From the NCBI GenBank assembly GCA_021234155.1, contig JAJEKV010000146.1, positions 1,178,001 to 1,242,000 on the forward strand: a stretch of DNA of 64,000 bases. Reading direction: 5' to 3'. Shown in pieces: positions 1 through 64,000 of this stretch. The stretch comes from Isoetes taiwanensis (Eukaryota > Streptophyta > Lycopodiopsida > Isoetales > Isoetaceae). The position numbers and the translations under genes are program-made. The notes below the pieces were generated by a model. That model saw only the letters and a program-made list of their open reading frames with translations, did not search any database and was not told where the DNA came from. How positions within the stretch are numbered: position 1 is the first letter of the stretch; every line of letters starts with the position of its first letter.

Positions 1-189
1 TAGAAATTGAAGCAGAAAGAGAGAGGAAAAAAAAAGATACTCGAGTTGAAACAGAGCAGACATATAGACAAATATGTTAAGGAGGTTTAGACTTGAAGAT
101 GCTAAGCATGTCAGAACACATGTAGTGCCATGGTCGTCGTCTAACTGTAGAACATCCCATAACAAAAGAAGAAACAGCAGAGATAGAGC

Positions 190-693
190 ATAAGTTTAAT
201 ATGTTGTCTTTTATATCTAGCTAACAACACTCGACCTGCCATTGCCTATGTTATAAGTGTGTTGTGCAGAAGAAACCATAACTCTAACAAAGAGCATTGG
301 TTGGCTGGGAAATGAGTGTTGAGATATTTGAAAGGCATAAAACAACATGAGATCACATTCAACTCTATAGACTTAAAGCTGCTCATTTGGTGATTCAGAC
401 TGGAAAGGGGATCTCAGCTCAAGTTAGGTTAATGTTATTTTCCTAGGAGGTGGTGGTTGTTCAATGAATTAAATTGCATATAGTCAGAGCCAACTAGAAT
501 TCTAAAAGACAGTCAAGGCTGCATGCCGTAGTAAAAAAATCTAATTATCATGAAAGGACCAAGCATATTGAACACAGATTTAGGTGCAAAGATGTATATC
601 CAAATGAAGTACTGTACAAAGGCATTAGCTGAAAGCAAATTAGTTCAGTTCAGGAACAATTTGAATGATACTGCAATATGTGTTCAAGGAGAA
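190..693 (+). pseudogene. Ty1/copia pol remnant (reverse transcriptase end and RNase H)
   Basis: Conceptual translation in shifting frames gives the hallmarks of the copia pol C-terminus: a KEHWL-like stretch followed by YLKG-like and DSDW-like positions, a GGG-type strand near 450, then ERTKHIEHRFRCKD (the RSKHID motif) near 550 and YCTKALAESKLVQF (the FTKALP motif) near 610-650. These lie in the canonical order on the plus strand. Multiple stops and shifts show it is dead. It runs up to a purine-rich tract (AAGGAGAAA) directly followed by TGTTGAAG, the expected polypurine tract and 3' LTR start. No 5' part is present, so the element is cut by the window edge or truncated. Confidence 0.65.
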
Positions 694-1010
694 ATGTTGA
701 AGTATACTTATTAAGCTCATCACATGTTTGTAACTGTTGATAATCCAGGTTAAGTTTAACTAGACCAAGTTGGTCAGTACATTCTTCGCATTGACACAAA
801 GAAGTAAACCTGGATACTATGTTGCATTACATTGTGAAGATCTAGGTTACTTGATTTGAAGACATGTACATTGAAGACCTAGGTTATACGAAGTGAAGGT
901 GCAACGAATGGCCACATTAATAGATGGATGGATGGATAGATGGATATTAATGCAACATGAATATTGAAGTTCAATGGCTATAAGAGGGATACAATTTCCT
1001 TTTTATTTGA
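694..1010 (+). repeat. Probable start of a copia 3' LTR
   Basis: The sequence starts TGTTGAAGTATAC immediately after a purine tract at the end of the copia pol remnant, as plant copia LTRs do. A TATA-like GGCTATAAGAGGG lies at about 978. The second LTR is not in the window, so the right boundary is a guess. A GGAT/GATA tetranucleotide run sits at about 920-945. Confidence 0.35.
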
Positions 1011-2260
1011 GGAGGTTAAGCCACAAATATTGGAGCCATATTCGATTCAAAGAAGAAACATGAACTTGGCCGAAACCGTCTCCTTAACCGATGAAATTCA
1101 AGCTGCATAAACAATTAAGATCATTCACATAATTCCAGAATGAAGATTCAGAAGGAATTAAGCACCTAATATTGCCATTAATGCATGAGCTCTCGGTTAT
1201 GAATCGTAAATTGAGTCAACCATTCTACAGTATTTGAGTCAATACACACTGCTAAGTGATTTTCAAGCTTATTTCAATGGTTAACAAGTCATTTAAGGTA
1301 GTTAGAATAAAACTATTTCTATAAGTTGCAATTGGATTGAGAATTTAATTGCTTAAAATCAGTTGAGCATTGTGATTTTTAGCTTGATGATACTAATAAC
1401 AAATTCTCGATGAACCCCCTCCTTCCCGGACCTCCATAGTTATAGGCAGAATGTGCCACCATATCCTTCTCCATTTGGCCATGTAGTCCAATATAGTTAG
1501 CATTGTTATGTAACACAGATGCACCTAGCCCAGGCTACTTCTTTTCATCTTCTCCATTCCATAATATACTCTATGGTCCTTGTCACCAAGTAGGTATATT
1601 CCTTAACCTTAAAAGCATTGTGGAAGCACCTTTCAGTGCAATATGCTTTAGCCTGAGCTGGTTTCTCCTTGTGGTGTTAAGGGCAACTGCCATTCTTCCT
1701 TAAATCTTCAAGCTAAATTTGCGCCTTCCTTATAAAAGAAAAAAAAAGAAAAAAAAAAAACTAGCAGAATTGCAGGGTTGGGAAGGAGGCTAGGAAATTT
1801 GATGCCAGCATTGTGGATTAGCAGCCAGAAAAGGCAGAGACTTAGAAGGCTTTTGTAAATGACTCGTCCTTTTTGATGTATAACAGTGATTCATCAAGGG
1901 TGCATGCACTCACGATCTGACTTGGCTATGCCATTATTTACGGCGGTGCTCGAATGCTTGTTTAGGAGGTTCATAACACAACCATACGGCAAAGCAAAGA
2001 AGGCTTAGCGGAGATCCACAAACTCTTAACCTTCTTACGCATACGGGGATCCTTTCATCGAATTTTTATAGATGCTCTCCTTAAATCTTCAGAATCTTCT
2101 TCAATCTGGAAAGTTTTAATGCAAAAAATGAGTAGGTAAGATGCATGTAATGATACATGCTGGCATGGAAAAGGATAGAAAACCTAAAAAGATCTTGCTC
2201 GGCCCTGAAGTCGAAAAGCTACTGTTATGCATGCAAGAAAATATCGCCAAGACCAACTAA
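1011..2260. other. No recognisable gene
   Basis: Only short spurious ORFs. A fragment near 1998-2015 (GGCTTAGCGGAGATCCACAAA) recurs with small changes at 5748-5773 beside the kinase pseudogene, so it may be a small piece of the same dispersed sequence. Confidence 0.5.
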
Positions 2261-2361
2261 TGTAATAAGAAAGGTTAACATAAGAAAAGAAATATTGTAA
2301 CACCACGAAACTTCCACAAAACATACCAAATTGAGAATCGAAAAATTAATGTATGCCTCCT

Positions 2362-2470
2362 CCAGACTATTGAAAACATCAAGATAAAGGAACGTGTAAG
2401 GTACATATTACTGCACTTGACTATTGAAAACATCAAGATAAAGGAACGTGTAAGACACATATTACTGCAC
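2362..2470. repeat. Tandem duplication, about 54 bp unit, two copies
   Basis: The unit containing CTATTGAAAACATCAAGATA and GGAACGTGTAAG is present twice in succession (about 2367-2415 and 2421-2470). The only ORF over it is an artefact of this duplication. Confidence 0.85.
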
Positions 2471-2699
2471 TAAATGTAGGTTTCAACAGTCATCTAGACA
2501 TTCATACCTTGACAGAAAAGTATGCCCATACATTTGGTTTGCTTCTAAAAGGCGACTTCCCAAAAAAAAAGCATAATAACCTTAGTTGTATGAAGAATTC
2601 CTGTTTCAACAGATTTAAAGCATAACATCGACCTGGTACACTTCTAGGTACTGGCCTTTTCTAAATTCACTATCATCTGGAAAAAGCATCTTTTACAAC

Positions 2700-2880
2700 T
2701 AAAGCATTAATGCCTGAACTTTGCCGGTTGTTGGTTTAAAACCATCATCAGGATCTTCGCTTGTTACACGCACTGCTACAACATGACCTTTCGGATTGGT
2801 AGACTTGATCTTCTTTGATTCCAAGCTGAACACAGTAACAAACTCGAAGCCAAATGAAAGGCACGACTTTGCATTTTGGT
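2700..2880 (-). pseudogene. Acetyl-CoA carboxylase (homomeric, ACC1-like) fragment
   Basis: The minus strand reads [20 protein letters not shown] followed by [11 protein letters not shown]. This is the very conserved end of the biotin-carboxylase half of eukaryotic multidomain acetyl-CoA carboxylase ([23 protein letters not shown] in the family), which carboxylates acetyl-CoA to malonyl-CoA for fatty-acid synthesis. Only about 55 codons are recognisable. It ends in a stop soon after the motif and no other ACCase exon was found nearby. I read it as a captured or decayed gene fragment. It could be one exon of a larger pseudogene further left on the minus strand. Confidence 0.65.
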
Positions 2881-2920
2881 CCAGGCCTCTGCATAAGCAG
2901 CAAAAGCACCTACTGACTTG

Positions 2921-2970
2921 TGGTAGGTAGGAAGGTAGGTAGGTAGGTAGGTAGGTAGATAGATAGATAG
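2921..2970. repeat. (GGTA)n/(GATA)n microsatellite
   Basis: Runs of GGTAGGTAGGTA changing to GATAGATAGATA. Confidence 0.95.
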
Positions 2971-4099
2971 TAATTAATTTTTACGTCTTCGAAAAGAGAA
3001 AGAAGCCATGACCAATCTGGTTGGATATGACCACATCAAAAGAAACAATGCAAAATGGTCTCGATTCACTGCCTACACAAGGGACATAGTTGAGATGCAA
3101 AGGGTCATGTGAACAAACACGTCAAACCGAAGGCATCTGTGAAGAATGTGCTACTAAAGTATAGCCACCTTGGGGTGGAGCAAACTATCCCAAGCCCGAC
3201 TTCACATATGCCGCCAGTTAGGAATAGGGATCTGAAGGTGCAAGTGTGCAGAAGGTGGAAGGATATCAACATCTAGGAGCAACTTGTACAATATTTATGT
3301 ATCAAACATTTACTCCAAGCCTCAAAATTGGGGAGAATTTCCCATAAAAGTTTACGATAAACACGAAGTTACATGAAGAAAACAAGGTAAAATCCGGTAA
3401 ATTAAAAGAAGATCCTCTTGATATAATTACAAAATTCGATAATTATAAATAAAGAATGGTGCCAATCTGAACAAGAATTCCTTCGAAATTGGTCTCTCCT
3501 TAGGTAAAAATCTAGGTTGCACATTTGGTTTCCTTTATTCAGTTTGGTGAGCTAGTATGCATCGATCGGGACCATCAAAATGGGCATTCTTGGGTTAAAC
3601 GGAATAAATATATAACATGGATTTTCATTAAGCTCTTGCACAAACATTGCACTAGTATCTTAGAACCTAAAGACAAATCCCAGGGCTTTTACATTGTGCA
3701 AATACGGTAAAATGTCATAAGGATTGGTTGGGTTTTGTATGAAAAAGTTCAACATGTTGACATTAAACTGATCCCTATTTTTGTTACAGGGAATGTTTTG
3801 TCCTCTCTTTTTGCCACTTGCTGCAATGATGACACGCGTCTATGCCCTTTTCCAAATCAAGGCTGACAAAAAATATTCTTCAATTATTTCACTCTTGGCC
3901 TTCATATATTTTCCACTTTTGGGGGATGAACCTAACTGGGCTAAATTTTCCAGAATTACTTTGTCCAAGCTGCTTCTTTTGTCAGATGTTCCATCATCTT
4001 CTGCTGGCTTTGAGCTTGTACTACTTGGAAATTATTTGAATCTTTTGTTCTCTTTTGCTCTGCCTTGGGAAAAATGTAGGTGAGATGGAGTAAAAATTA

Positions 4100-5580
4100 A
4101 GGATGGAAAGATTATCGACTTACATCTCGGAAAGGAAATTGTTACGCCTCAAGCATATGAACAACATAACCCATCCTTGGTCTTTTGGATGCATCGGAAT
4201 CAACACATCGTGGCGCTATGAGCAATGCTCTTTTCAATTCCTTCAAAGAAGGTCTCTCTTCCAATCTAGGATCACATACATCTTCAGATCGTTTGTTTGC
4301 CACCATTGTCTTCAACCAATCAACTAGATTGACCTAGATCATCATCGGTTAAGAAACATATTGTTATAGTGAGATATGAAATTTTCTTAAAAGTTAATCT
4401 TACCTCTCCATTAGGCTGCTATAGTCAGCGGGATCCCACTTTTGTGATAGTTTCCAACATGAGTACTCCAAAACCATATATATCACTTGGCTCATTTAAA
4501 AGCCACGTATTTGCATATTCGGGAGCAACTTATCTGCAGTGACAATGTTTAAGGATCACACTATGAAGATATTATAAGGGGTTAAATGAAATACGAGAGT
4601 TAGAATGTGTACCCAAATGTGCCCATGACACGGCGTTGTTATATGACTTTTTTCGGCTACTAGAAGCTTTGCGGACCAAAATCGAGACCTTGGCATTCCA
4701 TTGGAAATCTAGCAAAATATTACTTGCTTTTTATATCTCGATGCACTACTTTTGGTTCAGTGATTCATGTAAGTAAGAAAGCACGTATAAAAGATAAAAA
4801 ATAAGCATCAAATTCCTATATGTATGTCTACGCTATATCACGTGTAGAAGGAACAAGGACTTTACCCTTAAGCGGTGCCAAGCAAGATCTTCATCGCATC
4901 TTCCATGTTGGGGTGTTTGTTACGGAGATGGGACCATGAAGCCATTGCTCTAGATTTCCATTATCCATGTACTCATAGACAAGCATCCTAAAGTGAACAA
5001 AGTTTAGCAAGCATTATGGTATAACCATTCAAAAAAAAACCAAGTTACATACATAATGAGGGTTATATGAAACAAAGTTAACAAGGTGCGTGAAAAATGA
5101 AAGAGACCAACTCTTACCAGAATCGCCTTCTACACCACGATGCCAAGCATTGACCAAATTCTTATGTCTAACCCTTCCGGTAGTCTCCACTTCCACTTTG
5201 AACTCATGCTCGCTTGCCCTCTGCATGAATAAAATACTACAATGCTTGGTTATGGCGATCGATTATAACATCTTTGCGAGAAATTGAAAAAACTTCAAGA
5301 GCATTACTTGTTATTAAGCAAATTCTTGATAGCCACGAAAGTACCATCGGTAACTTGCCTCTGTAAACAATTCCATGTCCGCCTTATGGATTACATTAAA
5401 ATCAGCAAAGCCACGAAGTTGCAATCTTGAGCTCTCGAGGCTATAAGATTGGCCAAAGCCATATTGAGCAACTTCTATTCTAATTTGGAGAGCCAATGGA
5501 ACCCGGTGTTGAAAGAAATTTCATCGGGAGTTCCCATTCCGCATAAATGAGGGTCTTCTTCAAACTGTCCAAAACGCATA
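4100..5580 (-). pseudogene. Receptor-like serine/threonine kinase pseudogene (At1g01540-like)
   Basis: Reading leftwards on the minus strand, kinase subdomains appear in the right order but in broken frames. They are a VTDGTFVAIKNLL-like strand near 5340, EHEFKVEVETTGRVRHKNLV near 5160-5220, LVYEYMDNGNLEQWLHG near 4930-4990, MKILLGTA then a stop near 4880, VVHRDIKS near 4735, TRVMGTFGY near 4630, [20 protein letters not shown] near 4450-4530, and a well kept last segment [20 protein letters not shown] to [10 protein letters not shown] at 4325-4145. The order and wording match plant membrane-anchored kinases of the At1g01540/At4g01330 group, which phosphorylate Ser/Thr in the cytosol. Introns appear still to be present between the segments, so this is a decayed genomic copy, not a retrocopy. 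Stops and missing donor sites make it non-functional. Confidence 0.8.
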
Positions 5581-5810
5581 ATGCTATCTTCAATTTCCTT
5601 CTTAAGGGCGTGGGGCTTTTTACTTGGTCCTTTTCTTGCAATTCACCATTATGTGGCTGATTTCTTGCGAAGTGTTAGTATCATTGTGTATATGCACTAC
5701 AACCTTATCTTCGAGGGAGGAGTCAAAGGCTCATCATGTGAGCCAAGAAGGCTTAGCGGGGAGATCCACAAACACGTTAACAAAATCGTGAATGCCGATC
5801 GCTACTAGCG

Positions 5811-6580
5811 GCTCCAAAATCTTTTCTTTTGCCATGATTCGGATGATCGCCATGGCTTACAATAGCGGGAAGGCCTACACTCGGGAACCCTAAAATAAAC
5901 TATTCGACCTTTGCATGGAAAGAGGATTATCATCCATATCCTTATTGATAGGCCCGCCAATCGCCCATCAAAACCATGGCGTCCACGGGCATCGGATATT
6001 TGCGTAAGAAAGTCGAGCAAGCGGCGAGAGGAGGGAATCGGGATGGTCGGAGAAGTGATTTTCAAGGACTTTCTAATTTTCATGGCCGTCGGATGCGAAA
6101 TTAAGAAATCTAATGGTTGAGATTAAAAATAGCTGATGTGGCACGACACGTGGCATAGCTAAGAATGCAGGAAATCGGGCAGGGGGGGTTAGGCAACCCT
6201 GCTAAAAAACTGATCTTTCACATGTGACATATAGCCCACTCGCTTCCTTAGGATCTACTTACATAGCCTTTTCCATGGCAACCTTGCCCGTTTTGAAGAA
6301 TGATGATCCGACATTCAATCAAGGATTGCTGTCACGGGACGCGATGAGGGCAATCCAAGATGAAGGGTCACCAAGTGTTTGTATATATGTACTACCATGG
6401 CTTTTTCCAGCTAGATCAATTCATGTCCTCGGTTTCTTATATTATTCAGCTCTAAACTCCAAATAGACCTTATCGAATCTTAGAGGCAAAAAATTTTCTT
6501 AGAGGCAAAATTTTTTAGGACTAGCATCATGCATATTAGTATGAATACGCATACGGGCAGTAGTAGGTACTTTTAGACAC
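5811..6580. other. Spacer upstream of the 6599 ORF
   Basis: Two overlapping opposite-strand ORFs (5805-6083 minus, 5911-6120 plus) have no family features. The remainder is AT-rich with no recognised gene. Confidence 0.4.
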
Positions 6581-6588
6581 TATATAAG
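6581..6588 (+). promoter_or_regulatory. TATA box candidate for the 6599 ORF
   Basis: TATATAAG stands in front of the ORF. It is only 11 bp from the first ATG. A plant TSS normally lies about 25-35 bp after the TATA box, so if this box is used, the first ATG would be excluded and translation would start at residue 9 (6623) or later. Confidence 0.4.
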
Positions 6589-6598
6589 TGCTGCGGCT

Positions 6599-7303
6599 AT
6601 GGTGTTTCTTGTATTTCCGGCGATGGTTTTCTTTCTTCTTCGAATATTTTCTTGTTGCTTTGATGCAGCCGATCCACCAAATCATGAAACCGCAGAAGAT
6701 ACAGATGCATCATCGGCGCTGCAATTTGATTCCACTGAGATCGGCGCAAGAATCTTGAGCCGGGCTGATAAGCACGGTAATTTTCCGCCCTACTCCATTT
6801 CTTATGTTGAATCCAGAGGACGTCCTCCCCGCCTGCCTGAATTTCCTAGCTACACAGACGATCAGCTTATCACAATGCTCAAATCAGACGGCAGCCACAA
6901 GGTATTAGTCGGATCTGACATCTCAGTTTCTGGTTATTTAATTGCTGTTCAATTCAGATTTCAGAATGATAATGCCCGCTGGTCATGGTTTCATGAGATT
7001 ATCCCGGCCCTAGAGGTTCCCGCAGTGCAGAATGTTGTATTATTTGCTTCCGATGGCAAACGATGGCCAGCCCTGCTCAGAATTTTTTCCGATTCAACCC
7101 CTTCATTGGAGTCTCCACTTTCTTCTGCCCCTTGCCAGGTTTCATTCGAATTTCCGACATTTGCAGTGCAACATAATGTTCGTCAATTATATCTCATCAA
7201 ATTTGGTGATCGTGGACGCCTTCTAGCTGTGTTTTTGAGAATTGATCATGAATCTCTCAATATCTCCCGCTTCATATACGCCTGGTTAATGACAGAGGAA
7301 TGA
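6599..7303 (+). CDS. Hypothetical protein, 234 codons, no family recognised
   Basis: A single uninterrupted ORF, much longer than chance ORFs in this AT-rich DNA. The first 20 residues are hydrophobic (MVFLVFPAMVFFLLRIFSCC) and could be a signal anchor. The rest is globular with balanced charge: an acidic Ser-rich linker at residues 25-45, then alternating hydrophobic strands, an aromatic RWSWFHEIIP motif at about residue 122 and a VLFASDGKRWPALLRIF strand. I do not recognise the family. A TATA box lies just upstream and no intron signals are needed. If the TATA box at 6581 is real, M1 may be untranscribed and M9 the start. It could also be an intact domain exon of a larger protein. Coding status is inferred from length and composition only. 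Confidence 0.5.
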   Translation: MVFLVFPAMVFFLLRIFSCCFDAADPPNHETAEDTDASSALQFDSTEIGARILSRADKHGNFPPYSISYVESRGRPPRLPEFPSYTDDQLITMLKSDGSHKVLVGSDISVSGYLIAVQFRFQNDNARWSWFHEIIPALEVPAVQNVVLFASDGKRWPALLRIFSDSTPSLESPLSSAPCQVSFEFPTFAVQHNVRQLYLIKFGDRGRLLAVFLRIDHESLNISRFIYAWLMTEE

Positions 7304-10094
7304 TTTTAGAGATTTTATTAACTTCTAAATCGTCTGATGACTCTTGCCGGATTCTTTGTCTCTGATGCCACAAGTGTTTTAGCTTACTAGTGGATCAAGT
7401 TTTGCTGCCGAGTATTATACATCGATGCATTTCGTTTTCATCATACTTAGGGTCTTACCCTGCTCCTCATGGTCTGATCATTGTATTCCGAAAATTTTCA
7501 TCGTGTTCGTTCACAATTATCAATAAATATATCGTGATACATGCTTGAAATGTGAGAAGCAAATAAATCACTACTGCTTTATCTTGTTATTTGCAATACT
7601 ATCTTCAATTTGATGCGGGTTCTTCTGTTTAATTTTTGCTTCGCTAAAACTTTATGAACTGATTAAAAGATCTGATCATTGTGTTTTGAATACATTCATG
7701 AGCTGGTTATTAAATGATCTGATTATTGTATTTCGAATACATTAATGATCTGATCAATAACACGTTGTGATCTGATCATCGTTTTGTTCATTCTATTCAC
7801 CAAATTCAGAAGCCTTACTTCCTTCCTCAATACTATCTTCCTGCTTTACATTAGATGTATATACAAGAAATATTCAGCTAATTCTGTTTTAGCCTTTTAT
7901 CATCTAGTGCATTGGTGCTTATGTGCCTTTTTAAGATGATGATGAAGACGAATATAAATGATGCTAGATATTCAACATGCCATGTAAGTTGCAGTTCAAT
8001 GTTATGAGTCATCTTTTATATAAGTAATGAAAGTCTAGCTAAATTGTACATGAAATACTACGGTTGACTAGTCACCGTATAATAAGTTGGAACCTATGAT
8101 AAAAAGTCTATATGAATATGATCGCATTTAACTATACATGTTTGTGGTTGTATACAACATCCAAGGTTGGGGTAAGAGATGCTCTACTATTAGTGTCACT
8201 CATGTAAGTTTTTGGATCAATAAGGTCTTAAGAAATTAGAGCTCGTTAGCTTTTCATCAAAGAATTTTTTAGCATCAGCCCTACGGGGCCTACAGCCTTT
8301 CAAGGAATTCTAGCCTATCCACATAGCACCTCCACTAAACAAAATTCAAGGTGGCATGCTATAGGCCTTTAGATTTCTAGTTTTCAAGATCAAAGGCTAG
8401 GGAAATTAGAAAATGACAAGAAAATACTAACAGAGATGCGGGAAGAGACAGAACCTCGACCGACCTTTTTATCCTGTGTTTTGCACCAATCATATTCTTT
8501 CACGTGTCATGCATACAGGGTCCATGAATAGGAACAAATTGAACTGTTCCAACTAGCATGTTATTGGCAGTCCTTTGTGTACCTAAACTTAGTGGTTTTC
8601 ATGCTTTTATATGTCATGTACTCTCACCCAGGAATTGTGCTTCAATATGCAATCTACTTCCTATTTAGAGGAAAATTCAGCTATTATACAGATCTAGGAT
8701 TATAAAACATCTCTTATTGTCGTTTCAAGTTCCCTCATAGTTTCAAGTTCTTTATTTTCTTTTTTATCCCTTGGGGGGGGATTAATTTTAAACATGTTTT
8801 TTTCTTTTGAGCCAGTCATTAAAGGGAAGGTGCTCAGACAGAGCAAAGCAGGGTTGGTGATTCATGCATCAAGACTTTTCATATCAGATGAATCCATAAA
8901 ATGGACGTCTTATGCACCACGTATGGTGCAGACCCCGAACACTTTTATTTGTCCCGAATAGTTCTACATGGCACTTGTTTTAGCTGGAAGATATAGAAGG
9001 AATTTAAACGGAAGGATGTCAAACATTATATTCTTGAATTTGAATTTCTTGAATTGTTTTGATTTGTTTGTATGGTCAAAGGTGAAGTGGACTACTGGAG
9101 ATGAAATTGGAATACTGCAAGTGAAAGCAAACTATTTGGAGGTGACGCTGTGGTATGTTTTTTCCCACTGTCAACAAATTTCTCCATTGCTTTACTGGAT
9201 GGAATCCATTACTCGGAGACAACTTGGGGACTGCAACATGCTTCAAGGAATGTTGCATATTTAATATGGTTCGTCAACTACTTGAAGTTCTTTTTGCAGG
9301 TTTATGAATTTAAACCCAGTTGAAGTCACAAAGAAATGCGAACCCATGGGGTATTTTCTAGGCCAGGTAGGTTCTTGCATTTGAAGCTGGAAGTACAACA
9401 TCAAAGTAAATACAATTCTAGCAGGTATCCTTTTTATGTGATTCCTTGGTGGATAAATTATACAACTTTAATCTGCTTAACTTGCATTTGCCAAGGCCCT
9501 AAAGAAGCAAAGTAGCTAGAGCTATAGGGCTTATTGATGACATGATGAACTATTCAACTGCCAATGGTCGTTTGCAATGCAAAGGGAGTTGCAAAGGTAG
9601 ACCCTCATCTTTGTGAGAGACATACTTAAGCAATCCAAAATTTATTATTTATTATAATATGTGCAGATGTAGGGCATGCAACATATTTTCTATCATCCAT
9701 TGGCATTTGCAATCACATGAACAGATGTGGACAATGGTTTGCATGCAATGGCTCTGGCAGTAAAGGTACATGTTCATACTCAAAATGTATAAGTGAGAAC
9801 ATGTCTGCAGCACACAATTACCATTCTCTCCAACTATCATCGACAATAAATGTTTAACTATCAATTTGCCAGGATTATTTGCATTCTTTACACCTGAAGT
9901 CCATCTCGAAGCTTTTCCACCGTTGAATGCTTAACAATCTCTTCATGATGATTTCCAATCATAGGTTCAAAGAAGAAATGCAAACTCTCTTCCTATAACA
10001 TCCTCATAGCCATGATCGTCCTTTGATCCGATCTCATAATGCCAACTCTGCATTTGATTTCTTTTATTACATAGCTAAACTACCCATCTGACTT
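7304..10094. other. Gene-poor stretch
   Basis: AT-rich DNA with several copies of short TGATCTGAT(C/T)ATT-type words at 7440-7790. An exon-like open stretch at 9299-9364 reads MNLNPVEVTKKCEPMGYFLG after a good acceptor (TTTTTGCAG) and before CCAGGTAGG, but I recognise no protein. The 8968-9264 ORF is unremarkable. Confidence 0.4.
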
Positions 10095-10425
10095 AGTGGA
10101 TGTCGGCTACACACCCGACTTGGTGGTGTTTGGTTTCGTTAGTTGGCTCCTATCCTGAACTTGATGGTGTCGTGTGGTTGGCTCCATTGGTTGGCGGCCC
10201 ATCCGGCTTGGTGGTGTTTGTGGCTCAATTAGTTTCTCATTGTTGTCCAACTTGGTGGTGGTTGGCTCCCCACCCGGCTCAGTGGTGGTTGGCTGCCCAC
10301 CCCACTCGGTGGTGTTTGGTTCAGTTGGTTGGCTCCCACCTGACTTGTATGGTCTTGTTTGGCTCCTCACATGACTTGGTTGTGTCTTTGGCTCGCCCCA
10401 TTGGCTCCCCGCCTTTTTTCTATAA
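10095..10425. repeat. Imperfect GGTGGTTGGCTC minisatellite
   Basis: Repeated variants of CGGCTTGGTGGTGTTTGGCT and GGTTGGCTCCC at irregular 30-50 bp spacing. Both a plus ORF (10100-10555, with recurring WW motifs) and a minus ORF (10107-10478, Pro/Thr/Glu rich) are open because the repeat lacks stops. I do not call either one a gene. Confidence 0.8.
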
Positions 10426-10559
10426 GTTGAGTCAGGATACTTGTATTTCTCTCTTTGGACTCCCCTTAAAGGAGGCAATAAGAAACTTCCACATTAGAAT
10501 TGCAATTAGTACTCGAATTAGGATGATTTATCCTCTTTGCAGTCGAATCTTCTGATATA

Positions 10560-11365
10560 GAGAATTGGAATGCTCCATTCATCAATTCCGAGGCTGGATG
10601 CTTCTTTTACAATTGATAAAACTCGGTTGATGCCAAGAATGCTTTCCTTGATCAAATTGAAATTCTGGTGGCACAGAAAGAGAGGGAAATTTTATTTGTT
10701 TTGATTAGTTTGATTTAATCTCGATGGTTTCAGAAATAGAATCTCGGCAAGAATTAAGTGATTCAACAACTAATGAATAAGAGCTGCAAAGTGGCAAAAA
10801 CAATAAAAAATAGAGAATATTTAAATGGGAAAATTTTAACATGTATATATGGAAAAGTATTGAAATTGTGCCTAAATGTTGCGACATTCTCTACTTCATT
10901 TTAAATAAAATATGTACTCCCCATCGTGTTTCTACCCTTACTGTAATTCAGTTGGTACATTTTCATAAAGCTTTTGCGCTTCTTCCTTCATGATAATTCT
11001 ATGTCTAACGACTGGGAGGGAACATAGATTGACATGTGTTGCCATTTTATTTTAAAATTTAAGATAACTATACAAGCCTAATGAATACAAGATGGCATGC
11101 TGATTATTTTACTTAGTTTTGAGAAATGATGGGCTCTGTTTCACATTCCATATTAATCAATCATCAATTAGAATGATGGTTGAAACTATGTCCCCACTTA
11201 GAAGGCAGCTCGATAGAAATGGTCTTCAATAGTTCATATTGGTGATTTGGAATTTGAGGCTTACTTTATTTGTAGAAACTCTCAGTCTATCAAATAGCTC
11301 TGCAGAGAGTGAGACTATTTTTCCCAGGTTTGTTTGCATAATTTAATGATGAATAATTTGATTTT
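10560..11365. other. AT-rich spacer, nothing recognised
   Basis: Only short ORFs and no known motifs. Confidence 0.5.
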
Positions 11366-11367
11366 CC

Positions 11368-11530
11368 AGGATCACGTATTGGGAGATGTATCATTGATAT
11401 TTTAGAGCGTAGGGATGATGTTTTAAGAACCTTAAAAGTATATGAGTTAGAGATAGGAGAGACTAATGCATTACTATCAGAGGATGCATTAGATGATTTG
11501 TTTTATAATGTTGAATGTACAAGTTGAACG
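11368..11530 (+). other. Exon-like open stretch upstream of the LINE tail
   Basis: After an acceptor-like GATTTTCCAG the plus strand is open for about 52 codons (GSRIGRCIIDILERRDDVLR onward, ending VECTS and a stop). It ends directly before the conserved LINE 3' hairpin at 11537. It may therefore be the very end of a different ORF2 of the same LINE family, or the last exon of an unknown gene. It does not align by eye with the ORF2 end of the complete LINE downstream. Confidence 0.3.
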
Positions 11531-11600
11531 TCTTATAGACCTGGCGGTCTCACAGACGTAATAATCAAATTTCATTTCATTTTATTTCTCTCTCTCTTAC
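11531..11600 (+). repeat. Isolated LINE 3' tail with stem-loop (older copy)
   Basis: TATAGACCTGGCGGTCTC, GACGTAATAA, then TTTCATTTCATTTTATTT and CTCTCTCTCT. The same order of elements ends the complete LINE at 15978-16040. It is the 3' terminus of another, 5'-truncated copy, lying head-to-tail with the next one. Confidence 0.75.
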
Positions 11601-11714
11601 GGACTGTCCGTTTGCATTTTGTTTGGAACGGGACTGCGACCTGTCAGAGCATCAGGACTGCCACTGGCATCAGACTACGACCTGTTAGCTAATTGCATCT
11701 GATCAGGCCGACCC

Positions 11715-12576
11715 ATGGCCCAGAAAACCAGAGATACTAAGGCAAAAACTGTCAAACCTGCTACACCAGAAGGGGTTACCCAGGAAACTGAGGCTCTGAA
11801 AGGATCTTCCTCCAAGGGTGGATCGCATACTGCAATAGATAAGGCTAAAGCTAAAACGCCTGCTCCAGTCTCAACTTCCGGAAGCTCTGATAACTCCTCT
11901 GATGAAGAGGAACCGGCTGCAGGGGTGGCATCAAATGGGCTGCAGATGGGTCAATCTTTTCCTTTTCCTCCAACGATTGCACAGCCAGGTATGTTAGTGC
12001 CATTAGATATGGTCTTACAGATTTTGAACCAGAATCATCTGAGGTATGATGAAATTGATGGAGAATATGATGAATAAAATGTTGGCAGCATTTGAAAGTA
12101 GGATTTCTGAGCTTCAAACTCGTCTGTTCTCTGAAAATTCCAAATCTGAAAATGGGCAGAATTTAGAAAGTGCAGTGCAGCTAGAGGATAAGATAGCAGC
12201 AGTGATAGAGAATCAGGAAAGGAAAAACAATCTGAGAATTGTGGGATTAGATGAAGTAGATGACGAAGACACATATATTGTGGTGGAGAATTTCTTGCAA
12301 GACAACCTTAAAATTCAGCCAAACATATCTGATGCTTATCGGGTTGGAAGGAAAGGCGAGAAAACTAGGCACATCATTGTAAAATTTGCCAACAAAGGGG
12401 ACTGGATGCGAGTTCTGAGACGGAGTAAAATGTTAAAGAATAAAAAAGTTTGGATTAATGAACATTTGACAAAGGAGCAGCTTGAGGACAAGAAAAAAGA
12501 GATACAAAAAGATAAAGATGCCCGAGCAAATGGTCAAAAAACATACTGGAAGAATGGTAAAGTAGTAGTTATGTAG
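11715..12576 (+). pseudogene. LINE ORF1 protein (RNA-binding chaperone), frameshifted
   Basis: Two overlapping frames (11715-12077 and 12046-12576) make one protein with a shift near 12040-12060. The N-terminus is Lys/Ser/Thr rich and disordered. The middle (MENMMNKMLAAFESRISELQ) is a likely coiled coil for trimerisation. The rest is an RRM-like domain (ERKNNLRIVGLDEVD, AYRVGRKGEKTRHIIVKF) and a C-terminal domain (KVWINEHLTKEQLEDKKKE). This is the organisation of L1-type ORF1p ('transposase 22') that coats LINE RNA. In plants most LINEs carry a zinc-knuckle gag instead, so this ORF1 is of the type best known from animals. Confidence 0.7.
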
Positions 12577-15500
12577 GAACTGGAGGCCGTCAGGTGGGCT
12601 GTATGGAATATTAATAAACTCAATATAGAAAAAGCTGTGGTTATGGAGCCTATACTAGATCAGCTAGATGCAATTTTCTTTGTAGAAACACATGAGCATG
12701 ATGAATGCTCACTGCCAGAAATAAATAGTTTCTTCTTACTTACCTCTGTATGGAATCCCAGATTCAAAAAAGGAAATAAAGGTAATGGCGGGATTGCCTG
12801 TTATGTTAGAAACAGGCATGCGAATCAGCTGAAAAAAATAAAAAAGGAGTCATAATCAATACATCTGGTTTGAAGTGCTAGGTACTGGTGAAAACAGATT
12901 ATTTCTTGATGTCTGCTATTTTGCACCCCTTGACAAGAAAGCTTACAAAAGAATGGATCTAGATTCTAGTGATCCCCTGTTTCATCTTGAGCAAGATATA
13001 ATTAGATATCAGTCGGTAGGGGAAGTGATGCTTATGGGCGACTTCAACGGAAGGACAAATAGTTTGCAAGCACGCATACTTAAAGAAGAAGGCGAAGCCC
13101 TGTGGTTTGAGGAGGCGAGTAAAGAAGAACCGCATACGCTTGGTTGGGCGAGAATATCTAAAGACGAAGGGGCTGTTACTTCTTTGGGTAGACCCCTCTT
13201 AGCGGTATGTTCTAGTTTTGATTTACGAATAGAATAGAATAGAATAGAATAGAATAGAATAGAAATTAATGTCCCTTGTGCCCTCATGCCCCTGGACTTA
13301 TATAGCATGGGCGAGCTCCCTGAAAGGGCATAAGTAATGACATAAGTAAATTCCTAGGCACTGATATTTGCACTTGTAAAGGGAGAAGTGTTGTTGACTA
13401 TTTAATATGTAATGAGGACAGTGTGCATAGAATTAAGGAATTAAAAATCTTGGATGCACAAGCAGAATCAGACCATCATCCGTTACTCGTCTCTCTTGAG
13501 ATCACATCTTCACGTACTCAAGAGAGGAAAAGATTGACAACCATGGTCATGGACTATAGAAAAGCGGATATATTTTTCAGAGTTGCTTGAGCAGCATACA
13601 GGTGCCGACACAGAATACAGGAGCACAGATGAGTGCATTGATGACAGATGCATTATTAAAGGCTTCTAAGGAGTGTTTTCAGCATAATAGAGCATGCAAA
13701 GGATTACCGTGTAATTCTTGGTATGATGTAGATTGCAAAGCCGCACGTCAGAGATATCTAGATGCATCAGAGGAAGATAAAATCTGGCAACATAAGCGTT
13801 ATAGGCAATTGGTCAGGAAGAAAAAGCGTGCATATCTTAGCCTTAGGTAGACCATGCTTTGCAATGAATGGGTACAAGACCCACGAAAATTCTGGCATAA
13901 GTTAAAAAGGAAAGCACAACCATGCAAAGACTTGCGAGGTGATCTTCTCCTTGAGCATATAGCAGCATTGTATTTTAAAAAAGAGCTTGTAAATGAAACC
14001 CATTTATCACAGGCACAGGTTGAAAACTTTTTTACAGAGGAGGATATAAGCAATGGAATATGGCACTTAGCAAATGGAAAAGCTGCTGATAACTGTGGTC
14101 TAGTGGCCGAAATGCTCAAACGGGCAGGGGAAAAATGGGTGCCTTATATTACAAAGATGTTCAATAAGATACTGGTGGAGAGATTCCCACAAACTTGGCA
14201 ATCTAATAAGGCTGTTCCAGTTCATAAAGGTGGTGATAAAGAGGTAGTGAGCAATTATAGGACTATTATGGTGAGTAATTTATGAGCTAAGATCTTTGCG
14301 AACATAGTTGAATCTAAATTGAGTACGTGGGCTGAGGTAAATGGAGTCAGAGCACATGGACAAGCTGGATTTAGACCTAAACATTCTACCATAGACCAGC
14401 TGGTTACATTGAGAGTAATTGTGGAGAGCGTCAAAGGTAAAAAGAAGCCTGTTTTTATTGCATTTATTGATTTTAAAACCGCTTTTGATACTGTGCCAAG
14501 AGGGAAGTTATGGGATAGATTGGAAGCATTGAATGTTCCAGTTACCATCAGACATGCTGTTAAAGTTTTGTATGAGTAAGTGCTATTAGAGCTTTCGTAT
14601 CCCTAGTCAGAATGTGCCAGTGGAAGAATAGCAAGCAATATTGGCGTGAAACAGGGCTGCCCATTGTCCCCCACTCTATTTGGAATTTTTATTGATGAAT
14701 TGGAAGATTGGATCGTTTTTCATGGTGGTGTTGGATCCCCGTTGTTGGCGTATGTCATTGCCATCCTTTTATATGCAGATGATGTGGCTTTGTTTGCGCG
14801 AACAAAGCTGGATTTGGAAAGGCATCTTGAGGCCTTATCAACCTTTTGCTCAAAGACAGGTATGATGGTGAACACCACGAAGACGAATTCGAAGGTTATG
14901 ATTATTGGCACAAGGAGCAAACATGATTTTACTTACAGAGACATGCCATTGGAAACCGTAACATCTTTTAAGTATTTGGGAATTATTTTTAGTAGCAATT
15001 ACTTATGGGATGAATGCATAGAGCAGCGATACAGTAATGCGCTTAAGGCGCTTTGTGCAATGCAAAAGCAATGTCATAAAATACATCTCTGGAATTGGGA
15101 TTTGAAGAAGCAGCTTTATAGAGCACTTGTACAAACAGTTATACTATATGGTTGTGAAGTATGGGCTCCAAGCTTGACGGCCAAGCTATGGAAAAAGGTA
15201 GAGAATTTGCAAAAGAAATTTTTGCGCACTGAGCTAGGGGTGAAAATGCAAACGCCATATGCGATGATGCTTGCAGAAGTGGGAATGCTGCCTCTTGAGG
15301 GAGAAGCAATGACTCAGACTGCCTCTTACTTGCTCAAGGTCAATGCATTAAGTGAAGATCGCCTTCCCAGTATAGCTAAAAGAGCATCCACGGATAAAGG
15401 TTCGTACCATGATGTAATTTGTTGGTTGCAGAAATGGAATATCAGTGTAGGTGAGTTAGTGGGCAAGAGAGATAGAATACGAGATCTAGTTTGTCATAAG

Positions 15501-15930
15501 TTTCAAATTAAAACCTGGAGTGCGGTCCAAGAGGTAAAGATGTCTTTCTACCAGCAATCTATTAACCCGTCTTTACAGGTAGTAAAATACTTGTCAGAGA
15601 ATATACCTATCTCAAATAGGCATTTGCTTGCTCGTATGCGTTTGAGCTCACACTATTTGAAAATTGAGACTGGAAGATGGCAGTGGATAGAAAGGGTTGA
15701 CCGTATATGTGAATTGTGTCCTGATGGTATGATTGAAGATGAAGCGCACACCCTGTTATACTGTTAAGTGTTATGAAGACATTAGACTCCAATACTCTAT
15801 GCAAGAAAGTTCATTAGTTGAGCTCTTAGGACTCTCAACAAAATACTTGTGTTCTTATATAGATGAGGTGCTACAAAAAAGATGTATTTGCTTGAAAAAA
15901 GAAGTAAAAAATATGGAGAGTGAGGAGTAG
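12577..15930 (+). pseudogene. LINE ORF2: AP endonuclease and reverse transcriptase, degenerate
   Basis: The frames are broken but in order. Endonuclease: VRWAVWNINKLN and FVETHEH at 12585-12700, MGDFNGRTNSL near 13035, GRSVVDYL and SDHHPLLVSLEI at 13380-13505. Reverse transcriptase: AVPVHKGGDKEVVSNYR near 14215, AGFRPKHSTIDQL near 14365, FIDFKTAFDTVPRGKLW near 14465, KQGCPLSPTLFGIFIDELED at 14649, YADDVALFARTKLDLERHLE near 14770, then thumb and connection sequence to a stop at 15767 with further homologous reading to about 15930. The uninterrupted 373-codon piece 14646-15767 is the best preserved. A TGA at about 14283, other shifts and the microsatellite at 13230 disable it. The style (QGCPLSPTLFGIFIDEL) is that of non-L1 LINEs. 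Confidence 0.8.
13225..13263. repeat. (GAATA)n microsatellite inside the LINE endonuclease
   Basis: GAATAGAATAGAATAGAAT repeated; it interrupts the endonuclease reading frame. Confidence 0.95.
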
Positions 15931-15980
15931 GAGGTTTATGATAATGGTGATACATTGTGTTTTGTACTTTCTCATTCTAT

Positions 15981-15995
15981 AGACCTGATAGGTCT
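15981..15995 (+). promoter_or_regulatory. LINE 3' stem-loop (putative RT recognition hairpin)
   Basis: AGACCTGATAGGTCT folds into a 6 bp stem. The sister tail at 11537-11550 reads AGACCTGGCGGTCT with the same AGACC/GGTCT stem and a changed loop. Both are followed by GACGTAATAA. In LINEs with 'stringent' 3' recognition such hairpins bind the reverse transcriptase. Confidence 0.6.
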
Positions 15996-16027
15996 CTAAA
16001 GGACGTAATAAAACATTTCATTTCATT

Positions 16028-16178
<151 letters not shown>

Positions 16179-16239
16179 ACAAAAAACATAGTTAATGAAT
16201 TTCAAATAGTCTGTGACCTTCAAGCATTTGGATGGATTC

Positions 16240-17080
16240 TATTACGTTGGCAAATGCTTTTTTCCAAAATCTTCGTTGGAAGAAAAATGTTAATTATGAA
16301 AGGCATTGAAATCTTTGGAATCATATCATTGGCTTTGCCAAAAACTGACCGCCTAGAAAAAGGAAATGTTTATGTGCGGCAAAGCATTGCAGCCAGCCCC
16401 TTAAGCTTTCACGACCGAAAATCTCTCACCTGGTAGCAGATCTAGTAAGGTGACAGTCATTCAGCGATGGCCAAGCTTAGCAGAGAACAGAAAAGTATTT
16501 ATGTACCTTTGCATTTCTCCATAACTAGCTTTGACAACTGTTTTTCACATAGGTGAATATGTTACCTTCGAAGTTTCTTACGCCATTGCCAAGCACCAAG
16601 AATGCAGGCGCACTGGTCTGATAGAGCTATGTATAGCTGGTTGGCCTCACATTAATCACAACCAATGCATACTCTTACAGATCTTTCAAGAATTTAGGCG
16701 GTCAATCATTCTGAAAAAGGTTCCGCTTTAATTTTTTTTCTGCCCCAAATTTATTATTGGCATGAAATAGCCAATCAATGATCATGGAAGATATCTAACA
16801 AGTACATTTTAAAGTAGTTTGGCTTATGACAAAAGGTTTTTTTCATTATCTCTTCTCGTTTAATGATAAAGCCAAAGAAATCCTTTCCTTGACTTGTTTC
16901 TCTGTCCATTGGTAATATTGATGTACACTTGTACCATGCTAAAATGAAAGATGGACCAGCTTACTAGTCATGATATCTTATTAGATTGTATTATCAAGGG
17001 GAACTAGGCTGTTCATATTGCTTTGCATCTTGCCAAGTTGTCGCTTGTGCATATCAATAGTTCGTGTTTCTTCCAGATCG
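16240..17080. other. Spacer, no firm gene
   Basis: The ORF 16531-16731 begins near an acceptor-like site (CACATAG) but matches nothing I know. It could hold a decayed upstream exon of the RabGAP remnant that follows. Confidence 0.35.
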
Positions 17081-17084
17081 GAAT

Positions 17085-17425
17085 TTATACACAACAGAAA
17101 AGTCTCACATCATTGGATCTGATGTAGGTGACAATGGCTCCACAAAAAGAGTCATCTTCTCAAGAAATACCAATCCATGGGTAGGATGAAAATTATGAGG
17201 GTTCTTCTCAAATATATAGATAGAATCATACACGTGATGCTGCACATGAGTTTTCTTTCCAAGTTTTGGAGAAGTTTTTTATGGTTACAAAGTTTGCGCG
17301 TAATACCACAGCCCAGTTGATTGGTAGTTTAGAAAATTTAGGTGCCGAACAAGGCCGTAGACATCATACTGAACTTGAACGTCTCTCCTCTTTCTGGCAG
17401 GTTGAACCAAGTGAGGATGTTGTGT
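17085..17425 (+). pseudogene. RabGAP/TBC protein remnant, pre-TBC linker exons
   Basis: The plus strand reads VGDNGSTKRVIFSRNTNPWV at about 17125-17185, then FSFQVLEKFFMVTKFARNTT and AEQGRRHHTELERLSSFWQV at 17240-17405. The segment 'LEKFS.VTKFARDTT..L' is typical of the linker before the TBC domain in plant TBC1D15/GYP7-like RabGAPs, which speed GTP hydrolysis by Rab GTPases in vesicle traffic. A matching TBC-domain exon lies on the same strand at 28056-28320, which supports one gene broken up by insertions. I identify this exon from memory of the family and with less certainty than the downstream one. Confidence 0.5.
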
Positions 17426-17637
17426 CAGAGTTGCAGCCACACACCTCTTATAAAATATCAGATGTACATTCTTTATTCTTACATGCCTCATGGAGAAATA
17501 TTGAACTAACCAAAACAGAAATAATAACCTGTTCAACCTACTTTACATATCATCTATCATAAAGGAGCAGCCTGCCATGCTAGCTAAGACTCCAGAGCTT
17601 TGCATGGTTCGAGCCTAGCTTTGCAAACATATATATG

Positions 17638-20600
17638 TATGATTTATCTGCGTTTCAAGATTAGCAGATAAATCCGCTTCTTGAGGCTAGTTGAGAGGGT
17701 TCCCATTAGAGTATTTATAACCTTTTTGCATCTCTATTATTTTCATCAGCCGTCTTTGAGCCTCTCCTTTTGTGGTCGCTTGTTAATTTTCTCTTCCGTC
17801 TGTGCGATCCTCCCCCTTTGTGGTCGATTTGTGGATTCTCAATTTCCTCTTTCTCTAGGTGCAATCCCGTTTACCACTGGCTTCGCACCATTTGCGTGTT
17901 CAATTTTGTGTATGAGTTGCTCGTTCAAGCCGTTGTGATCGTGCAAGATAATTTCAACGAGTTTATGAGAGCCTTGTTTATTCGTTTGTCTAGTCCTTGT
18001 GACGATTTTAAAGCAGCTTGAATCGACAATTAAGTACTTGTGTTGGATTTGTTATGGCTAGCCTTTGGAGTGCGTTGTTGCACATAAACTGCCAAGCTAG
18101 GGTTTGGGGCTGAGCTGCAGATTGTTGAGGCTGGATTCTGAGCGGAGTCTTTTGCAGAGACGAGCTCTCTTTGAAATTTTTGTGGCATCAAGCACTTGCC
18201 GACCAGGATGCCATAGAGATACGAGATGTTATTTATGGTTTATTTCTCACGTTTTTATTTTTAGGACAAGGATGCTTTCTCTGTCATTTGTTGCTTTGGC
18301 AGGAACAGGTTCGTCAGTCTCAGACATGGCCAGGACTTCCTACGTCATATCCTTAGTTGCCATAGCTTTGCTCCTTAGTTGCCATAGCCTTGCTCGGAGA
18401 AGGATTGCAGTTGCGAGTTGAGCTCTAGAAGCTTCTTGGTCTTGTGTTAACCTTTTTTACTGAAATGACAGACAGAACAAAAGGTATGTCAGAATTATTA
18501 GAGCTTGTTATTTTCTAGTTGCGCATCAGCCTGTTGGTCATGCTTTTCTGGTTGCTAATTAGTGTAGAGAAATTTACTGAGGCTAGCTTCGATCTAGAAT
18601 GCATTTGTTCAGAGCTTGGAGTATGATATTGTGCTCGTACTAAGGCTATTGCAGTGTCTGAAGATAAGTTGACCTAGAAGATTGTAAAATCATGGATAAT
18701 ACTGGCTACGGACGAGTCTGGAGATGGCTAACTTCATTTAGTATTGGTGTTTTTTGAGCTTGGAGCATGCATCTCTGTGCCTTCAGTAAAGTTAGATCAT
18801 GTGATCTCGGTAAGCCTATAAGTTGCCTCATATCATTTTTATTTGAGTTTAGTTGATCTCTGGAGTCTTGTCATGATGGCCTATCAGAAGTTTTGAGATA
18901 GTTGGCGATTGTTTTGGCAATCTTGTTATGTTGGTTCACGAATTTTTTGTAGTAGTCATTTGGATCTGTTTGCTCTCATGCCATTGCCTGCCTTAATCCT
19001 CTTTTGCCTCCGTTTCTTCCCTCTTTGATTCTTGTAGTAGTCCACATTCTGTAGTCTGACATTTCTTGTCTCTTCTTTGAAGTTAACGTCTCTCATATTC
19101 TTGGTTACTCTTCTCTTGCCTATCCTTAGTTACTCTTCTCCTTGCCTTTCCGTTGGTCTATCATAGTGTTTGGATGCCCGATCATAGGTTTTGGTTGCCA
19201 CTTTGCTGTTAGCATAGGTTTTGGTTGCCACTTTGCTGTTAGCCTGTTTTCAGTTATGTTGAGATAGGGTAGATGTGATGATAGGTGAACATATCTTGAC
19301 GTGACTTCTTGGCTGGATTGTTGTGCCCTCATGCTCTCATGCGTGTCAGAATATCAAGCTTTGTCTTGTCATCTATTCCTTTAGAAACCCTATGATTTTT
19401 ACATATCCATGGCCGACCAATGTTACAGTCCCCATGGCAGTTTATAATGTGTTATGAACAGACCTTTTTTTTTTTTTTGCACTTGAACAGATGGATACAT
19501 GCATGCGGCATTGATTGTATAATGTGTGCTTACCTTCTCGTCTTTGTTGATGATGGCCAGGTAGATAACGGATGGGTACATGTATGCAATATTGATTTTG
19601 TAATGTGTGCTTACCTATGCTGACCATTTAGATAACTCTTGAAGTGGTTGTACAAGTTTATGCCACACCACTTTGATTTTGTTGGACAGCCTTGTCTAAG
19701 TCTGTAGTGTCTTGTATTATCGTAGTGCATTAGGTTGACAGGTAGTAGTATTTCTTTGCTTTTTACTTTGATTGTCCAGATGTCATGAAGTTTTAGCCTT
19801 TTACAAGAGTGGGAGTTAGAAGTGTGCATTCTGGATATAGTTCTGAGCAGCAAGTAGGAAGACATTTGAATTATGTTAAGAGTGTGTGGTTTACATCTCA
19901 TGAGTGAGAGTGTTCAGTAGGTATTATGGCATAGTTCTGCTTGGAGTGTGCGGTTCACATCTCATGAGTGTTCAATAGGTATTAGTGGTTCTTTTAAGCA
20001 ATTTTGTCCTCTCTTGTTCATGTTGTGGAGAGTCTAGTTACGGTCCTGAGCAGCGTGCATTCATATTGAGTATGTCATTTTTGAGCATGTTTTCTGCATC
20101 TTGTGAGTGCTTATTAGTAGCTACATTGGTACAATTTCCCCTTAGCATGTGGTTCCCTTAAGCCTGATGGTACAATCTTCTCTTAGCATATCGATATTTA
20201 AGCCATTGTGGATTTTTAAGTAGCAAGACACTTTTAAGTTGTTGGGCTCTTTGGTTCAATTCTGTCCTTGCCATATCTTTATTTTCCCTATTGAGTATGT
20301 TGTTGTCTGCATCTTATAAGTGTTTATTAGTAGCCAAATGGTACAATTTTCATTTAGCATGTGGTTCCCTTAAGCATGATTGTACATTCTTCACTTAGCA
20401 TATGGATATTTAAGCCGTTTTGGATTTTTAAGTAACAAGACACTTAAGTCATTGGACTCTTTGTTCCTCTTGGGTGCCTTAGACTCTTTGTTCCTCTTGG
20501 GTGCCTTAGGTTTGTTTGGTATTTGTTAAAGCCAGTCATCGTTGAGTTCTGTCCTCTTATCGTTGAGTGTCTAGCTATAGCTCACCTTTGTAGAAATCAT

Positions 20601-21756
20601 ATGTAATTCTTCTAGACTATTTGTGTTGTGTTGATGCCCGAAGGGGTGGGATTGTTGTTCTTTTCAACTTTATGCTCATCTTTCTTGACTCATTAGATGT
20701 TATGAGTTGTTGACACATGGTAACACCTGCCATACTGTCCTCAGAAACCCAAGTTAATGGTGTCTGCTCATAAACCATGTCGAATATTGAAGGGCATGGA
20801 GTTTGAATCTTCCTTTTGTTCTCCTTTTTCTTCAGTTGTTTTGACAAGACTCTTTGGGGCTTAATTTCAAGGTTCCTGGGGTTGAAATGCCTTCTAGGTT
20901 TATGCGTCTTATGCAGGTTGTTTTGTGGTTTCTTAAGATATGGCACAGTTGTACCTTTTGCTTTTGCGTTACTTGTTAAATATGGGATATTGGAGTTTTG
21001 TAGGGGTTTTTTTTTTCTTCTTCTATTTGTCCTTGCACATTAGATACGTTTCTCTTTCCTTTCTTCTAGTATTATTGGTTACGATTTTAACCTGTTGGTG
21101 GTTGTGGTATAGTGGTGCAGGAAGTTTGGTTGCCTCTTAGTTGATTGCCACTTGGAGTTAATATAATGGTCTCTATATTAGTTGGTCCTAGTCTCATATG
21201 CTTTAAGGTTTCCTTTCTCGCTGTCATTTGAGTTTTTACTACTTGTTGGTAGTCTATTTGGACTTTTATGTTCGAGTTTTATTTCTCTCATTTTCAGTTT
21301 GTAGGTTGTTGGCTTTGTTTTAGGGAGATGGGCCTTCGTTTTGAGTTCTCTGGTGTTGTACTTCTAATTTAGCTCTATATTATACACTTTAGCCCTCTTC
21401 TCATTTTGAGTCGTGGTTTTGTTTTGTTGGCCACATCGTAGTTTGGTTTGGCATTTGGCACATTATATGGGCTTTTAAGTTCTCATCTTTGCGTTGGAGG
21501 TTTGATGGTTTGGCCATTTGTAGTCTCTACTCTTTGCGCTTTGCTTGATGGAGCTGTAATTTTGACTTTCCAAGATCTGTTGATTTTTCCTTGAGTAAGT
21601 CATCTCCCTGCTCTCTGATGGACTAAAAATTCTGAGTTTTGAGGATTCGTTGGTTTTTCTTGAGTGAGTGAGCACCTTCTTTTTCTGCCTCTTTTTTCAG
21701 CATGGTGGTTGTGTTGTTGATTTGTATTGAGAGTGTGCTCAACTAGGCTCTAGAAG
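17638..21756 (+). repeat. Tandem repeat unit 1 (4.1 kb)
   Basis: It starts with a 146 bp block (17638-17783) that recurs with one mismatch at 21757-21902. It ends with a 59 bp block (21698-21756) that recurs at 22626-22684. Units 1 and 2 thus have the same start and the same end and abut exactly at 21756/21757. The interior is T-rich, without a convincing gene, and contains many small local duplications: GGTTTTGGTTGCCACTTTGC at about 19180-19245, GATAACGGATGGGTACATG-type at 19480-19620, GTGTGCGGTTCACATCTCATG at 19880-19970, and 'GTACAATTT...TTAGCATGTGGTTCCC' at 20100-20440. It may be a retroelement or a long non-coding repeat. Confidence 0.7.
17641..17695 (+). other. Hairpin with possible pseudoknot at the repeat start
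   Basis: GATTTATCTGC and GCAGATAAATC form an 11 bp stem around a 12 nt loop. The loop's CAAGA can pair with TCTTG just 3' of the stem, giving an H-type pseudoknot. The same 55 bp is unchanged at 21760-21814. A TATTTATAA box follows at about 17711. Confidence 0.5.
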
Positions 21757-22684
21757 TATGATTTATCTGCGTTTCAAGATTAGCAGATAAATCCGCTTCT
21801 TGAGGCTAGTTGAGAGGGTTCCCATTAGAGTATTTATAACCTTTTTGCATCTCTATTATTTTCATCAGCCGTCTTTGAGCCTCTTCTTTTGTGGTCGCTT
21901 GTCCCCCCCTCCCGCCCTCTCACCCGTTTAAGTTTTCTAGCCTTATTGATCTTGAGTTCTTGTATGATGTCTGGTGGTCCTCGTGCTAAGTTTTGATGTT
22001 GTGGTGACTCCCTTTTCATGTTTGGCGATCTCTTTTGGCATGCCTTTGTATTTCAAGTCTTTCATTTTATTCAAGGATTTTGTGATGGTCCTCGTGCCAG
22101 CGACATGGTGTCTCTTATGCCAAGTAATGGGGAGAGATGTCGATTTTGTGGTGGCCTTCATGTCATGGGTGTTCGCCCTCATGCCGAGATCTGCTGGTCC
22201 TCGTACCTGGGCTAGGGGCCTCGTTCCCAATGGATGTTGCACTGGTGGTTTTTGCAGGTTGCAGATTGAGGTTGATTGACACGAGTGCACTTATCCTCAC
22301 GTTCATTTGGCCTGGAGATGGAATGGACCTGTAGGTATAGCTTGCCTCATGGAGTTGGCTTGTCCTTAGAACGAGTGGATGTCTTTCTGAGGTCGATGAA
22401 CTCTTATTTTGTTGGGGTCGTTGTTTTGCGAACAATGGTGTGAAGGCTTAAAGATCTTCATTATAACTTTATAGTCCATTATTATTATACGGGTGTATCT
22501 CATGATATATGCTTATTCTTGTATATCCAAAAAGGCCGGTAGGCATGAGGAACTTTGTTGGAAGTATTCTAAAACTTGTATATTTTTTTGGAAGTAAAGA
22601 GGAGGGCTCCTATGGCTCATTCATTCAGCATGGTGGTTGTGTTGTTGATTTGTATTGAGAGTGTGCTCAACTAGGCTCTAGAAG
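21757..22684 (+). repeat. Tandem repeat unit 2 (928 bp, internally shorter)
   Basis: It has the same 146 bp start and 59 bp end as unit 1 but a different and shorter interior with a C-run and many small ORFs. It could be an internal-deletion derivative, a non-autonomous partner, or an LTR-like end. Confidence 0.65.
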
Positions 22685-22689
22685 CAAAA

Positions 22690-23276
22690 TTAGCTTCCAT
22701 GAATAATTGTTCAATAGAGAACTATGTGGAAAATGAATTTGTAGCACTTTTGCAAGATTTCTTAACTTCTATGCCCAAGAGGGCCACCTTATAAATTGAT
22801 TCATCATCATTCATTCCCCTTTACTTGGAGGGTTATGGTTCCATCTTCAAAAACTATGTTCCTGGACCCCAGTATATGACAGGAAATCATGCAACAATCT
22901 TAGCTAATCAGTTGAACTAATGTTGTTTTTGTGGTTCTATATATAATATATGGGGAGGATTGCTAAGTAATTGTAAGTAAATTGTTTGTGCTATTAAATG
23001 TTTAATTCTTTGAAAATTGCAGCCGTTTGATGGTGCTGAAATGAAGGGCAGACATCCATAATGTGGGCACACTTGAGTTTGTGGATGGTGCAATGTACTT
23101 TTCTCAGCCTGCATCTTAGCTTTTGGAGAGCTAGAATGTTCATTGATGTCACCAGTAAGACATTTTGCTTTACTAGGGAAGGCACACTAAAACATCAAAT
23201 ATTATTTTAAGTTGAGATTTGGCCCCATTTTACAACAATCTGATACAGATTTGTAGAACGATATCCCATCATTAGA
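22690..23276. other. Spacer, no recognised gene
   Basis: An open stretch at 22685-22790 (KLASMNNCSIENYVENEFVA onward) looks like a decayed coding fragment but is unassigned. Confidence 0.3.
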
Positions 23277-23344
23277 TTGGGGGCGAGCACTTCCTCCCAC
23301 ATCAAAAACGATGCCCACATCCTCCTTAAAATACCCCCTTTTGG

Positions 23345-24035
23345 AAATGGGGAATTGACGAACAAAGGATAATTTCCTGTGGAGAAGGGGATTCTAGTTC
23401 TATGTTAGGGTGTCTTGAGGGAGTAGCGGGGGATTGCAATTTGAACATGGGGATTTCTTTGTAAAAAATGAAGAATGGGGGATGAGGAAAAATGGGGTAG
23501 TCGGGGGTACTAGAGGTAATGGGGGAGTAATAAGGGGATTGCAATTTAGAACATGGGGATTTACGCTAAAAAATGAAGAGCGGGGGATGAGGAGAAATGG
23601 GGTAGTCATGGTTAGTAGGGGTAATGAGGGAGTAGCGAGGGGATTGCAATTTAGAATATGGGGATTTTCTATAGAAAATGAAGAATGGAGGATGAGGAGA
23701 AATGGGGTAGTCGGGGGTACTATGGGTAATTGAGGGAGTAATAGGGGGATTGCAATTTAGAACATGGGGATTTCTACAAAAAAATGGAGAATGGAGGATG
23801 ACGAGAAATAGGGTAGTCATGGTTAGTAGGGGTAATGAGGGAGTAATGGGGGATTGTAATTTAGAACATGGGGATGTCTATTAAAAAAATGAAGAATGGG
23901 GATAACGAGAAATGGGCTAGTCGGGGTTAATAGGGGTAGTAACGAGGGAGTAATGGGGATGGCAATTTAGAACGTGGGATGAGAAGAAATGGGGTAGTAG
24001 GTTTAGTAGGAGTAATGGTGGCATAATGGAGGGAT
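23345..24035. repeat. G-rich minisatellite array, unit about 105 bp
   Basis: About six units. Each contains GGGGGATTGCAATTTAGAACA, TGGGGATTT, AAAAAATGAAGAATGGGGGAT-type words, GAGAAATGGGGTAGTC and AGGGGTAATGAGGGAGTAAT. ORFs on both strands merely follow the repeat. Confidence 0.9.
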
Positions 24036-24866
24036 TGCATTTTTCTTTTTCTTTATCCTTCTATTCTCAAACAATTTGTTGTTCTTAATTGCTAGATTGG
24101 TTTTGAGAAGTTAATGACTATGTATGTGAAGGTCATTTTGTAACATTCTAGAGTGCCCTAGACCTTTGTGCAATATAAGGACCATCGGCCTCTCTCCCAT
24201 GAAGAGGGTTTTGGCGGAAAGGTTTCTTAGTCGTCCATCATTTATTTGGATGTTTTGAAATTCTTTTGGCGCTTGGACCTTGACATCTCATCTCCACAAG
24301 GGGACTTTTGGGAAAAGGTGGAAAGGTAGGAATATATGTATAAAAGCGGCATTGCTTGAAAAGAAATGTTAAAAAGAATAAATATCTCTTTTGTAATTAA
24401 ATAATTAAGATAATTATATGGGCTTGTTCTGGAGAAGGGACTAGCCTAGGAATTAGTTGATAAGTGCTATAGGCGATTCTTTGCGATCGGGAACCATATG
24501 AATTTTTAATTTGGAAAGGCGTAATTATAAGAATCCACTTTAATGGCTAAATAAATCTCTTAGCTACGGAAAGTGGTTTTAATATGAAATCTATTAAAAC
24601 CTTAGCTAAAGGGGCCTTAATTAGATAATGTTTGGAGGGTCTGCAAGATGAGGCAAAAGGCACGCCATCAATTATGACATAATTATGGAGTTAGCTAATA
24701 TGATTTCGGATGGATTGCGGCCATGGGCAACTTGGACAAGTAAACTACATATAGAAAAACAACCCTCCATCTTTTTATTTTCAAACAATTTGTTAATTTC
24801 TAATTGCTATGTTGGTTTTGAGAGGCACTATACCAAGGGATTTTAGAACATTCTAGAATAAGGGTG

Positions 24867-24943
24867 TTGTGCCTTCTATTTTTTTTTTAATGTTGTGCCT
24901 TCTATTTTTTTTTTAATGTTGTGCCTTCTATTTTTTTTTTCTA
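24867..24943. repeat. Three copies of a 28 bp T-rich unit
   Basis: The unit TTGTGCCTTCTATTTTTTTT plus TTAATG is repeated three times. Confidence 0.9.
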
Positions 24944-24949
24944 TTTAAG

Positions 24950-27035
24950 CCATTTTGCCGAGCAAGCTCGAGTTTATTTTCGCTTTTTTGCGAATAGGTT
25001 TTGTCGTCGGTGTTCGGCAGTCCATTCTTAAAGCGCATGGCGATTATCGTATTGTTTCTATGATGTGGCTTTGTCCTTCCTTAACCTTGGCGTGGTAAAA
25101 TTTGTTCGACCCGGACTCTGTTTTGGAAGGGCATCTTTTAAGAACACCGGATCTTAATGAGAAGCAGTGCGAACTCCAGAGTTTTCCATTCTTTTCATAT
25201 ATTTGGAGATTAGGTGGCTGTATGACATGCATTTCTTTGGCTAAATTCAATTATGGAAGTCGTTCTCAACATTCTCTGATACAAAAATAGTTGCCCATAT
25301 CTGAGATGGCGAATTTGTGTTGGCGATGTTTTATGGCGAGATCGATAGAAGATCGGCTAGATGCCTTACAAATCGACTAGATCTTTGGCATATAAGAATT
25401 TTGTCGCTTTAATTTTTCTGTTGGCATACATGATTTGTCTATTATGGCTTATTTTGCAAGGCCATGGCGATAAAAGGGTTATTGGATAAGCTGGATGCAA
25501 GACCCGTAATTACAGTTCGAATTGATGCTTCAAATACATGGAAGGCACCGTGCCAGGTTTGATCTTTTTTTCTAGCATTAAACTAGGTTCTATATATTTA
25601 ACGATTCTGGAAGAGTTACTATGTTGCATGTTTAAAATTACCTTTGGTAACTTAGGGCAGTGGGAACCATCACTGCAGATGCATTGCTCATCCTTTAGAT
25701 CCTACATAGCTGCTTTTCTCAAGTTGGGCAAGTTCCAATGTCTCTTTCTGTACAGCACTGAGTTACAGATGGTTTAGACCAGACACCTCTGGGGATTACG
25801 CTTTTAGTACTGTCCTAACAAATCTGGTCCTTGCACGTGTTGTACGGGCTTAGTTAACAAGGTATACAAGTTATTTGTATTGAAAAATCTCTTTGCACGA
25901 GGCCCATTTATTACGCATGCCATGGCCATCTAGTTTGCAACCATAACTAAATTATTCTCGGAATCTGCTTTTTGCATCCTCTCTTCTTTGGCCACATCAT
26001 GCAAGCGGGTTCTCGGCCGCTTTAATTTGTTCCTCTTTGTTGTTGCACAATAGATCTTGTACGAGAGATCTTGATAGTTAATTGTTTTATGCTAAGATCG
26101 AGAGTTCATTTCATGCGGTTGTAGTGCTCATGGGCTGGCCTTATTTCTTTGCAATAGGAGCCATTATAATTTATTAGCATGCCATTTAATGCATTTGATT
26201 TAGCAAACAAAATTTGGGCTCTAACGTAATAATGGCAAACCTCAAATTTTGGATTCACTTGTGGTTCCTTCTTTTCTGATGCACTTTGTTTCTTCCTTTT
26301 ACAATCCGCTTTGTTGCATGCGGTATGCATACTTTTGCAATGTGCATCTTAGAAGTTTAACAGTTTAATTATACTTTGGTTTATGGCTTAAATTGCAATC
26401 ACTATTCACATTCTCGAGTATGTATTGAAACCGAAGCTAAACTTAAATGCGGGGAGCGAGCAAATTGGTTCAATCAAGAGACTTTCTTTGGGATTTGCAA
26501 ATTCGACGAGAAAGTCTTAAGCTCGAAAAGTATAGTAATTTTCGATCCTTATTCCCAATTGTGAGCTCAAGCCGCTCTGCTCTAATTTGCTTGGGTCAAT
26601 ATCCGATACTAGTTTGAGATCTTTGCAATTTGCTTTTAAATATCCGTTCAAATGTTCACACAACAATGGGATGCACAACATTGGATTTGCAACTCCATTT
26701 GGAGTTACAATTTGCACATTTTATTCTGACCATTGCCAAACAATAGGCATTCATCTTATTTCCACATCCAACGTAGCGAGGTCCTTGGGTGAAACTTTAG
26801 CATACTTGATTTGTCTAGCAATAAATAAGGAAGATGAAATCTTTGGTAAAGTGAGAAATTGTTAGGTATATATGATGTTATAGCGTTAAGCAAATGAGAA
26901 GTGAATCTTGGTAACAATAGGTATTAGTCGAGAAACAGATCTTACAAGTTATAGACATTGACAACATGCCGTGATAAGAGGATGCCATGATAAGAGGATA
27001 CTAGTCTATTAAATACAAAGGCGGGGTTGCAGAAA
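24950..27035. other. Interior of the inverted-repeat element, no identified gene
   Basis: Small ORFs (25538-25777, 26376-26564 and 26587-26865 plus, 26106-26330 minus) show no known motifs. They may be scraps of captured genes. Confidence 0.35.
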
Positions 27036-27039
27036 TAGG

Positions 27040-27715
27040 GAACATGCTAAAACATTGCATATGGAAATGGGGGATTGTTTAATATGGAAACGGGGAACAC
27101 ATTGCATGTAGAAACAGTACAACTGAAAGAATTTTTTATATGAGAGTATATATCACAAAGGGGGATTGTTATCATAATGGGTATGAACATTGGTTGTTTT
27201 AAAGGGGTACGTATAACATTGGTTGTTTTAAAGGGGTACGCATATATGCAATGGGGTACAAATGAAGAAATTTTTGAGTAAGGGGATATCAAATTACAAA
27301 ATCATAAAGGCAGATTGTTAAGGAAAGGGGTATGAGTAGTGGTTGCATGAAATGGGGTACGATTATTGCATATGTAGAAATGGTGTACAAATGGAGAAAA
27401 TTTTGAGTAAGGGGATATGAAACTACAAAATCATAAAAGGGGGATTGTTGAGGAAAGGGGTATAAATATTAGTTGCACGAAATGGGGTATAAATATTGCA
27501 TATCTCGAAATGGGGTATAAATGAAGAAATTTTCGAGTAAGGGGATATTAAATTACAAAATCATAAAGGGGGATTGTTGCTAGAAAAGGATATGGGGTAT
27601 GAACATTGCATATGGCAATGGGGGATATAAAAAAAAAACTTCAAATAAGAGGATACTAATCTACAAAATCACAAAGGGGGGAATGTGGCCAAATACCCCG
27701 TTTCTAAAAATCATT
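27040..27715. repeat. Second G-rich minisatellite array, unit about 110-120 bp
   Basis: Repeats of AAAGGGGTAT(G/A)AAC/TATTG, GAAATGGGGTACAAATG, AAGAAATTTTTGAGTAAGGG and ATTACAAAATCATAAAGG. It differs in sequence from the left array but has the same G-run strand bias. A 27 bp sub-duplication lies at 27186-27240. Confidence 0.85.
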
Positions 27716-28055
27716 GCTATTCCACGAAAAGGGGGATTTTGAGGGGGTTTTTACGGGGGATTTTAAGGAGGATGTGGGCATCATTTTTGATGTGTCCGCC
27801 CATGGGAAATACAAATCATATTTTGCAGGATATTGATTATTATTCTACTTCGAAAGCTTATATTACTTTGACTATAATGGAAATGGGCAATCTTTCTGAA
27901 AAACGAGGGCCAAATAATTGATCCTAATGCTTTGAAGAGGCATATATCGAGCAGAATCCATGTTGTGAGGTCTGCTTCATTTTACTAATGTTCTTGTACG
28001 CCCCGCAGTGGTTATTTCAATATTCTTCAGTAAGTCTTTGTTTCAATTCAATGTA

Positions 28056-28320
28056 GGTATGGAAGTTTCTATAGTGCTACCCTTTTTCTTCCACAGCCGC
28101 AGAGGGTGGTCTTATGGCGAAACGGAAATATGACTATGATGTGTTAAAAATGCAATGGCAGGTTAGCTTTAGAATTTATGATTGTAGCATGAGCATGGAT
28201 TGTGACACTTTAGTGTCTTGCTAATTTCCAAAGTATCTCTAATGATCAAGCTAAGCGATTTAGTAAATTCGGAGAGAGGAAAAGTCGGATGGCGAAAGAC
28301 GTGGTATGACACTAGTGTAC
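28056..28320 (+). pseudogene. RabGAP/TBC domain remnant (TBC1D15/GYP7-like)
   Basis: After the acceptor AATTCAATGTAG, the plus strand reads VWKFL, a stop, CYPFSST, then LMAKRKYDYDVLKMQWQ, a probable short intron (28161-28225), and SISNDQAKRFSKFGERKSR with MAKDVV and a stop. This aligns with the start of the plant TBC domain ('REVWKFLLGYYPYDST...KREYETLKMQWQSISPEQAKRFTKFRERKSLIEKDVVRTDR'). The TBC domain acts as a Rab GTPase-activating protein. At least two in-frame stops, and the catalytic Arg/Gln fingers lie downstream and are missing, so it is a dead fragment. It is probably the continuation of the exons at 17.1-17.4 kb. Confidence 0.75.
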
Positions 28321-28324
28321 AAAC

Positions 28325-28937
28325 ATGCTTTGCAAGGTGCAAATTACATTGATCTGAAGGTGCCAATAGGTTACTCACAAGTTCTCCTTTTCTAGTATTG
28401 TTTACTGATTGAGAAAGGTAAATGACAAAAACAAAGATTTGATGGGAGAGTTGCCCATTTAATAGAGATATATTCTCACATTGCTGAATTAAAATCTAAA
28501 AATGCAACCATGACAAACAAACATATCGATTAACACAAACATATTTTTTGGTGACTTCTTACTCAGTGCTATAGCACTCCCAGTACTCAGTAAATTACTA
28601 AAGCTGTTTGTAGTGACCTCTACAAAACAATGTTTGCAATAAGGATCCATGCTGCAAAATACTTCAATACAAAGTTCACATTCTGCTGTATATAACAATT
28701 TGACCTGATGATACATTCATAATCATAAATATCATATCTGAATATAAAGGACAAAAAAACTCTGAAAGTAGCTTACATCAATGTGCATATCTTGTATCTA
28801 GCTCCCTATCTTTAATTCCAGAAGTTCTCATTGCAAGTTTTGGACATCATCTTTTGTAAGATTTTCAAATTCAAGCTTGGACAGGGGCTTTTCCAGAACA
28901 GATGCCCGAATTTCACTGCAATAACAATCACTATATA
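28325..28937. other. Spacer, nothing recognised
   Basis: No further TBC exon is found here. Only short ORFs on the minus strand. Confidence 0.4.
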
Positions 28938-29080
28938 CTAGTTTTAGTGCCCGGCGTTGCCGGACTTTAGTACTAATTTGGAAAGAAGAAAAATATGGCT
29001 GCACAAAGCATTTATGCTTGGTAACATATATACGAAAACAAAATACAACTTCATGGTTAATAGGCACTAACTCAAAGAGA
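28938..29080 (-). mobile_element. Short Helitron-like non-autonomous element
   Basis: Read on the minus strand it begins TCTCTTTGAG after an A. It ends with a GC-rich hairpin (CCGGCAACGCCGG) followed by GCACTAAAACTAG and a T. That is the A|TC...hairpin...CTAG|T layout of Helitrons. The 3' end shares GCAACG(C/T)CGGGCAC...CTAG with the MutS2 intron element at 58288-58427. The 5' end is less certain than the 3' end; a longer Helitron sharing the 3' end is possible. Confidence 0.5.
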
Positions 29081-30045
29081 TTGTAATGCGTGGACAGAAG
29101 GGATCACGTACTGTAGGAATAGGGTGCATTTGAGTGAGTATGGACTCTCTGAAGTTATATCCTATAGACATTAGAGCACAATGGGATTGAATTCAAACAT
29201 AAATCCGTTTGAATTATATGGTTAATGTTAAGATACCTACCTTGTGTGAAAGTTTAGAGGTATAAGAATAAGAATTCAAGTGTTGATTGTTTCTAAATGT
29301 AGATTATTATAACATTCAGGTGGGACATGAAGATGTGATTGTAATACCTATTTTTTCAATTGAGGTCGTCCATCAAATTAGTCTCAAATTAGCTATATAT
29401 GTATGTACAACTTAAATTGCCTCCTACTTGCTTGTATTTTGGAAAGTACCATTTCCATTTGGCTTCTCTTGATTGTTTTATGCAAAATGCATTAAGATAC
29501 AAAGGTAAGCACTGTGAAAAATCGAATTTCATGAGAAAATACAGGCTTATGAATACCGCGAGAAATCAAATTCCATGAGAAAATACAGGCCTCTATGGCC
29601 TAGGAAAATTTGAGTTTGAATCGAATTCTTTATTTTGTTGATATCATTTGTCTCCATGATTATTACATGTAAGAAAAGTAAAGGAGTTCGCATGCTATAA
29701 AATTTAAGACAGAATCATGCTGCTTTCAATACAACTTGCTTTAATAAAGTTGTTGGTATGTTATAAATTATATAGAATCTTGTTGTCTTCAATACGACTT
29801 GGTCAGATGCAGTAACTAAACATGTAGGTTGATACCTTAGGAAAATGGAGGCAGTGTGAAGAACCTTGCTCTTCAGATGCGCAAAGCTTTTTGATAAATG
29901 TCTTTAGTGTCAGACTGGTAGTAGCAAATCATCATGTGCGTAAGAATAGCAAGTGAATCACCTTCATTTTGTGATTCTTGACCCTTGGACTGATGTAGCT
30001 TCGTATGCAGCAAGCATCAAGATGCAGTGCGCATAGGAGATCTGT
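29081..30045. other. Spacer left of the L1-type LINE
   Basis: AT-rich. A near duplicate of ATCGAATTTCATGAGAAAATACAGG-type sequence occurs at about 29520 and 29563. No gene recognised. Confidence 0.5.
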
Positions 30046-30062
30046 GATCTTGTAGATGTACC
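30046..30062. repeat. Target-site duplication, left copy
   Basis: GATCTTGTAGATGTACC, identical to 37089-37105. It marks the insertion boundaries of the 7.0 kb LINE. Confidence 0.95.
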
Positions 30063-30113
30063 GAATTTGGGAACGAATGACACTAAGCGCTTCCCACTCG
30101 CGCCTCGGGAGGT

Positions 30114-30533
30114 GTGCACTACCCAGCCCTGATGGATGAGGCTTTACTCGAAGCTGTTCTCCAAGGGCTGGGTTTTGTCATCCCACCCCAAGGCCATGAG
30201 GATACTCTTCAAGCCATCGAGGAGTTAATAGATCTAGCTAGTTCCAATCAATCCAGAATAGGTTTCTGTAGGGCAGATTTTGAATTTTTTGACAAGTTTT
30301 TTCTCAGCATCTTGTGTTTTGACAGAATTGGCTCCCTCAGAGTGTCAGCCCACAACTCTCAGCCTTACATCGCTGTGGGTAACAGATTTGAAAGAAACCT
30401 CTTCCTTCTAGAGGTCCCCATCGAATTCGGTATTGAACCCCTGTACCACTGGGCAGAATTCTTCGATCTTCAGCCAGCGGAATTTTTTGGAGACCTTGGT
30501 ATTGTGGTCTGGAGGTTTGGGGTGGCTAACTAA
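30114..30533 (+). CDS. LINE 5' ORF ('ORF0'), 139 codons, function unknown
   Basis: An uninterrupted ORF only 51 bp inside the LINE. The protein is acidic and globular, with an N-terminal helix (MDEALLEAVLQGLGFVIPPQ), an aromatic stretch FEFFDKFFLSILCFDRIG and a C-terminal WAEFFDLQPAEFFGDLG. No zinc knuckle, RRM or coiled coil is seen and I do not recognise the family. It ends 325 bp before the ORF1 ATG. Plant L1-type LINEs normally start with a gag ORF, so an extra 5' ORF is unusual. It could be a captured host exon or a lineage-specific LINE gene. Confidence 0.55.
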   Translation: MHYPALMDEALLEAVLQGLGFVIPPQGHEDTLQAIEELIDLASSNQSRIGFCRADFEFFDKFFLSILCFDRIGSLRVSAHNSQPYIAVGNRFERNLFLLEVPIEFGIEPLYHWAEFFDLQPAEFFGDLGIVVWRFGVAN

Positions 30534-30858
30534 CCCTGTCGACTCTTGGTTCCCCCCTTTTTTTCCTTTTTCTTATGATTTCTGATTTTTCTGGTTTTTC
30601 GATTCTGCTGCCTCTGACGACTGATGGGACCCCTTACCCCTGATTAGATCCTTGCAGGGGACTCAGGGTACGGGCCTGCCTCTTTTCATTGCCTCAGCAG
30701 ATTTTTCATTCCTTTCCAATCATTCTTGCTTTCCTTTTTCCCTTTTTCGGATCTTCCGCTCCCCCCTTCTTCCCCCCCCTCAAAGATCCTTTTTCCTGTT
30801 CTTTATCCTTCTTTTCAGTCGGTTCTTGTCTCTGATCCCTTCCTTGTCCGTTTCCGCC

Positions 30859-32877
30859 ATGAGAACCAAGGAGTTGACAAACAAACCAGCCATGGGAGGC
30901 TCTTCATCCTCTGCAAGAATACCCTATGAATATAAAGACACAGATCCCATTTTGATTATTCAAAGCTGGGACCAAATCTTTGTTTTAGATGATAAGAAGG
31001 ATCAAGCTTGGATTAAGATGAAAGAACTCAAGGCTGCCTTCGACATCATCAGAGAACAGCAAGAAGCCGCATCAAACTGCATGGGAATACAAAAAGAAGG
31101 GCAGATTATGGTGTGTAATCTCGAAATGCAAAGGCTCGAAAATCAGTACAAAGAAGGCAAAGCCAATGACCGTGACTTGGCTTGGCAGATGCTCCAGAAA
31201 ATCCAGGAAATGGACATACTTCTGTACCAGCTGATAAGGGTAAAAACAGGTCACTCGAAAGAAGATTGTTGCAGCTTAAAAAATCAGATATTTAGAAGAT
31301 CGATGACGGAAATGTTACAGACAGCAAAGAATCTAGTAGAAGAACTTGAGGATCTTGGATGGAAATCAAAAGCCTCTTTCCGGTTAGTGAAAATCTGGGA
31401 GGAGGCAGATGATCATGTTATAGAAAGCTTCCGAAAAGGCTTCAAGAGAAGATTCCCTTCCTTTGCCGCCGAGACTTTGAAAGAAGTTGAGATGGATTAC
31501 AAAACATACCAACTCCCGCTTCACACTCCTACCAAGTGCGGAATTGCTGACAGTAATGGTTACTTTCACCCGACGGACTGTGCTAATTGCGACTGCCATA
31601 ACTGTACCAGCATCAAGGAGCAAAACATGGACAAAAATAAAACGAAAGTCTCCAAGCATTCTCTGAAGTCCTCAGTTCCAATTATGGGGAAGTATGACAA
31701 AATGAACGGTAACTCCTACAAGAACGCTCTACTCAATTCTTTGAATTCTGTTAATATTGCTACTGATCCAGGAAATGTAGGTAAAGTAACCAATAAGGAT
31801 GAGGGCATTCTTGACCTGTGTAATATTGCTGATAACTCGGCCAAGATCAGATATACCAATCATGGGATTCTCACCCATTTCCCCCAAAAATGCCCCCCCT
31901 TAAGCACTGTGAAATACTGGATTACCAAGTCTCTTCTGGTTCCTATTCTTTCTATCCTCAAGCTGGATGATAAGACTTTTCAAATTATCTGTAAAGAAGA
32001 GAAGAGTGTCCCTCAAATCCTCATCAGAAAGATCTCTACTATCTCAGGATATCCAGTCTACATTATGAAATGGGATCCTTTCTATATTCCAGGGGACTTC
32101 TCTACAATTGCTACTACCACCTGGATATCTTGCACAAATTTGCCTATGGGATGCTGGACTGCCTCCCATCTTAGAACCATTGCTAGTAGCTTAGGGGAAA
32201 TCATTCAGATCTCTATCCCCCAGACTAGTTTCCCCTCTGTTTGTATCCAGAAAAAGATCTATTCTAACTGGGAGGACTGCATTCCATGCAAAATTCCCAA
32301 CAGAGGCATTTTTAATCTTAACATTTCCTACTCTAAAATGCCTCTAGCTAATTTCTCTCCTCCTCCTAAAGAGAATAAGGAGACAAAGTTGCAAAAGGAG
32401 GTGGAAACAAATCATGGCAGGCAAGTCTGGAGACCTAAATCCAAGATCATGGAGAATAATCATGTCAACAAAGCTGATGGTATTATCAGCAAAGAGGTTA
32501 TTCGAAGAGAAGCCAACCAAACCAGGGTGGAATATAATGTATGTAAAGATCACCATGGTATGTTTTTTCCTGATAAAGGCATTATATTTCAATTTCCTTC
32601 CAAGGTGGTTATCAGGGTTGACCCTACTAATATGAGCATCTCGACTTTGGATCTTGGTATTTATGATAACTTTGGTTCTTGTGAAGAGATCAGGAAGGAA
32701 GACTCAGAGGAAGACTCTGACATACAAGTCATTAATAAGACTTCCAACCTGGAAGATGTGACTTGGTCAATAGTCAACAACAGAAGAAAAAGGGGAAAGA
32801 AAAGCCCTAAAGATTTTACCATGGGACCTCTAAGAAGATCCCCAAGAAAGACCCTCTCTAATGGATTTAAGTCTTAA
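30859..32877 (+). CDS. LINE ORF1, gag-like nucleic-acid-binding protein
   Basis: 672 codons from the ATG at 30859, which has a good context (CCGCCATGA). The open frame extends upstream to about 30652 but only with a TTG and a pyrimidine-rich stretch that looks like 5' UTR. The N-terminal half is helical and charged (residues about 40-230). A Cys/His cluster FHPTDCANCDCHNC is at about residue 240. A DUF4283-like RRM domain lies at about residues 330-450: YPVYIMKWDPFYIPGDF, then TWISCTNLPMGCWTASHLRT and IASSLGEI. DUF4283 marks the gag of plant L1-type LINEs and binds RNA. The C-terminus is basic (NRRKRGKKS). The ORF is intact and overlaps the start of ORF2 by 17 bp in another frame. Confidence 0.8.
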   Translation: MRTKELTNKPAMGGSSSSARIPYEYKDTDPILIIQSWDQIFVLDDKKDQAWIKMKELKAAFDIIREQQEAASNCMGIQKEGQIMVCNLEMQRLENQYKEGKANDRDLAWQMLQKIQEMDILLYQLIRVKTGHSKEDCCSLKNQIFRRSMTEMLQTAKNLVEELEDLGWKSKASFRLVKIWEEADDHVIESFRKGFKRRFPSFAAETLKEVEMDYKTYQLPLHTPTKCGIADSNGYFHPTDCANCDCHNCTSIKEQNMDKNKTKVSKHSLKSSVPIMGKYDKMNGNSYKNALLNSLNSVNIATDPGNVGKVTNKDEGILDLCNIADNSAKIRYTNHGILTHFPQKCPPLSTVKYWITKSLLVPILSILKLDDKTFQIICKEEKSVPQILIRKISTISGYPVYIMKWDPFYIPGDFSTIATTTWISCTNLPMGCWTASHLRTIASSLGEIIQISIPQTSFPSVCIQKKIYSNWEDCIPCKIPNRGIFNLNISYSKMPLANFSPPPKENKETKLQKEVETNHGRQVWRPKSKIMENNHVNKADGIISKEVIRREANQTRVEYNVCKDHHGMFFPDKGIIFQFPSKVVIRVDPTNMSISTLDLGIYDNFGSCEEIRKEDSEEDSDIQVINKTSNLEDVTWSIVNNRRKRGKKSPKDFTMGPLRRSPRKTLSNGFKS

Positions 32878-35800
32878 AGGCATTACTTGGAACATCCAAG
32901 GCATCAATTCGAATAGCAAGAGAGGTAGATTAAAAGTTTGCCTAAGCTCCATGAATCTAGATTTTATTTTTTTCCAGGAGCATAAAATTCATGATGATAA
33001 TATTAACCATGTCATCAGAGATGTTCTGCCTGTCAACTTTCAGCATTGGTCTCTCAAAGCCAACAACACTTCTGCAGGCATAACCATTGCTTGGAACAAC
33101 AGACTCAACATGGAGGATATTCAGATGGTTAATGACAATAGTAGGAGATGGCAGATTATCCATGGAAAAGTTGGAATGAAAAGAATTGTCTTCATTAATG
33201 TTTATGCATACCACCAGCCCCCTGATAGAATTGGCCTTTGGGAGGTAATTAATAGAAGTCTTGAGAGAATTCCTTATGATGATTGCATTTTAGCAGGTGA
33301 TTTCAATATGGTTACTCATAGCTATATGAGGAGCGCCAACTTCAGACCTTTGACTGATAATGAATTCTCAAGCTGGAATGCGCTCCTTAACTCTCACCAC
33401 CTCTCTTTGGCCAGAATTATTCCCCACTCCTATAGTTGGAATGATCACAGAGCTCAGCCTGTTTGCTGCCTCCATGACAGGTTCTATCTCAGTGAATCCC
33501 TTTGGAATAACAGCACTAGGGTCACTAACCTCACCAACTACACTCTTTCTGACCATTTCCCCCAGCTTATTAGCATTTGTGGTAATAGTCCTCAGAGAAA
33601 GAGGAATTCTTATTTTAAATTAAACACTAACCTTTTGGATCAGGATGACTTTTTGCATAACCTTCAACGGATCATTTCTCAGGAGGTTAAGCCTAGGGGG
33701 AACAGAGGTTGGATGGATTGGTGGGTCAAAGTCTCTAAGAGGATCAAAAATTGGCTCAAGACTTGGGGGAAAGATATCCATAGAAGTAATACTGCCCATC
33801 TGCAGGACCTCAGAACTCAGTTAGACTCGGCTAGTGGACAACAAAAGGATGAGATCAAGATCCTAATCGAAAGAGAAGAAATAAGAATCGCCAGGGGATG
33901 GAAGATCAAAGCAAAGGTGAAGGAGTTAAAGGAAGATGAGAGAAGCAATTCAAAGTACTTCTTCATTAAGGCTAAGGGAAGAGTGAAAAGAAATCATATC
34001 TATAGCATTCTATGGGAAGGCAACAATATTGATAATGACACACAGCTCAAATGTGCTGCCAAAACTCACTTTTCCAGAATCATGGGAACTGAGGAAAACA
34101 TAAATAGAGAAGATATTGAAAATTTTGTGTCTATCCAGCAGAAGGTTACTGAGCACATGAATGACACTCTTTCTAGGCCCTTCACCTGGGGGGAAATGTT
34201 GAAAGTTCTGCAGGAGATGGAGAATGGCGGGACCCGGGACTGATGGCCTCGGTGAGTTCTTCAAGAAGTCTTGGGACATATTGGGCATGGACATTGTCTC
34301 TTTGGCCAATGAATTCCTGATCACCAAGCAACTTGACAGCAGGATCAACACAAGTTTAATTGCTCTTATCCCTAAGATGGAGCTCCCTACTACTTTCTCT
34401 GATTACAGACCAATATCTCTGACCAATGTGGTGTATAAGTTAATTTCAGGTACTATGGCTGCTCGTCTCAAACCTATCCTGGAGGAAGTTATCAGTAACA
34501 CTCAAAGTGCTTATCTAAGAGGAAGGTATATTCTTGACAATGTTGTTTCTTTGCATCTTTGGGTATCTCACGGGCCAAAGATTCCAACCACCAATTGGCC
34601 TCCTCAAGCTAGACATCACAAAAGCTTTTGATCTTGTAAGTTGGGCTTTTCTTTCTTTGGTCTTTGTAGGAAACTTGGATTCTCCGAGGAGACAATCTCA
34701 ATCTTCAAGGCATCCTTAAAAATTCTAGATCTGCTTTGTTCTCATTAATGGTGAATGTAGCCCTTTTTTTGACATCAAAAGGGGGGTCAAACAGGGATGC
34801 CCTCTTGCTCCTTTCCTTTTTTTGATTGTAATGGAAGGACTAAATAGCAACCTTAAAAGAGCAAAGGATCTTCACCTAATCAAGGGTCTCAGGCTTCCCT
34901 CTCAGGAGGATGATGAGATTCTTAATGTCCATTTTGCAGATGACACTTTCTTATTTCTACATTTGGAGGACCTATCCATCCAGAATACTCTGGCCACTTT
35001 GGATGAATTTGGCAAGTGCTCGGGTTGTAGAATCAATCCTGTCAAGACCAAGTTGATTTCTAGACATCAAGAGGAGGGTGAGCTTGCTGCAGCAAGACTG
35101 GGTTGTATGTATCTCTCTCCTAATACTAAAACTAAAATTCTAGGTATCCCCTTTGCTATTAGAGTTAATGCTTGTGATCTTTGGGAGGATTTAATTGATA
35201 AATTTTATAAAAAAGTTGACTCCCTTAATTCCAAGTTTCTTTCCAAAAATGGGAGAGCTATTCTGGCAAACTCGGTCATCTCTTCCTCCCAGGTCTATCA
35301 ATCCTCCATCATTATGGCCCCTAAGAAAGTCTTGACAAAAATGCAGAGCATCATTGGAAGGTTTATAGCAGGTGGATCAAGCAGAAGATGTTGGATTCCT
35401 ATTTCTATGGAAGAATGCTGCAAGCACAAAAGAATTGGGGGTCTGGGGATCATAAACATTGAGAAGCAGGCCACTGCTTTGGCTGCAAAGTACTTCTTTA
35501 GGGCATGTAATAACCAGATTAATCACCCTGTGAGTACTCTCATCTCCTATTACATTAAGAAATGCCACCCCTTTGGCTGGAGAAATCTAAATATGCAGCT
35601 TCCTCATAGTATCTACTTCGACTTTACTATCCCTACCACTATGCCTTTAATTATTAAAAAGTGGATTAGGGCTTGGTTGAAGGTAAGAGGTATGTATACT
35701 TGGAAAGAAGGACTTTCACAGGACCAGCCTATATTTTGGAGCCCCTCTCTGATTCTGGATGACCCTAACATTTGTCTTGCCACTAACTTTCCTAAGTTAG

Positions 35801-36294
35801 CCAAGCAATGGACTCAACGGGGAGTCATCTACATAAGGGAGATTATTGATGATTTTGTTTACCAAGATTCCAATCTTGCAGATCTAGGAGATGACTCTAG
35901 GCAGCTTTTCAATAGTATTACTCAGAGATTGGCTTATGGAGAATGGCATGATACTAATGTTTTCTGGCATATTAATGGGTTTTGTGGTTATAAAGTCAGC
36001 TTAGCTTACAGGTACCTCAATAGAGACCAAGATGTAACCATCCATTCGAAATGGAACATCGAACCTGACAGGGTTCTCAGAAACCTGAAATTTATGTGGA
36101 AGAGCCCAATTCATCCTAAGATCAAAGCTTTTATGTGGCAACTTTGGCATAAAGCCCTTGCCACGAACAGAAAGAGATGGAGGCTTAATATGTCTAACTC
36201 TGATATCTGTGTTAGATGCTTGCAGGATCAAGAAGATGAAGCACACCTATTTAAAGAGTGCCTATGGGCAGAATGGGTTTTGGAGCTCATTTGA
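32861..36294 (+). pseudogene. LINE ORF2: endonuclease, reverse transcriptase, zf-RVT; frameshifted
   Basis: It starts at ATG 32861 inside the end of ORF1. The first 460 codons are open and hold the L1-type apurinic endonuclease: GITWNIQGINSNSKRGRL, FFQEHKIHD, LAGDFNMVTHS, SYSWNDHRAQPVC and LSDHFPQL. The frame then breaks near 34230, 34620 and 34750. Reverse transcriptase motifs follow: INTSLIALIPKME, FSDYRPISLTNVVYKLIS, SAYLRGRYILDNVV, LKLDITKAFDLVSWAFL, GVKQGCPLAPFLF and FADDTFLF (the YADD box as FADD). The open part 34822-36294 ends with a zf-RVT-like segment, FMWKSPIHPKIKAFMWQLWH and DICVRCLQDQEDEAHLFKEC. It would make the target nick and the cDNA, but the shifts inactivate this copy. Confidence 0.88.
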
Positions 36295-36326
36295 AATGAA
36301 GGCCGAACATTCCGGGCCTTTCTAAT

Positions 36327-36515
36327 ATGCATATCACAGAATTCTTCTTCCCTGAAAACCCTATTGAGTGGAGAAGATATATTCTCATGTGGAGAATGTG
36401 GAAGGGCAGAAACTCCTTAATCTTTAAGGAGGAAATTATATGGCCTACTGCCATCATTAAGCAGGCCCAATATGATATTAATTGGGTCCTAGAGGTATAT
36501 GGAAATCAGCAATAA
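36327..36515 (+). pseudogene. End of LINE ORF2, out of frame
   Basis: WRRYILMWRMWKGRNSLIFK with following helices is the usual 'W..W..RN..IF' tail after zf-RVT in plant LINE ORF2. It is separated from the main frame by a stop at 36292-36294 and a shift. Confidence 0.65.
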
Positions 36516-36530
36516 GGTACATAATTACTT

Positions 36531-36878
36531 ATGTTGGTTTTTTCCTTATTTTCAGGTAATACTTTGATTATGTTCAAAAGACTAAGGTGGAAGAGAATGA
36601 ATCTCCATACAAATGCGCTCTGGTTGACACAATTTGGAGTTGAAGTACCAAATGGACATGGTGAAGACTGTAGCTGCAACTGCGCCTGCCTCTCTTACTA
36701 TGACGAAAAAAGATACATCTTATGCAATGCAAAAGACAAGAAGGACAGATTCAACCCAGGAAAGGCTCATCTATGCAAATGCCCCTACTGCCTTTTCATT
36801 GTAGCCAACAAGGGAATGGGAAGAAAGGACCACTCCAAAAGAGAGCCCAAGAAAAGAAGGTTCTCGGGTGAATACTAA
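36531..36878 (+). CDS. Cys-rich ORF at the LINE 3' end (possible ORF3)
   Basis: 115 codons lying between the end of ORF2 and the LINE poly(A). The basic protein carries a striking cysteine cluster: GEDCSCNCACLSYYDEKRY, ILCNAKDK and HLCKCPYCLF, enough for one or two zinc sites, followed by a Lys/Arg-rich tail (KREPKKRRFSGEY). The first codons contain an acceptor-like TTATTTTCAG, so the true start may differ. I know no LINE family with such a gene. It may be a nucleic-acid-binding protein acquired by the element or a captured exon. Confidence 0.5.
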   Translation: MLVFSLFSGNTLIMFKRLRWKRMNLHTNALWLTQFGVEVPNGHGEDCSCNCACLSYYDEKRYILCNAKDKKDRFNPGKAHLCKCPYCLFIVANKGMGRKDHSKREPKKRRFSGEY

Positions 36879-37088
36879 GCCTTCGGCTTTATCTACTACC
36901 AGTTTATACCTGCAACTGCCATAAACTTTTAACTTTTAACTGTTGTTTGATTTGGGATAGTTGGTTTTGTCAGGGTCAATAACCTACCCTTTCCTAAAGG
37001 TTACCTCCTAAAAGTTAGAGCTCACACTGCTCCCTTTTGTACCTTTATTATACATATTTAATATACACTGCCTTCAATTAAAAAAAAA

Positions 37089-37105
37089 GATCTTGTAGAT
37101 GTACC
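37089..37105. repeat. Target-site duplication, right copy
   Basis: Identical to 30046-30062; follows the LINE poly(A). Confidence 0.95.
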
Positions 37106-38560
37106 ATTATCAAAGATATAGCTGAAAGTCATATGAACCTGTATAGTGAAGAATAAAATTAGAGAACAGACTGAAATTGATAGATTAATCAAAGAACACA
37201 TGCACCAAGAAACACGAAAGGGAGAAGAGAAAAGTGAAAGCATCTTCAAGTATATCCTATGATCTAGCATTATGTTATGTTCTTGCATCGATTTGTCAGA
37301 AGGTACATACATATAACTGTAAGAAATGAAACTCACAACTTGGATGTAATACCTTAACTCACAACTTAGAACAATACCTTAACTGGTGTCCAATAGAAGA
37401 TTGATGACTGATGGAGCATTCGAAGATATCGTGCTACCAAAAAATGTTCTCATGGTTGATACTATATACATGGAGGTACACAATCTAGGCAGACATTCGC
37501 TTTCGTAGGTTGTAAGCAAGGCCTTCTGTGCCAAAGGCTTTGGCTGGAGTCTTGATAAGGTGTTGTGGCTGATCAGACCAGCCTAAATGTGTACATGTGT
37601 TCCATGATAGTGATCTTTGCTAAGTAAACGAAAATAGTGATATGTCGTGTCTATTAGACTGATGTTGCTGCATCCACAAAGGAGGATGAGGAACATGATC
37701 CGGTCTAGTCTTATAGCTTTGTGCAACATTCTATCAAAGAGCAGTAAATAACTTCCTGGAACATTCTATGAAAAAGCAGTGGAGCTTTCTCTTGATTGCA
37801 TTTGCTGCTTGCCGTGGAAGTGTATGTGATGTAAATATGTATTGTCACTGACATCCTGGAAAAAACAAATGTGAGCTTGAGCACAATGCATAAGGCTGTG
37901 GAATGAAGTTGCTTTGATCAAAGCGCCTCTATATGAAACTTTGACATCGTGATAAATCTTAGCAGGGCTGGGAACCAACATTGATATGTCTTGTTTCTTT
38001 AATTAAATGTAGATGAATTCGCTTGTGCAACTAATACATTCTACAACATCGAAATATGTAATCCAAATTAAACAGATGTATATACTGAGATGAAAAGGGC
38101 TCGCCATTTGCGCTCATTATTTGCTATATCAGACTTTGTTCACCAGTGTAAGAATATAATGCGGAAGAACGTAGTAGAGAAATGTATTGTACATTATACG
38201 AATTTGCTACATGTGCATTCCTGAATTATTGCTGTAAATTAGACATCATTGCTAGAAAATTTGCAAATAGCTAACGGTGAACTTAGCATAAGGAAGAATT
38301 TGGTGACACAATCATTCACATAACCATAATTCCGATAAAGGCCATGATGAAGGAACATAGCCACATAGAAGAAAAAAGTAGTAGTTTGAATAGAAGCGAA
38401 AGAAAAAGTTATGCAAAAGCCTATGAACTAAAATGAGGAAGAAAGGTTACCATATTGAGCTTGCCATTTGGTGTAGTGTGGATGAATCTGTTTAAGGATA
38501 GTATGGTTGCCGACCTTCATCGTGTTGCAATGAAACTTTCGTTCACAACGACTTAAGCCA
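37106..38560. other. Gene-poor stretch right of the LINE
   Basis: AT-rich sequence without recognised genes. It continues the pre-insertion locus interrupted at 30062. Confidence 0.45.
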
Positions 38561-38574
38561 ACATAAACATTAAA

Positions 38575-39960
38575 TTAAAACTTTCTTCAAAGTCTATACT
38601 ATAAGCAAGTAAGGAAATTAAATATTAGATCTGCAGAAATATTGGGAGGTGAGGCCAATACCTTTATGTGTCACACTTGAGACATTGATTGTTGCTGGTT
38701 AGATACCTGGAGTATGGAACATGGATCTATCCAAACAGGTGGTTGTTGCCGTCTGTACATAATTCCATATAAAACTTGTATGTGTATGAAAAGAATATTA
38801 GGTTTGGATTTGAAGAGAGGAATAAGACACGGATTACAAAATATATTATGTCAATTCTGGTACTCACATATTATGTTGATTGATTGACGTTATTTACCAG
38901 GTCCACTAAATTGAAGATTCAAATACCAAGTGTACTAAACTGAGGAACAACAGCGGTAAGAATGCCAGTATGATTCATCTGAGGAGGTAGAATTGTTAGA
39001 GAGAATTCCGTGTGAAACCTGTAGATGTTAAGAAGCATGCAATAATATTAAACAGGGTTGTAACAATAAAGATCTCAGGATGTTTGCAATATGAAGAACA
39101 AAAAGGGGAGAGTATTTTAGATCACCTTTTTCGTAGTGTCTTTGAAGTAGTTAAATGGACTGTCGAATGCAGATGAAGCCAGTATTTTGATAGAGCAATG
39201 GTCAGGTAGAAGTGAAATGGGAAGCCATCATTGACGCTTCCTTGTCATGCGCGGTGTTAGAAGTTTGAGCAACGGTGCATCCTCTCCAATTAAATAAATG
39301 TCGGTTAATTATATTCCTTTAGATGATGATATGACTGTTTGTGTCTTCAAAGTTCATAGTATAGGCAAATAAGGAAATTAAATATTAGATCTGCGGAAAT
39401 ATTGGGAGCTGAGGCCAATACCTTTATATATCACACTTGAGACATCGATTGTTGCTGGTTTAGAATATAACCTGCAAAGCTAATTGTATAGTGCATTGCT
39501 AACTGTACATAATTTCATATAAAACCTGTATGTGTATGGAAAGAATATTAGCTTTGGATTTGAAGAGAGGAATAAGACACGGATTACAAAATACATTATG
39601 TCAATTTTGGTACTCACATATTATGTTGGTTGATTGATGTCGCTTCCTTGTCATCTTGTCATGCCTAGTGTTAGAAGTTTGAGCATCGGTGCATAATCGA
39701 ATGTTGCATCACTAAATTTCAAAATGTAACCTAGTTTTGGAGAAGAGTGAATTAGGATGCTTGAGCAGCAAAGAAGGGAGAAAAATATTGGGGGCCACAT
39801 GTAAGACGCATAGCTGCACTAAGGGAGGTAGATGCATAGATATTCGACAGAAGAAAAGAACAGAAAATAATAGAATGAAAGAAATATGTTTGGGATTTAC
39901 CTGATGTATTTGCAAGCTGTTGGAGTGCTTAGATGATGAAATGACTGTTTGTTAAAGTTT
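38575..39960. repeat. Interleaved direct repeats (about 300 bp blocks)
   Basis: The block at about 38582-38890 (AAGGAAATTAAATATTAGATC, TTGGATTTGAAGAGAGGAAT, ACTCACATATTATGTTG) recurs at about 39342-39640. CGCTTCCTTGTCAT with GTTAGAAGTTTGAGCA(A/T)CGG appears at about 39236 and 39641. AGATGATG(A/T)(A/T)ATGACTGTTTG appears at about 39322 and 39932. The array directly flanks the Helitron helicase remnant. Confidence 0.8.
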
Positions 39961-40145
39961 ATGGTAGATCTGCAAATATGCAAAATCAGAAGTATGTGGT
40001 AGTTCGTCAATGACAGTATGAAATTAGGTGTTGCATGCTTGTCGTAAAGGAATGTTTTGGGTGAAGATATAACAGTGTTGCATTTCTTACCTGTAGCTTT
40101 GTTGTGTCGAAATGTAGTATTACGTGTGATGAGTGGTGGCAGAGT

Positions 40146-40870
40146 TTATAGGGCCTCTCTATATACTACGTTTGCCGTGTATGTTGCAATTCCCTGCTGA
40201 TTCATTGATTGTTCCTGCTGGTCGATGATAAGTACTTTTATGTCTTGTTGTCGCCGTGCTCTTGAAAGTGCTACATATAGTTGTCCATGGGCGAAGACAG
40301 GCCTTGGTAAGTAAAGTCCTAGTTGTCGTAGTGTTTGTCCTTGTGCTTTGTTTATTGTCATTGCAAATGCTGGGCGTATGGGAAACTGAGTTCTTTCGAA
40401 TTGGAATGGTAGTTGTGTAGTGCCTGGAGTGAGGGGAATCCTTTGTATGAAGACTCTTTTTCCTATATTCTTTCCAGTAACTATTTCTGTGTCTAGTAGT
40501 CTTTCTCCCATCCTTTTTATGATTAGTCTAGTTCCGTTGTATAGTCCTAGCTTGGTAGAAGTTGTTCTTAGTAGCATGATAATCATTCCGATCTTCAAGG
40601 TAAGTTTATGTGGTGGCATGCCGCTTGGTACCTGGTTGTTGAGGAACTCAGTTGGATAGAGTTGCTGATTTTCTTGGTCAGGTATTCTGTCAGCGCTAAG
40701 ATATGTCTTTGGTTCTCCTGGAAATATGCTTGTGATGATGGCGTTGACTTCATCGACGTGCTCATTTAGGGGAGTGAGTATGGCCCGATCTGTCCAGAAT
40801 TTGGGGTCACTTGCATTCTCTCTTATTCCTGGAAATGTGGCTTCAATGAGGTCACTGAGGTTTTGTACAA
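40146..40870 (-). pseudogene. Helitron/PIF1-type helicase, C-terminal part
   Basis: On the minus strand the frame is open for about 240 codons of helicase: NLSDLIEATFPGIRENASDP, LTPLNEHVDEVNAI, YPTEFLNNQVPSGMPPHKL, LGLYNGTRLI, AFAMTINKAQGQTLRQLGLY and VFAHGQLYVALSRARRQQDI. These are the last motifs of the superfamily-1 helicase of plant Helitrons (rolling-circle DNA unwinding). The N-terminal helicase motifs (Walker A and B) and the Rep domain are absent, so this is a fragment. Its upstream frame continues without a stop into PPR-type sequence at 40870-41015, so the truncation joined two unrelated coding pieces in frame. Confidence 0.88.
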
Positions 40871-41330
40871 AATAATGATAGCCCTCAGTAAGCAGGGAAG
40901 CATAACTACATGCGGCAAGAATGCTGACAAATATGACTTGTTCAAGCACAACTTTTTCACGCTGCATTTGTTGGAAAATATTTAAAGCCTCTATCTCCCA
41001 GACCATGATGAGCATATCCTGCTATTATTGCAGGCATCTTGTCAAAAACATCTTGAGCATTCTTAATATTACCACACTTAGTACATATTAATAAGGGCAT
41101 TGTGAATGACAGGATCAACAAATCCAAGCATAGCATTCCAGGAGACAATGTCTCTTTGTGGCATAGATTGAAGCAACTGAAAAGCTTCTTGCAGATGCCC
41201 ATTTTGAGCATAAACTGTAATCATGACATTATAAGAACTTAGATCATGTTCAGGCATTTGCTTAAACAATTGAAAGGCCTCCTTGAGATAGCCATGCTCA
41301 GCACAGGCAGTAATTATAGCAGGCAACCCA
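40870..41330 (-). pseudogene. PPR protein fragment (PLS/DYW-type repeats)
   Basis: Repeats on the minus strand in two or three frames: ITACAEHGYLKEAFQLFKQM, PEHDLSSYNVMITVYAQNGH, LQEAFQLLQSMPQRDIVSWN, VIHNALINMYTKCGNIKNAQ-type, and NIFQQMQREKVVLEQVIFVS with ILAACSYASLLTEGYHYF. PPR proteins of this class bind organellar RNA and guide editing. No C-terminal E/DYW domain is visible and frames are broken. The last repeat runs in frame into Helitron helicase sequence at about 40870. Confidence 0.8.
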
Positions 41331-42159
41331 TTCTGTCCATATGTTGCAGCTGCTCATAGGGCCTCAGGTTTGTTTCTAAGGCTGAAACCATCAATCGGGA
41401 GCTGGGAAGATGGGCTATACAATGTTTTGTCAGACTCAGGCCCTGAAGTCACTGCTTCCTTTCCTAAAAATCTGACCATTTAAAGCTGGCTGACATGTGC
41501 ACACTTCTGTACCATACACTCCCGTGGGTATCTCTTTTTCTTGTGCGTTGTGGGAGTGGAGGTTATAGTCTTCCAATCAAGTCACATTTAGATGTATAAA
41601 TGCCATTTGCATGCCCAGTCTTAATTCTCATTACCTGTCAGATATATATCCACTTCTCCTTTGGTTGCATTTGGATTGTGGTTTGTGACTTTTGAGGCCA
41701 GAAATTCGGCTAGAATGGGCGCGGAAAAGTAATATTTCTCACCTTGTAGGCACATGTCAAGGTCTGTCATGATATTCCAGGTATATCCACAATAGGTGCT
41801 GACTGCAGTTTGAAAAGAGGCAATTTCCAAAACCAACTGGATGCAGAAGTAAATGAAAAATAAAACTGTAATATGTACATTGCTGGCTGAAGTATTTAGA
41901 GTGCCCAAACTCTCTATTCTGCTGGTATGTAACCCACTTTTCAAAGGTGGGTTAACTTATTAATATGTGTTGCTCTTACCTGACAATAGGTCTGATTTCA
42001 AATATGTGTCGACTTACATGTGATGCTTACATTGCTATAGTTGGAGCTAGATAATTTTGTATAGGTTCCTTAGTGATTAAGTATTATGAGTATTAGCATT
42101 CCTTATTTAAAAGAGAAATTTCAGAGAATGTGGGCTTGGAAATTTAGAGCCTCAACCAC

Positions 42160-43400
42160 TGGGAGTTGAATTTTGTGTCGTATGCATGGAGAAGTATTGT
42201 ACAGTCGCAGCAGAAGGTTGATTCGCCAACATCCCCATGAGTTATGTGCTATTTAACTTCTCCATTTTTAATGCGTTCATTTTTTCTCCTTTCCACAGGG
42301 TGTGGCCATGAGCTTTGTTCCAAGTGTGCCTTGTATCTTTGCTCATCTATATACATCAATGTTATAGCAAGAACTGCAACCCATTGCGCTGCTCCCTTTT
42401 AGCAGTTTTCATGTCCTCCACTTGCTTTGCTTTATAGAGATCTCGAATCAATGAATTAAAGCTGAAAACATTAGGCGGGCAACCCATTATATTAAAAAGT
42501 TGTAGCAGCTCATGGGGCCTCAGATTTTGTTTCTCAGTCTACCATATAGAAGAATGCATGGCTATGGCAGAAATGAGCTCATAACTGCAAGCTCCAGCAT
42601 AATACAGACAGCCAATAGCTCCACCAAGAAACTCAAAACGAAAATACCTGTTTTATAAAATACTTGTTTCATTTACGCATTACAAATTCAAGGGGCATTC
42701 AAAGACCCTGCAAATGCACATTAAAGAATGTTAAATGAATCGTAGGAGTCATCTCTCTTTTGCACTTCTGCCCATTCGCAATGTTTTCTGCACAATATCT
42801 AAGAAGCAAATGCGAGCAAACTATGAGTCTTCTAGAGGAATATGGTAGCTGGTCAAGTAGCACTAAGATGTCCTGTTGCAGACAATTCTGAAACAGGCAT
42901 TTGCTGCAACTTTTGAGAAGAGAAGTACTAATTATGGGAAGTGCAAGGGCCACCAAAGTACACTGCTTGTTCCAGGCATTAATACTGCTTATGAAATATG
43001 TGGATCCTACAAATTTGTTTCATCCAAAGCACTGAAGGTATTATGCATGAACAGGAAAGGCCATTATATAATGCAGTTTCCACACCTTAGAGCTTCAAGT
43101 CGCTGAAGAGTGGCATTACACAGTTGGAAGTTGGAACCATCTTATGCTGCGGTCTATTACCTAAAAGATCTTTGGCAACAAATTAAGGGTGATAATTTAA
43201 CTTGTGGCTTGAGGCAGAAAGTTTGCCTTGATTGCATCTCGGAATGATATGCACAATCTGCTTTGCAATCACTGCTAGTTAGTGGTGAAATGTGGATGAA
43301 ATATGTTGATACTCAACTATGTTTTGGCTGGTGCACCTCCTGCCTTTCCAATTTGCGCATGCGATGGCGGCTTCTCATGAGCATGATTAGCATGAAGATC
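42160..43400 (+). pseudogene. XB3-type ankyrin-RING E3 ligase remnant (RING exons)
   Basis: The plus strand reads FCVVCMEKYCTVAAEG at about 42172-42220. After a 3' splice site (TTTCCACAG) it continues [16 protein letters not shown] at 42301-42350. Joined, these give the RING half typical of plant XB3/XBAT E3 ubiquitin ligases ('[30 protein letters not shown]'). The second half of the RING (CPLCR) is not readable. A later piece PPAFPICACDG near 43340 may be the family's C-terminal tail. Ankyrin repeats were not found to the left, so only the 3' part of the gene is here, with stops. The ORF at 42876-43106 lies between these pieces without known motifs. Confidence 0.65.
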
Positions 43401-43769
43401 CTTCCCTTGCTGAACTATTGTGTTGAATAATTCTCTTGCATATCAAAATCCCGCACGCATGAGCTTTGTTTCAACCTCTTAAGTCTGGCAGAAACCTCTA
43501 TGTTTCCAGGATACGACGGTATCTCTACACTGGTGACCTTGTCTTGGAGTGTTCAGATGCATTGACATTACTAAATGTATTGAGGCAATAGCTGATATCT
43601 TTGGTGGCTTCCTGGACAATCCTTTGAATAGTGGAGAATGATTAGTGCCTCTCATTTAGGTTTAGTGCTTTTGGTGAATTTTGTTGGAGCCACTTGCTTC
43701 AGGGACCTTAGGTCCTTGGTTGAAGGTTCTTGGATTCATCTAAGTAAAGCAGCTACACATTCAACTTGC

Positions 43770-44120
43770 AGTTAAAGGGATAGAAGGTATTTGCAGTATC
43801 CTTGACTATTTTGTTCATGGCATTCCATGAAACCATATTTCCCATGTTGAGAATAAGCTGAAATTATTGTATTCCAGGAACAATCCTTGAGATGACCATG
43901 CTGGATATAAGCTGTGATCATAGTGTTCCATGAGACTATATCGCAGCGAGGCATTTGTTGAAAGAGCCCAAGAGCCATATCCAAGTTCCCTTCCTGAGCA
44001 TAAGCAGAAACCAATATAGTCCCATTGCTTGAAATAGCCTATAACCTTGTTGGATATGGCCATTCTGGCAGTAGGCACATATTAGTGTATTCCATGAAAC
44101 TGTGTCTCTGAATGGCATTT
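43770..44120 (-). pseudogene. PPR protein fragment, frameshifted
   Basis: Minus-strand repeats MPFRDTVSWNTLICAYCQNG, HIQQGYRLFQAM, MVSAYAQEGNLDMALGLFQQ and MPRCDIVSWNTMITAYIQHG lie in overlapping frames. They are the same PLS-type PPR style as at 41 kb and may be from the same parent gene, separated by the XB3 remnant. Confidence 0.8.
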
Positions 44121-44430
44121 GCTCAAAGAGAGGAACATCAGCAAAGGGTCCACATCTTCAGAGGAACCTTTGGGTTTGATATTAAAACCTATAACTTGCA
44201 AGACTTTAGTGGATGCTGACCAGCATTCTGGGGGCTCATTATTTGAGAAATATCAATTTTGCGGAGACATTCAACACTTTAAAGTATGCAATGTGCACAT
44301 AGTATTAAAATAAATCTATAATCAACTGCGATGACTAAATATTGAAGTTAACTCAGCTGCAACGTGAAGACAAAGTAAGTCTATAGTAGAAGTGTCATCG
44401 AGTTGTTTATATCAAGAAATATATGCAATT

Positions 44431-44600
44431 GGCAAGGCCGGTAGCTCATTGATAAAGCACTTGGCTTGTAGGTGGGATCATTGCCCCAGCTGATCCATCC
44501 CAAATCTCCACATGCTATCTGAGCTAGGTTGGCTCATAGTCACAGGCGGGTGCAAGTGTGCCAGGAGAGATGGGGAAGTAAGTAGCTGGTGGTTGATGTT
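44431..44600 (+). repeat. tRNA-derived SINE candidate
   Basis: GGCCGGTAGCTCATTGATAA and AGCACTTGGCTTGTAGG resemble a tRNA D-arm with A box. CCAGCTGATCCATCCC stands where a B box (GGTTCGATCC) should be. It is not a functional tRNA because the T-arm is degenerate. The following GGTTGGCTCATAGTCACAGG section would be the SINE body. No second copy is in the window to fix its ends. Confidence 0.4.
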
Positions 44601-44764
44601 GAAATGCATTATTGGATTTTCTAGTTTGACCTTTCTTCTTTGGTTGCTGCAGCTATAAGGCGCTTGAGTCATCACAGAAGGATGTGATTCTAGGACATGG
44701 AAAACAACAAATACTTGTTGCAGGTTCTGTGGTAGAACACAACAAAAGATTCTTTTCACCATGT

Positions 44765-45998
44765 GACGTGCTCTAAGATACCTATGGTGCTACCTGCTTT
44801 GAGGACACTTGGAGATTTGTTTTGGTAGGTTTCCTGCAGCATGTTCTTCTTGGCATAATATGCATGGGTCCCATTAATAATTAATAATTCTACCAAGTTC
44901 TAAAGCATTTGTGCTACTGAAGGCTTTCAAGATACTAAAAAATGTGTACTTGTGTGGATTTGGGCCTTCTTGTTGCAGATTATGGTACAAAGTAATGGTC
45001 ATAGCCTCTTGAAAGAGCCTTAAATGCATCTTAGAAAGAGCATTCGATTTGCTTCAGTAGGGGTTTGAATTTCACAATCATGCCAAAGAACTGCACCAAA
45101 TATTTGGACCCAAATATTTGTTAGATCAGGTTATGAAGCAATACATATTCAACCCATATCGATCAGTAGAAAGACTCTATGCAATCACTTGGCCATATAA
45201 GCAAAATCTGATCAACTAAATCATATTAGAACAGCACCTGCAGGCATTAATATAACATGAAATATAACATATAAAGCAATTTCTTAAAGTACCCAAGAAT
45301 CGGCATAAGAAACAAAGGTAATCTTAGAACAAAGATGAGCACCTATATCGACATCCTCAATCTTGTATGCAATAGGCTTAGTGATGTCCTTTGAAAGATC
45401 CCTGCACAAATATAATACAAATGAGGAATCTCTTAAGCGCAGCGAGCCTAAAAGACAAACAGAAAACTTTGCACCCCTTTGCTATGCTGTAAAAATCAAT
45501 GATTTTGTTCTTATGCTTCCAAATATACAGTCAAACATTCAAGGCGGCATGCAAGAAGTGCTACATATGGGGACGGGAACTGGCCAAGAAATAATAGACA
45601 TCGGTAATCTACACAGCATTCATAAAATCCATTCCAAATATTAGGTCATAAGAACATAGGAGCGCGTTTAAGATGCTCATTTCATTTTATAAGTTTTCAC
45701 AGAGAATCTGAATGCAGATCTCAAAGATGTGTTGTTCAAGTATAACAAATCAAATATCTATATGTTTTTGAATAGTTGCTGCTGCTCCTGCAGAAACAGA
45801 CCACCAATCTGGAGCATGACAAAGGGGTTCCAGCAACCAAAAAATACAACTCTTTTAATTATTCAATACATAAGCTATTGCGACATCGCGCACAACCAAA
45901 TTTATAGGCACAATTCCTAGAAGCAAGTGAGAAGACAGGATATTCTACACTCCTCAGAAATCCACATTAATCACAATACGCAGTAATTACAATACACC
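44765..45998. other. Spacer with one exon-like piece
   Basis: The minus strand at about 45341-45403 reads DLSKDITKPIAYKIEDVDIG after a CAG acceptor. I do not know the protein. The remainder is without recognised genes. Confidence 0.35.
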
Positions 45999-47593
45999 CT
46001 AAGACAATTTCTGCATTGCTTCGATCAGCTGCACACATCCCATTGAATAATTCACCTCATCAGCTTTTTCCACAATATACTTGTTCCTTTCCACATCATT
46101 ATATGTCTCCACCTTTATTCTAATTCTGAACTGCAAGGTTTTAAAGAATGCCGCTTGCACAACCGCATTAAACCTTCCAGTGTCTGTAAGTTTCCAGAGA
46201 TCTAATTGCTTTGCTGTACAACCAAATATTTGCTCACCTATATCTTGGAAAGCGGTGACCCATAAACTTCCTGTGTGGTCTGATAGCTGCAGCGAGATTA
46301 CATACCTGTATGAGCACTCTTTCACACAAACATTGCAGCTAATGCAATGCCATAGACCATCTTCAGTAGCCCTCATCTTCTTCAGACATTGGCGGTTGCC
46401 ACATTTCAATGGGCATGCTGCATAGTACAACAAATCATGCTTCATATTTGTTATTGTGCCTCTTAAGTCTACTAACATTGGTTTCTCAACATCCCTAAGA
46501 GCCACCTCAGATAGCTCAGAGACAAATTTTAGAGAATTGTCAACAGCCAATGGCTGTGCAGTCATTGTGAGAGAAACAGAAACAGTTTTTTTGCCCTCTT
46601 TAACAAACCATGCCCTTAATGCCCTAGCTTCAGGAATGAAGGGGTTTACTTGCACCTGGCTTGATTGAAGAGTAACTAACGATTTAGTTGCATAATCGCT
46701 CACCTTCGCCCCTCTTATCGCAACAATTGGCTCCCTATTTGCACTCATAGCCTCCTCGATTTGCAAGCCCTCTCGCAATGACACCTTCCCCCACATAGTG
46801 ATCTCAATCTGCTTACCAGATTCATCTTTCATATGAATAATTCTACGATCAACGGGCCTTCCATTCTTACGATGCACACGTGATGCCTCCTCTACTCCAG
46901 TAATAACACCAATAACGTCAACCACAGAATCCCTATCTTTAAATTCTAAGTCTGCAATGGACACAAACTGATACATATATGATGCAGAATACTTTTATCA
47001 TCGTCACACTCTTCAACTATAGAACTATCTTGTAAATACAATTCCCACGAATGGCTTAACTGATTAAAAATCTTATTTGCGGGCTTAAACATCCCTTTTG
47101 ATATAGTCAAAACCTTGCCAATTCGGATATGCCTATCAAATTTTGTAGCCAGGGCATTAAAACATACGACTCGTATCTCGGATGATTCCATATCCATGAC
47201 ATCAAAATGGAAGAGAACGCCAGTAAGTCTGGACGATGCAAATTTTTTTAATGCTACCCTTGCAGTCACCCTACACTTGATCTTCCAATTAAAGATATAG
47301 GGACTTAAACTACGAATAGGACTTAAACTACGAATAGGAACAATCCTCGTCTCTCGTCTGCCACTTGAAAAGGAACAGGGAACAGAGGAAGTAGCATCAG
47401 CACATGGAGCATCACATCGAACAACAGAGTGCACACCAGAAGAAGAGGGCACATGAGAACATGGGGCATCATATAGAATAGAAGAGGGCACATCAGAAGA
47501 AGTGGGCACATGAGAACATGGAGCATCACATTCAAGAGAAGAGGGCACATCAGAATATGGAGCATCACAACTACCAGCCATTCCAAAAATCAA
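45999..47593 (-). pseudogene. Replication protein A 70 kDa subunit homologue, intronless, one frameshift
   Basis: Two overlapping minus frames (47593-46946 and 46976-45999) form one RPA1-like protein of about 535 residues. DBD-A: WKIKCRVTARVALKKFASSR to IRIGKVLTISKGMFKPANK. DBD-B: VDVIGVITGVEEASRVHRKN, IHMKDESGKQIEITMWGK. DBD-C: ACPLKCGNRQC ... LWHCISCNVCVKECSYRY, which keeps the Cys zinc site, and ends KADEVNYSMGCVQLIEAMQK. RPA binds single-stranded DNA in replication and repair. The N-terminal RPA70N domain is missing; in its place is a CDAPCSHVPSS-type repeat. The shift near 46975 looks like an extra AT in ATATAT and could be an allele or an error. Plant Helitrons often carry RPA-like genes and a Helitron helicase fragment lies 5 kb away on the same strand. 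A retrocopy is the alternative. Confidence 0.85.
47360..47575 (-). repeat. Short tandem repeats coding CDAPCSHVPSS motifs in the RPA N-terminus
   Basis: GGCACATGAGAACATGG(A/G)GC-type units of about 36-60 bp are repeated, so the RPA N-terminus consists of about four DAPCSHVPSS-like segments. A separate 18 bp duplication (GGACTTAAACTACGAATA) lies at 47301-47339. Confidence 0.8.
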
Positions 47594-47973
47594 AAACTTT
47601 TAAAACTATACTGACCTCCAATCTCGAATTCTACTGCCGATCACTTTCGATTCTGACTCACTCTTATAGAATCGACATCAATTTCGCATGGCAGCCCTTG
47701 CACAGCTGAAAGTCACCACTCCTTCGACACCTACAACTTCGATTCGATTCGTGGAGCAAATCCTCCAACTCGTCCAACATGCATGGAATGGACGGAAGGG
47801 TGAAAACCCATCAACACCATATTTTCCAACAATCGATTTTCAGAACAACGGAAAAATTTTCCGCCCACCAAATATCTAACAATCTTAGTAAATTGGATTA
47901 AAAAAAAACCCCAAAAACTTTTTTGCCATGCCGGAAATCTCCAAATTAAAAAAGTTGATGTTTCACCATATTA

Positions 47974-48012
47974 TTGCAATGGTTCTCTTCTTATATAGAA
48001 GAGAACCATCAT
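47974..48012. promoter_or_regulatory. Palindrome containing a TATA box upstream of the RPA gene
   Basis: AATGGTTCTCTTC and GAAGAGAACCATC(ATT) are inverted around TTATATA. The minus strand gives TCTATATAAG about 390 bp before the RPA start. The symmetric site could serve either direction. There is no clear gene on the plus side. Confidence 0.45.
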
Positions 48013-48314
48013 TCTAGGGAAAGGGACGCCAGTTTTGGCGCCAGCTCTGCTTTTGGATCCAAGCTTTCTTTGACACAAGCCTGCTATAACGCAGGCTTTC
48101 TTTGGCCTTTTCTCCCATAAAAGCCTTGTGTCTTCCTGCATTCCTCATCGGCGTTTCCTCTGAGCTGAATCTTGTTGTTGTACCGGAGTCCCCTCCCCCA
48201 ACCTCTTACTCTCCTATATGGGTTTTACTTTTTGTTCAGTGTTGGCCGATGGGCTTTTGCATTTTTCCCAGCGTAGCACATGGCGCTTCTGGAGGGCACC
48301 AAGGGGAAGCCCCC

Positions 48315-48800
48315 CTGGGTCGGGCCTATATATATGTATATATTTTTCTTATCTCGGCGTAGCCCCATGGCTTCCGAGGATCATTATGGATCATCTGTTC
48401 AATTTTCGATATTATGCTCTTGTATTTCTATTCCGACTTTATAGTTTACCGACTCTTGGCCCGTGGATGGCTTCTAACACATTTGATGGTCGCATATGGT
48501 TTGGTCTTGCAGTTTGGAGCTCGCTTATGTGCATGAAGCTGCTTTTTATATGCCTCTGGGTCGAGCCTATATTTTCCTATCTTGGCGTAGCCTCGTGGTT
48601 TCCGGGGATCCTCATGGGTCATCTTTTCCATTTTGATATTGTGCTCTTGTATTTCTAGTCCCACTTTGTAGCTTGCTTACTCTTGGCCCGTAGATGGCTC
48701 CTAACACAGTTGACAATCATATGTGGCTTTGGTCTTGCAGTTTGGAGCTCTCTGATGTGCATGTGGCTGTTTTTTATACAAGTGGCCAGGTGGGACGCAT
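48315..48800. repeat. Two tandem units, period about 227 bp
   Basis: TCTTGGCCCGT(G/A)GATGGC(T)CTAACAC occurs at 48454 and 48681. TCTTGCAGTTTGGAGCTC, ATATTGTGCTCTTGTATTTC-type and GGCGTAGCC(C/T)C words recur at the same spacing. The ORFs 48102-48362 and 48218-48658 fall within it and are not supported as genes. Confidence 0.8.
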
Positions 48801-48899
48801 GGAGCGGTATCTTAGCGGGGCGGATTTGAGTTACTGCTTGGATGGGTGGCGCGACCTAATTTTTGCAGTTGTTGCAGTTTGAAGGCATTACAGTACATC

Positions 48900-50880
48900 G
48901 GCCTTTTAGATGTTCTACGTGGGGGCTTGTACTTATTGTACACAATTATCTTATATATCGGGTGGTCTAACCCGAGGTTGTGTTTGTTGATTTACCCATT
49001 TGGGGTTCATCATTTTGTTCCTCTCTTCACTCATTTTGGGATTCATCAGTTTGTTTCCCCATGGGTCATTGTACTTCACCACTTCACCACTTCACTTCGG
49101 ATGTTGATATTTGTGCATAAAGACCTTTCCCTAGAATAATCATACATACTGAAATCCACAATGATGCATACCTGTAGGTCTTAACACTGCTAATTATGGC
49201 CTGCAGCAATCAACCGGCATGCAGCTTGGGAATAATTTCTGGGAGAAGAAGTAAAGGGTTGATATAAAGTTTTGAAGGAAAGGTAGATGTACAATCTGCG
49301 CCCTAGAGGACTCACGACTTAGACGTCTTCAGCATTTTGGAAAAAAAACATTTAATAATAAATTTAGTAGCAAAATAAAGCCTGTATTCAGTTGTATGGA
49401 GGAGAGAATTTGAGGTTGGAATGATGGCAAGCCGTCTAGTAGGAAAAAGAAACCCAAAAAATATGTCCTTACTAGAACATGCTCTTCACATCCTCTGTTC
49501 TTCTTGGAGCAGAGCCATGCTGGCAACGTCGCAACTCGAGTTTCCCCAGAGCAAAACATTCCATAAACCAGTGAAGTAGGGCCTCCAATCCACAAGTTCA
49601 GAGAAGTGGTGATCAAAAGCAGGAAATGCAGGAGACAGAAGCGGCAAGAAACAAAAAGAAAAAGCACAATGCATGATTAAACCTTGGCTCTTAATCTCGA
49701 CCGTTGATTTAGGGCCAATATAATAGCAAGAATTGGATCACTCAACTCAGCCACTCAGTCGTTGGATGCGATACAATTATATATTTCTTTTAAAGTTTAC
49801 CGGTGATAATCTTGCTATTTTTTTCAATGTAAATCGTACTGTATAAATATCAAGCGTTGTATATATTCGACATCCTCATGTCATCCCACACCCCCATTCC
49901 ATGATGCACATTTTTTCCATGGGGCATCAACGATGTCCCTATTTAGACTCGATTTATATTTCATACAATAAACCCTTAAACAAATAAATCATACGCTTCA
50001 AAATCCCTAGTTCTGGATCTTTGCCACGAAACTCGTTGCCTGGAACCTTGCCACGAATCCGGTTTGACACCTCTGCCAAGCTTTGGTTTTGGCGTGGTTT
50101 ACCGGCCACTCTAGAATTGCAGACGAAAAACCTTGAAGCCACAATATGGCATCTGGGGAGCCGATTTTTTCTTTAATTTTGGTGATGGAGATGGCTCCCT
50201 TATATTCTTGCAACAGCTTCTACCTTCTAGGTTTAAACAAAGCAGAGCTTAGGCGAACTGACAGGCTTAGTCGAGTTTTTTATTTTGGAAGGATTCAAGG
50301 TTTCTCTGTATTTTTAGTTCAACTGTTTCTTTGCAAGATTCAAGGATCATCTGTTTTTTTGGGCAGATTCAAGGAAGCATCGACTTCAACTAGAAAAGAA
50401 GGCCTTGAAAAGATAAAAAATTCCTCTACTGGCATAGCTAGTTCTTTCAAATACATCGCCGGAGCTATGAGTTCTTAGCTTAAGCCCTGCCATTTCTTTT
50501 TTGTTCTTCAATAGCTTTTTTTTTTTTTAAGAGTCCTCTTTATCAGCCCAGCTTTTATCCTCTTGCCATACTTTTTCTCGTCTTTCTTCCTCCATAGCCG
50601 TTTTCGTATTTGCGATTTTGTTTTGTTTCGTGTAGATTTTCTTCTGCGTTTTTTGCCGTCTTATGTGTTTTCCGCCATACTTTTCTTGCCTTTCTTGCTT
50701 CAGATTTGCTAGCTCAACAAGGCAGCCAGAGGTTTATTCAAGATTCTTCTGTTGTCTGTTGTTAACCAGTTAAATCTGTCACCGCGGAATGGCCGACCCA
50801 ACATACCATTCTGCAATGGAATTGTCTGCTACATGGCAGCACAACATTAATACAATGACAAAAAAGGCGATCCTAATGCC
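48900..50880. other. Gene-poor stretch left of the recombinase element
   Basis: The ORF 50146-50478 (110 codons) contains two RIQGFSVFL/KIQGSSVFL-type internal repeats but no known domain. Nothing else recognised. Confidence 0.4.
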
Positions 50881-51010
50881 ATATTGTATGGGGGAAGGGC
50901 AATTGGGACTTGATTCCAGTTTCCAGGTGGGGTCCTGCGACCGGCGGTAGCTGGGAGCGGGTCACTTAGAAACCGGAATCAAGGACCAATTGCCCTTCCC
51001 CCACAATATA
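50881..51010. repeat. 130 bp foldback at the left side of the recombinase gene
   Basis: The arm ATATTGTATGGGGGAAGGGC with TTGATTCCAGTTTCC (50881-50925) pairs with GAAACCGGAATCAAG and CCAATTGCCCTTCCCCCACA (50969-51010). The loop region 50925-50966 holds the GC-rich motif GACCGGCGGTAGCTGGGAGC that recurs at 55013 and, inverted, at 54906. Confidence 0.85.
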
Positions 51011-51134
51011 GAAATAGGGGAGATTTTTTTTTTCTCCTCTTTCTTTCTTCGCATTTTTTTCCCTCTCTCTGCGCCATGCATGCATCAAGACCCAGGGCAG
51101 ACCTCCACGAGATTCGTCGAGCAAAGCTGGCAGG

Positions 51135-53840
51135 ATGAAGGCGCTTGCTCGAAAGAAGCGTTTTGAAGGCATTTTGGCCTTTTTTCTTGGTTTGATGGAG
51201 ATTTTTGTAGCAGTTGGGCTTTTTGTTGCTGATTCTTGTTGCTTAGTTGTATCAGAGACTAGTATTACCGGAGTTGGAGCGCAAAAGACAAATCCGCAAG
51301 GTATTTGTCAAGTTTTTATCTATTTTTGTTGATTTTTGCATTCTTTAACTGCTTTTTTTTTTCGTTTGACAGGTTTATGGAAGGAGATATTGTCGATTCC
51401 GTCGAGTTTTGCTTCGGGGAGATGTTCTATAGTTAGTTCAGAGAATATAGGTATAGATTTAACTGTTTTTTGGTTGGAGATTCTACTGTGTTTTGTGCAT
51501 GCAAGTTTTTTATTGATTATATGGTCTTGCTTTGTTACAGATTCTTCTGGATGCTCGAGGCTTGTTGCAGATGGAGGTTATACTTTGGAACAGCTCGGTT
51601 TTGGAGGTAAGCTTTCATGCATTTGGCTATAAATTAGTTGTTAGATCCAATTTTTTCACAATGCTGTTGCATATAGTTGTGGAGTTGTAAATCTTGGAGC
51701 AGAGGAGGTTCATGCGTCTTCATGTGTATTAGGTAAGTCTGCATGTATAGTAGGCTAGTCTGCATGCGTACTAAGTAAGTTTTAAATTAGTAGTAATCTA
51801 GAGTAGTCTGTTGTTGAATTAGGTAGAGTATATTCTTTTAAAAATATACTTAATGTTTTGCAGATGCATCTGGAGTGCCAGATGTTATACCTGGAGTGGT
51901 AGATGATATATTTGGAATAGTGAATGTGTCTTCGGAGCGGCAGTTAAATGGATATGAGTCAGGTAATTTGTTTATTTATTGTTTACTTTTAGATAGTTTT
52001 TAATTATTATGTTTTGTATTTAGGTGTTGGCTGTCCATCATTTAGTCTTGATAGCCCTTTTCAGACTACTGCTAAAGATGACAGTGTAGGCTTAAGTTGT
52101 GAGGCGGTAGTTGAGGGTTGTTTTGAGGGTAGCAACAATTTGATTACGAGTGAGGGTCTTGATAGTTTGATTGTAGATAGTATGATTATAGATGAAGGTG
52201 GTTCAAGTTTGATTACAGATGAAATAAGACGTGATGGCAGTATGAATATGACTGATTTAGTGGTTGATCGGCGTCATGGAAAGAAGCCATTGAAGCTTGG
52301 TGGTTTTGTTGACCTGGATCCGGAGCTTGTTACTAGGGTGACTAATGCTTGCGAGCCCTGTGGAAACAAAGGACAAATGGGTCAAGGGAAGGTTTGATGC
52401 GTGGCGGATGCATCTTAGGAAACCAATTGATGTTAAAATTGAAGACCTGGAATTGGACATGCTTGCTGAGTATCTGGAGGACTTTATGCTTTGTGTGCGT
52501 CGAATCGATGGCAAGCCATATCCACCAGACACGTAAGCATCATTATTAGTTTATTATTGTCTTTATTTTACTATTAATATTATTATTATTATTAGTTTAT
52601 TATTGCTTTCTTTTATTTATTAGTTTGATTTCATTTATTCTAAGATGTTTTCTGTTGTGCAGGTTGTAGAATCTATTTCGTGGTTTCAATAGAATCTTAC
52701 GCCGAGTGCAGGATGCTAGGATCATGAATACTCGACAAGAAGAGAAAGCAATTGACATTTGCGATGGAGGAATCTACTGCGGGCGGTTTTACTTCGAAGA
52801 GGAAGAAGTCAGACATATGGAGCTGGGAAGACCAATCTAAAATTCTGCTACATCTGGCACATCAAGTGACATAACTTGGGGATCCAAAAGAGGTTTGCAT
52901 TCTATTGTATGTCATGTTTTTTAATTCGTGGGGGCTAGGAATTATGTAAGGCCAGAGATTTTCAGTTTTTCATTGGAAAGGACTTTGTGAATCAATATCT
53001 AGAGTATTGTGAGACCATCAGTAAGAACTGGCGTGGCGGGATCAACAAGTGCAAACCTGAGGATTTAGGGAGCCCGTCAGATGCTATGAAGCTGATGTCG
53101 TAGAATGCTGGAGGCATTTAGAGTACCGCCTATCAAAGTATGAGGTCTATGATAAGTATGGGGGCAGGTTCATCTTCTTGGAGGCAATTAATCGCCCCAG
53201 AAAAGATGTATGTACGAATCTTATGCCATCAAAAACCATGTCTACTTGGCTGAAAGACATGGTTGAGGTTTGCGAGATAGATGGAAATTTCACCAACAAA
53301 AGCTGCAGGAGTACTGCAATTACGCAGATGTTAGTGTCAGGTGTGCCTATTGAACTCGGCATGAAAATTACGGGTCATACAAATCCTGAATCGTATCAGC
53401 GTTATGGTCAGAGTAGAGTTGTAGCACGAGCTTCTGCTATGGACGTTCTGAATTCTGGTAAGATATATGGAGAGTCTTTTCAGAATAATGTTAAAAACTT
53501 GAATGCTGGATTGTGTGGGAATCTGGAGAAGGTGGCTAGTTTATGTTCTTCATTTGGGAATCCTCTGCGTGATATCACGAACAGCTTGGGTGCTTCAAAT
53601 TCTACGCAAGCTGTTACTCCAGGTTCTAGTAGTCGAGTGCCGGTTGAAATAGATGATTCGTACATGAACGATTTGGATCTGGTGTTAAAACAAAAGCCTG
53701 ATTTGAAGAAATACTTCTCTGACCCTATAGAAAATGCTGCTGCATCTGGAAGCGTGAGTATTTCAGGTAATAAAATCGAGAATATTCTGATTCATGTTGG
53801 AAGTTTAAGTGAAGCTGGCTCTCTTATAAAATCTCTGTAA
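51135..53840 (+). pseudogene. Crypton/ZMYM-KIAA1958-type tyrosine recombinase, spliced, decayed
   Basis: Exons with consistent phase-1 junctions: 51135-51300, 51373-51450, 51541-51606, 51685-51732, 51864-51962, 52024-52532, then 52663 onward. The internal small exons are multiples of 3, which supports real splicing. The N-terminus is acidic and Ser-rich. The core starts KDKWVKGRFDAWRMHLRKP and VRRIDGKPYPPDT, the SAM-like/N-terminal part of DUF3504. Then come NLFRGFNRILRRVQDARIMN, an IRGARNYV-type stretch carrying the first catalytic Arg, SKNWRGGINK, MPSKTMSTWLKDM, and TNKSCRSTAITQMLVSGVP with TGHTNPESYQRYG, which supplies RxxR-like, His and Tyr positions. The usual NHSxR His is Lys here. A TAG at 52667-52669, a shift near 52350 and another near 53068 break it. 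Recombinases of this fold cut and rejoin DNA through a tyrosine. Confidence 0.75.
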
Positions 53841-53989
53841 GTAGTTGAATTGCTTAGTTTCTTTATAATTTTCGATTTTAATTGCTTATGGTTTGCAGGA
53901 AATGAGTCTGCACCTGCAATGTGGAAAGTGGAATGTCTTCTAATCTGGAATCTGCAGTTAAATATGTACATTTGAATGTTTGAATTGTG

Positions 53990-54310
53990 TTAATCAATTG
54001 TCTTGAACCGTGTTAATCAATTGTGATAACTTTGAGTCTTGTGAAAATATTGATAATAAACTCTGGTAATTTTGATATATTGAAACTATAATGTTTACTG
54101 TGGTAACTTTGAGTACTAATGTAACTTTGATAGAGCGATAACTTTGATGTATTAAATTTAGAATGTGCATTGTGGTAACTCTGAGTACTGAAAACTTGAG
54201 TCTTATAAAAACTTTGAGCTGGTCTTTAACTGGAAAAGTGAAACTGAAAAACTCACTTTGAGTTGGTCTTTACAATTGAAAAACTTTGAATTGTCTTATA
54301 AAAAATCTGA
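53990..54310. repeat. AACTTTGAG-type short direct repeats
   Basis: (G/T)(A/G)TAACTTTGA(G/T)T variants recur roughly every 30-50 bp, some with GTCTTTAA or GTCTTATAAAAA. The array lies between the recombinase stop and the right inverted end. Confidence 0.6.
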
Positions 54311-54758
54311 ATTGGTCTTTAAAGCTGAACAAGTGCTTGAAAAAAATTTACAAGTGAAAAAACATGGAGTGACCGGTTCAACCTGTCACCCAGAATCAGG
54401 GCACCCAACTGCTTTTCTGGGTTATTGGCAGTGACACGTGTCAACGTAGAAATGCACCAACGAATAAAAAATCGACCCTATTTCTATATTGTTGCTCAAA
54501 AAGAGACGACTGGGTTCATCCAGATGGGTGAAATGCTGCATGTGACCATTTAGCTGAAGAGCCCAACGCCACAGCCAGATTCAAATTTGAACTTCGATGT
54601 GGATAAAATTCCGCGTCGGAGAAAAAATGGCGACGAAATTTCGATTTTCCATTCAAATTTTGGTAGTTATGAGTCTCTTTTATTTTTTTGTTTAGATCCG
54701 AGCATATTCTAATATGTGCCGAAATTTGCACTTCAGCCACTTACGCCTTACACCCACA

Positions 54759-54879
54759 CAACAAGGAAACTGGGGAGTTCATTCAGCACCCGGAATGGAA
54801 AACGGCGGGCTTGATTCCGCTCAGCAGGTCAGAAACATGTAATTTGAAGCAAAATTGTATCTCCCCAGTTTCCTTGTTG
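54759..54879 (+). mobile_element. MITE copy 1, 121 bp
   Basis: Ends CAACAAGGAAACTGGGGAG and CTCCCCAGTTTCCTTGTTG are perfect 19 bp inverted repeats. The body includes CGGCGGGCTTGATTCCGCTC. No recognised transposase. Confidence 0.8.
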
Positions 54880-54893
54880 TGGCGGCCTGGAAC

Positions 54894-55057
54894 TGGGTCG
54901 CAGATTCCAAGACCCGCTCCCGGCTCCCGCCGGTCATGGGACCCCCTGGAATCAGCTCACGGGACCCCCTGGAATCAGCTCCCCAGATTCCATGCTGATT
55001 TCAGGGGATCCCGTGACCGGCGGGAGCCGGGAGCGGGTCCTAGAATCTGCGACCCAA
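54894..55057. repeat. GC-rich palindrome between the two MITEs
   Basis: TGGGTCGCAGATTCCAAGAC and CCGCTCCCGGCTCCCGCCGG read inward from the left and, inverted, from the right. The centre has a 22 bp direct duplication (GGGACCCCCTGGAATCAGCT). The arm motif is the one in the loop at 50925-50966. Confidence 0.85.
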
Positions 55058-55175
55058 CAAGGAAACTGGGGAGATACAATTTTGCTTCAAATTACCTGTT
55101 TCTGACCTGCTGAGCGGAATCAAGCCCGCCGTTTTCCATTCCGGATGCTGAATGAACTCCCCAATTTCCTTGTTG
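55055..55175 (-). mobile_element. MITE copy 2, 121 bp, inverted to copy 1
   Basis: Same length and ends as copy 1 in opposite orientation, with a few substitutions (for example CCCCAATTTCC for CCCCAGTTTCC). Confidence 0.8.
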
Positions 55176-55179
55176 TGAT

Positions 55180-55306
55180 GTAGAATGGAATGGGGGAAGC
55201 CATTCTTGCTTCCCCCTGACCTGCAGAATCCGGGAGCGCCATGTAGGCGCGACTGGATTCTGCAGGTCAGGGGGAAGCAAGAATGGCTGACTCCATTCCG
55301 TTCTAC
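55180..55306. repeat. 127 bp foldback
   Basis: GTAGAATGGAATGGGGGAAG, CCATTCTTGCTTCCCCCTGA and CCTGCAGAATCC pair with their reverse complement at 55247-55306; GAGCGCC/GGCGCG lies at the apex. It resembles a microRNA-like or MITE hairpin. Confidence 0.85.
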
Positions 55307-55626
55307 GACGTCAAGGTAAGCTTCTAACCGGATTCTACAAGTTTGCTGAACCCATTTGCCATTCTTGAGAAGAATGAATCAAGAAAATGACGGAATGCTG
55401 GTCCACTTACCTTGACGTGTGGGTGTAAGGCGTAAGTGGCTGAAGTGCAAATTTCGGCACATATTAGAATATGCTCGGATCCAAACAAAAAACAAAAGAG
55501 ACTCGTAACTACCAAAATTTGAATAGAAAATCGGAATTTCGTCGCCATTTTTTTCTGCGACGCGGAATTTTATCCACATCGAAGTTCAAATTCGAATCTG
55601 GCTGTGGCGTTGGGCTCTTCAGCTAA

Positions 55627-58600
55627 ATGGCCACATGCAGCATTTCACCCATCTGGATGAACCTCCAGTCGTCTCTTTTTGGGCAACAAAATCCAGGTCT
55701 GGTTCTATCATGTACGCGTGTTCTTTGTGGGAGGAATTATATTTCACTAAGGCAATATCAATGCAAGAAGTCATCGTGGGCAATAAACAGAATAAAATGG
55801 AATTGTTCCTTTGACGAGAGGTTAAATGGAGTTCAAGGGTCTGGCGTTGGAAAAAGTGCAGCAGAGGAGACCTTAGAGATGCTTGAATGGCCAAGGCTTC
55901 GTTCTGCAGTTGCAAATTTTGGTAGCACAGAAATTGGAAAAGCACGCATTCGGGTATTCTGCCTTTCATATACATTGTCCGTTACAATGGACTACTCGTT
56001 GAATTGGTTAATTCTTGTTGCAGAGTCTCACCTTACCTGACAGTATCCAGGAAAGTGAAAAACTAATTGCTGAAACACGTGCAGCTATAGAGTTTGATTC
56101 CCTTTATGGAGGAGTTCTAGATCTTGGATCCCTTCAAACTGAGATGGCACTTATTGTTTCAATTTCATGTTGGGCAACTTTGTCGGATAGGAAGGAGCGC
56201 TAAAGCCTTGTTTATCGTAATGTTATCAGGTAAAATCTGGTTTGGAGAGAGCTGAAAAAGGAATAGTATTAACTGCCAAGGAGGCATTCGCTGTATCAGC
56301 TGTGCTAGAAGTAAGTCTGTCGTTGAGGAGATCACTTCGATCATGTTTCCAAGAAAACAAAGAAAAGCAGGGTATTCTTCAGCCCATAACTGATATGGTG
56401 AGTGTGCTAACTGACAGCATTTTAAGGTACATAATGAAGATGCAAGCATTGCTGCGAATTTCTTAAATCTAAACCGAGGATGTTGTTTTGGGTTCATATC
56501 TCTAGATGGAAAATCAATTGAATTTAGAGTGGATCTAGACGTTGAAAAGCTTTATTTCATGTTGTTTCTTATGTTCTATTTTTCCTATGAGTATCATTAT
56601 TTATTTGTATAAAAAGCTATCTAGACCTAAATTCCTCATTTTGCAATGACATCCAAGAAGTGTCATTAATCACATTTCTTCGTTCTGTAGGCTGTTCTCA
56701 TTGGCACTACATATGATGATATTATAAGGTTGATTAGGAGTGTCGTGGATGAGGATGGTTTTGTGAAAGATAATGCGGTATTTCTCTTACAATTTATTTA
56801 AAGTGTCTCTTTCCGGCCATTAGTTATCAATTTCAAAGAAACTAGATTGCTATGTTGACACTGGTTTAGTAATTATGGAAGCTTTTGCTTGGCAGAGTTC
56901 GGAATTAAAAAGAGCTCGCGCAGAGGCGCAATCTATAGAAAGGAAGGTATTCGTAATGTGCTTCTACGTATTTGCTAAATGTGAGGCCTATTTCTTTACT
57001 AATGGGGAATAATATATCCTAAAAAGTTAGTCATGCGCATGTTTTGGACACATGAAGAAATTTGAATGATAAAATGATGACTAGGAACATTACGATAACA
57101 TGATGACCGGGAACATTCATACATATACCATGCAGGGTTTTGGAGATCTCAATAAAATCACATATAATAAGTTTTGACAAAACATGATAGACCTTCCACA
57201 ATTAAGGCAGAGTTGGTTGTGGCAGACCTAAAAGCTGCTTCAAATAGATTTTTAACTACATGCAGAAACCTAGAAAGGCCCAGAAACTTGTATGCAAGGT
57301 GAAGAAGAGCCTCCATGGTTCGGAACATCCCAATAAGGTTCATGTCAATCATCAACTTCCCATGACTATGATAAGAAGTTGCTTATAACAGGGATCAATG
57401 TGAGTCAGTCAAACAGTCTCTGATCCAGACGTTGGAGTCTTAGCAGGGTCTACTTCTAAAGAAAAGTTTCTCTCTGATCTGGTTTAGAAATATAAGATGC
57501 AGATTGGGGATTTCTTAAAGCATAACTTCCTTCCAAGGTTTATGTAGAATCCAGGGTGGAAGGAGCAAAGCATTCATTAGCGTAGGAAAGGTGATACTGT
57601 TACTGAATTCATTATCACCTCTCGATTGGAATTGGATTTAGATCTGTCCAGAGTATGTTTGCCTCTTGCACATAAGAAATCAACGTGTTTCCCAAAGTTA
57701 ACTAGCAAGTACCTTTCAGACTGGGTTGCTTACAGCTTTACTTCTTTCACATCCATAGGATCAACTAAAGAATATGAAATAGATGCGAAGGAAGCAAGAC
57801 ACTCAAGTTAGGCACTCTGGTTTGACCTAATATGGAATTCGTTTACTCTGTTCAGTTTATATGGAGTATGCCTATACAGTACAGCTAGGTTCTGTACATA
57901 GCACACAAGATTGAATGACCCAGACATCATATTGGAAATAGTTGTACTTTAGTCTGGAAATGTGTGTGCTAAGACATTATTTCTATGCCATCTTTTTTTT
58001 TTGTTTGGAGTAACTAAGCAATATTGCTCACAGCACATTATTGTGTGTTATGATTTCAGCTACAGGAGGTCCTGAAAAATATAATCCGAGAAAAAGTTGG
58101 ATCTGAAGCAGCTGGCCAGGTCATTTTGATAAAAATACGTACAAGTATTTACATTGTTTCTTGAAAGGATGTAAGCAAAAATGCATTTCTTATCATAGGT
58201 TGCAAATATAAATGGAAGATTATGCATTTCAATGGCAGTAGATAATGCCCAGGACGTACCTGGCTTATTTTTGCAGAGGTCAGTGCATCTCTAGTGTAGT
58301 CAATCTAAAGCAGAACCTGAATATTTAAACTGAATAATTAGCGAGTGCCTTATCAAGTATTTGGGGGCTTGGTAGTCAGCAGTTGTGTGGTTGCTAGTTC
58401 ATGCAACGTCGGGCACACGTTTACTAGTTATTTCTTTATAAAGGAAGTTGCGACTATCATGGTATAACATGGTAACAGTTTACAGCTCAGAGAGCGGGTT
58501 GATGGCATACATTGAGCCATTAAGTGCAGTTCCTTTGAATAACGCGTTAGGGGAGGCTCAAACTGCTGTGATTCAAGCAGAGTATAGTGTACTTTCCACA

Positions 58601-61600
58601 CTCACAAATAAGGTGAGCTAACTAATAATGTTTATAGGATCATATCTTCATAAGGTCTCATGAGGACAGAAATAGTGTTGCAGGTTTTGCCTTTTCTGGA
58701 TGACATTAATATGGCATTGGAGTTCCTTGTTTCCTTCGATGTGGTAAATTTTATTACTATATGCCAATGTGTCCTGGAAAGTTTCATAAAGACGCCCCTT
58801 TTTTTTGAAGGATATATCATAAAACACATGAAAACATGAGTACCTGAAGTCAATCAATTATCAATTTATAATACATTGAAACAACATCTTTTATTGAAGT
58901 AACTAAATTTTATTGGTCACTGGTCAAGGAATTATTGTAAAGCCAGATTTCTAGTTTCTTTGCAATGAGCGCTGATATGTCTGGCATCATTGCACTTTGC
59001 TCTTGTGCTAAATGATAGGTGACAAACGATGTCACATCTTCCATCTGTAGTGTCTTTATAAGAGTTATGAGATTTAAGTTTGGACTCGAGATTTTAATGC
59101 TAACTTTCCTGTTTTTCCCGCAGATAATGGGGCGTGCTAAGTATAGTTTATCAATGTGTGGAACAATGCCTATCTTCATACAAACAGCGGAAAGACCCAA
59201 TAGACTACCCAATAGTAGTGAAGAGAATAGTATCACTACTGAAGAGAACACTGGTGAAGCTAAAAGTAAAGAGTATCTTGTCCACTTGCGTGGACTGAAA
59301 CATCCTCTACTTCTACAGCAACATCGTGAATTTGTAAAGACTGCAAAAGAGAAGTTGAAGTCCCAAGAAAAAGTAAGTGCATTTTCTGGTCCACACTTAT
59401 AGATTTCTATATGTTGACCTTGCTATAACTTTATCCGATGATGAATACCAGTAACTATAGATAGCATGCATCCTAAGTCTAGACATTGCACATGATGCTT
59501 TTTTTTCTTTTGTGTCCTTTAAAATTCGAACTTGTTGTTGTTGGTTGACAGTGAATGACTAATAAGACATGAGTCTGGGGTCTTATTCCAATTTCCTAGT
59601 CTGATACATCTCTTCAATCAAGGACGATCAAAAGTAAACTGCTTTGTTAGTCAGCTTTGTAAGGCAAAAGAGCACCATCATGGTGTCTTTGAAATGACCA
59701 ATAGGATAAGAATGCTAGTGAGTTTTCACCATTGTTAGCTACTGCAGCTGCGCATAGGGCATATATTTTTCGGGCTGGGTGGAGGAACCTGTCTCTCAAA
59801 TGATGGTTTGGTGAATATGATCAGCATTGATAACCTGACTATAAACCAATAGATACTAAATTACGAGCATATGATGTAGATTTGGTCCTAAATAAAATAT
59901 TTGCAAGGATGGAATACATTGTGTAAGAAGCTCCTTTGACACAAATGACGTCTTCAAGGAAGTAGGCTTGTAAGAGATAGCCACTATCAAAACTTAAATG
60001 ATCCAATTCAAATATCTGGAATAACATGCCATGCATATATGTCACTAATAAGGTCTCTATTAGGTTTTGAGGCAGTTGAAGTCACGTCCAGGAGTTACGA
60101 CCGATATTCTGGACAAAGCAGCTTTAGATGTACTGGAAGCAGAGAGAAATGTGAGTCAGATGAATTACGTAGATTGGTGTCTTGGTTTGTAGTACATGAA
60201 CTAAGCTTTTATATTTCATTTGCACTTTAGCTTGTGATAGCAAAAAGCATGGTGCCTATACCAGTTGACGTCTGTATAAGACGGAAGATAAAGGTAGTCA
60301 CAATCACGGGACCAAATACTGGGGGAAAAACAGCTACAATGAAAACCATTGGTTTGGCTGCACTTATGGCAAAAGCAGGTACATATCTCTGGCTCTTTCA
60401 AGGAATCTGAATCCAATCTACGCTTTGCTCATGTGAGGCTTTCTTGATGCTGAAAAAATGTGTTAAAGGCCTGGCTTGAATATGTTATTCGCTATGCATT
60501 TCATGCAATCAATCTATGCCAGCAGCAATACTTCTACATTGTGCAGTATTATGAAGCAGAAACAGCTATCGATAATCGTTTGTGGCAGTCCTATTGCAAG
60601 TTTATGTTAAATTCTGCACGTTTTGCCATGAATATCAGTGCTCGCAGTTCCCAATTGAAGGAAAAGTCAAACACTAAAAAACAGTGGGTTGAATGTGTGT
60701 CTTGTCTACCGTGCATACCTATGCAGCAAACCTTGCATTCAAAACAGAACTAATAGATTTTGCCATTGATTGAGCTTCTACTTGGATGCATTATGAAATA
60801 ATGATTTTTTTTTGCCATAGGTTTATATATTCTAGCAGATGAGCCAGCATGTATTCCTTGGTTTGACTCCATATTTGCGGACATAGGAGACGAGCAATCG
60901 CTCAGTCAGTCTCTGTCTACCTTTTCAGGCCATCTTCATCGTGTTAAGGCAAGGATGCTTTTGATTCTCTTGTTATATTTAGCAGCTCACTCTGTGAAAT
61001 ATAAGTTGAAATCCTGTATTGTTTTACTAGCCTTGATGAAAGAACATAAGAGTGCTAACTGCATTGACATAAGAGTTCCTGCATTCAATTGTATTTTGCA
61101 TTTTAAGTTTTATAATTGATAGCTGAGATGTGAGAAATAAGAAACAATATGGGGTTTCATGCCTGTTTGTGAATTGGTCATATATGACAGGAACCACCTT
61201 TCGTATATTGGCAATGCTTGTACCCTTTGCTGGAGTTCAATTTTCTCTAGTATATTAGAGAAATTTAAAGGACTTTAAGTTCCTGACAAGGTTTAAATTA
61301 GCTGCAAACTTTTGTAAAATTTCATGGCACTTCAAGGTATCATATTTATAATAGGCTCAGCCTTAAATGACATGTCATTATGTCCCGTTTATCATTTTCC
61401 AACATGCACTATTTGTTTATATAACATTCTAATATCATTGAGCAATAGGTAGTCGAAGTGATAGACAATTGAGTCATATTTGTGCATTCAACTTGTCTAT
61501 TTATTAATCCAAAATAACCTCATATGCCCCTCACATGGTGGGGTTTTGATCACACTGTGTTGTAACTTAAGAAATTTACTTCATAATTACTAAGTTATGT

Positions 61601-63541
61601 AATTTGAATCTTCCGAATGCTTCACACTTTCTAATTCTAGATGCATAGATGTAGTTGCTCTTTGCTCTGCAAGTCCTTCCAACTCCTGTTGGTTTAAGGA
61701 TTTTATATTGTGTATGATAGATAGTTAACAGTTTTTTATGTGGCAGCTAATTAATAGTTCTTCTTTTTCAGCGCATCAAATACGAGTCGACTGAAAATTC
61801 CTTGATTTTATTAGATGAGGTAATGGATTTGCACCCTGATGCGATTCTGGAGGGATGCATCATTGATGACCACTTCTAAGTCAGTTTTTTTCCCCAGGAT
61901 TAAATTCGATAAGATAAAAAATCGAATTGGGTGAAAAGGAGCATAATTTTTTTTAATCTTATTGCAGTTATTAACCTTTTTAATAACTCAAATGGATGCA
62001 TTAATCCCCAATTTGAAATGTCATGCACTGACAGAACTGCAACTTTTTAAGTAGTAAGTGTGGAATCTGGGTACTAAAATTTTGTCTACAGGTTGGTGCT
62101 GGCACAGACTCATATGAAGGGGCTGCATTGGGGATGGCATTGCTCGAGTCATTTCTAGAAACTGGTGATGGTGGCTCGTGTTTGACAATTGCTACAACAC
62201 ATCACCCAGAGCTGAAAACATTGAAGTACAGGTGATGCAATAGGGTCAAAATGAATTTGAGTTCATCATTCAAGTACACGTGATTCAGTAGAGTCAAAAT
62301 AGATATAAGTTCATCATTCAAATACAGGTGATGTTGTAGAGTCAAAATGAATTAAGATTTCATGTACATGCTGTATCATATCACTAAAGTCGTCATTGTC
62401 ATTCTCAGCGATGGCAGATTTGAAAATGCTTCAGTTGAGTTTGATGATGAAAAGCTAAAGCCAACATTCAAGCTTCTTTGGGGAATTCCAGGTACTTAAG
62501 CGCATGCTGTAAATGGCTTTATTTTCAAATCCTGCCATATGTCGTTCACATTTTAATTCTTCTACAGAATCCCCATGAAGATTCACTAGTATTTTCTCTT
62601 TCTTTTGAATATAACTTCTTTCATGTGTGTTCTTGTATAACTACTACAAGAAATAATCTAATTTGTTTCTATGTTTAATCTATGCTCATGCTTATCTAGG
62701 AAGGTCAAATGCTCTAAACATTGCTGAAAAGTTGGGTTTACCAAAGGAGATAATCAGAGAAGCGCAGAAATTACATGGATCCACAAGTGCAGAATTAAAC
62801 GAGGTAAGAACAAACGTGAACTAATAATCGAATTCGAGGGAAAATAATACATAGACATGCCAGCTAAGTATGTGCAACGACCAATAAGTAAACCCATGCC
62901 CATGCAATGGACCAATTAATTAGTTATTTTACGTCTAGCAGGAAGCAGCCTTGTAAAAGACAAGAAATCATCAAGGCAGACAAAATCAGAGCTCGATCAA
63001 CCTTACTATAAACAGAAGAACATGTCACCCTCGTTTTCAACAAAAAGGGTGTCAAATTTCTATATTCGTTGACAATTAGAAAGAGCATATTAATGTTTAT
63101 ATCAACGGCCAGATCAGATCATATACAATCTCCACAGCCTTATAGTTTATTCTGCATCTACTCTACTCACGTCATCTACCAGTTATTTTTAAACTGTTCT
63201 AAAAGATATGTTCCGCTTGTTTAGGTGATTGAAGAATTAGAGGAAGCAAGGCAAGTTTTTGACAGTTGCATAGCCGATGGAGAACAATTGCTTAGGTAAT
63301 TCTAGTTATTTCATCACTAATAGTCTTATAAAATCGAGAAGTTTATTGCACGTCATTCTTTAAATTGGGCTGATTATGCAGTGAAACAAAGCAGCGTTGC
63401 ATTGCACTATCTAAAGCTACTTCTGAATTGCAAAGGCAAGCATCAGCGTTGAAGCTGAATACTGTTAATCAGCTGGCAGCAGAAGAAGCAATGGCACGTT
63501 CTACCCTGGGCAAACTTACGAGGGAGGCGAAACGTGCTTGA
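55627..63541 (+). CDS. MutS2-like DNA mismatch-repair family ATPase (plastid-type), 19 exons
   Basis: Exons: 55627-55953, 56024-56143, 56230-56397, 56691-56777, 56896-56946, 58060-58119, 58199-58278, 58486-58612, 58684-58743, 59124-59372, 60064-60150, 60231-60378, 60821-60948, 61772-61819, 62092-62231, 62409-62491, 62700-62803, 63225-63295, 63382-63541; about 765 residues, phases agree. A likely transit peptide covers residues 1-60, then AEETLEMLEWPRLRSAVANF, the MutS2 N-terminus. Core domain: GRLCISMAVDNAQ, SGLMAYIEPLSAVPLNN. Walker A is GPNTGGKTATMKTIG (60315-60359), Walker B is NSLILLDE with VGAGTDSYEGAALG, and ATTHHPELKTLKY follows. MutS2 proteins bind branched DNA or stalled ribosomes in bacteria; plant forms are thought organellar. 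No Smr nuclease domain precedes the stop. Intron 13 is GC-AG. The donor of intron 2 is not canonical, so that junction is uncertain. The first 20 codons lie in the palindrome arm. Confidence 0.88.
58288..58427 (+). mobile_element. Mini-Helitron candidate, 140 bp, in MutS2 intron 7
   Basis: It begins TCTCTAGTGTAG after an A and ends GCAACGTCGGGCACACGTTT then ACTAG before a T. GTTGC...GCAAC gives a weak hairpin close to the end. It fills two thirds of a 207 bp intron, 9 bp after the donor exon, without touching splice sites. It shares the GCAACG(C/T)CGGGCAC/CTAG terminus with 28938-29080. Confidence 0.5.
60949..61771. other. MutS2 intron 13 (GC donor)
   Basis: The donor is AAG|GCAAGG and the acceptor TTTTTCAG. 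Reading frame and conserved protein sequence across the junction (HLHRVK|RIKYESTENS) support it. Confidence 0.75.
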
Positions 63542-64000
63542 TCAACGATCAGTCGAAATCCACAAAGATATAACAAAAGATACCATAATTTAGATGCTTC
63601 AAAACTGTAGGTCGTAGGACATAGTGAACACGTGTAAAATATTCAAATTCTATATGCTATAGTATAGAATACGCGAACTTTGGGAGTCCAACCTGCAACA
63701 ATTAAGAGCTTTATTTTCTCAATTTCATGGGATGAATATGGCTTCATAAACTTTCAATGTCTGAGTTTGGTATTATGGGAGGTACTCTCTCGCATGGTGT
63801 GGACTATGATTCCGGTCATGTATAGTATGTGAAACAATATGTTTTGCAAGGTTAGAGTAGCTTGTTTGCATTTAGTGGTCATGTTATCTTTTTATAGGTT
63901 TTTAGACTGTATTTCGTTTGCATTGGTGAGGGGCCGTTTTCTTAGGGCATAGATAAGAGTGCATGCCCCTTTCTTTTTCCAACACGGACGGCAACAGCTC
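63542..64000. other. MutS2 3' flank
   Basis: Contains no further MutS2-like or Smr coding sequence. No clear poly(A) signal is decisive. Confidence 0.5.

Follow-up and report, generated by a model that had tools for sequence, protein, structure and literature searches.

A hairpin-ended tyrosine recombinase transposon family in the genome of the lycophyte Isoetes taiwanensis: probable Crypton-like elements with an unusual attachment site

What kind of mobile element carried the decayed tyrosine recombinase (YR) gene found in a 64,000-nucleotide stretch of the Isoetes taiwanensis genome (contig JAJEKV010000146.1, positions 1,178,001 to 1,242,000; referred to here as the window), and where does this element end? 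YR DNA elements have, to our knowledge, hardly been described from plants. The initial annotation of the locus as a Crypton-type recombinase element has been partly confirmed: the observation is real, but the borders and the details change. It represents one decayed member of a multi-copy family of YR DNA transposons. Judging from sequence comparisons, it is best read as a YR DNA transposon that is Crypton-like but has an unusual attachment site, and the probability that it is the dead remnant of a DNA transposon moved through site-specific recombination by a tyrosine recombinase of its own can be put at roughly 75%. The features of the locus are listed in Table 1.

Table 1. Features of the window element and its immediate neighbors (positions are those of the window)
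Feature	Position	Strand	Basis or remark
Whole element	50887..54489 (3603 bp)	+	Both ends common to other copies, outer flanks differ
TG cores bracketing the element	50885-50886 and 54490-54491	+	Border rule set by the empty sites of other copies
Left-terminal imperfect palindrome (hairpin)	50890..51002 (113 bp)	+	2x2 G.A mismatch within the stem
Internal inverted copy of the right terminus, CAATATAGAAATAGGG	51004..51019	+	Repeat comparison
Exon 1 (MKALARKKRF...)	51135..51300	+	Translation kept in other copies
Exon 2	51373..51450	+	GT/AG borders; translation kept in A and A' copies
Exon 3 (predicted)	51541..51606	+	GT/AG borders
Exon 4 (predicted), frame damaged in the window copy	51677..51732	+	GT/AG borders
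Exon 5 (predicted)	51864..51962	+	GT/AG borders
Exon 6, ends DKWVKGRFDAWRM...KPYPPDT, one frame change	52024..52532	+	Reading frames and borders
Exon 7, YR catalytic domain with stops and frame changes but open toward the C terminus (53061-53837)	52663..53840	+	PF00589, similarity to L005
Right terminus, CCCTATTTCTATATTG	54476..54491	+	Final two bases are the TG core
Left neighbor, similar to a group C relative at its right end	50749..50884	+	Similarity to L030
Right neighbor: nested palindromes, related hairpin tip, inverted ends CAACAAGGAAACTGGGG / CCCCAGTTTCCTTGTTG	54493..55692		Sequence and repeat analysis

The peptides quoted in the initial annotation are all present on the + strand, between positions 52342 and 53837. 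The gene is spliced, as had been proposed, and six introns could be placed; however, a local reading of the sequence puts only five of them in phase 1 and the last one (52533-52662) in phase 2, a correction to the proposed count of at least six phase-1 introns. The exon 1 translation is 80 to 82% identical in subfamily A (46% in the damaged copy L042), 58 to 60% in A', and 35 to 38% in B, and this conservation into subfamily B supports the gene start at 51135. In the window copy, the catalytic frame is split by stops and frame changes at approximately 52340-53110; the same frame is open in some relatives. Exon 7 is 88% identical to the relative L005, which has an open frame of 420 aa.

The C-terminal 259-aa frame of the window copy matches the Phage_integrase profile (PF00589) with an E value of 1.8e-5 and 25 bits, just missing the cut-off of 27.1. 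This cut-off is passed by two of the four open relatives from the same genome, L005 (9.4e-8) and L030 (1.8e-7), and not by L011 or L029; at E values of up to 1, the profile is matched by all nine open family proteins, the best value being 6e-8. Residues R115, K241, R244, H267, and Y276 (L005 numbering) are invariant in the nine aligned proteins, and we take them, by motif, to have their usual roles in the YR catalytic set. The HxxR position has lysine instead of histidine in each of the nine, a point that speaks against the preferred reading. Possessing the Arg I, (H/K)xxR, His, and Tyr set, the family proteins can be classified as predicted tyrosine recombinases.

Their proposed membership in the DUF3504/KIAA1958/ZMYM group, on the other hand, had to be abandoned after a profile check: none of the nine family proteins matches DUF3504 (PF12012) at E values of up to 1, and the family search of the genome found PF12012 above its cut-off at two other loci only. 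A fragment of a DUF3504-matching locus, L002, could be aligned to the family profile by hhalign (E value of 3.4e-6, probability of 87.7%, 26% identity over 94 columns), which would tie the family, loosely, to Crypton-type YRs. A PDB profile search returned nothing below an E value of 0.5, and a structure prediction from just the frame of the window copy failed, with a mean pLDDT of 32. In a Pfam scan of selected frames, which upstream of the YR covered just the frame 51993-52394 and gave no match there, the YR was the sole recognized gene of this DNA element. Reverse transcriptase, RNase H, and DDE families were absent from the Pfam matches of the scanned frames, a subset of all frames.

The scanned genome (1,658,258,908 bases in 1110 contigs) contains at least 168 protein-level matches to the C-terminal frame 53061-53837, several of them without stops, with open frames of 338 to 465 aa, and at least 74 DNA matches, with several copies spanning the whole query 51003-54492; both counts are lower bounds. 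Six copies of 967 to 1256 bp have both ends. Between subfamilies A and A', dN/dS is 0.05 to 0.06, and close pairs gave values of 0.15, 0.23, 0.31, and 0.52; silent sites are saturated in the remaining 30 of the 36 pairs, for which pN is 0.11 to 0.21. On these comparisons, the YR shows signs of purifying selection. A single-copy host gene is ruled out by the copy number and the differing flanks. Contamination, which the initial annotation had named as a possible refutation, is unlikely, as the copies are spread over many contigs, tens of them megabases long. The presence of a spliced, YR-encoding mobile element in the nuclear genome of a land plant is supported by its multiple copies, the PF00589 matches, and the empty sites described below. 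In viral_contigs and genome_contigs, none of the 55 and 79 pattern matches, respectively, was confirmed as a relative.

The stretches 51003-51032 and 54463-54492 are matching inverted repeats. The borders originally assigned to the element, 51003..54492, were corrected to 50887-54489: in the copy alignment, the sequence left of 51003 is common to ten loci, which makes the repeat at 51003 internal and rules it out as the true left end, and the 113-bp left-terminal hairpin had been overlooked. An ordinary TIR transposon of the DDE type, with a TG duplication and a captured YR gene, would explain both the matching repeats and the short direct TG, but its left inverted repeat is not terminal, the Pfam matches include no DDE family, and the part apparently under selection is the YR. 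Such an origin is considered extremely unlikely.

On its left, the element adjoins a stretch (50749-50884) that resembles a group C relative at its right end, so the window element sits at the terminus of another element. Positions 50749-50850 are 80% identical to L030 over 104 bp by DNA comparison, and a by-eye comparison of 50851-50884 showed the common end ...CCATATTG. Another copy, L065, is inserted at what appears, by eye, to be the right end of a different family.

Insertion sites were examined by joining the flanks of 12 copies and searching the genome, with 16 stretches fetched and aligned. Empty sites across the junction were found for six of these copies, and the genome yielded none for the other six; a comparison confined to loci of the family gave none. 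The counterparts of L036 reach just some tens of bases past the junction, and those of L039 and L042 are 81 to 85% identical. The cleanest empty site, that of L038, covers 225 bp with a reported identity of 100%, the sole mismatch to the joined query being the third core base. Before insertion the sequence is ATG-AAACCC; in the occupied copy it is ATG-TATGGGGG at the left border and CTATATTG-AAACCC at the right border. The element itself therefore supplies the third left-hand base, and insertion took place at one TG, found afterwards on both sides. Full-length and ∼1-kb copies alike are inserted at TG, in most cases TGT, and no target duplication extends beyond this dinucleotide.

The left end, TATGGGGG, lies at 50887 in the window copy. 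Thirteen copies have clean ends, once L035 (changed right end), L040 (damaged left end), and all loci that do not have both ends are set aside; in these 13, a constant right end contrasts with a variable left flank. The right end is TG in all 13, with T next except in L038. Immediately before TAT at the left end, 10 copies have TG, two have TA, and one has CG. The left core is TGT in 10 of the 13, and the core common to both sides is TG. The three left cores that are unlike the right one (TA, TA, and CG) can be explained by later mutation; the empty sites of one TA copy have TG in five of five cases, and those of the other have TG twice and TA twice. A 2-bp TG duplication produced by some other mechanism would leave nearly the same footprint.

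Joined ends can be found in the genome as well. The end-to-end junction motif occurs, with up to 3 mismatches, at 12 sites. Four of these represent tandem copies joined through one TG, on contigs C24 and C32; at the other eight, the matched letters suggest that the right end is followed by another kind of left end. The motif of the hairpin tip, with the consensus CCCGC-GA-CCGGC-GNNA-GCCGG-GA-GCGGG, has 525 genomic sites with up to 3 mismatches. The reversed control patterns had 0 sites in each case, so both motifs are found more often than by chance.

The hairpin and the inverted end copy, which had no place in the initial annotation, are the most unusual part of the element. The tip of the window hairpin is CCTGC-GA-CCGGC-GGTA-GCTGG-GA-GCGGG, and its predicted DNA fold has z scores of -8.2 for the top strand and -10.2 for the bottom strand, with none of 200 shuffles as good as the former; the corresponding values for the left end of L060 are -11.3 and -11.5. 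The tip motif stands at the left end of 16 of 21 loci inspected and was not found there in L038, L066, L025x, L023x, and L029x, although the hairpin arms are still readable in L038 and L023x. GNNA loops closed by a C-G pair are unusually stable in DNA. Sites with an exact GNNA tetraloop number 170 genome-wide, and exact sites with a free tetraloop, among the matches listed, have GNNA in all but six instances (five ATTA and one GTTT); ATTA is also the tip tetraloop of the group C copy L028x.

On its inner side, the hairpin is adjoined by an inverted copy of the right-terminal 16-mer. This 16-mer is CCCTATTTCTATATTG in A, CCCTATTTCAATATTG in A', CCCTGTTTCCATATTG in B, and CCCAAATACCATATTG in C, each equal to its own internal copy. 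When the 16-mers were located by subfamily patterns tolerating two changes, the right one agreed letter for letter with its inverted internal counterpart in 15 of the 17 copies compared (out of 20, with L066, L035, and L024x left out), even though the variants differ by 1 to 4 of the 16 bases; the two exceptions are L064 and L025x, the latter with a collapsed hairpin. No right end could be located for L024x, and no left end for L029x. Next to the TG, the outer arm has two nucleotides more than the internal copy, which creates a 2-nt asymmetry at the crossover. In seven elements, the stem arms match at 0.86 to 0.94 inside an element and at a mean of 0.57 between lettered groups, a mean that omits pairs inside lettered group A (0.63 to 0.69 for A versus A' and 0.80 to 0.83 for L067 versus L068). 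A tandem G.A mismatch located 17 to 18 nt from TAT is present in 16 of the 18 copies (out of 20) whose arms could be scored, L066 and L025x being left out, and is lost in L038 and L023x. Stem pairing and the end copy are kept between subfamilies while the letters diverge, and the 2-nt asymmetry, the tandem G.A mismatch, and the tip likewise hold their places.

The hairpin also goes with the gene. Within 6 kb, nine tip-gene pairs were counted between the first 100 of the 525 tips and 119 YR places (neighboring fragments mostly merged), against 0.09 expected; in every pair, the hairpin precedes the gene and shares its strand. That the hairpin is an unrelated MITE is ruled out: it varies with the subfamily and occurs whether or not a copy still has most of the gene. 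Its position just upstream of the gene would suit a function other than recombination, namely in replicating, silencing, or transcribing the element. However, the hairpin is terminal, copies that lack most of the gene still have it, and the internal copy mirrors its outer arm plus the right end; such a role appears rather unlikely.

The preferred reading, a transposon moved by its own YR, suggests the following sequence of events. As the introns are retained, no spliced-RNA intermediate would be involved. The element would be excised as a circle (or another joined-end intermediate), in which the joined ends would make up the complete attachment site, consisting of the 16 bp of the right end, the TG, and the hairpin arm (CTATAT-TG-TATGGG around the crossover), and the YR would exchange strands at the TG between the circle and the target. 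The recombinase would read the hairpin and the inverted copy as part of its site, whether in duplex DNA, as a duplicate inverted site, or in the form of a folded strand. Joining of the ends lengthens the hairpin stem by the 16 bp of the right end, so that the full structure would exist in the joined state alone. Conserved mismatches that would matter only in a folded strand speak for the strand; two copies without them indicate that such mismatches can be lost.

It is tempting to compare the folded form of the site with integrons. The family might recombine, like integron cassettes, through a folded single strand read by a Crypton-type recombinase that acts on one strand of the joined ends, with the stem as the attachment site. 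In this tentative scheme, which we regard as possible but well short of an even chance, the recombinase would read the extra bases, the G.A steps, and the GNNA tip of the joined-end hairpin, and the 2-nt asymmetry beside the TG and the G.A steps would choose the strand. The joined ends of A, A', B, C, and D are predicted to fold on nearly the same plan, namely 16 bp, two extra nucleotides, ∼18 bp, a 2x2 G.A loop, and a long stem, followed by a 2- to 3-nt bulge, a second 2x2 G.A loop, 5 bp, and the tetraloop, but in group D the internal copy stood in for the right end, so that the first 16 pairs are there by construction, and in B the predicted fold splits the two extra nucleotides. The scheme is favored by the G.A step in 16 of 18 scorable copies and by the mostly GNNA tetraloop with varying middle letters (the 170 exact sites), but the conservation of the tip is partly due to shared ancestry. 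The top strand was the more stable one in all seven joined-end constructs; however, the difference was only 0.8 to 1.5 kcal/mol in four of them, and at the left ends of the window copy and L060 the bottom strand had the slightly more extreme z score. Integron attC sites, as described in the relevant part of PMC2727003, keep structure over letters and use extrahelical bases to choose the strand. On the same tentative scheme, the family would be a YR-only element with DIRS-like copying of the ends, perhaps near the kind of element from which DIRS arose.

The opposite derivation, in which these elements are YR-only relics of a DIRS-like retroelement whose joined ends were copied from an internal complementary region, seems very unlikely. 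Internal complementarity and insertion without target duplication through a 3-bp junction are indeed known in DIRS1-like elements, according to a passage of PMC3266345. Against it, the 3.6-kb element has neither reverse transcriptase nor RNase H among the Pfam matches of the subset of frames scanned, its introns are retained, and its internal copy adjoins the left end and stops 2 nt short of the junction.

We know of no folded attachment site in a eukaryote, and neither such a site nor an element of this kind stood out among the titles and abstract openings listed from an open-licence library. The natural joined ends and empty sites among the copies make the recombinase, the attachment site, and the strand preference directly testable. 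A Crypton-like gene found together with DIRS-like end complementarity is relevant to the question of how YR retroelements arose; a composite of Crypton and LTR has been suggested as their source in a passage of PMC4157794. The host list in the Crypton survey PMC3212892 includes fungi, oomycetes, a diatom, and animals, and land plants do not appear in that list. A table cell of a plant atlas gives 535 "Crypton" entries (PMC8729191), so automated Crypton calls in plants do exist; the word has 0 occurrences in the main text of the I. taiwanensis genome paper (PMC8566536).

Among the known systems, Cryptons (CryptonF, S, A, and I) share with the Isoetes family the YR as the main gene, the nature of a DNA element, and a short crossover sequence common to both sides. 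The termini of CryptonS elements are mostly TATGG, as given in a passage of PMC3212892, and the left end of the Isoetes element is TATGG as well. The same source describes Cryptons as having neither TIRs nor long direct repeats and ending in terminal direct repeats of 4 to 6 bp, unlike the terminal hairpin, inverted end copy, and 2- to 3-bp core of the Isoetes family, which also has K for H in HxxR and leaves DUF3504 unmatched. The coding plan is thus similar to that of Cryptons and the ends are different; given a YR-only DNA element, a short core, and the hhalign link, Crypton affinity is plausible. TEC elements are named together with Crypton as DNA YR elements in a passage of PMC4157794, which records them from ciliates only. 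A TIR transposon of the DDE type differs in that the left repeat here is internal and only TG is common to both sides. The DIRS1-like elements, as characterized in part in PMC3266345, similarly have an internal region complementary to the joined ends (2 nt shorter than the junction in the Isoetes copy) and insert through a short junction without target duplication; unlike them, the Isoetes element has no reverse transcriptase or RNase H in the scanned frames, keeps its introns, and has one hairpin end in place of inverted repeats at both ends. The attC/IntI system of integrons, in the account given in part in PMC2727003, offers a YR and an imperfect palindrome that keeps structure over letters, with unpaired bases at set places. 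The Isoetes family, in contrast, is a eukaryotic transposon with its own YR and a putative use of a folded strand, and no attI or cassette array was seen in it. Combining a YR with a long hairpin at one end, it resembles both Cryptons and bacterial integrons and matches neither.

The nested palindromes that adjoin the element on its right (see the table) are perhaps gene-less elements in opposite orientations. Immediately to the right of the palindromes, window 55800-58000 carries frames that, by eye, we take to resemble a MutS2-like gene; long open frames at 30625-36291 and 12043-15764 are suggestive, again by eye, of a LINE endonuclease and reverse transcriptase.

Palindromes to the right of the element.
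Feature	Window position	Relation to neighbors	Tip or arms	Ends
Nested palindromes	54493-55692	Adjoin the element on its right	Related hairpin tip	Of another kind, CAACAAGGAAACTGGGG
Additional palindrome	55180-55306	Beside the nested palindromes; letters differ from theirs	61-nt arms	

Elsewhere in the assembly, copies of the element are linked end to end via a single TG, at G000:C24:47636-86018 and C32:101317-103427. At four sites in G000:C1026:2060431-2090378, spaced 9-12 kb apart, the matched letters suggest that a right end of the A type (subfamily A) runs into a left end of a different kind, TATAGGGGAATGG.

A domain search of the same genome matched DUF3504 above the cut-off at two loci, L001 (G000:C31:89002-92481) and L002 (G000:C606:41185-44682), with stop codons within both matches. 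These loci represent a second family of tyrosine recombinases in this genome, distinct from that of the window element.
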